Below are positions 1-30,428 of a stretch of DNA of 30,428 nucleotides, piece after piece. The stretch comes from a virus, in the IMG/VR virus record IMGVR_UViG_3300027833_000163, positions 1-30,428 of that record; one strand, given 5' to 3'. Both the position numbers and the translations under genes were made by a program. The notes below the pieces were generated by a model that was not told the DNA's origin, ran no database searches, and worked only from the letters and a program-made list of their open reading frames with translations. Position 1 is the first letter of the stretch, and each line of letters opens with the position of its first letter.

Positions 1-167
1 GCTAAATGTACCACTTCACCATCATCTCTGGTGCAGTAGCTGTACATTCCATCTACAGATCTAAAGTTAAGTTCTTCTCCTTCTGTAATTTGAGGAGCAC
101 CTGGTGGTACTTTATCCTCAACTATTACTTTAATTCTGCTATTTCTAGGTACATCGTATAGTTTCAT
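1..167 (-). CDS. Partial small protein, N-terminal part only
   Basis: Leftward reading frame starting with ATG at 167 and running off the left edge without a stop, so only the first 55 codons are visible. The protein begins MKLYDVPRNSRIKVIVED and continues with a Pro-Gly-rich turn and a segment suggesting a small beta-rich fold (EGEELNFRSVDGMYSYC). It lies 35 nt downstream of the next small leftward gene, in the same orientation and presumably the same early operon. I do not recognise a family. The start is supported by an A-rich leader and the lack of an earlier in-frame ATG near it. No function is proposed. Confidence 0.7.
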   Translation of the reverse strand, partial: MKLYDVPRNSRIKVIVEDKVPPGAPQITEGEELNFRSVDGMYSYCTRDDGEVVHL

Positions 168-202
168 ATGTTTTTTTTGATAACACTTAGTGTTAATTAA
201 AT

Positions 203-427
203 TTATAATATTTGTACTTCTACCCAACCTTTCTCAGAGTGTTCTGCTGTTGCAACATAACCATCGTCTTTAAGTTCTTGTTCTAATTTCAAAGCTGCAT
301 CCCACAACTCTGGCTCAGGTATTTCATCATGCTCATCATCATGATATACATCACCTCTACATTCGTAGAATTCATTGTCTTCATTCCATTCAAATCTCCA
401 ACCGTCTATTGTTCTATATCTTTCCAT
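203..427 (-). CDS. Small acidic hypothetical protein (74 aa)
   Basis: Complete leftward frame of 74 codons, ATG at 427, three bases after the stop of the Fis-type gene, so probably translationally linked to it. The product is strongly acidic with a central Asp/Glu/His cluster (HDDEHDEIPEPE), followed by a predicted helix (LWDAALKLEQELKDDGY) and a terminal beta strand (GWVEVQIL). No membrane segment or signal peptide is visible. Small acidic phage proteins of this kind can be DNA mimics or host-takeover factors, but that is only a class-level guess. The family is not recognised. Confidence 0.7.
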   Translation of the reverse strand: MERYRTIDGWRFEWNEDNEFYECRGDVYHDDEHDEIPEPELWDAALKLEQELKDDGYVATAEHSEKGWVEVQIL

Positions 428-430
428 TGT

Positions 431-646
431 TTATAATTTAGTAATCCTCTTTCTTCTTTGTTTAATCTCTTGTTTATTAATACTTGTTTCATACAATCCC
501 TCAACCTTTGTAATGTTAAAGTCTTTTATGTATCTATACAGAGTTCTCTCTGTTATGCCTAGCTTTTCAGCTGCATGAGCTCTATGTCCACAACACTTGT
601 TCATGGCCTTAATAATTAATGCTACGTGTGCTTCTCTAATTGTCAT
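431..646 (-). CDS. Fis-type helix-turn-helix DNA-binding protein (71 aa)
   Basis: Predicted DNA-binding protein consisting almost only of a Fis/NtrC-C-terminal type HTH (HTH_8). Residues 4-44 match the family pattern: a first helix (REAHVALIIKAMNK), a turn, the helix AHAAEKLG, then the recognition helix ITERTLYRYIKDF, with the usual AA-x-LGI-x-x-x-TLYR signature. The C-terminus is basic (QRRKRITKL), fitting DNA contact. In bacteria this domain is normally the tail of a sigma-54 activator or the nucleoid protein Fis; here it stands alone, with no AAA+ domain. The ATG at 646 overlaps the stop of the membrane microprotein gene by four bases (ATGA). Likely an early transcription regulator or nucleoid-type protein; the target is unknown. 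Confidence 0.75.
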   Translation of the reverse strand: MTIREAHVALIIKAMNKCCGHRAHAAEKLGITERTLYRYIKDFNITKVEGLYETSINKQEIKQRRKRITKL

Positions 647-786
647 GACCCTAAGACATTACAAATTATCATAACCCACATAAGAGCCATTAAAAAAATG
701 ATTACTGGTAAACATCCTTTCATGTTACGCTTGTACTGCTCTTTTGAGCGTCCTTGGTATTCCCACTTATCCTTTTCCTTACTCAT
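643..786 (-). CDS. Small single-pass membrane protein (47 aa)
   Basis: A 47-codon leftward frame with ATG at 786 and TGA at 643-645. The N-terminal half is charged (MSKEKDKWEYQGRSKEQYKR). Residues about 25-44 are one hydrophobic helix (CLPVIIFLMALMWVMIICNV), so the protein should cross the membrane once; by the positive-inside rule the basic N-terminus is probably cytoplasmic. It is tightly embedded: its start overlaps the stop of the upstream gene by eight bases and its stop overlaps the next start as ATGA. That four-gene overlap chain is the main evidence that this short frame is real. Phage membrane microproteins often act in superinfection exclusion or host interference; no specific role can be read here. 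Confidence 0.7.
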   Translation of the reverse strand: MSKEKDKWEYQGRSKEQYKRNMKGCLPVIIFLMALMWVMIICNVLGS

Positions 787-934
787 AGCTAAAGTATTTA
801 GATTTCATTCTCTTCCACCATGGATTCAGAATTGATATTGTGTTATACTCTTCCTCTGTGTACACTTCTACACGTCCCTTGTCATCAATTAGACAATGCA
901 AACCTGTTTCAAGTACTATATGTTCTTTAATCAT
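779..934 (-). CDS. Small hypothetical protein (51 aa)
   Basis: Leftward 51-codon frame with ATG at 934 and TAA at 779-781. The product begins MIKEHIVLETGLHCLIDD, looks like a short beta-meander (VLETGLHCLIDDKGRVEVYTEEEYNTI), and ends in a basic aromatic tail (NPWWKRMKSKYFSYE). It overlaps the preceding gene (stop at 927) by eight bases and the following gene by eight bases, a pattern typical of compact phage early operons. I recognise no family. The coding call rests on the overlap chain, the absence of stops and sensible amino-acid composition. Confidence 0.65.
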   Translation of the reverse strand: MIKEHIVLETGLHCLIDDKGRVEVYTEEEYNTISILNPWWKRMKSKYFSYE

Positions 935-1169
935 GCTCGTAGTATTTATTTAAGATTAATGTTTCTATCTCTGCTATTGTATCATAATGTAGAATGCCAA
1001 TAATATCTTGGCCTCCACATGATATAATGTGTGATTCAAACTCTGCAGGTGCTCCTGGATAACCAGCCATATCTGCATCATATGTTATTTCTTTCTCCTC
1101 TGGTGCATAAAAACCAGTGACATTGAGTACAACATTGTCATACTCAATCTCATGTGTGGTTCCTTGCAT
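927..1169 (-). CDS. Hypothetical protein (80 aa)
   Basis: Complete leftward frame with ATG at 1169, two bases after the stop of the upstream 48-aa gene. The N-terminal half is beta-like (EIEYDNVVLNVTGFYAPEEKEITYDADM). The C-terminal half holds a predicted amphipathic helix (HYDTIAEIETLILNKYYEHD). A GlyAla/Pro loop (GYPGAPAEFESH) separates them. Small, acidic and soluble, it resembles many uncharacterised early phage proteins. No catalytic motif or metal-binding cluster is visible. It belongs to the contiguous leftward gene chain 1318 to 203. Confidence 0.7.
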   Translation of the reverse strand: MQGTTHEIEYDNVVLNVTGFYAPEEKEITYDADMAGYPGAPAEFESHIISCGGQDIIGILHYDTIAEIETLILNKYYEHD

Positions 1170-1171
1170 AA

Positions 1172-1318
1172 TTAGTAGCCTATTTGTTCTAGCGCTTCAT
1201 CTTCTGCTTCTACTGTATACATAGTATTAGCAATGTTGCACATAAATAGCACTCCAAACATGAATGCTGCTTTTCTAAATCTGTAAAACTCCGTGGGTGT
1301 TAGTTTAATTTTTCTCAT
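1172..1318 (-). CDS. Small hydrophobic protein (48 aa), possible membrane anchor
   Basis: Leftward 48-codon frame with ATG at 1318 and TAA at 1172-1174, two bases before the start of the next gene. The N-terminus is basic (MRKIKLTPTEFYRFRKA). It is followed by a short hydrophobic run at about residues 17-30 (AAFMFGVLFMCNIA) and an acidic tail (VEAEDEALEQIGY). The arrangement resembles a short membrane anchor or an uncleaved signal, although the hydrophobic stretch is short for a full transmembrane helix. It is the first gene of the overlapping leftward chain. No family recognised. Confidence 0.6.
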   Translation of the reverse strand: MRKIKLTPTEFYRFRKAAFMFGVLFMCNIANTMYTVEAEDEALEQIGY

Positions 1319-1514
1319 TTTGTATTTATTAATGGTTCAACTTATTTATTATAATATACTTAGAGTGCTTATCCATTGTTGGCTGACACTATTTCAGAAT
1401 AGTCAGTGGTATTGCTTGACTCATTTCTCTAAGTATAAGAACTATCATCTGCTCTCCTGCAGCGTTGAGGTTATCTAGAAACCAAGATTGTTAGTGTAGT
1501 CCTTTCATTCATTA
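1319..1514. other. Noncoding gap with an 11-bp inverted repeat
   Basis: I find no reading frame longer than about 20 codons on the minus strand here, and the plus-strand frame is a shadow. The gap contains a perfect 11-bp inverted repeat (TATACTTAGAG at 1355-1365, CTCTAAGTATA at 1427-1437). Inside it sits a 6-bp hairpin (ACTATT, TCAG loop, AATAGT, near 1389-1404). As RNA this could form a closed, roughly 80-nt fold between two leftward genes, for example a leader, a processing site or a small RNA. It lacks the TTCRANNC loop of a tRNA. In AT-rich DNA such repeats can arise by chance. Confidence 0.4.
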
Positions 1515-1709
1515 TTAAAAGCTTTGTTCTTCTTCGCCACATATTACACATCTCGAAGTTCCGTATCTTACATCTTGGTATTTGTGTTTACACAACTGTT
1601 TATCTTCTTCATAACACTGCTGACAAGTATGAACCTCATCACAAGTGCAAGTTAGCTCAGGAGATATTCTAAACATCTCCCAAGCATCTTGTGCATCTTC
1701 AAAGAACAT
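1515..1709 (-). CDS. Zinc-finger-like small protein (64 aa)
   Basis: Leftward frame read from ATG at 1709 rather than an upstream TTG at 1718, because the ATG follows the stop of the upstream gene by only a few bases and the TTG would lie inside that gene. The product has an acidic helical start (MFFEDAQDAWEMF), then a cysteine-rich part: CTCDEVHTCQQC, a lone Cys/His pair (CKHK) and CVICGEEE near the C-terminus. Two or three CxxC-type knuckles suggest binding of one or two zinc ions, as in small transcription-modulating or protein-binding zinc ribbons. No specific family recognised. Confidence 0.65.
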   Translation of the reverse strand: MFFEDAQDAWEMFRISPELTCTCDEVHTCQQCYEEDKQLCKHKYQDVRYGTSRCVICGEEEQSF

Positions 1710-1711
1710 AA

Positions 1712-1822
1712 CTACCAATCTAATAAGTTATGTTCTGTAATTACTGTATTACCATCTTTGTCTTTCCAAGTGGTAGTGTACTTGAAGTTGTCATCAACTC
1801 CTGACTGTGATATAAATTCCAT
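1712..1822 (-). CDS. Small hypothetical protein (36 aa)
   Basis: Leftward 36-codon frame, ATG at 1822 and TAG at 1712-1714, placed directly upstream of the zinc-finger-like gene (its ATG begins two bases after this stop). The product, starting MEFISQSGVDDNFKY, is hydrophilic and beta-like with a WKDKDGNTV turn. It is the first coding unit to the left of the structured noncoding stretch 1823-2284, so its leader may carry the regulation of the operon. Being so short, it could also be a leader peptide. Coding status rests on spacing and composition. Confidence 0.5.
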   Translation of the reverse strand: MEFISQSGVDDNFKYTTTWKDKDGNTVITEHNLLDW

Positions 1823-2284
1823 GATATAATAGTACAATGCTCTCCAGCGTTAAGTTACTAAACATAATATACTAGTCAAGGTTACAATTGTGAGTCTATT
1901 GTATGCATCTACATACACATGGGCTTATGAATAGTCTAACTATTCTACCTTCAACTTACCGTTGTTTATCTGCAGGTAACCACTACTGCTTTTATTGACT
2001 AGTAATTAATATGTTTTAGAGCTCCCTAACTTAATATAAGCATAGAGAGAAAGTTATTAGGTGTGTGTGTAAGTGTAGCATGTTAATGCTATATTTATTT
2101 AGTATGCAACAGTGAATGTTACAGCTGTCAAAAGGTGTTGAAATGTGGCTTATGTGAACACGTACAAGTTATCACACACACAAAACATACACTTTATTTG
2201 GTTTTTAAAGGCCCAACCCTGTATTCCCACCCAGTATATAAGGAGAGAGCGATAAACTCTCCCCTTAAGGGTGTGAAATGGTTG
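1823..2284. other. Gene-free region with nested inverted repeats
   Basis: No frame on the minus strand exceeds about 16 codons; the plus-strand frame at 2135-2386 runs antisense into a real gene and is discarded. The stretch is rich in possible RNA structure. TACTAGTCAAGGTTAC (1870-1885) can pair with GTAACC (1976-1981) plus TTGACTAGTA (1995-2004). A GAATAG/CTATTC hairpin lies inside (1929-1945). There is a perfect TAGCAT/ATGCTA hairpin (2076-2091). A GT-repeat (2061-2070) matches a CA-repeat (2173-2182). It may be a leader, a noncoding RNA gene or a regulatory region for the leftward small genes. I see no tRNA. Confidence 0.5.
2240..2266 (-). terminator. Hairpin after the 146-aa gene
   Basis: AAGGAGAGAG (2240-2249) pairs with CTCTCCCCTT (2257-2266), a 10-bp stem with one wobble pair and a 7-nt loop, about 20 nt beyond the stop of the leftward gene. 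A second small hairpin (GGTTGCC/GCAACC) overlaps the stop codon itself. There is no clean T-run on the leftward side, so this may be a Rho-assisted or imperfect terminator, or a 3'-end stabiliser, rather than a textbook intrinsic terminator. Confidence 0.45.
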
Positions 2285-2725
2285 CTAAAAGGCAACCAGG
2301 TCATCCAGCTTGATAACTGGTGCAACAAACTCCTCAGCGGTTTCATCCGTGATTGCAAAGTCTTCCACTTGAGTTCCTCCTGGTAAGGACACGAAGTGGC
2401 CTGTTGTTTGCTTAGGCTTTCCTGTGGTGGCATCCATTTGGATGACTCCATCAATCTTGGTATCCCAAGAAGTTTGTAGAATGGGAAAGGATTGAACCAT
2501 TCCTTTCTTGATGGATTGGTCACGCAATCCTCTGCTCACAGCTGTGGAGCAAGCAACGACAGTGCTTGCACCATCTGCACGCTTTATGATTAGAGCAACT
2601 CGCTTGCTCTCATCTTGAAAGTTCTTGTCAATTAATGACCAAGAGCCTCCTTTTCCTGCATTGGATGCTACTGTCCCTAAGTTTACAAGGGTTTCTGACT
2701 GGTAATCTTTAAATTGTAATGCCAT
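2285..2725 (-). CDS. Unknown protein, GC-rich gene (146 aa)
   Basis: Leftward frame with ATG at 2725 and TAG at 2285, the first gene left of the divergence point. The product MALQFKDYQSETLVNLGTVA... is soluble, mixed alpha/beta, with a mildly basic central part (SKRVALIIKRADG), a Ser/Ala stretch (ACSTAVSRGLRDQ), and an acidic C-terminus (ITDETAEEFVAPVIKLDDL). That layout, with an acidic tail on a small beta-rich domain, would be compatible with a nucleic-acid-binding protein such as an SSB-like factor, but I cannot demonstrate it. By eye its DNA is clearly more GC-rich than all neighbours and it is followed by a strong hairpin. Both suggest either high expression with selected codons or separate origin. 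Family not recognised. Confidence 0.75.
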   Translation of the reverse strand: MALQFKDYQSETLVNLGTVASNAGKGGSWSLIDKNFQDESKRVALIIKRADGASTVVACSTAVSRGLRDQSIKKGMVQSFPILQTSWDTKIDGVIQMDATTGKPKQTTGHFVSLPGGTQVEDFAITDETAEEFVAPVIKLDDLVAF

Positions 2726-3075
2726 TGTTTTCTGTTTTTTAATGGATTATTGTGAAGACTGGGGGCTACCCCCAACCGTCAAATTTTGTGTGGGGTCTTC
2801 AATTGGTAGGGGTCTACTCCCTTATACACACGATGGGGTGGGGCTTTTTAGAAAAAAAGTTTTTAGAAAATTTGGTTGGCATGGTAAAAATGTTTTACCT
2901 TTGGTGGGTGGGTGGGTTATTAGTTATTATACTTTCTTCTTTTACATGTAACTAATAAAGGTATATAATTAGTTACTGATACATAATATAGCATTGAAAT
3001 ATACCATATGTTGTATATATAGATTTTTATTGTATATTTGTGATTATATGATGTGTAATTATATACAACTAAATC
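2726..3075. promoter_or_regulatory. Divergent intergenic region with G-tracts
   Basis: A 350-nt gap between the leftward early-type block and the rightward virion block. Visible elements: a perfect GGGGG-CTA-CCCCC hairpin (2761-2773) nested inside GAAGAC/GTCTTC arms, then GGGGTGGGG (2833-2841). Two copies of TTTTTAGAAAA follow. GGTGGGTGGGTGGG (2903-2916) could form a two- to three-layer G-quadruplex. An AT-rich promoter zone occupies 2940-3075. Such G-runs are conspicuous in a low-GC genome. Plausible roles are divergent promoter control, replication origin or a packaging signal; the sequence alone does not decide. The plus-strand frames here are not credible genes. Confidence 0.55.
3011..3040 (+). 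promoter_or_regulatory. Bacteroidota-type promoter
   Basis: TTG at 3011-3013, a 19-nt spacer and TATATTTG at 3033-3040. This agrees with the Bacteroidota housekeeping consensus (TTTG or TTG near -33, TAnnTTTG near -7). Transcription would begin near 3045-3048, giving a leader of roughly 30 nt before the ATG at 3076. It probably drives the rightward packaging and structural genes using host RNA polymerase. Confidence 0.6.
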
Positions 3076-3537
3076 ATGGAAAAAAGAAATACAGTCATAC
3101 AAGAGCTAAAGAAGAGTTTAGAGGATGAGTATGTAGTAGCACAAAAGTATTATTCTATACTATCTGCTATTAATAACCTTAATCTAACAAAGAGGGAGAT
3201 TGAACTAGTAGCATTTACAGCAGTGAAGGGAACTATATCCTATGCAAACTCAAGAGCACAGTTTTGTGAGAAGTACAATACAACTACAGCTACAATTAAC
3301 AACATAGTGTCAAAGCTTAAGAAGGTGGGAATCTTTGTGAAGCATCTAGGTAAGATAAAGGTTAACCCCATCATCGTTATAGACTTCAAAAAAAATTTAA
3401 ACCTAGTAATTAGATTAGTACATAATGAAGAAGTCAAAAAAACTGTCCTTAAAGGATCGAGTTATAAAGAAGATGTCAACCAAGCTGATAGTGTCAGAGA
3501 TAGTTCTGAATCAAGTAATAACTCACCAGTTCAATAG
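3076..3537 (+). CDS. Winged-helix-like putative regulator (153 aa)
   Basis: First gene of the rightward block, directly behind the Bacteroidota-type promoter. Residues 1-30 form a basic helix. Residues about 37-90 read as a helix-turn-helix/winged-helix domain: NLTKREIELVAFTAVKG, then RAQFCEKYNTTTATINNIVSKLKKVGIFVKHLGKIKVNP, where TTTATINNIVSKLKK would be the recognition helix and GIFVKHLGKIKVNP the wing. The C-terminal tail (Ser/Asp/Asn-rich, SSESSNNSPVQ) looks disordered and is encoded within a 113-nt out-of-frame overlap with the next gene. Probably a DNA-binding regulator or packaging-associated protein. Domain assignment is by pattern only. Confidence 0.7.
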   Translation: MEKRNTVIQELKKSLEDEYVVAQKYYSILSAINNLNLTKREIELVAFTAVKGTISYANSRAQFCEKYNTTTATINNIVSKLKKVGIFVKHLGKIKVNPIIVIDFKKNLNLVIRLVHNEEVKKTVLKGSSYKEDVNQADSVRDSSESSNNSPVQ

Positions 3538-3784
3538 TGCTCACGATGCACTAAAGAATAACAATAGTGTAGAGATATCTGGTTATGGTAAGTTTTTGTT
3601 TAATAAGAAAAAAGCTAAGACAAAGGTGAAAAGTCTAGAAAAGGTTAAAGAATCTTACGAAAAGATCTTAACAGAGGATGATATCTCGTTAAAAAGATCT
3701 AACTTTATAAAAAGTAAATTAAGTTCTATAAACTTAACTTTGAATTCATTAAAACCAAAAATAAAAGAAGATGAAACTATCTGA
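3425..3784 (+). CDS. HU/IHF-like DNA-binding protein (119 aa)
   Basis: Residues about 17-62 resemble the HU/IHF fold: two helices (KLIVSEIVLNQVITHQFNSAHDAL) followed by the beta-hairpin signature NSVEISGYGKFLFNKKKAK, comparable with the GFG-x-F motif of HU. Lysine-rich arms and a helical basic C-terminus (residues 63-119) follow. It probably bends or coats DNA during packaging or transcription. The upstream gene overlaps it by 113 nt in another frame. A second in-frame ATG at 3473 (MSTKLIVSE) would still overlap by 65 nt and would keep the whole fold, so the true start is uncertain. Crassvirales are known to encode IHF-like proteins; a second one is at 29206-29685. Confidence 0.65.
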   Translation: MKKSKKLSLKDRVIKKMSTKLIVSEIVLNQVITHQFNSAHDALKNNNSVEISGYGKFLFNKKKAKTKVKSLEKVKESYEKILTEDDISLKRSNFIKSKLSSINLTLNSLKPKIKEDETI

Positions 3785-4067
3785 GATATATGAAGGATGG
3801 AGAAATAAGATTCTACCCCCTGAAAAATTAAAAGATAAGATTGCAGAAGTGAGTGCTGAAAGAATAGCTATATGTGATGGATGTGATAATCATTCTAGTA
3901 ATCACAAAACAGTACGACCAGATGCACATTGTGTAAGTTGTGGATGTACACTATCTGCAAAAACAAAATGCTTATCTTGCTCGTGCCCTATTAATAAGTG
4001 GCAGGCTGTACTAACTTCAGAACAAGAAGATAAATATAAAGATTATGAAAAAACAACTACGACTTAA
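3771..4067 (+). CDS. Double zinc-ribbon protein (98 aa)
   Basis: Overlaps the preceding stop by 14 nt. Eight cysteines fall in two CxxC...CxxCxC groups: C35/C38, C54/C57/C59, C67/C70/C72, within AICDGCDN, HCVSCGCTL and KCLSCSCP. This suggests binding of two structural zinc ions. Residues 1-30 are a helical, amphipathic lead (MKLSEIYEGWRNKILPPEKL) and the C-terminus is charged. Zinc-ribbon proteins of this size are common next to the terminase genes of crAss-like phages, but their role is not established; protein-protein or DNA contact during packaging is a guess. Confidence 0.75.
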   Translation: MKLSEIYEGWRNKILPPEKLKDKIAEVSAERIAICDGCDNHSSNHKTVRPDAHCVSCGCTLSAKTKCLSCSCPINKWQAVLTSEQEDKYKDYEKTTTT

Positions 4068-4335
4068 TAAAGTATCAGTATCATCACTGATCCAAGTACT
4101 GAGCCAACTGTTTGAAGATGGAGCAGATTTTATTGATATAGAAGGAGAGGAACAAGAAGGTAAAGAGAATGACATCATTAAAGTTACAGTTCGCCCTGAA
4201 TACTATATTGATAGCGATGGTAAATCAGAAGATAATGAAGATGATCCAGAATACTTATTTACAGAACACCCTTACGAAGAACCTGATAAAAAGCTAAATC
4301 CACTTTCAGATGAAGATATAAATGACTTAATTTAA
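4045..4335 (+). CDS. Acidic hypothetical protein (96 aa)
   Basis: Starts within the previous gene (23-nt overlap). The N-terminus is a basic amphipathic helix (KKQLRLNKVSVSSLIQVLSQLFEDG). A beta pair follows (DFIDIEGEEQ and DIIKVTVRPEYY), then a very acidic, probably disordered C-terminal half (DSDGKSEDNEDDPE, PYEEPDKKLNPLSDEDINDL). No catalytic motif is visible. The position between zinc-ribbon and terminase genes suggests a packaging- or assembly-associated adaptor, by context only. Confidence 0.7.
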   Translation: MKKQLRLNKVSVSSLIQVLSQLFEDGADFIDIEGEEQEGKENDIIKVTVRPEYYIDSDGKSEDNEDDPEYLFTEHPYEEPDKKLNPLSDEDINDLI

Positions 4336-4342
4336 GTGACTA

Positions 4343-4618
4343 ATGAGAAAACCAACTAATACATATATGCAAGAAATTGTAAAGATCATTAACCAATTGA
4401 CTGTAAACCATCCTAAGATTAGTCTTGGAAAACACATAGACACAGCTTTAGATGGAGAAAATATATGGTCATTGAGCAATGAGAAATTTTACTCTTTGTT
4501 GCGTAATTACCAAGCTAAACTAGATGCAGTGGAGCTATCTGATGATGATTGGGAAATGGATAAAATATTAAAAGATGGAATGGACTTAAGTTTAGAAGAC
4601 CATGACGAACTCTACTAA
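4343..4618 (+). CDS. Hypothetical helical protein (91 aa)
   Basis: ATG at 4343, seven bases past the previous stop. The product is predicted mostly helical: MQEIVKIINQLTVNHP, ISLGKHIDTAL and SNEKFYSLLRNYQAKLDAVE, followed by an acidic tail rich in Asp (SDDDWEMDKILKDGMDLSLEDHDELY). No known domain recognised. It sits in the tightly packed run leading to the terminase and may be a small adaptor. The antisense frame over this gene is a shadow. Confidence 0.7.
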   Translation: MRKPTNTYMQEIVKIINQLTVNHPKISLGKHIDTALDGENIWSLSNEKFYSLLRNYQAKLDAVELSDDDWEMDKILKDGMDLSLEDHDELY

Positions 4619-4694
4619 TAATAATTACGTCTTTATATACTGGGAAGACGGATGGAATCAAGAACAAGATGGCAAAAAAAACTACATATATTAA
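4602..4694 (+). CDS. Possible microprotein (30 aa) bridging two genes
   Basis: A 30-codon frame with ATG at 4602 and TAA at 4692-4694, overlapping the end of the previous gene by 17 nt and the start of the next by 26 nt. The product (MTNSTNNNYVFIYWEDGWNQ and ten more residues) is aromatic and acidic. An AGAAG sequence lies a few bases upstream of the ATG. It would fill the only sizeable gap in this otherwise overlapping run and could provide translational coupling. It could equally be chance. Confidence 0.3.
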   Translation: MTNSTNNNYVFIYWEDGWNQEQDGKKNYIY

Positions 4695-5001
4695 TGCAGA
4701 GCTTGATTGGGCAGAGCAGCAATTAATCTCTTGGAAAGAGTACGTTGATGCTAATCCATTACATAAGCTTGATGATAGAGTAAAATACAAAGAAACTTCT
4801 AACGGTGGTCAAATACCAATGGTTGTTGCAAGTATAGAGTCTCAAGGAAAATTTGTACAAGATACAATGAAGAACTATCTGTCTCTTTTAGAACAAGTTG
4901 ATAAACTTCGTGAAAAGGAAGCAAAGAAGAAAATAGAAACTAGAGGTGGACAAGAGTTGGGATCTATGGCTGAAGAGTTTATAAAGAGTAGAAAAGAATG
5001 A
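4669..5001 (+). CDS. Coiled-coil protein before terL; possible small terminase
   Basis: A 110-aa protein with an N-terminal helix (INAELDWAEQQLISWKEYVD), a short hydrophilic middle (LDDRVKYKETSNGGQIP), and a long C-terminal helix/coiled coil (MVVASIESQGKFVQDTMKNYLSLLEQVDKLREKEAKKK). Its TGA overlaps the terL ATG (ATGA), the position commonly occupied by the small terminase subunit. Size and helicity are compatible with a TerS-like oligomer, but no clear HTH is visible, so this is a positional hypothesis. Alternative: a terminase-associated adaptor. Confidence 0.7.
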   Translation: MAKKTTYINAELDWAEQQLISWKEYVDANPLHKLDDRVKYKETSNGGQIPMVVASIESQGKFVQDTMKNYLSLLEQVDKLREKEAKKKIETRGGQELGSMAEEFIKSRKE

Positions 5002-7019
5002 AACTACAAAGCATAGACTATAAAGATTGGATGATTAACCAAAAAAGAGTTCCTGATAAGGATTCTGAGGAGTACAAATCTTTTTATGCGTTTCATAAAG
5101 ACTTATGTATGAATGGGTGCATGATGGATGGTACATATATTAATCCATTCCTATATTGGCATTTAAATGCTTGGCATACAGAAGTTGATATTATAGATGA
5201 GTATGGTAGAATTAATCAAAAGTACGCTAATCCTTTATTAAGAGACAATGAGTGGTTAGTAACTAATGAAATAGATAGAGCACATAAAGAAAAGAAAGGA
5301 CTAGTAATACTAGGAATTAGACGTTTTGCTAAGTCTGTTATAGAAGCAAGTTACATTGCTCAAGGTGCAACTTTTGATGAGAACTCACAAAACATTATTG
5401 CAGGACTAAATGCTCCTGATATTAAACTTATTACAGATAAGATTGACAAAGGTTTAAACTTCTTACCTAAAGCCTGGAGATGGCAAAGAGTAGAAGACAA
5501 CTGGAAAAATCAAGTAACGTTAGGTATTAAAACTAGAGGTGGTGAAAGAATACCGTTTTCACAAATCCTTATACGTAACTTAGATGATGGTAACAACGAA
5601 GAAGCAATTGCAGGTACTAAGCCTAGAAGATTAATTATTGATGAGATAGGTAAAGGTAATTTTCTAAGAGGATTACAAGCAGCCATACCTGGATTTACAA
5701 CACCATTTGGTTGGGGTTGTAGCCCCATATTGACAGGGACAGGTGGAGACATGAAGAAGTTTATGGATGCAAAGTCTTTAATGTTTGACGTAGAAAACTT
5801 TAATTTTCTTACGTACAATAATTCAAAAGATGATAAGCGTATTCATGGATTATTTATTGGTCATGAATATAGAATGGAGGCTAAAGAAGATAGTTCACTT
5901 GGAGCGTTTTTAAACAAGCCAAAAAAATCACCTTTGCAAAAGATACCAATGATGGTGTCTAATAAGGAAAAGGCTGATAAGGTTACTAATGATAACTTAG
6001 AAAGATTAAAAAAGGCTGGAGATAGATTAGCTTACTTAAAAGAAAAAATGTACTACCCTCAAGAGGTAGATGACATATTCTTAAATGAAGATACAAACAT
6101 ATTTGATATAAGTTCAGCTAAGCGTCAAAAGAATAGATTATTAGAAAATGAAAGAACAGGTACGCCTGTTATACTATATGATGATGGTGAAGGTGTGAAG
6201 CATGAGTTTACAGACAATATGCCAATATCTAATTTTCCATTAAAAGCTACTGATTTAAAAGATGCTCCTATAGTTATATATGAATTTCCTATGGAAAATC
6301 CACCATATGGCCTATATGTTGCAGGTATTGATCCATATAGACAAGGTAAATCAGCATACAGTTCCTCATTAGGATCGGTATACATATATAAACGAATGCA
6401 TGCTATATCTGGTGATAAGTACCAAGATATGTTTGTAGCTAGTTATTGTGCAAGGCCTGATAAAAAAGAAACATGGGAAAACCAAGCTCGTTACTTGATT
6501 AAGTATTTTAATGCACGAGCCTTATGTGAAAATGATGAGATATCTTTTATAGATCATATGATTAGTAAAGGTGATGCTCAATATCTTGAAAGACAACCTA
6601 CTTGGCTAAAAGAAATAGTACCTACTACTACTGTAAGACGTGACTATGGTATACATAGATCATCAGAAAAGATTAGAGACTTTTTACACGGATGTCTTAA
6701 AAAGTATTCAGAAGAAATAATTCATTCTGAAACTAATGAAGATGATGAGGTTGTATCTGAAACAAAAGGTATGGCAAAAATACTTGATCCATTATTACTA
6801 GAAGAAATGATTCAGTATAATGAGACAGGTAACTTTGATAGAATTATTGCAGCTGAATTAGCAGTTGCATTAGCTATGAAGTTAGATCCCATCCTAGGTA
6901 AGGTGGGAGACAAAGAAGACGTTAGATTAACATCTATGTTTAATAAGAACAAAAAAAACAAGCTATTCACAGAGTCACGAGGACTCTTTAATAGAAAGAA
7001 AAACAAACTTTTTTCATAA
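4998..7019 (+). CDS. terL: Terminase large subunit, ATPase and nuclease (673 aa)
   Basis: Motor of genome packaging. The N-terminal ATPase shows a Walker A-like loop GIRRFAKS (106-113) and Walker B RRLIIDEIGKG (LIIDE at 212-216). A coupling-type segment SPILTGTGG follows at about 242-250. The C-terminal RNase H-like nuclease shows VAGIDPYRQGKS (D445), an acidic residue in ARALCENDE (E511), and NFDRIIA (D614), the expected three acidic positions. The protein acts at the portal of the procapsid, translocating and cutting concatemeric DNA. The start is fixed by an ATGA overlap with the upstream gene. The stop overlaps the portal start (TAATG), implying coupled translation. Odd: the Walker A has Ala where Gly normally precedes Lys. 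Family assignment is firm; belonging to the crAss-like clade is inferred from neighbours. Confidence 0.95.
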   Translation: MKLQSIDYKDWMINQKRVPDKDSEEYKSFYAFHKDLCMNGCMMDGTYINPFLYWHLNAWHTEVDIIDEYGRINQKYANPLLRDNEWLVTNEIDRAHKEKKGLVILGIRRFAKSVIEASYIAQGATFDENSQNIIAGLNAPDIKLITDKIDKGLNFLPKAWRWQRVEDNWKNQVTLGIKTRGGERIPFSQILIRNLDDGNNEEAIAGTKPRRLIIDEIGKGNFLRGLQAAIPGFTTPFGWGCSPILTGTGGDMKKFMDAKSLMFDVENFNFLTYNNSKDDKRIHGLFIGHEYRMEAKEDSSLGAFLNKPKKSPLQKIPMMVSNKEKADKVTNDNLERLKKAGDRLAYLKEKMYYPQEVDDIFLNEDTNIFDISSAKRQKNRLLENERTGTPVILYDDGEGVKHEFTDNMPISNFPLKATDLKDAPIVIYEFPMENPPYGLYVAGIDPYRQGKSAYSSSLGSVYIYKRMHAISGDKYQDMFVASYCARPDKKETWENQARYLIKYFNARALCENDEISFIDHMISKGDAQYLERQPTWLKEIVPTTTVRRDYGIHRSSEKIRDFLHGCLKKYSEEIIHSETNEDDEVVSETKGMAKILDPLLLEEMIQYNETGNFDRIIAAELAVALAMKLDPILGKVGDKEDVRLTSMFNKNKKNKLFTESRGLFNRKKNKLFS

Positions 7020-9604
7020 TGGCAATTATAAGATATACAAAAGAAGAAAACATTAGGTATGCTTACCTAAACATCTTTCCTGATCAGTTTAAAAGCGCAA
7101 AGCAGAAGCAAGATGATAGTTGGGTAAAGAATACAATGGATTATTTCTCAAATAAAGCATATGCTGAATATACAAGAAATAGAGAGACTTTTGTAAAGAA
7201 CTATGACTTAATGAAAGGTATATTAAGAAGAGAAGACTTCATGATAGACCAACCAGATGTTAAAAGCTTTACAGACATGCTACAAGAAGATTTAGAGCTT
7301 CCTTCTTACGTAAAGCATTATTCAATATTGACAACTCCTATAAATGAATTAGTAGGAGAAATATCTAAAAGACCAGACTCATTTAGAGTTAAAGCTTTTG
7401 ATGATGATAGTCAGGCACAAGAATTACAATTTAAAACAGATACGTTACAAGCTTACGTAATAGCGCAAGTTAAAGAGCAAGTATCTGCAAAGGCTGCTAT
7501 TGCTGGACAAGAATTAAGTTCAGAAGATCTTGAAAAGATAACGTTTGAGCAAGTTAAAGAACAACTTGATTCATACACATCAGTAGCTGAAAAATGGGCT
7601 AATCATACACTTACTTGTCAAAAGGCAGACTTTAATCTAAAAGAAAAAAGTGAAGATGCATTTAGAGATTTACTAATATCAGCAAGAGAGTTCTATCATA
7701 TATATGAGGACAATTCAAAAGTGGGATATAATGTAGAAGTTTGTAACCCAAAGAACACATGGTTTTTAACTACACCAGATAAAAAATATATATCAGATCC
7801 ATCAGGTAGAAATCAAGGAGCGTATGCTGCTGGTACTGTGGAAGTTATGGAAATATCAGAAATAATAGAAGCATTTCCAGATTTACAAAAAGATGAGATA
7901 GATCATTTAAGAAGTTCGTTGCAAGATTACGGACTTATAAATGTAAGAGAATCTAATCTAGGTAACTCAGATGTTAGTCCTGGTATAGATTCTATAAACT
8001 ACGATACTTATGATCCTTTAGTTTTACAGACACGTATGATTATTGAATCAGAAATGAAAGAGAATAATGATGGGTTGCAAGATTTCTTAGGGTTAACTAG
8101 TAATGTATCTTCATTTGGATATAAATATGTTGTCGTAAGAAGCTATTGGGTATCTAAAAAGAAAATAGGTAAGTTGATTTATATAGATGAAATGGACAAT
8201 GAGCAATCTGTATTAGTAGATGAAAGTTACAAATCAGGAGATATACCTACAGAAGAATCTTTAGAGTGGGGATGGATCAATCAATGGTACCAAGGAATTA
8301 AAATTGGACCAGACATTTATCATGTTAAACCTTATGATCTTTTAGATTACTGTCCAATTATAGGTACTACCTATGAAATAAAGAACACAGAGGCACGATC
8401 TCTAGTAGATCTAATGAAACCCTTCCAAGTTATTTATAATGTCTGTATGAATCAATTATACAAGCTTCTGGAAAAAGAAGTTGGTAAGGTTCAATTAATG
8501 TCATTACGACATATACCTGTTCCTAAAGATGGAGATGCACAAGATGCACTTGACATATGGGAAATGGAAGCTCGTGAGCGTGGTGTTGTATTTATTGATG
8601 ACAGTCCAGAGAATTTAAAAGCTCCTAGTTCATTTAATCAATTTACATCTTTAGATCTTACACGTACACAAGAGATACAATCTCGTTATAACTTAGCTCA
8701 ACAAATGAAAGTTGAATGCTGGGAACTTATAGGTATGTCTAGACAGCGTATGGGGTCTGTATCCGCATCAGAAACAGCTACAGGTACAAATACTGCTATG
8801 CAGCAGAGTTACTCTCAGACAGAGCCTCTATTCGTTGCACACGAGTATGTATTAGGTCAATTGTATCAAGGTATAATAGATGCTTCTTTATATACAGAAA
8901 GTACTAAACCTCAATCTACACTATCATATATAACAAATGAAGGTGAGTCTGCATTTGTACAAGTGAATGGAACAGAGTTAAAACTTAGAGATTTAAAAGT
9001 ATTCTTAACTAATAGACCAGAAGACACTCAAATGTTTAATGAACTTAGACAACTGTCTCAAGCTATTATACAAAACGGTGGCACATTATATGATGTAATT
9101 GAATTGTACAGCACTAAATCAATGAGAGAGATGAAAAAGACTTTCAAAGACCTTAGAGATAGACAAGTTGGACAACAAGAACAGCAAATGCAAATGCAAC
9201 AACAGCAACAAGAACAAGCTGGAAAAATTGCACAAGCTCAAATGCAACAGACTGAACAATTAGCTCAACAAGAAACAGCTAATGAGAATTATCAGAATGA
9301 ACTGGATCGTGTAAACAAAAAAGAGATTGCTATGATAAATGCAATGTCTAAAGAAGGTGGAGCATCATCTGATGCAGATAATAATGGAACCCCAGATGCA
9401 TTAGAAATAGAAAATCTAACAATGCAACAAAATAAAGCTGATAAAGATTACCAAACTAAAATGGCTGACATAAATTCAAAGAGTAGTTTAGCTCAACAAA
9501 AACTACAAATTGAAAGAGAGAAAATTAAATTGTCTCGTGACAATCAAGCAAATGATCTTGCAGTTGCTAAAATGAATGCAAAAGGAAGAGAAAAGAAAAA
9601 CTAA
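7019..9604 (+). CDS. Portal protein, crAss-like (861 aa)
   Basis: Follows terL with a one-base overlap (TAATG). The N-terminal and central region fits crAss-like portals, with segments such as PSYVKHYSILTTPINELVGE and RPDSFRVKAFDDD and a long alpha/beta clip and stem region. MKPFQVIYNVCMNQLYKLLE is the long stem-type helix. From about residue 716 the chain becomes glutamine-rich (QQEQQMQMQQQQQEQ) and then a long coiled coil to a basic end, suggesting the barrel or an internal extension into the capsid. Twelve copies would form the DNA gate at one vertex, contacting TerL during packaging and ring proteins afterwards. The length is larger than most portals (500-700 aa) but usual for crAss-like ones. 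Assignment by position and recall of the family pattern. Confidence 0.88.
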   Translation: MAIIRYTKEENIRYAYLNIFPDQFKSAKQKQDDSWVKNTMDYFSNKAYAEYTRNRETFVKNYDLMKGILRREDFMIDQPDVKSFTDMLQEDLELPSYVKHYSILTTPINELVGEISKRPDSFRVKAFDDDSQAQELQFKTDTLQAYVIAQVKEQVSAKAAIAGQELSSEDLEKITFEQVKEQLDSYTSVAEKWANHTLTCQKADFNLKEKSEDAFRDLLISAREFYHIYEDNSKVGYNVEVCNPKNTWFLTTPDKKYISDPSGRNQGAYAAGTVEVMEISEIIEAFPDLQKDEIDHLRSSLQDYGLINVRESNLGNSDVSPGIDSINYDTYDPLVLQTRMIIESEMKENNDGLQDFLGLTSNVSSFGYKYVVVRSYWVSKKKIGKLIYIDEMDNEQSVLVDESYKSGDIPTEESLEWGWINQWYQGIKIGPDIYHVKPYDLLDYCPIIGTTYEIKNTEARSLVDLMKPFQVIYNVCMNQLYKLLEKEVGKVQLMSLRHIPVPKDGDAQDALDIWEMEARERGVVFIDDSPENLKAPSSFNQFTSLDLTRTQEIQSRYNLAQQMKVECWELIGMSRQRMGSVSASETATGTNTAMQQSYSQTEPLFVAHEYVLGQLYQGIIDASLYTESTKPQSTLSYITNEGESAFVQVNGTELKLRDLKVFLTNRPEDTQMFNELRQLSQAIIQNGGTLYDVIELYSTKSMREMKKTFKDLRDRQVGQQEQQMQMQQQQQEQAGKIAQAQMQQTEQLAQQETANENYQNELDRVNKKEIAMINAMSKEGGASSDADNNGTPDALEIENLTMQQNKADKDYQTKMADINSKSSLAQQKLQIEREKIKLSRDNQANDLAVAKMNAKGREKKN

Positions 9605-9746
9605 CTAATTAAATTAGGAGAGGTAAAAATATTAATGCTATATTATTTAAAAAAGTTGTAGTAATGTGCAAATAATGTTTTGATATTAGATACTCTTCTC
9701 CTATTTTTACATATAGAAACCAAATAGTAATAAAATATAACTACAT
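9605..9746 (+). promoter_or_regulatory. Intergenic leader with interleaved inverted repeats
   Basis: No gene is visible. Two complementary pairs are interleaved: TAGGAGA (9615-9621) with TCTCCTA (9697-9703), and GTAAAAATA (9623-9631) with TATTTTTAC (9702-9710). The second arms overlap by two bases, so the pairs compete or, if trimmed, form a pseudoknot-like order. It lies just upstream of the scaffold-like gene and might tune its expression relative to portal. Confidence 0.35.
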
Positions 9747-11018
9747 ATGTCTGATAATTTAGATAACATAGGTAACTTCGGTATTGAAAATACTCTTGAC
9801 ACAGGTGCAGGAGACGCTCAATTACTTAATGACTTACTTTCCCCAGAAACAGCTTCAGGTGACCCTGATGATATTGAACCTATAATAAACGAAGTTGATT
9901 CTCCAAAAGAAGAAAACAGCGGAGTGAAAAAAGGAAAGGATATTATTCCACCTAAGAGTGTGGATGGTAAAACAGATGAAGAAAAGCAAACTGGAGAATC
10001 TCTAGTTGCTGACTTCTTAAGTGCTTCTGAGGATGATGAAGATGAGGAAGAGATTACTCCTAAAGAAGAAACAGAGGTAAAAGATACACCTGTTGATGAA
10101 GATGAAGAAGAAGATGAGGAACCTAAAGAGGAACCTCAATTTTCTGCTCTTGCAGGTGACTTGCTAGAGTTAGGAGTCTTTACAAAGAATGAGGATGATG
10201 AAGAAGTTTCAATCAACACTCCAGAAGAGTTCTTAGAAAGGTTTAATGCTGAAAAGAAAAAAGGTGCATCTGAATTAGTTCAAAATTTCATTGGTCAATT
10301 TGGAGAAGATTACCAAAATGCTTTTGAATCTATCTTTGTAAAAGGAGCTGATCCAAAAGAATACTTTGGAGCATACAACCAAGTTGTAGCATTTACTGAA
10401 ATGGATTTATCAAATGAAGTTAACCAAAAACAAGTAATGAGTCAAGCTCTTACTGATCAAGGTTTTGAAAAAGAAGACATAGGTAAAGAAATAGAAAGAT
10501 TACAAAATTACGGTGATTTAGAATCCGTAGCTGCTAGACATCATAAGGTGCTAGTTAAAAAGGAAGCTGCAAAGCTTCAACAATTAGATAGGGAAGCTGG
10601 AGAAATTCAACAACATAAAACTGAAATTAGAAATCAGTATGTTCAGAACGTTCAAACAATCCTTAACGACAAGTTAAAAGAAAAAGAGTTTGATGGGATT
10701 CCACTAAATTCTAATTTGGCAAACGAACTACAAGACTATTTATTAGTAGACAAGTGGAAAACTCCTGCTGGAGAAAATCTCACTGACTTCGATCGTGCTA
10801 TCTTAGATTTAAAAAGACCTGAGAATCATGAAATGAAAGTTAAATTAGGACTTTTACTTAAGGTATTAGAAAAAGATCCTACCTTATCTACAATACAAAG
10901 AACAGGGATTACTAAAAAATCCAATCAACTGTTTGGTCAAGTAGCTAGACAAGTGACTAAAAGCAAAGCTTTAAAGTCATCAGGTAAGAAATCTAAACCT
11001 AATTCATGGTTTATATAA
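9747..11018 (+). CDS. Scaffold-like acidic structural protein (423 aa)
   Basis: Lies between portal and major capsid genes, the classic place for a scaffold or capsid-assembly protein. Residues 1-135 are intrinsically disordered and very acidic (EDDEDEEEITPKEET, DEDEEEDEEPKEEPQ). The remainder is helical and highly charged, with coiled-coil stretches (EAAKLQQLDREAGEIQQHK), and ends with a basic tail (ARQVTKSKALKSSGKKSKP) that could bind capsid protein or DNA, as scaffold C-termini do. No protease or other enzyme motif seen. Function inferred from position, composition and charge pattern; it could alternatively be an internal cargo protein. The A-rich leader precedes ATG at 9747. Confidence 0.7.
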   Translation: MSDNLDNIGNFGIENTLDTGAGDAQLLNDLLSPETASGDPDDIEPIINEVDSPKEENSGVKKGKDIIPPKSVDGKTDEEKQTGESLVADFLSASEDDEDEEEITPKEETEVKDTPVDEDEEEDEEPKEEPQFSALAGDLLELGVFTKNEDDEEVSINTPEEFLERFNAEKKKGASELVQNFIGQFGEDYQNAFESIFVKGADPKEYFGAYNQVVAFTEMDLSNEVNQKQVMSQALTDQGFEKEDIGKEIERLQNYGDLESVAARHHKVLVKKEAAKLQQLDREAGEIQQHKTEIRNQYVQNVQTILNDKLKEKEFDGIPLNSNLANELQDYLLVDKWKTPAGENLTDFDRAILDLKRPENHEMKVKLGLLLKVLEKDPTLSTIQRTGITKKSNQLFGQVARQVTKSKALKSSGKKSKPNSWFI

Positions 11019-11049
11019 ATAGTAATTAATAACAAAAACGAATAAAAAA

Positions 11050-12615
11050 ATGGCAATTCAAACAATCCCAGGTTTAACTGGTTTTACTTATGCACGAGTA
11101 GCGTCTATGGACAAACGTGCTGTAGGTAAACTTACAGATTCAAACCACTTAGAGTCTTTTCACTCTTCAGAGCCTGCGGACTATGATAAAAAAATCATTA
11201 GTCTGTACACTCAATCATCATTGTATAGCAATGATTTCTTAGACATGATTAACAAGAGCACACCGTACTTCATTGATACGAACAGTGATGCTTGGAAATG
11301 GAACATCGCAGTTCCTTACAAATTTCCAAAGATTCTTGACATCCCAGCTTCCACCGCAGCAATCATTGCAGCTACTGGGAAATTAGGTATCGATGGTCAA
11401 GAATTTGAATTAATTTTAGATACTAATGAATTCTCTAAGAATGCAATTATATCTGTAGGAACACGTCAGTATGGACCACGTTTCTATGTAATTAAAGATC
11501 CTCAGCCTTGGAACGCTGGATTCATTTACAAATTTACATTAGTAAGTGACAACCCAACAGTAGATTTCGTAAACACTACATTCTTAGCAGTAGGTACTGA
11601 GTTAGAATTAGTTGATGCTGCTATTGGAGAATTTGATCAAGACTTATTAGGTCTTCCAAGATTAGGTGAGCAAATCACAATGTTTGAATCTTTAGGTTCT
11701 GCATATGGTTATGAGCACAAGATCACGGAATGGGCTGATGATAAAATGATGAGAGATACTTCTGGTAAGCCATTAGATATCTTAGTGTATGCTCCACAAA
11801 GACGTAATCAGTTACCATTAACTCGTAATGATGTTAAGTGGGAGCCGTTTATTGAGTTCTGGATGCGTAAGTCTATGTTAGAATTAAAGGTTAAGAGAAT
11901 GATCTGGGCTAAGCCTGGAACAGTTAAGACTAATGGTTCTAAGCAAGAATTAAAAAGAACTTCTGCTGGTGTATACCACAGAATGAGAAATAACGGAAAC
12001 TTAGTACAATACAACCGTGGAGAATTTTCAGCTAACTTGATTCGTTCAGTATTTGGAGATTTGTTCTACAGAAGAGTGGATGTAAAAGATCGTAGAGTTA
12101 AAATGTATACTAATGAGGCTGGATTCGATGTATTCCAACAAGCTCTTAAGAATGATGCATTAAATTCAGGTCTTACGTTCATGGCAGATTCTGGAAACAG
12201 ATATATGCAAGGTGAAGGACAGTCTATTACTTATAACTTTGCATTTGATGCAATGGTAACAAGAGAGACTGGACGTGTAGAACTTGTTCACTTAAGAGAG
12301 TTAGATTTACCACAAACTAACTTAGAATTTGGACAAAACAAAAAGTCTACTCCTACATTTATGGTGTTTGATGTATCTCCATCATCTGATGGATCAATGA
12401 TCAACAACATTCGTGAAGTACGTATGAAGGGTGCACCTTCTATGACTTGGGGTTATATTGATGGAACTCGTCATCACTTAGGATTTGCAAAATCTCAAGG
12501 TATGAGCTCTGCTAATAAATTCCCAGGATACGAACTATGGATGAAAGATCGTTGTGATGTATTCATTGAGGACTTATCTAGAACTGTATTGATCGAAGAG
12601 ATTCCACAATTCTAG
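11050..12615 (+). CDS. Major capsid protein, crAss-like HK97 fold (521 aa)
   Basis: Main shell protein. The length (about 500 aa) and several segments match the crAss-like capsid family: RELDLPQTNLEFGQ, FMVFDVSPSSDGSM followed by NNIREVRMKGAPSMTWGYID and RHHLGFAKSQGM, and the N-terminal FTYARVASMDKRAVGKLTD. Codon use is visibly more GC-ending (for example aac, ttc, cgt) than in neighbours, as expected for a very highly expressed late gene. No cleavage site or delta domain can be read with confidence. The gene ends in TAG, so amber is a stop here. It is followed by a strongly foldable 214-nt gap. Hundreds of copies would form the icosahedral head. Assignment is by family pattern and gene order. 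Confidence 0.92.
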   Translation: MAIQTIPGLTGFTYARVASMDKRAVGKLTDSNHLESFHSSEPADYDKKIISLYTQSSLYSNDFLDMINKSTPYFIDTNSDAWKWNIAVPYKFPKILDIPASTAAIIAATGKLGIDGQEFELILDTNEFSKNAIISVGTRQYGPRFYVIKDPQPWNAGFIYKFTLVSDNPTVDFVNTTFLAVGTELELVDAAIGEFDQDLLGLPRLGEQITMFESLGSAYGYEHKITEWADDKMMRDTSGKPLDILVYAPQRRNQLPLTRNDVKWEPFIEFWMRKSMLELKVKRMIWAKPGTVKTNGSKQELKRTSAGVYHRMRNNGNLVQYNRGEFSANLIRSVFGDLFYRRVDVKDRRVKMYTNEAGFDVFQQALKNDALNSGLTFMADSGNRYMQGEGQSITYNFAFDAMVTRETGRVELVHLRELDLPQTNLEFGQNKKSTPTFMVFDVSPSSDGSMINNIREVRMKGAPSMTWGYIDGTRHHLGFAKSQGMSSANKFPGYELWMKDRCDVFIEDLSRTVLIEEIPQF

Positions 12616-12628
12616 AAATAATAATAGT

Positions 12629-12791
12629 ACTTATCACGCTTTAACGGATTGAGGATTTCTCAGTCGAGCGTACCAAGATAAGTCATTTTTCCGAGAAGTG
12701 TCCCCTCGTCCCACACTGTCCCTCCTCAGAGGGGGCAACTTTCTCAACTGAGTACTGGATTAAGTTCCTATCTGTTCAATCAGAGTACTCA
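12629..12791 (+). ncRNA. Structured RNA element after the capsid gene
   Basis: Three consecutive foldable domains in a 214-nt gene-free gap that looks richer in G and C than its flanks. Domain 1: ACTTATC/GATAAGT (12629-12635/12677-12683), ACGCT/AGCGT, GATTGAG/CTCAGTC closing a GATTT loop, then a T5 run at 12686-12690. Domain 2: GAGAA/TTCTC (12693-12697/12741-12745) enclosing AGTGT/ACACT and CCCTC/GAGGG. Domain 3: TGAGTACT/AGTACTCA (12749-12756/12784-12791) with an inner GATT/AATC. CCCCTC at 12702-12707 could also pair with GAGGGG at 12729-12734, offering a second fold. Could be a terminator, an mRNA stabiliser for capsid transcripts, a regulator of downstream genes, or an RNA part of the particle. 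Confidence 0.6.
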
Positions 12792-12829
12792 ACAAGAATA
12801 AAATAAAACCAAAAATTAATAACTACATT

Positions 12830-13798
12830 ATGGGTAAATTAGGAAAGATCTCTACTATAAAGAGACAATATAACAGTTCGCAGTTGCAAACTATGGATAG
12901 TAATCTTGCTCAGCAAGGTATGACAAGAATTCCTGGAACAGGAGTTTTTAAATATCCTTACAAAGAGTTAGATGGTAAATATAGAACAGGGATAGATCCT
13001 GATGCTGGATATATCAAAAGAATTCAAGATCCAACTGAAAGAGAGTTAGAACTTGAGCGTGTAAATAATCTTAAAGATAAACTACAGGCTGCTTTGGGAG
13101 ATATTGATTTAGGACCAAGAGCTAAATTTTGGAACTATGGATTGTCCACTGGAACAAATGATGAATTGCACGTACAACCTGTTAAGTTGTTAGATGGAGA
13201 TAATTATTATGACTTAAACCTAACGATGCAAGAATTAGCATTTGCTTGGTTAAGAGTTCATCCAACTATTGCATCTTCTTACCAAGCTTGGGAAAGAGGA
13301 GAATTTCCTGCTGACACACAATTTTATGTTGTTAATGATGATATTGAAAATGCAATCGTTTATAAGAGAAAGCAATTAATCAATAAAGCTATTATCAAGT
13401 TTGATTCAATGAGTCCTGAGAAGAAGAAGAAAGTTGCAAGACTTCTAGGTCTTCCTGTATCAGATGATTCAAAAGAAGAAGTTGTTTACAATCAAGTAGA
13501 TAACATGTTAAAGCAGTCAGAAATGAAGACTGGTAACTTTAAAGGATTAAGTCCTGTAGAAGTATTTAGCAGATTTGCTGATATGCAAGAAAATTTACTC
13601 CATATTAAAGATTTAGTTAAACAAGCTATTCAACATTCTATCTATAGAGTTAAACCTAATGGAAGAATATTTGAAGGTGATTATGAGATAGCAAAAGAAG
13701 AAGATGATTTAATCAGATTCTTAGCTGATGAAGATAACCAAGATGAGTTATTAATATTAGAAGGAAAGTTAAAAGGTAAAAAGCTAGCTTCTATTTAA
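12830..13798 (+). CDS. Conserved crAss-like structural protein (322 aa)
   Basis: Follows the structured gap after the capsid gene. The N-terminus is basic and extended (MGKLGKISTIKRQYNSSQ). A segment of beta-turns (RIPGTGVFKYPYKELDGKYR) leads to a largely helical body (ERELELERVNNLKDKLQAAL, NKAIIKFDSMSPEKKKKVARL) and an acidic C-terminus. The position and size suggest a virion or head-assembly protein conserved in the capsid-to-connector interval of crAss-like phages. No enzymatic motif is visible. It may bind DNA or the portal through its lysine-rich helix, which is a guess. Confidence 0.75.
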   Translation: MGKLGKISTIKRQYNSSQLQTMDSNLAQQGMTRIPGTGVFKYPYKELDGKYRTGIDPDAGYIKRIQDPTERELELERVNNLKDKLQAALGDIDLGPRAKFWNYGLSTGTNDELHVQPVKLLDGDNYYDLNLTMQELAFAWLRVHPTIASSYQAWERGEFPADTQFYVVNDDIENAIVYKRKQLINKAIIKFDSMSPEKKKKVARLLGLPVSDDSKEEVVYNQVDNMLKQSEMKTGNFKGLSPVEVFSRFADMQENLLHIKDLVKQAIQHSIYRVKPNGRIFEGDYEIAKEEDDLIRFLADEDNQDELLILEGKLKGKKLASI

Positions 13799-13826
13799 GA
13801 GGCTAGTTTTATAAACATAATAATAT

Positions 13827-14558
13827 ATGATACCAGTAGATAGTTTATTGTACAAAATAGACCAAAAACTAAATAAACTATCAACTAACGAGCATCAACA
13901 AATTCAATTAGAAGACAAAATCTTAGCTTTGAATGAAGCTCAGATTAAGTTGATAAAACAAAAAGTTGATGGTTTTAGTGTTGCTAACCGATTAGGTTAT
14001 GATGCTTTTAAAAAAAGGTATGAAGATTTACAAAATTTAGTTATAGATTTTACTAATCAACCATTACCGTTAGTGGAAACTAACAAAGAATTACATCAAT
14101 GGGATGCTGACCTAACTGTACTAAAACCTAAATATATGTTTTATGTAGACAGTTATGTTTTAGCAAATAAAGGTAGATGTAAAGATCGTAAGATATGGAT
14201 TAACCAGGACTTAAGTAAGCACGGAGATTTATCTGTGTTACTTAATAATGATCACTACAAGCCAAGCTTTGAGTATCAAGAAACTTTAAACGCTATATCT
14301 TCTAACTCCATGAGTATATATACTGATGGTACATTTACTCCCAATGATATTTACATAATGTATATGAGATATCCTGTCTATATTAACAAGGTGGGTTATA
14401 TCATGATGGATGGTACACCATCAACTAATCAAAACTGTGAGCTTGAACTATATTTAGAAGATGAACTTCTAGATTTAACTGTTCAAAATCTTGCAATGTA
14501 CACAGAAAACAGTGCAGCCGTACAAAGCGCACAGTTTAGAATACAAACAAATGAATAA
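13827..14558 (+). CDS. Putative structural protein (243 aa)
   Basis: Starts 28 nt after the previous stop with an A/T-rich leader. Residues 1-45 form a coiled coil (NKLSTNEHQQIQLEDKILALNEAQIKLIKQK). The rest is mixed alpha/beta with many aromatic residues (PKYMFYVDSYVLANK, DIYIMYMRYPVYINKVGYI), and it ends in a helical region (CELELYLEDELLDLTVQNLAMYTEN). It resembles head-completion or adaptor-type proteins in layout, with an N-terminal helix and a beta-rich centre, but I do not recognise a family. Co-directional with and between two structural genes, so a virion role is the best inference. Confidence 0.72.
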   Translation: MIPVDSLLYKIDQKLNKLSTNEHQQIQLEDKILALNEAQIKLIKQKVDGFSVANRLGYDAFKKRYEDLQNLVIDFTNQPLPLVETNKELHQWDADLTVLKPKYMFYVDSYVLANKGRCKDRKIWINQDLSKHGDLSVLLNNDHYKPSFEYQETLNAISSNSMSIYTDGTFTPNDIYIMYMRYPVYINKVGYIMMDGTPSTNQNCELELYLEDELLDLTVQNLAMYTENSAAVQSAQFRIQTNE

Positions 14559-14593
14559 TAATAATAATTAATATTAACTTTAAATCATAAAAT

Positions 14594-15730
14594 ATGTCTG
14601 ATTTTTCATTAACCACGTTATTCGTGGTGCCAGTGGGGCAAACCGCACTCCCTAGTTCTGGTTCAACTCAAGATCTTACTGCAGGTACTGTAGGATTTTT
14701 CAAGAGTGATTACGCTCTTGCAACTGCTGCAAACATTGCAGCATCTCCTTACTTCTATGTAGCACAAGGTAGAGAAAATACCTATCTTCAAGGATCAAAG
14801 AGGTCTGACAAAATTAAAGGATGTCCAACAGCTGGAGCAGCCTGCAATTCAAATGTAACAGAATGGTACAAAGTAACAGGATGTTCCGATGTATCAAATC
14901 AAATTACTGATGTAACTGACTTCAAAGTACAATGTGGTGAAATCGTAACTTTAACATTACGTGCTCACTCATCTTACATTGATACTCTTTACTTCAATGG
15001 ATTTACTCGTTCAGTAACTGTAAACGCTCCATGTTGTGAATGTGGTGGTGATGTATGTACTGATGTAGATGTAAATGCATTAATTAACTCAATCATTGTT
15101 AAATTAAATCAAAGCGCTCCTGGAGATAATCCAGATAACGTATCTTTTAAAAGCTTCTTTACTTTTGAAAATGTTGGTGGAACTATCCTTAGAATACAAG
15201 GTAAGCCATTAACTAAGTATGGACAGCCTTGTGATGTTGCTGCTTTCCCATGGGAATATGACAGAATGTACTTTAGTACTTTTGTATACGATGGACCTGC
15301 TACAACTGCTGATTTTATTGTTGCTGATGCTTGTAATATTGTTGCAAAAGCTACAGTAACACAAACTTCAAACTATCCATCAGGAACTGCTGATGAATTT
15401 AAACAATTAGAGAAAAACTTCTATAGCTACCAAGCTGGATATTTAAAATCTCTATATAGAATGGGTGGATACAATGAGAACTTTGAGTCTTATGTAACTG
15501 CTGGAACTATCTACGATAGCTACTATATCCGATTCAATGAATTAGATAAGTCTGCTTATCAGTGGGGTGACTATATTCACCAAGATAGCACTGTAATTCT
15601 TGCTGTACCTAATGCTACCACTAGTGGTATTGCTGCTCTTATAGAGCCAATACTAGAAGCTGCTTTAGGAACTGTTGTTTCTAACAACACTTGTATTACA
15701 ACTACTACAACTACTACTGCTGCTTCATAA
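14594..15730 (+). CDS. Putative abundant virion protein (378 aa)
   Basis: Beta-rich protein beginning MSDFSLTTLFVVPVGQTALP, with a small Cys-rich module (APCCECGGDVCTDVD, about residues 145-160) and two further cysteines near KGCPTAGAACN. It ends in a run of seven threonines (CITTTTTTTAAS), the same linker chemistry as the surface proteins downstream. Codon use is capsid-like and a strong intrinsic terminator follows directly, both suggesting high expression. Possible roles are an auxiliary capsid protein, head decoration protein or major tail-associated protein. I cannot choose among these. It is the last gene before the accessory cassette. Confidence 0.72.
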   Translation: MSDFSLTTLFVVPVGQTALPSSGSTQDLTAGTVGFFKSDYALATAANIAASPYFYVAQGRENTYLQGSKRSDKIKGCPTAGAACNSNVTEWYKVTGCSDVSNQITDVTDFKVQCGEIVTLTLRAHSSYIDTLYFNGFTRSVTVNAPCCECGGDVCTDVDVNALINSIIVKLNQSAPGDNPDNVSFKSFFTFENVGGTILRIQGKPLTKYGQPCDVAAFPWEYDRMYFSTFVYDGPATTADFIVADACNIVAKATVTQTSNYPSGTADEFKQLEKNFYSYQAGYLKSLYRMGGYNENFESYVTAGTIYDSYYIRFNELDKSAYQWGDYIHQDSTVILAVPNATTSGIAALIEPILEAALGTVVSNNTCITTTTTTTAAS

Positions 15731-15769
15731 GCATTAAGAGCTGTAGGCAAAATAAACAATAACAAACCT

Positions 15770-15815
15770 ATGTCAGAGGTGAGAGGATTATCTCATATCC
15801 TCTGGCATTTTTTTT
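15770..15815 (+). terminator. Strong intrinsic terminator
   Basis: ATGTCAGAGG (15770-15779) pairs with CCTCTGGCAT (15799-15808) in a 10-bp stem with one wobble, enclosing a smaller TGAGA/TCTCA hairpin. It is followed by eight T residues (15808-15815). It ends the conserved capsid-region transcript before the surface-protein cassette. Confidence 0.85.
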
Positions 15816-15826
15816 AAAATAATAAT

Positions 15827-16393
15827 ATGGCAGCTAATCTACAATTAGATATAATAGTTCCTCCTAGTTATAGTGTCAATATACTTGCTATTACAGATGC
15901 GTCTATCTATCCAGATAGCCCACCTCTGATATCAGCACCTACTATTGAGATAGAGGTACCAAACTTTGGTAAAAAGATTCTACCTTTTGTACCACTAGAT
16001 ACAAATATATTTGGCTCTGACACTTTAGGAATAACTGAAGCAGGGTGCCAACAAAAATTACCTGATGGTATATACCATCTAAAATATTCAGTTGCTCCAG
16101 CATACTTAAATTTTGTGGAGAAGACTATAATGCGTATTGACAGACTACAAGAGAAGTTTGACAATGCGTTTTTGCAGCTTGATATGATGGAGTGTGATAT
16201 GGCACTTAAAACTCAAGCTAGTATAAACTTGAATACAATAAACTTTTTTATACAAGGAGCTCTTGCTGCAGCTAATAATTGTGCAGAGGTAGAAGCTCTT
16301 AAGTTATATAACCAAGCAGATAATATGCTTGATACATTTTCAAAATCCAACTGTGGTTGTTCAGGAAACAATTACGTATTAAACTTTAGATAA
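15827..16393 (+). CDS. Putative adaptor protein of the surface cassette (188 aa)
   Basis: First gene after the terminator, behind an AAAATAATAAT-type leader. Residues 1-100 look like a beta-sandwich (NLQLDIIVPPSYSVNILAIT, TIEIEVPNFGKKILPFVP). Residues 105-175 are helical (IMRIDRLQEKFDNAFLQLDM, INFFIQGALAAANNCAEVE). The C-terminus has a CGC motif (KSNCGCSGNNYVLNF). The split between a beta head and a helical tail suggests an adaptor linking the particle to larger surface proteins. The next small Cys-rich gene follows after one base. No family recognised. Confidence 0.7.
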   Translation: MAANLQLDIIVPPSYSVNILAITDASIYPDSPPLISAPTIEIEVPNFGKKILPFVPLDTNIFGSDTLGITEAGCQQKLPDGIYHLKYSVAPAYLNFVEKTIMRIDRLQEKFDNAFLQLDMMECDMALKTQASINLNTINFFIQGALAAANNCAEVEALKLYNQADNMLDTFSKSNCGCSGNNYVLNFR

Positions 16394-16394
16394 T

Positions 16395-16496
16395 ATGGCT
16401 CAGTGTGCAAATTGTGGTTCAAAAGTGGGATGTGGATGCCAGTTAACAAACGGTATGTGCGCTCACTGTAATGGTAATTCAAATAAAGGAAAATAA
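16395..16496 (+). CDS. Cys-rich zinc-knuckle microprotein (33 aa)
   Basis: A 33-codon frame starting one base after the previous stop. Six cysteines are arranged C4-x2-C7, C13-x-C15, C22-x2-C25 (motifs QCANCGSK, GCGCQ, MCAHCNG), with a glycine/asparagine/lysine tail. The regular CxxC pairs and the immediate coupling to neighbours argue that it is a real gene rather than noise. It may bind one zinc ion or form disulfides outside the cell. It may help mature the preceding 188-aa or following 960-aa Cys-containing proteins. Confidence 0.7.
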   Translation: MAQCANCGSKVGCGCQLTNGMCAHCNGNSNKGK

Positions 16497-16511
16497 ACAC
16501 CACCAATTATT

Positions 16512-19394
16512 ATGTTAACACCTAGATTAACAAATTGTCAGGATTGTCACAAGATTCCTGATTTACTTAAGAGTATAGATTGTAAGCTTGCAGAGCTTGG
16601 CAATAACATGTATAACAATGTTGTATTTATGTTAGGTCGTGATGTACCTGCTTACACGATTACTCAGTTGATAGCGTATAAACGTATATTAACATTTAAG
16701 TATTGTAATCCTAATTATGCAGGATCAGTTTGTGTTAATGATATTGCTGGTAAAGTAATTAGATTAACATCTGGTTGTGTTAGTAGATGTAACGAACCTA
16801 CAGTGTGTGAAATCACTACATGTTGTGTAACTGTGGTACCAAACCCAAGTACAACAACAACAAGTACATCGAGTACAAGTACAAGTACAACTACAAGTAC
16901 AAGTACATCTAGTACTACAACTACTACAACTTCAATCTTCCCAGATTGTAGAGTGGAAGGATGTTTTGAATTAGTATCTACCTATGAATTAAGCTGTGTT
17001 ATGTACTCTAATAGTAGTCAAGATTTTATATACAATGTGAGTAATAATACTACCACTGCAGTTATACTTAACAATAATGAGTATGGAGATTTCTTTGCAA
17101 ATGCCCACACTAACACAAGGTTGTGGAAGGGTGACATGTATACAGAAATTGTAGAGTGGATTCCTTCAGCTGTAGAAAATGTACTTACTAGAAATAGAAC
17201 TATAGTATTTAAAGATGATGCACTTGGAGGTACTGGACCAACTCAATCTACTCGCTGGGTACATTTAGCTCCAGTATCAAATAATTTTTTACTAACGACT
17301 GTATCATTCAGTTCACAAACTGCTGATTTAGTTTCCTTAAATATAACTGATGATATTGTAGATTCTAATGATGTTGCTTTAGTATTTTCATTTGATTTAT
17401 TTTCTAAATGTTTAATGTACACATTAGATAATAAAATAATAACTGTAATTAATTCAAATGGATCTTCTACTGGAGATTCTATACTAAAACAATACTCATA
17501 TCCAGATGGTGCACTAGAAGTTAGTCAAGTGTTATCAGAGATAGATCCAAATTCTCAAGTAAATTTATTCCAAGATGGGGGTAAATTATACTTATCAGAA
17601 GAAGGAGGAGGTTCATTTGTTGCAGAAGATAAAGTGTATGAAGTTAATTTAACTACATATGCATTAACTTTAGTATGGGACAATGGGCTTGATTATGTAA
17701 TACAACCATTCCATTCTTCATTACAATGTAACGTTAACTCTTTAGGTACCCCTCAGACTACAACTACAACAACAACATCTGATAGTTTAGTTGGATGCTT
17801 GCAGTTTAATTATGCAAGTGGTATGATACAGCAAGTTGTATGGCGTGGTCCTGGAGGTGCACCAATTCCAACTGTTGGTCAAGAATCATTAAAGGTGTCA
17901 AAGTTTGTTGAATTTGCAGGCCCATCTGTTAATACTACAGGTTATACAAATTGGACTCAAGTTCCAGATGTTCCTTATAGTGTAGTATTTAATATAGGAG
18001 GAGTAGATTATCCAATGACATATAGACTAGAGAGTGGTGGTATCGGTTTTACTGATGTTAATCATGGTTATTTTCATACAAATGCTGGAACGTTAGATAC
18101 CCAAAAAGCTTTCCAATTTTCAAAAATAAATCAAGAAGGTGTTGATAATTCAGCAATACTTTCAGTTTTTGATGAGGCAGCTGGTGATTCAGTTTTAGTT
18201 ACTGCAGCAGGAGACTGTGGTCCTGTTGATCCAGATATACCAGTTACAGGGAACTCATACTTTACTTTCTGGAGTGATACTTCAGGTTCTATGGATGATA
18301 CAATAGCAGTGACAGCACAGATAGCTAGTGTTACAGGTGTAAAATCTACAGTCTCAGGAACTCAATCAGTAGGGCAAGAGAAGATTAGTTTAGCTTCATC
18401 TACTAATGCAAATATTAGAGTTACTGAACAGCAAGGTGGTGTCGGTGATACAGCAAGTAAAGCATTTTTATGTATTGTAGATGGTATGGAAGCTATACAC
18501 CCTTCAATACCTTCAGGAACTTTTGTTGAATTTTCAGGATTTGATCCTTCTACTAATCAACCTACTTTTGATCTTTTGGATAGTGGTGGAATCTCTGTTG
18601 CATTAACTGCAGACATTGGACCTAGTGGTGTTGTTACTTTTAATCTAACAGATGCTCAGAAATCTGCTGATTATGTAAACACATCTAATTTAAGAAACTT
18701 ACTTCAAGATTTCTATGCAACAGGAGGAACTGAAGCAAGTGGAAATACAGACAGAGCTACTAACGGTAGTGATGAGTTTGAAGCTCGTGTGTACTGGTGT
18801 CATAGTGGTGAAGAAAGACAAATTTCAATGCTTTCAAATAAAGGCTTAGGAGGCACTATAGATGGAGCAGGATATTTCCCTAATGCAGATAATATAGTAA
18901 TTATGGCCTTTGGTGATGAATCAGGAATAGGATATAATATGGATGGAGACTTTCCAGCAGCAGGGAATTCATGGAAAAATAGAGATGTTCTTACAAATGC
19001 AAGAATAAAAGAGGACATACAAAATGTAAGAAATTTTGTTGAGGATATAGAAACTGCAGCAGGAAACACTGATATATATAGAGCTAAGTTTTTCCATCCA
19101 AAAGCTACATCTAGTTACACTTTCTCAACAATAAAGCCTCTAGTTTCACCTACTGGACTTCTTAATGCAGGAATTAATGGTGCAGATGTCCTTACAAGTT
19201 ATAATGCAGGACAACCTGCACAACCTGCTAGCAAACCTGCTAGTGCTTATAGTATTACATTACAAAACTTTCCAAGCACAAGTCCTGCAAGATTTGCATG
19301 GTCAGCGGATCTAAATAATAGTCCTGCTAACCCACAACAATACTGGTATGATGAAATAAGAAATGCATTAATAGCCTTTGGGTATGGAGTTTAG
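16512..19394 (+). CDS. Giant stalked surface protein with VWA-like domain (960 aa)
   Basis: Multi-domain protein. Residues 1-110 are a Cys-rich helical/beta anchor (NCQDCHKIPDLLKSIDCKLA, CVSRCNEPTVCEI). Residues 113-141 are a pure Thr/Ser stalk. Residues about 142-410 are beta-rich with repeating strand patterns like a beta-propeller (FIYNVSNNTTTAVILNNNE). A second Thr run (about 416-422) leads to a beta domain. From about 585 a VWA-like segment begins with the MIDAS motif D589-T-S-G-S593 (SDTSGSMDD), GGTEASG (T740) and FGDES (D802). The spacing from first to third motif is longer than in typical VWA domains, so an insertion is likely. It probably sits on the particle surface and binds host surface material through a metal-dependent adhesion site. 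Role inferred, not shown. Confidence 0.72.
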   Translation: MLTPRLTNCQDCHKIPDLLKSIDCKLAELGNNMYNNVVFMLGRDVPAYTITQLIAYKRILTFKYCNPNYAGSVCVNDIAGKVIRLTSGCVSRCNEPTVCEITTCCVTVVPNPSTTTTSTSSTSTSTTTSTSTSSTTTTTTSIFPDCRVEGCFELVSTYELSCVMYSNSSQDFIYNVSNNTTTAVILNNNEYGDFFANAHTNTRLWKGDMYTEIVEWIPSAVENVLTRNRTIVFKDDALGGTGPTQSTRWVHLAPVSNNFLLTTVSFSSQTADLVSLNITDDIVDSNDVALVFSFDLFSKCLMYTLDNKIITVINSNGSSTGDSILKQYSYPDGALEVSQVLSEIDPNSQVNLFQDGGKLYLSEEGGGSFVAEDKVYEVNLTTYALTLVWDNGLDYVIQPFHSSLQCNVNSLGTPQTTTTTTTSDSLVGCLQFNYASGMIQQVVWRGPGGAPIPTVGQESLKVSKFVEFAGPSVNTTGYTNWTQVPDVPYSVVFNIGGVDYPMTYRLESGGIGFTDVNHGYFHTNAGTLDTQKAFQFSKINQEGVDNSAILSVFDEAAGDSVLVTAAGDCGPVDPDIPVTGNSYFTFWSDTSGSMDDTIAVTAQIASVTGVKSTVSGTQSVGQEKISLASSTNANIRVTEQQGGVGDTASKAFLCIVDGMEAIHPSIPSGTFVEFSGFDPSTNQPTFDLLDSGGISVALTADIGPSGVVTFNLTDAQKSADYVNTSNLRNLLQDFYATGGTEASGNTDRATNGSDEFEARVYWCHSGEERQISMLSNKGLGGTIDGAGYFPNADNIVIMAFGDESGIGYNMDGDFPAAGNSWKNRDVLTNARIKEDIQNVRNFVEDIETAAGNTDIYRAKFFHPKATSSYTFSTIKPLVSPTGLLNAGINGADVLTSYNAGQPAQPASKPASAYSITLQNFPSTSPARFAWSADLNNSPANPQQYWYDEIRNALIAFGYGV
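16848..16934 (+). repeat. Low-complexity Thr/Ser linker DNA
   Basis: Twenty-nine consecutive codons of ACA/ACT/AGT/TCA/TCT/TCG type encode an uninterrupted Thr/Ser stalk at residues 113-141 of the 960-aa protein. Trinucleotide and hexanucleotide sub-repeats (AGTACA) recur. Such tracts can slip or recombine with similar tracts in neighbouring genes. Confidence 0.85.
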
Positions 19395-19418
19395 TAAAAT
19401 CAAAAATTATAGATAGAG

Positions 19419-22310
19419 ATGACAATAATAATAACATTAAGTTTTGCAGGTAATGAAACAGGTCCTTTTGACCTATATTCTGACGCAACTAATTTTGCTA
19501 CACCGTTTGCACAAGGCATATCTAAAGCAGCTTTATTAGCTGGATTTCAGGTTAATGCACCTGCAGGAACTACTGTTGTTAGATTGGATGACTTAAGTGG
19601 TCTTTGTTTAAATACTGAAACAGATATTTATACTTGTGCTACACCAAATTGTGATTTTGCTGGAGAGATACTTTGTAATATTACAACAACAACTACTACC
19701 ACACCTCCTCCTACAACAACCACTACGACTAGTTACTTCCCAGATCCATTTGGTATACCGTGTTTATGGTCTACTGATGGTGGTAATTCAGGAAGTGTAG
19801 CTGTATATAACTTTAATACTAACACAAGTACAACTGTATTAGTTCCCAATGACTTTACTGAGACAGTGGGTATTGAAAGACCTATTTGTGCTACAGAAGA
19901 TAAACTATGGTTAGCTAGTATAGTTGATCAAGGTTCTAATCCAACAAATGATAATGATGATAAGGTATACATTAGAGAGTGGAACATAGATGGAACTACA
20001 CCAAATGCTCCTACATTAACTTATGTAAGAGAGATAACAGTTCCTATGGGACAGACTTATGCACATAATCTGGGAGGAACTTCTGTATGGGCTATGACTG
20101 CAATAGATAATAATACACTTATTGTTGGAACAGGTAATAAATATGCTCCAGCACCATCAGAAGGTACTGGTGGTAATGGTTCAATGTATCTTTCTGAATT
20201 TAGTATTGCAGCTGTAGGAAACATTACAATTTCCTCAAATGATATATCTTCTAAGTGGGCAGCTACTGGAGTAAGCAATGCAAGTAAGTTGAGTAATCTT
20301 ACTTATACAAATTCAGGACAACTTATATTAGGATATAGAGTTGATCTTACTCCTAGTGGAGGGGGTCAGCAATATGCAGTAGGTAATTATTTAGTCGTAT
20401 TCCCTGTAACTCCATCTAGTCCTGAATTTAGTATAAACAATCAGGTTATACCTAAAATATTACTTCAAGATTATGGATTGCCAGAATTTTCAGAAAGTTA
20501 TAATGGAGCTAAAGGTGTACCTTTCTGGGGTGTAAATGGATTAGCACAAATTTTACAACCAGAAACTTTAGAGGTATACACAGTAAATCAATCAATTCCT
20601 AACAACTTAACATCCAATACTTTTGTAAATAGTTCAAATGACTGGTTAAGTTCAGCTACAAACTGTTCTAACATTAGTTTTATATCAGGTGATCCTGACC
20701 CTAATTGTGGTCTTACTTATTTCCCTAACCTATTTGATGGTTTGTATGATAGTTCTAATAATAATTACCTAGGGCCTCAGACATTTACTTACTTTGGAAT
20801 GACGTGTACAGCAAGTTTATCTAATGACTTAGGTGCTTGGTTTGTAAGCAATACAGATGGTGGTTTCTTAGGATGTAGTGGACTTAGAGCACCTGATTCT
20901 GAGGGAGAAGATGTACTTTTAGCTGTTCAAGGTTTTGACTTTAGTATTACAATTGATTTCCCTGTAGCAGTTAATGATATTCCAATTAGAGCTAGTGTTC
21001 TAAATAGTAATGCAATTGGTACATCTGGAGATGTATATTATGTAGAAACTAATGGTGGAACTCCAACACTTTCTATAAATGACGGATGTTTAGTTCAAGT
21101 TGATGGTAATAAACTATGGGGTGGGATGGTAAATCCTAATTTGCCTGGTAATCCTGTTACAAACAATTCTGGGGATGGGGAGTTTAAAGTTACTAGTCTT
21201 GCTAACTATACATCTATGACTATATATGGTAATGCACCAACTGGTGGAAAATTATTTTTAGGATGTCGTCCTTTAAATTGCTATAATATGGTATACATAA
21301 CCTATGGAGGATTGACTTGTTCTGATCCTGAAGAAGCAGGACGTTGTGTAGCTCCACCAAATGTTCCAGTAGCACAGACTTCTTATCAGCCAATTAAGGT
21401 ATGGAATAGAACAACAGGTACAATTACAGAAGTAGGACCTCCACCAGGTGAAGGTTTTGCTTCTGGCGATATTGGTATAGGTAATAATATACTTGTAGTA
21501 TCAGCTAACTTTAACTATCAAAATCCAGCAGCACCTCCTACAGATCAGTGTTTTATAAAATATAATTATGTTAATGAAGCTGAGGTTCCTACCAATTTAG
21601 AATGGGATGAGGTAAGATATGTATTACCTCCTGTCTGGGATCAGTTCAATAACGGTTTTATTCCAAACATTGAAGTAATAAATGATAACACAATAGGTTT
21701 AACTGTAAGTACAACAAGTGGTGGTTTTGATCCTTTATATGATACTAGATTCCTAGAGTGTACGTTCCCTGAAAATGGTACAGAAATGATTACTGTAGAA
21801 AAGTTTGCACTTGCTGGAGCAGGTGTTAACAATGCTGGTAATGCATCAGATTTACTAATTACATATAAAGAAGATGGTGTAACACCAAATAAAGTAATAA
21901 TTGTAGGGTGGATAGATCCCTACGTTGATAATAATTTTATAACTGGTCATCTTGCAGTTCAACAATATGATTATGAAACAGGAGTTTTAGAGGTAAGTAC
22001 AAGAGCTGAAGACTTTGGGGTTCAGATTGCAGGAGCAGCAGCTATTGCTTTATTTAACGGAAAACTTTATGTAGGTGGTTCTAGATGGGCTACAGTAGAT
22101 CTAGAGCCTCCATATGCATGGACTGACTTAGTACCTAATGCTCCTGGTACACCTGATCCAGCTGGTGGAGCAAGTCAAATACCTGGATGTAGAATAAGTG
22201 ATGGATTTATTGATCCTAGTATAACAACCACAACAACTAGTAGTACTACTCCTAACCCATCAGGACCTAAGACAATTTGGACATGGTTTGAATCAGAAAT
22301 AAATCAATAA
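19419..22310 (+). CDS. Giant stalked surface protein, docking domain plus propellers (963 aa)
   Basis: Residues 1-72 are one copy of the cassette's recurring small domain (GPFDLYSDATNF, PFAQGISKAALLAGF, VVRL). A Thr/Pro stalk follows at residues 89-104. Residues about 107-390 carry strand-turn repeats resembling a beta-propeller (VAVYNFNTNTSTTVLVPND, KVYIREWNIDG, SMYLSEFSI). A middle domain (about 400-640) contains paired cysteines. A second propeller-like part (about 645-930) has IKVWNRTTGTITEVG, HLAVQQYDYETGVLEVSTR and GKLYVGGSRWATVDL. The C-terminus has a second Thr/Ser run and an aromatic end (TIWTWFESE). Likely a surface-exposed adhesin or receptor-binding accessory protein. The first propeller region looks related to that of the 960-aa protein (both start FPD after the stalk). 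Fold assignment is by strand pattern only. Confidence 0.7.
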   Translation: MTIIITLSFAGNETGPFDLYSDATNFATPFAQGISKAALLAGFQVNAPAGTTVVRLDDLSGLCLNTETDIYTCATPNCDFAGEILCNITTTTTTTPPPTTTTTTSYFPDPFGIPCLWSTDGGNSGSVAVYNFNTNTSTTVLVPNDFTETVGIERPICATEDKLWLASIVDQGSNPTNDNDDKVYIREWNIDGTTPNAPTLTYVREITVPMGQTYAHNLGGTSVWAMTAIDNNTLIVGTGNKYAPAPSEGTGGNGSMYLSEFSIAAVGNITISSNDISSKWAATGVSNASKLSNLTYTNSGQLILGYRVDLTPSGGGQQYAVGNYLVVFPVTPSSPEFSINNQVIPKILLQDYGLPEFSESYNGAKGVPFWGVNGLAQILQPETLEVYTVNQSIPNNLTSNTFVNSSNDWLSSATNCSNISFISGDPDPNCGLTYFPNLFDGLYDSSNNNYLGPQTFTYFGMTCTASLSNDLGAWFVSNTDGGFLGCSGLRAPDSEGEDVLLAVQGFDFSITIDFPVAVNDIPIRASVLNSNAIGTSGDVYYVETNGGTPTLSINDGCLVQVDGNKLWGGMVNPNLPGNPVTNNSGDGEFKVTSLANYTSMTIYGNAPTGGKLFLGCRPLNCYNMVYITYGGLTCSDPEEAGRCVAPPNVPVAQTSYQPIKVWNRTTGTITEVGPPPGEGFASGDIGIGNNILVVSANFNYQNPAAPPTDQCFIKYNYVNEAEVPTNLEWDEVRYVLPPVWDQFNNGFIPNIEVINDNTIGLTVSTTSGGFDPLYDTRFLECTFPENGTEMITVEKFALAGAGVNNAGNASDLLITYKEDGVTPNKVIIVGWIDPYVDNNFITGHLAVQQYDYETGVLEVSTRAEDFGVQIAGAAAIALFNGKLYVGGSRWATVDLEPPYAWTDLVPNAPGTPDPAGGASQIPGCRISDGFIDPSITTTTTSSTTPNPSGPKTIWTWFESEINQ
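19683..19730 (+). repeat. Thr/Pro linker DNA
   Basis: Sixteen codons (ACA/ACT/ACC with three CCT codons) encode the stalk TTTTTTTPPPTTTTTT at residues 89-104 of the 963-aa protein, placed between the recurring docking domain and the first propeller-like domain. Confidence 0.85.
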
Positions 22311-22313
22311 AAT

Positions 22314-23705
22314 ATGAAACTAACAAAAGAAATAAAAGATAAAATAGATGATGTAGCAAAAACCTTTGCAAAAGGTAACACTACTATTGTTTCTGTTGGA
22401 CTAGGTCAAAAGGTTTCTGCTGGTAAAGTTACAGGAGATTCTGCTATTGTAATTGGAGTTACTGAAAAGAAACCAATTGAAGAGTTATCTTCTGATGAAA
22501 TGATACCAAGTGAAGTTACTGTAGGTGATACAGTTATTAAGATAGATATAATACAACAGTCTCCAGTTCAACTTTTTAGTTGTACAGCTTGTGGAGGGTG
22601 GAATGGATCTAACTCTGGACAATTTACTAACAGACAATTTACTAGACCTCTAAGAGGAGGAGTAACAATGACTTCTATAAACAATACTCCTTCTGTTGGT
22701 ACATTAGGAACATTTGTACAAGATATAGCATCAGGAGCTATAGTAGCACTTACTAATAATCACGTAACTATAGAAAATCCTACATACACAAGCGATAGAA
22801 ACTTAGCTGCCCTTAATGTAGAAAACGATTATGATCCAATAAATAGAATATATCAAGGTACAGAAGCAGTTGGTCAGATTCAACCTGTTAATGAAGTAGG
22901 AATAAGTTTAAGATATGCTCCAATTCACTTAGCTAGTACAGGGTTTGTTAATCAAGTGGATGCTGCAATATATTCTGTAAACTTTCAAGATATTGAGACT
23001 GAAAGTGTACCTTCGTCACAACAATATGCATCATGGCAACCTATAGGTCTTGAAAGTGTAATAACTAATCAAAATCCTCCGTTTGCTACAACAGCTGAGT
23101 TAGATGATATATTTAATACAAATCCAGATGTTTGGTCATCAGGAAGAACTTCAGGAGCTAGAGGTAAAGGAATCTGTGGTTTTCTAAGAGTATATGGAAG
23201 CTCAATAAATTTACCAAATGTAGGTACTGCTCTTGGGCCTGTAGGCTATAATGACATCATTGCTGTAATTCGACCAAGTGATGATGATAGTACATCTCAA
23301 CAACCAGGATGCTTTAACCCAGGTTTGCAAGGAGACTCAGGTTCTGCTGTATATGCTGAATTTGGTAGTGTTAAGAAATTAATAGGCCTACTTTTTGCTG
23401 GTAACTGTATTATAGGAACAATGCCTGTAGCAGACCAAGGTAATGAATGTTGTAGTGGTCAAGTAGGCGTAAATTCATGTAGTACAGTATTTTATCTTTG
23501 TAGAATAGATAGAATTGCTGAACAGCTAGGAGTTGAATGGTGGGATGCTGCAGCTGTAAATCAATATACTGTTAAAAAAGATACTATAGCGTATGTAACA
23601 GAAATTGGAGGAAGTGACCAAAGAACTAAACTCTGTAACGGTAAGTTACATTACCAAGCAGGATTAACTAATACATTAAATAACCCTTGTATACCAACAC
23701 CTTAA
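22314..23705 (+). CDS. Trypsin-like serine protease, NAL1-like architecture (463 aa)
   Basis: Predicted peptidase with an intact catalytic triad. Residues 1-85 form the small alpha/beta N-terminal domain seen before NAL1-type proteases (TTIVSVGLGQKVSAGKVTGD, then VIGVTEKKPIEEL and VIKIDIIQ). The chymotrypsin fold follows with H150 in ALTNNHVTIE, D216 in NQVDAAIYSV and S342 in GLQGDSGSAVYAEFG. Cysteine pairs (SCTACGG near 87, CGFLRVYG, CCSGQVG) may form disulfides or bind metal. No signal peptide or autotransporter part is visible, so it probably leaves the cell only as part of the virion. It starts four bases after the 963-aa protein and precedes the fibre gene. It may cleave host surface proteins or process the neighbouring stalked proteins. 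Triad seen; substrate unknown. Confidence 0.85.
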   Translation: MKLTKEIKDKIDDVAKTFAKGNTTIVSVGLGQKVSAGKVTGDSAIVIGVTEKKPIEELSSDEMIPSEVTVGDTVIKIDIIQQSPVQLFSCTACGGWNGSNSGQFTNRQFTRPLRGGVTMTSINNTPSVGTLGTFVQDIASGAIVALTNNHVTIENPTYTSDRNLAALNVENDYDPINRIYQGTEAVGQIQPVNEVGISLRYAPIHLASTGFVNQVDAAIYSVNFQDIETESVPSSQQYASWQPIGLESVITNQNPPFATTAELDDIFNTNPDVWSSGRTSGARGKGICGFLRVYGSSINLPNVGTALGPVGYNDIIAVIRPSDDDSTSQQPGCFNPGLQGDSGSAVYAEFGSVKKLIGLLFAGNCIIGTMPVADQGNECCSGQVGVNSCSTVFYLCRIDRIAEQLGVEWWDAAAVNQYTVKKDTIAYVTEIGGSDQRTKLCNGKLHYQAGLTNTLNNPCIPTP

Positions 23706-23719
23706 AAATATAAAATATC

Positions 23720-24877
23720 ATGTCAAATAACTGCTCAAATTGCTATAACGGATGTACTGAAGTATCTTCAGACAAATGCGTTAAATATACAGGGGTAGAT
23801 GTCCCTGTCTTAGGAATAAAACATGGAGACTCTCTATCGTTTGTAGAACAATCTCTAATAACTTATTTATCATCAACTCTTGATGGAACAGGAATATTTC
23901 CTGTAATTCCACCAGCAATAATATGTCCAACTGTTGAAAGTAATTTAGATGATTGTAATCCCCTATCTTTAAATAATTATTTAGAGGCTATAATTCAATC
24001 ATTGTGTCAAGTGGAAGCAACTATAGGTGTTATTCAAGAAGACATACCTAGTGAGCCATATATACTAAGATGTCTTAGTGTTCCAGGTATCACTGATGAT
24101 CCTAATGCTACAAGTACAGATACTCAGGCTGTTCTTCAAGCTGTTATAGATTATGTGTGTAATCTACAAACTCAATTAAATAATTTTATCACATATGCAA
24201 ATAATACTTTTGTTGCAATTTCAGATATAAATACGTACATTGAAAACTATTTAAATGGTAACCCACAACAAACTGCAATTAACAACAGAATGGTTCCGTT
24301 TTCTGCTACCCCTTACTTTGGAAGTTTAGGTAATTTTGATGGATCAGGTGCTGGTATAGGTGAATGGGATAGAATATTTTTATGTAATGGTGCTAATGGA
24401 ACTCCAGACCTTAGGGGAAGAGTTGTTGTAGCGTCTACTACTGGAATGCCTGGAGGAGGTGGTCTTGATCCAGCTGTAGTTCCAGTTCTTGGACAAGTTC
24501 CAGAATGGAGTTTAGGTACTACTAGTGGAGATTACAGAGCAACATTAACAACGTCTCAAATACCTCCACATACACATGCTTCAACTGTAACTTCTAGTCT
24601 TTCTCCAGCAAGTCATACTCACAAGATGGTTTCAATGGGTACTGCTAACACTCAAGATCCAGTTCAACCTGACCAACAAGTAAGACAATCTTATTCAACT
24701 GGTGGTAATTTAGGATACGCACTAAGAGGAACATCATCTCCAGCTACAAATGGATTAACGAGTGAAGTTACTCAAACTTTAAATGTTGGTGTATCACTAG
24801 CAGATACAGGTGGTGGACAAGGTCATAGCAACTGGCAACCTGGATATGGAGCATATTATATAATTTACATACCTTAA
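23720..24877 (+). CDS. Tail-collar-domain fibre protein (385 aa)
   Basis: Fibre-like protein. The N-terminus is Cys-rich (NCSNCYNGCTEVSSDKC), then KYTGVDVPVLGIKHGDSLSF, a motif shared with the next gene. Residues 80-190 hold helical heptad segments (LNNYLEAIIQSLCQVEATIG, LQAVIDYVCNLQTQLNNF) that probably trimerise. Residues about 195-385 match a phage tail collar domain: FLCNGANGTPDLRGRVVVA, then LTTSQIPPHTHASTV with a second SHTHK, and GHSNWQPGYGAYYIIYIP at the end. Such domains sit at fibre tips or in collars and bind surface glycans, often with metal held by His pairs. Likely a receptor-binding fibre or head fibre of this phage. The collar domain is well supported; exact location in the particle is unknown. 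Confidence 0.85.
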   Translation: MSNNCSNCYNGCTEVSSDKCVKYTGVDVPVLGIKHGDSLSFVEQSLITYLSSTLDGTGIFPVIPPAIICPTVESNLDDCNPLSLNNYLEAIIQSLCQVEATIGVIQEDIPSEPYILRCLSVPGITDDPNATSTDTQAVLQAVIDYVCNLQTQLNNFITYANNTFVAISDINTYIENYLNGNPQQTAINNRMVPFSATPYFGSLGNFDGSGAGIGEWDRIFLCNGANGTPDLRGRVVVASTTGMPGGGGLDPAVVPVLGQVPEWSLGTTSGDYRATLTTSQIPPHTHASTVTSSLSPASHTHKMVSMGTANTQDPVQPDQQVRQSYSTGGNLGYALRGTSSPATNGLTSEVTQTLNVGVSLADTGGGQGHSNWQPGYGAYYIIYIP

Positions 24878-24888
24878 AATAAAACAAA

Positions 24889-25215
24889 ATGGCATACTTA
24901 CCTGTAAACCCTTGCTGCACTGATGTAGTTCTAAATAGTCCTTGTGGATGTACTTCAAATTGCAACTGCTCATCAAACTCTTGTGGAACAAAAGGTCCTT
25001 TATCAAGCACAGTTGTGTATGATGGACCTACAACTCCATGCACAAATATAGAAGCATGTGACACATTAAATGTTGCATTATCTAAAATTGATCAACTTCT
25101 TTGTGCATTACAAGTTCAACAAGTTACAAATACTCAAGAAATTGCTGCAATGAAAGCACAAATAATTGATATAAATAACCAAATAACAAACATTAACAAT
25201 AACTGCTGTTCATAA
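24889..25215 (+). CDS. Cys-rich short fibre or fibre-associated protein (108 aa)
   Basis: Starts 11 nt after the collar protein. The N-terminal third is cysteine-rich (NPCCTDVVLNSPCGCTSNCN). The segment VVYDGPTTPCTNIEACDTLN resembles the VKYTGVDVPVLGIKHGDSLS part of the preceding fibre protein. The rest is a coiled coil (ALSKIDQLLCALQ, TNTQEIAAMKAQIIDINNQI) ending in CCS. It looks like a short trimeric stalk lacking a tip domain, possibly a cofactor, chaperone or accessory subunit of the collar fibre. The antisense frames here are shadows. Confidence 0.72.
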   Translation: MAYLPVNPCCTDVVLNSPCGCTSNCNCSSNSCGTKGPLSSTVVYDGPTTPCTNIEACDTLNVALSKIDQLLCALQVQQVTNTQEIAAMKAQIIDINNQITNINNNCCS

Positions 25216-25217
25216 TT

Positions 25218-25436
25218 ATGACTGTACTTTTAACATTAACTACTGCAGGCATCAATGCTGATAACTTTGAGTTGTATTCAAATAAAGATAATTTTGATAT
25301 TCCTTTTGAAACAGGTGTGTCTAGAACATTATTATTAAGTGGATACACTAGCTCTGTTGTACCAGATTACTCAACTACAGTGAGAGTTAAAGCTAATGGG
25401 ATGTGCATTAATTACGTAGATATTTTATTACAATAA
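25218..25436 (+). CDS. Stand-alone copy of recurring docking domain (72 aa)
   Basis: The whole product is one copy of the cassette's recurring domain: TLTTAGINADNFELYSNKDN, PFETGVSRTLLLSGYTSS, TTVRVKANGMCINY. The pattern PFE-x6-LLSG-Y and xVRV plus a late Cys matches the copies at 19419, 25459, 26588 and 26822. No signal peptide, stalk or membrane segment. It starts two bases after the previous stop. Probably a small virion surface or adaptor subunit, or a capping copy competing with stalked versions; inferred from paralogy only. Confidence 0.75.
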   Translation: MTVLLTLTTAGINADNFELYSNKDNFDIPFETGVSRTLLLSGYTSSVVPDYSTTVRVKANGMCINYVDILLQ

Positions 25437-25458
25437 AACAAACACAACACTATAAGAT

Positions 25459-26574
25459 ATGTTAATACAAATAACCATAACTATCCCTCCGTCTGGCATT
25501 GCTGGACCATTTGATTTATTTTCAGATGCAGATGGGTATACTTCTCCTTTCGAGACACAAGTACCAGCTACAGAATTAGAGTCTGGTTATGTTGTAGAAC
25601 TTCCTCTAGGTGCAACTATTATTAGAGTTTGCTCTGTAGGTAACTGTGAAAATTGTATTGACATACCAACTAATTGCCCAACTACTACAACAACATCATC
25701 TAGTAGTACAACAACTACAAGTACTAGTAGTACATCTACTACTACATCAACTAGTTCAACAACAACAACTTCTACAACACTTCCTCCTCCTTATAAATTT
25801 GATTGGGTATTACAGACTAATACGCCAACAACTATAGGAACTGTAAATCTTAAACTATTTGTAGACGGACTACCTGTTGTAGATTCTACAATAAGTGTAG
25901 GTAATACTACACAATCTGGTCAATTACTTATTCAAGCTGGAGCTATTGTACAGGCAACTGTGAGTAACTTAAAATCAGGATCTCATGAGTTTGGAAATAA
26001 GATAGCACAAAATGGAGTTCTTTATCAACCAAATGATATATGCAATCCTTGTACTGATGAATTGATAACTCCATTCTTTCAATCTTATGTAATGGAACCA
26101 GCTAATCAACTCTTTGTATTTGATAGTGTAATAGTAGTTCCATCAACAACTACTACTACAAGTTCTTCAAGTACAAGTACAACAACTACATCTAGTACAA
26201 GTAGTACTACTACTACAACCACCACATGTGATTGTAGCTTAAATGGCCTTACTGCAACTTATATAGTACCAGTGACTACAACAACAAGTACTACACCTAG
26301 TAGTGGTACTATTGATCCAGGAGCAATATCTAGTAATACTTCTCCTATAACTAGTGATTGTTCTTTACTTCTAGATTCTACTTGTTATATACAGCATGCA
26401 GCAATAAACAATATTAGTGTAGGTGATAGAATATTTAATGACTCTTTAGGAAATAATCCATTTGTAGGTAATGGACAGTATTATAAAATACAACTTAATA
26501 CAAACTCATCAAGATACAGTGCTAGAGTAGATAGTAATGGATATATACTTTCTAATATAGCATTGTGTTTTTAA
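25459..26574 (+). CDS. Docking domain with two Thr/Ser stalks (371 aa)
   Basis: Residues 1-74 are a copy of the recurring domain (GPFDLFSDADGY, PFETQVPATELESGY, IIRVCSVGNCENC). A 33-residue Thr/Ser stalk (75-107) leads to a beta-sandwich-like domain (about 110-227; YKFDWVLQTNTPTTIGTVNL, GQLLIQAGAIVQATVSNLKSG). A 28-residue stalk (229-256), then CDCSLNGLTATYIVP and a third Thr run follow. A final small domain (about 290-371) has paired cysteines (ITSDCSLLLDSTCYI) and a YYKIQLNTNSSRYSARVDSN segment, typical of short carbohydrate- or protein-binding modules. Bead-on-string layout suggests a flexible surface fibre. No enzymatic motif visible. Confidence 0.75.
   Translation: MLIQITITIPPSGIAGPFDLFSDADGYTSPFETQVPATELESGYVVELPLGATIIRVCSVGNCENCIDIPTNCPTTTTTSSSSTTTTSTSSTSTTTSTSSTTTTSTTLPPPYKFDWVLQTNTPTTIGTVNLKLFVDGLPVVDSTISVGNTTQSGQLLIQAGAIVQATVSNLKSGSHEFGNKIAQNGVLYQPNDICNPCTDELITPFFQSYVMEPANQLFVFDSVIVVPSTTTTTSSSSTSTTTTSSTSSTTTTTTTCDCSLNGLTATYIVPVTTTTSTTPSSGTIDPGAISSNTSPITSDCSLLLDSTCYIQHAAINNISVGDRIFNDSLGNNPFVGNGQYYKIQLNTNSSRYSARVDSNGYILSNIALCF
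25681..25779 (+). repeat. Thr/Ser linker DNA, first tract
   Basis: Thirty-three consecutive Thr or Ser codons (ACA, ACT, AGT, TCT, TCA), the longest stalk in the window, following the docking domain of the 371-aa protein. Sub-motifs AGTACT/AGTAGT/ACAACA recur and are shared with tracts at 16848 and 26143, so homologous exchange between them is possible. Confidence 0.85.
26143..26226 (+). repeat. Thr/Ser linker DNA, second tract
   Basis: Twenty-eight consecutive Thr or Ser codons (residues 229-256 of the 371-aa protein), very similar in codon pattern to the other tracts. It separates the beta-sandwich-like domain from a Cys-containing segment. Confidence 0.85.
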
Positions 26575-26587
26575 ATAAAATAATAAT

Positions 26588-26818
26588 ATGGCAGCAAATG
26601 CAATAATTAGATTAACCTCAGCAGGAGTATGTTCTGGACCTGTGGATATTTATTCAAATGCAGATAGTTTTGTAACACCTTTTGCAACAGGTGTTTCAAT
26701 AGCAATATTGACATCCCCCTTTGGATATCTAACACCTCTTCCTTCTGGAACTACTTCGATTAGGGTTCAAAATTCAAACCTTGCATGTAGTAATTTTGAA
26801 CAAGCAATAATAACATAA
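26588..26818 (+). CDS. Stand-alone copy of recurring docking domain (76 aa)
   Basis: Single-domain product matching the recurring pattern: RLTSAGVCSGPVDIYSNADS, PFATGVSIAILTSPFGYLTP, TTSIRVQNSNLACSNF. It has a slightly longer loop after the second PF motif (TSPFGYLTPLPSG) than the other copies. ATG follows an AATAAAATAATAAT leader identical in type to that of the 188-aa gene. Lies directly before another single-domain copy, a likely tandem duplication with strong divergence. Confidence 0.75.
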   Translation: MAANAIIRLTSAGVCSGPVDIYSNADSFVTPFATGVSIAILTSPFGYLTPLPSGTTSIRVQNSNLACSNFEQAIIT

Positions 26819-26821
26819 AAG

Positions 26822-27046
26822 ATGACAGGAGCAATACAATTTGGAACACTAGGTGTAGATACAGGACCTTTTTACATATACTCAGATGTAAATGAGTTTA
26901 CAGCACCCTTTGAACAAAACATAACTAGAACACAGTTACTATCAGGATACCCAACAGATAAAGTACCTGATGATACAAATATTATTAGAGTAGTATCTTT
27001 TGGAAGTTGTAAAACATCTGTAGAAATAATAGTAGATCCTCAATAA
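26822..27046 (+). CDS. Stand-alone copy of recurring docking domain (74 aa)
   Basis: Last gene of the cassette, three bases after the previous stop. It matches the recurring domain well: GVDTGPFYIYSDVNEF, APFEQNITRTQLLSGYPTD, NIIRVVSFGSCKTSVEI. It ends with a short acidic tail and is followed directly by an intrinsic terminator. Function inferred only from paralogy: a small subunit or docking piece of the surface structures. The antisense frame overlapping the end is a shadow. Confidence 0.75.
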   Translation: MTGAIQFGTLGVDTGPFYIYSDVNEFTAPFEQNITRTQLLSGYPTDKVPDDTNIIRVVSFGSCKTSVEIIVDPQ

Positions 27047-27080
27047 TAAAAAGTCTTGTTTTGTTGGTTTTACAAGGCTT

Positions 27081-27112
27081 CTCCTGGGGTGTAATAGCCC
27101 TGGGAGTTTTTT
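27081..27112 (+). terminator. Intrinsic terminator at cassette end
   Basis: CTCCTGGGG (27081-27089) pairs with CCCTGGGAG (27098-27106) in a 9-bp stem including two wobble pairs, with an 8-nt loop, followed by six T residues. It closes the surface cassette. The 106 nt after it (27113-27218) hold no gene; a weak TTTATTTG box at 27157-27164 might be part of a promoter for the next gene. Confidence 0.85.
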
Positions 27113-27218
27113 ATTTATAACCAAATTAGTTATAAAGAATAACCATCCTTAGTAAATTTATTTGTAATATCCAAAATAAATTCCATATCTTTACCATATT
27201 TAACTAAACCCACACCCT

Positions 27219-28463
27219 ATGTCACACTCTGAAGATTTACTCATACAGTTAAAGTCAATGTTAGCTTGGAAGAAAAGTAAAAAGTTTTATGCTGAGAAGT
27301 TGCAAATTACAGAAGATGAAGTAAATGAACTTATAAAGGATATAAAAAAAGAGAATAAAGACTCAGCAGAAACATTTATAAAAGATGCAGGTAAACTTAG
27401 TGAAGAAGTTGAATTTATAAAAAAAGTAAATAATGAAAAAGGTACATTAGAGAGTACTGTTACTTTAGACTTTGAACCAAAGAATGAATTAGATTTAGCA
27501 GCACTTCATAAAATAGATTTAACTAAATATATAATTACAAATTACTGGTCTAAATTACTCCCTAGTGGAAAGTTTACATCTTCGGTATTTTCTAAAAGAA
27601 AGCAACCTAAAGATTACACACCAGAAGACTTTAAACAGTTCTTAGAAAACTATAAGTCAAGTTACGTTCCAATACTTGCACCAGAAAGAAATAAAAATAA
27701 AGATCTTATAGATATTGAGTTATCCCTTTCAGATTTTCATTTAGCAAAAAGATATGTAGATGGTGATAATGATCCTGGAACTAGAGCTGTTAGATTTATT
27801 AATGTAGCTAAAAAACTAATACACAAAGTTAAGTCCGTATATGATATAAATAGAGTGGTCTTTCCTATATCAAATGATTTTTTTCATACAGATAATTATC
27901 AAAACCAAACAACAAACGGAACTCCTCAAGATGTCATATTAGATTATGCCAGTGAGTATGAATTAGGATTTGCTATTCTTGTAGATACTATTAAGATGTT
28001 AAAGTCAAACTCTATAGATGTTCAAGTAATATTGGTTCAAGGTAATCATGATAGAACTAAATCATTTTATTTAGCACATGCATTAGAGGTATACTTTCAA
28101 GATGAGCCAGATGTATTTTTTGATAGAGAAGAAGGCTTAGTAAAAGCAACTGTAATAGGTAGCACATTTATTGGCTTCCATCACGGTAACTGTAAAATAG
28201 AGGCGTTACCTTTATTATTTGCAACACATCCAAAGTATAGTAAATGGTTTGGTGATGCTACATATAGAGAAGTTCATACAGGTGATAAACATCACTATAT
28301 GGCTAAAGAAATAAAAGGGGTGAGGATACAACAAATGCCTAGTTTATCTGGAACAGATAGGTGGCATAAAGATAATAATTTTGTACATAGTGTACGAGCT
28401 GCCCTAGCTCTAGTTTATGATTTTAAAGTAGGCAAGGTGGCTGAATTTGAAGAAAGAATATAA
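27219..28463 (+). CDS. HTH-metallophosphatase fusion protein (414 aa)
   Basis: Residues 1-45 resemble a small helix-turn-helix (KKSKKFYAEKLQITEDEVNE). A charged helical linker follows to about 100, with a further mixed segment to about 160. Residues 165-405 are a calcineurin-like metallophosphatase with the expected metal motifs: LSDFHLA (D172, H174), ISNDFFHTDN (D220, H223), VQGNHDRTKS (G275-N-H-D278), FHHGN (H321/H322), and HTGDKHHY (H353, H358, H359). It would hydrolyse phosphoester bonds, possibly in DNA or nucleotides, using two metal ions. The second motif has Asn where Gly is usual. Its location among connector genes suggests a role in genome handling at packaging or ejection, which is inference. 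It follows a terminator, so it may have its own promoter. Confidence 0.85.
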   Translation: MSHSEDLLIQLKSMLAWKKSKKFYAEKLQITEDEVNELIKDIKKENKDSAETFIKDAGKLSEEVEFIKKVNNEKGTLESTVTLDFEPKNELDLAALHKIDLTKYIITNYWSKLLPSGKFTSSVFSKRKQPKDYTPEDFKQFLENYKSSYVPILAPERNKNKDLIDIELSLSDFHLAKRYVDGDNDPGTRAVRFINVAKKLIHKVKSVYDINRVVFPISNDFFHTDNYQNQTTNGTPQDVILDYASEYELGFAILVDTIKMLKSNSIDVQVILVQGNHDRTKSFYLAHALEVYFQDEPDVFFDREEGLVKATVIGSTFIGFHHGNCKIEALPLLFATHPKYSKWFGDATYREVHTGDKHHYMAKEIKGVRIQQMPSLSGTDRWHKDNNFVHSVRAALALVYDFKVGKVAEFEERI

Positions 28464-28465
28464 TT

Positions 28466-29194
28466 ATGGCAACATTGAGAAAATTAGTTTCAGATATAAG
28501 ATCTACACATAAGATCTTATCTACTGATGCGCTTATAACTGATAGAGCAATAGCATCTGAAGTTAGAGTTAACGCATTGACTTTAATTAAAAGAGAAACT
28601 AATATAAGAAAACTCTGGGCCAGTGATACTTTATTTACCACTATTCCTTGTTTGGAAATGGTTGAAGTACCTATATCTGAATGCTGTGAGTTTGCTGATG
28701 AGTGTACAGTTGCAAGAACAAAATATAAACTTCCAAGAATGTCTGAAGGGAATTACCAATATGTAATTCAAGGTGTATATTCTATAAATGCTATGGGAGG
28801 AAAAGGTACTAAATTAAAAGAGATAACAATAAATAGATACTTAAATTTATTAAAGTTACCAATAATTAAAAAGCAAAGTTACTTCTGGATATCTAATGGA
28901 TATATGTATATTAGTAACCCATTGCTAAAGTTAGTAAGAATGGCTGCATTATTTGAAGAAGACATACCTAATGAAATAATGTATCCAGATTGTGATTGTG
29001 GAAGTCCTGAGTATACAGATGAAGAGTATTGTAAGAACCCTTTAGATAAAGAATATGCATTACCAGGGTACTTACAGCAACAAGTGTTAGCTATGACATC
29101 TACAAAACTATTATCTACATACTTTCAAATTAAGACTGATATGAGTAATGAAGGTATAGATGGACAGGCACCAAATGCTCAACCTACGAATTAA
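28466..29194 (+). CDS. Ring or connector-type structural protein (242 aa)
   Basis: Begins three bases after the metallophosphatase stop. The N-terminal helical part (LVSDIRSTHKILSTDALITD, VNALTLIKRETNIRKLW) is followed by a beta-rich centre with cysteine pairs (VPISECCEFADECT, RTKYKLPRMSEGNYQYVIQG). A helical C-terminus follows, with YPDCDCGSPEYTDEEYC and a Gln/Asn-rich end. The conserved-looking core and the position before an IHF-like protein and a gp4-like tail protein fit a ring/connector protein between portal and tail of crAss-like phages. Exact ring number cannot be assigned from sequence alone. Confidence 0.78.
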   Translation: MATLRKLVSDIRSTHKILSTDALITDRAIASEVRVNALTLIKRETNIRKLWASDTLFTTIPCLEMVEVPISECCEFADECTVARTKYKLPRMSEGNYQYVIQGVYSINAMGGKGTKLKEITINRYLNLLKLPIIKKQSYFWISNGYMYISNPLLKLVRMAALFEEDIPNEIMYPDCDCGSPEYTDEEYCKNPLDKEYALPGYLQQQVLAMTSTKLLSTYFQIKTDMSNEGIDGQAPNAQPTN

Positions 29195-29205
29195 AAACTA
29201 TATAG

Positions 29206-29685
29206 ATGTCTAGAGTCTCTGTTGATTGGAGAAGTGCGAGTAAAGATAATTACAATGATTTTTGTAAAAAGAATCCACTTGTAAATTTAAACTTTGATGA
29301 GTGGAGAAATATACTTTATGCATTTAATGACTCTTTTAAACATCACATATTAGAAACAGGTGAAAAAGAAAAACTTCCCTGTGGTTTTGGAGACTTTTCT
29401 ATAAACAAAAAGAAAAGAAGAAAGGTTAAAGGAGTAGGAGGAAAAGAATTTATTAATCTTCCTATTGATTGGCAAAAAACTAAAGAGAAAGGTAAAGTTA
29501 TATACAACTTTAATTATCACACTGAAGGATATTTTTTTGGGTGGTTATGGTTTAAAGAATCTGCAAGATTTAGAAATGCAGATCTTTGGTATTTTAAACC
29601 ATCTAGAGACACATCAAGATTACTCTCCCACTATATAAAGACCGATAAAAAGTACCAACATACATACAACGAATGGAAAAAATAA
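29206..29685 (+). CDS. HU/IHF-like protein of the virion region (159 aa)
   Basis: Residues about 20-75 match an HU/IHF-type domain: helices in LNFDEWRNILYAFNDSFKHHIL, then KLPCGFGDFSINKKKRRKVK, equivalent to the GFG-x-F hairpin followed by a basic arm. The arm is followed by an unusual insertion (FINLPIDWQKTKEKGKVIYN, then FNYHTEGYFFGWLWFKE) and a basic C-terminus. IHF-like genes in the tail/connector region are a known feature of crAss-like phages. It may pack DNA near the portal, serve in ejection or be a structural protein that reuses the fold. A second HU/IHF-like gene is at 3425-3784, far away and divergent. Confidence 0.78.
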   Translation: MSRVSVDWRSASKDNYNDFCKKNPLVNLNFDEWRNILYAFNDSFKHHILETGEKEKLPCGFGDFSINKKKRRKVKGVGGKEFINLPIDWQKTKEKGKVIYNFNYHTEGYFFGWLWFKESARFRNADLWYFKPSRDTSRLLSHYIKTDKKYQHTYNEWKK

Positions 29686-29688
29686 GCT

Positions 29689-30428
29689 ATGTCATACTAT
29701 TATAAATACAATTTCGTCTCACCAGAGCCTCTATATGCAACTGTAAAAGAAGAACTTAAAAGTTACTTTGATACTGGTGCAGTGGATGATTTGTTGTTCC
29801 CTACATATTTAGACAAGTGTTTAAAAAAGTTAGGAAGAACCACTTACGTAATTAGTGAACAAGTTTTGTTTATAGAAGACTTTGAGGCAAGATTACCAGA
29901 TAACTTTCATGCAGTTAGGGAAGCTTGGATGTGTGCATCGATACCAGGTAATCCATACCCTGCAGCTTCTTCTTTTTATTCTCAGGCAGCAAATGCAACA
30001 ACTATTCAAGTATCACCCCTAACAATAGGAGGTACACCTTGTAATAACCCTGAGTGTCAACATCCAAGTTGTGATGGTACGTGTATGCCTGAATTAGTTC
30101 AAGCTGTATACAAAACAAACAATGAAATAGCTAGATCATATAGACATAGCTATTTATTAAAACCAGGAAATATATCTACTAGAAAACAATGTGATGTAAA
30201 TTATAGAAGTGACTGGAACAACTTTGCTCCACCAGTTCGTGAGTTTACTCCTGGATCTGCTTCTTATGATTCGTTTGATATTAGAGATAACAAATTTGTA
30301 ACTAACTTCAGAAACGGTGTAGTGCATTTATTATTTTATGCTACAGAATATGATGATATAGGTAATCAATTAGTTCCTGATAATTATAGTATAGCTGAAT
30401 ATGTAGAAGCATTTATTAAATTTAAAGT
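29689..30428 (+). CDS. Tail tubular/ring protein, P22 gp4-like, truncated by window edge
   Basis: Open at the right end; 246 complete codons visible from ATG at 29689. The N-terminus (SYYYKYNFVSPEPLYATVKE, DFEARLPDNFHAVREAWMC) and the later part (FRNGVVHLLFYATEYDDIG, LVPDNYSIAEYVEAFIKFK) match the style of P22 gp4-like tail stabilisation or tail tubular proteins, whose C-terminal helices face the portal. A Cys-rich loop (CNNPECQHPSCDGTCM) interrupts the beta region and could hold a zinc ion. In crAss-like phages such a protein forms a ring between portal and tail. Complete length unknown. Confidence 0.78.
   Translation, partial: MSYYYKYNFVSPEPLYATVKEELKSYFDTGAVDDLLFPTYLDKCLKKLGRTTYVISEQVLFIEDFEARLPDNFHAVREAWMCASIPGNPYPAASSFYSQAANATTIQVSPLTIGGTPCNNPECQHPSCDGTCMPELVQAVYKTNNEIARSYRHSYLLKPGNISTRKQCDVNYRSDWNNFAPPVREFTPGSASYDSFDIRDNKFVTNFRNGVVHLLFYATEYDDIGNQLVPDNYSIAEYVEAFIKFK

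Follow-up and report, generated by a model that had tools for sequence, protein, structure and literature searches.

A domain of ~67 residues, named DOM here, forms the N-terminus of five genes in a 30,428-nucleotide stretch of viral DNA (the window, a fragment that makes up the whole of record IMGVR_UViG_3300027833_000163), and probably acts as a tail-anchoring module for swappable stalked tips. We give this reading a probability of roughly 60%, the contact with the tail being deduced from protein architecture. Tail anchoring is favoured because in related phages one DOM is built into the tail muzzle, because DOM is conserved in front of tips that have been exchanged, and because the genes lie in a tail context.

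The five copies were proposed by an earlier sequence-only reading, and the list of open reading frames with their translations places all of them where that reading had put them, each as the N-terminus of its frame (Table 1). Two copies are followed by stalks rich in Thr, Ser and Pro and the other three stand alone, again as described. The motif that had been drawn from them holds overall, but copy 1 has LAGF in place of L-x-SG-Y and copy 4 carries a two-residue insertion (TSPFGY). The other window copies are 34–43% identical to copy 1, with G11, S21, P29-F30, L39, G42, P48, R55 and C63 invariant across all five; copy 3 has two additional Cys. With copy 5 as the query, a tblastn search of the window's own record returned only the four other copies (E 3e-13 to 2e-5). 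An independent profile, trained on 26 DOMs of a different lineage and on no window sequence, retrieved exactly the five window DOMs at 66–99 bits (E at most 2e-20). The next-best window frame scored 6.6 bits, and the best score among 20 residue-shuffled versions of all window frames was 8.1 bits.

Table 1. Features of the DOM cluster and its surroundings. Positions are those of the window unless a relative is named.
Feature	Position	Strand	Remarks
Different N-terminal module, then Thr/Ser stalk	16512..16844	+	residues 1-111 of 960-aa ORF 16512-19394
DOM copy 1	19419..19619	+	residues 1-67 of 963-aa ORF 19419-22310
Thr/Pro stalk after DOM copy 1	19683..19733	+	stalk positions measured directly
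Large tip region of 963-aa protein	19734..22310	+	
Second short Thr/Pro run, 963-aa protein	22224-22253	+	
Third N-terminal module	24889..25167	+	residues 1-93 of 108-aa protein, bare in window
DOM copy 2	25218..25418	+	free-standing 72-aa protein, ORF 25218-25436
DOM copy 3	25465..25659	+	residues 3-67 of 371-aa ORF 25459-26574
Thr/Ser stalk after DOM copy 3	25678..25779	+	measured directly
Tip domains of 371-aa protein	25780..26574	+	residues 227-370 match phrog_21885 (unknown function)
Further Thr/Ser runs, 371-aa protein	26140-26226 and 26275-26304	+	
DOM copy 4	26594..26800	+	free-standing 76-aa protein, ORF 26588-26818
DOM copy 5	26822..27022	+	free-standing 74-aa protein, ORF 26822-27046
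Tail ring R2-like gene	28466 (stretch 28466..30426)	+	
IHF-like gene	29206	+	
R1-like ring gene	29689	+	cut by record's end
DOM-muzzleC gene (relatives)	L155 13866-14741		also G001-G009, G011-G014, G016-G023

Within the DOM proteins of the window, the DOM part has no match in Pfam (E 0.1) or PHROG, and no Pfam match to a curated Ig-like family was obtained at E 0.1 for any of these proteins. A profile search of the PDB with DOM returned chance matches only (best E 0.07), and Foldseek of the DOM model against the PDB gave nothing below E 1. No cultured carrier was found when the DOM consensus was compared with isolated phages by tblastn. AlphaFold2, run on 95 aligned DOM copies, predicts a small beta-sandwich (model of copy 5, pLDDT 88.6), replacing an earlier model built from the five window sequences only (pLDDT 75, weak fold matches). 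The structural neighbours of this model are mostly Ig/FN3-type modules, some of them carbohydrate-binding, at Z 6.1 or less, so these matches show a common arrangement only. DOM is predicted to be a beta-sandwich, probably Ig-like. The shared family that the sequence-only reading had proposed is borne out by the profile and by a confident predicted fold; the copies were found neither to lack a common fold nor to occur mainly in non-virion contexts.

The best viral model matches in BFVD were five proteins, all uncharacterised, from a single uncultured virus, NIOZ-UU157 (A0A7S9SU94, A0A7S9XH99, A0A7S9STY0, A0A7S9SU37 and A0A7S9XFL2), with no function recorded. Their lengths, 77, 417, 939, 287 and 77 aa, mirror the DOM protein set, including the ~290-aa member described below. 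No description of DOM, of virus NIOZ-UU157 or of Lbo-JY46 proteins was found in the open-licence literature. The late Cys of DOM is present in 217 of the 222 copies that have a residue at that position, and exactly one Cys occurs in 164 of 228. More speculatively, this residue is a candidate for an inter-chain disulfide; the tail of crAss001 is stabilised by disulfides (PMC10172136).

The placement of DOM within proteins was followed in 147 sequences, comprising 146 related contigs and the window. DOM is N-terminal in 370 of 371 matches and occurs at most once per protein; the sole exception, in a cut ORF, appears to be an artefact of the start codon or frame, not an internal domain. A second set of 124 matches in 93 further loci, some of which overlap the first set, has none beyond residue 45. 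In both sets DOM is absent from C-terminal and internal positions and from tandem arrays. The tails behind it fall into 46 sequence clusters, many preceded by a Thr/Ser/Pro stalk, so that the varied C-terminal domains expected next to DOM in other crAss-like phages are indeed there. The tip region of the 963-aa window protein has 38 homologous tails in relatives (455–1371 aa) and no match in Pfam or PHROG; the whole protein has no tblastn match in isolated phages. Equivalents of copy 2 are 72–93 aa long, some with a Thr stub, and the slot of copy 4 carries ~106-aa tips in two relatives (L025 and L030).

In 309 protein pairs the DOMs are at least 75% identical yet the tips belong to different clusters, and 101 of these pairs reach at least 85%; in the pair L089 and L091 the DOMs are identical and the tips unrelated. 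Since near-identical DOMs (94–100%) precede unrelated C-terminal tips, exchange of tips behind a conserved DOM is evident at the level of sequence. In a tree of window-lineage DOMs, which has few columns and rough support, the copies group by gene position: supported clades unite the 25459 type and, separately, the muzzle copy, the 19419 type comes close to forming a clade, and the other positions make up groups of their own. By this clustering the window-lineage copies are old, slot-specific paralogs. Exchange thus concerns the tips, whereas the slots are old. The term 'interchangeable' in the sequence-only reading fits the tips, which swap behind near-identical DOMs, but not the window-lineage DOMs, which the tree makes position-specific.

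Two further features were seen among stalks and tips. A bead domain of ~50–70 residues lies between Thr stalks, built around YTDC-x-G, followed later by a Cys and closed by an NG-x-C-like end. Profile searching over four rounds gave 152 distinct candidate copies (examples are in L137 5610-7598, L118 8044-9192, L132 6133-7995 and L155 7272-13853, among others). In addition, a 1350-aa DOM protein (L075 10256-14308) has DUF5122 beta-propeller repeats (E 1e-24) among its tips, together with weak leucine-rich-repeat matches.

By its terminase, portal and major head protein, the window belongs among the crAss-like (Crassvirales-like) phages. Its TerL is 39.5% identical to that of Leptolyngbya phage Lbo-JY46, the nearest isolate, and 25–31% identical to those of Cellulophaga and gut crAss-like phages; the portal is phrog_6547 (E 5e-97) and the major head protein phrog_11589 (E 3e-36). 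Among the relatives, crAss-like core genes are present at 142 of 146 loci. The window genes at 13827, 28466 and 29206 match ring or IHF proteins of crAss001, phi14:2, Fpv3 or Lbo-JY46, and 29689 does so less strongly. Past the DOM cluster the order is 27219 (exonuclease or phosphoesterase), 28466, 29206 and 29689, the same as in phi14:2 and, except for the first gene, as in crAss001. Given this agreement, the DOM cluster appears to sit at the expected place of tail appendage genes. A protease-like gene (22314-23705, phrog_20754) also lies inside the appendage cluster; its product has two motifs known from chymotrypsin-fold serine proteases, TNNHV and GDSG, and might process virion proteins.

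The five-copy set is complete for the window but not for its relatives, which have one more copy past the end of the 30,428-base record. A search of 24 large records located this DOM about 10 kb downstream, in a ~290-aa protein. Its ~200 residues outside DOM match the C-termini of Fpv3 gp29 and of a Lbo-JY46 protein of 1654 aa (E 2e-29 for Lbo-JY46, 5e-16 for Fpv3 and 2e-13 for csAssE-Sib). In these three phages the C-terminal domain is unsplit and ends open frames of 1656–2269 aa. The Lbo-JY46 protein comes after the R1-like gene, the place that the muzzle gp44 has in crAss001, and the csAssE-Sib homolog of this protein carries a muzzle annotation. Matches of the muzzle C-terminal domain to crAss001 gp44 (hhalign probability 66%; hmmsearch E 3e-7 in a two-sequence database) and to phi14:2 gp82 are weak but collinear, so the muzzle placement rests on the closer relatives and on gene order. 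A profile of this domain gave chance matches only against the PDB. In the relatives, the split muzzle and the DOM-muzzleC gene come directly after the R2-like, IHF-like and R1-like genes, and this ring, IHF, ring, muzzle order agrees with crAss001 and phi14:2.

DOM and the muzzle C-terminal domain form one gene in all 21 large records that have both. The gene directly upstream (seen in L155, L156, L158/L159, L160 and L161) covers the rest of the Lbo-JY46 muzzle-type protein and, at the split point, continues past the end of homology into Thr stalks and tips. The segment before these ends in ENNF(Y/F)YSG; in the back half, the muzzle sequence picks up again behind DOM with a segment that contains (L/I/V)W-x-HL. 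The Lbo-JY46 stretches that match the two edges are joined by a short loop, and the split point is probably a surface-exposed loop. An assembly error was considered as the origin of the split and rejected, as the split recurs in 21 records and the stop and start codons are visible at the four junctions that were read. No DOM was found in the examined tail-gene stretches of Lbo-JY46, Fpv3, csAssE-Sib, crAss001, phi14:2 or phi17:2. In phi4:1 the muzzle homolog gp42 and several of its neighbours are virion proteins by MS/MS. The split muzzle, which lies outside the window, would be the strongest link of DOM to the virion. The tail-gene context of DOM, which supports the sequence-only reading, includes this fusion as well as the tail gene clusters in which DOM proteins are encoded. 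A DRSGS motif was also seen in Fpv3 gp29 (L152 14700-20585), upstream of the muzzle C-terminal domain.

The four exceptions among the 146 loci, together with later finds, are mainly of two kinds, both without a crAss-like core gene at the locus. One kind is long-tailed, with DOM encoded just upstream of the tape measure. The other has baseplate-wedge genes and reaches 373 kb; here the DOM gene comes directly or nearly directly after a gene for a ~1550–1600-aa protein that itself follows the wedge genes. DOM thus occurs with three tail types: crAss-like, long-tailed and contractile. In DOM proteins of the very large phages (L244 7953-9152 and L249 2214-3428, on contigs of up to 373 kb), a C-terminal stretch resembles a Hint/intein-type domain, with three Pfam models at E 0.0025–0.02, all below the cut-off. 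A first pattern scan of bacterial host genomes found no DOM relative. A second scan found one contig (L258, JACIXZ010000023.1), filed under a Tissierellales MAG; it bears crAss-like capsid, ring and muzzle genes and is therefore a phage fragment, and its DOM was rejected as a bacterial gene.

Two other N-terminal modules of the cluster appear to follow the same plan of anchor, stalk and tip. The module at 16512 has 89 homologs in the collected loci (75–1223 aa), either bare or with stalks and tips. The module at 24889 has 124 (73–2061 aa), is stalked in many relatives and is homologous to a part of phi17:2 gp48; the counterpart of gp48 in phi4:1, gp47, was identified as a virion protein by MS/MS. 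A crAss001 tail-hub identity was tried for 15827 and for the N-terminus of 16512 and was unsupported. At window position 18276 (residue 589 of the 16512-19394 frame) there is a DTSGS motif, as in vWA domains, with no Pfam support.

A conserved N-terminal anchor with an exchangeable C-terminal part is an established principle (PMC6872550, PMC8262889), so 'undescribed', as the sequence-only reading had it, is apt for the domain, for which the Pfam, PHROG and PDB searches were empty, but not for the arrangement. Like DOM, the anchors of receptor-binding proteins (RBPs) of the T7/K1F gp17 type and of Klebsiella phages combine a conserved N-terminal module with an exchanged variable C-terminal part, lie in a tail gene cluster and occasionally occur as truncated, anchor-only proteins. 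Unlike them, DOM has no Pfam match and no sequence homology to a known anchor family in Pfam, PHROG or PDB, and in the window's lineage there are up to six DOM genes per record, one of them fused to a tail core protein. The novelty lies in the DOM family itself, in the presence of several copies in one genome, in the fusion to a split muzzle and in the use of DOM across several tail types.

Further comparisons are offered by crAss001 (PMC10172136). The muzzle gp44 shares with the gene of the extra DOM copy its muzzle-type C-terminal ~200 residues and its gene order. However, gp44 is one chain with no DOM in the examined region, whereas in the window's lineage the muzzle is divided between two genes, the first extended by stalks and tips and the second by DOM. 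The head fibre proteins gp21 and gp29 resemble DOM proteins, on the anchoring reading, in that small N-terminal docking segments carry outer domains. Docking in gp29 is by the N-terminus, and its Ig-like part is the outer, C-terminal domain, whereas DOM proteins have their predicted Ig-like part at the N-terminus; DOM and gp29 gave no sequence match.

Under the tail-anchoring reading, the DOM of each protein would sit at a site on the tail, with the Thr/Ser stalk and tip, where present, projecting from it, and the short proteins that consist of DOM only would occupy sites of this kind without adding a tip. DOM may contact the tail either through another DOM or through a tail protein, a contact to which the nearly invariant Cys may contribute, and the tips presumably bind cell-surface molecules. 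Recombination that swaps tips behind DOM would then alter surface binding while attachment is kept. In the crAss-like lineage the muzzle gene was cut at one loop and one DOM is built into the tail: a stalk and tips were added where the front half now ends, and a DOM where the back half now begins. In a muzzle cut and decorated in this way, DOM would be displayed all around the outside of the assembly, which has six subunits in crAss001.

The breadth of DOM counts against this reading. The anchors of Klebsiella phage RBPs have no similarity between phage groups (PMC6872550); against this group specificity, the presence of one family on three tail types is unusual and unexpected, and could mean that DOM has another role, in folding, assembly or processing. 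One possible answer, which we regard as doubtful, is that DOM is a portable plug and socket: DOMs would bind each other, the split muzzle would form a ring of DOM sockets, and unrelated phages would share one library of stalked tips. Such a device would work on podovirus-like, long non-contractile and contractile tails alike, because the partner of a DOM is another DOM. A module that does not itself attach, but holds fibre chains together, keeps the cut muzzle edge soluble or serves as an assembly checkpoint, would also account for three unrelated tail types more easily, as no tail-specific partner is needed; DOM does lie at the cut edge of the muzzle, and its single conserved Cys could link subunits. 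Free-standing DOM proteins, however, hold nothing to fold or join, and the slot-specific sequences are kept, which suggests specific partners; we consider this role unlikely.

Equally improbable in our estimate is that DOM is an accessory domain whose N-terminal place is incidental and which itself binds glycans of the host, a role that has been suggested for other Ig-like domains of phages. The predicted Ig/FN3-like sandwich, the carbohydrate-binding and FN3 modules among its structural neighbours and the existence of free-standing DOM proteins would suit such a function, but a Z of about 6 or less speaks for a common arrangement only. Moreover, it is DOM that is conserved while the tips vary, DOM is never C-terminal, internal or tandem among the matches, and one copy is built into the muzzle. 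That muzzle copy, present in all 21 covered crAss-like records, might instead suggest that DOM began as a muzzle-specific part whose other copies are duplication by-products with no common role. The other copies are conserved as orthologous groups, and this origin, already disfavoured by the long-tailed and contractile phages that have DOM with no crAss-like core gene at the locus, seems very improbable.

Each RBP anchor known to date is tied to a particular phage group. If the tail-anchoring reading of DOM is true, one small anchor family, found on at least three tail types, in several copies per genome and within a split core tail protein, would account for the way in which environmental crAss-like phages alter their surface while the tail need not be rebuilt. 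The succession of DOM, Thr stalk and tip would also give a sequence handle for candidate host-recognition proteins, and this handle would serve hundreds of uncultured phages whose host-recognition proteins are now unannotated.
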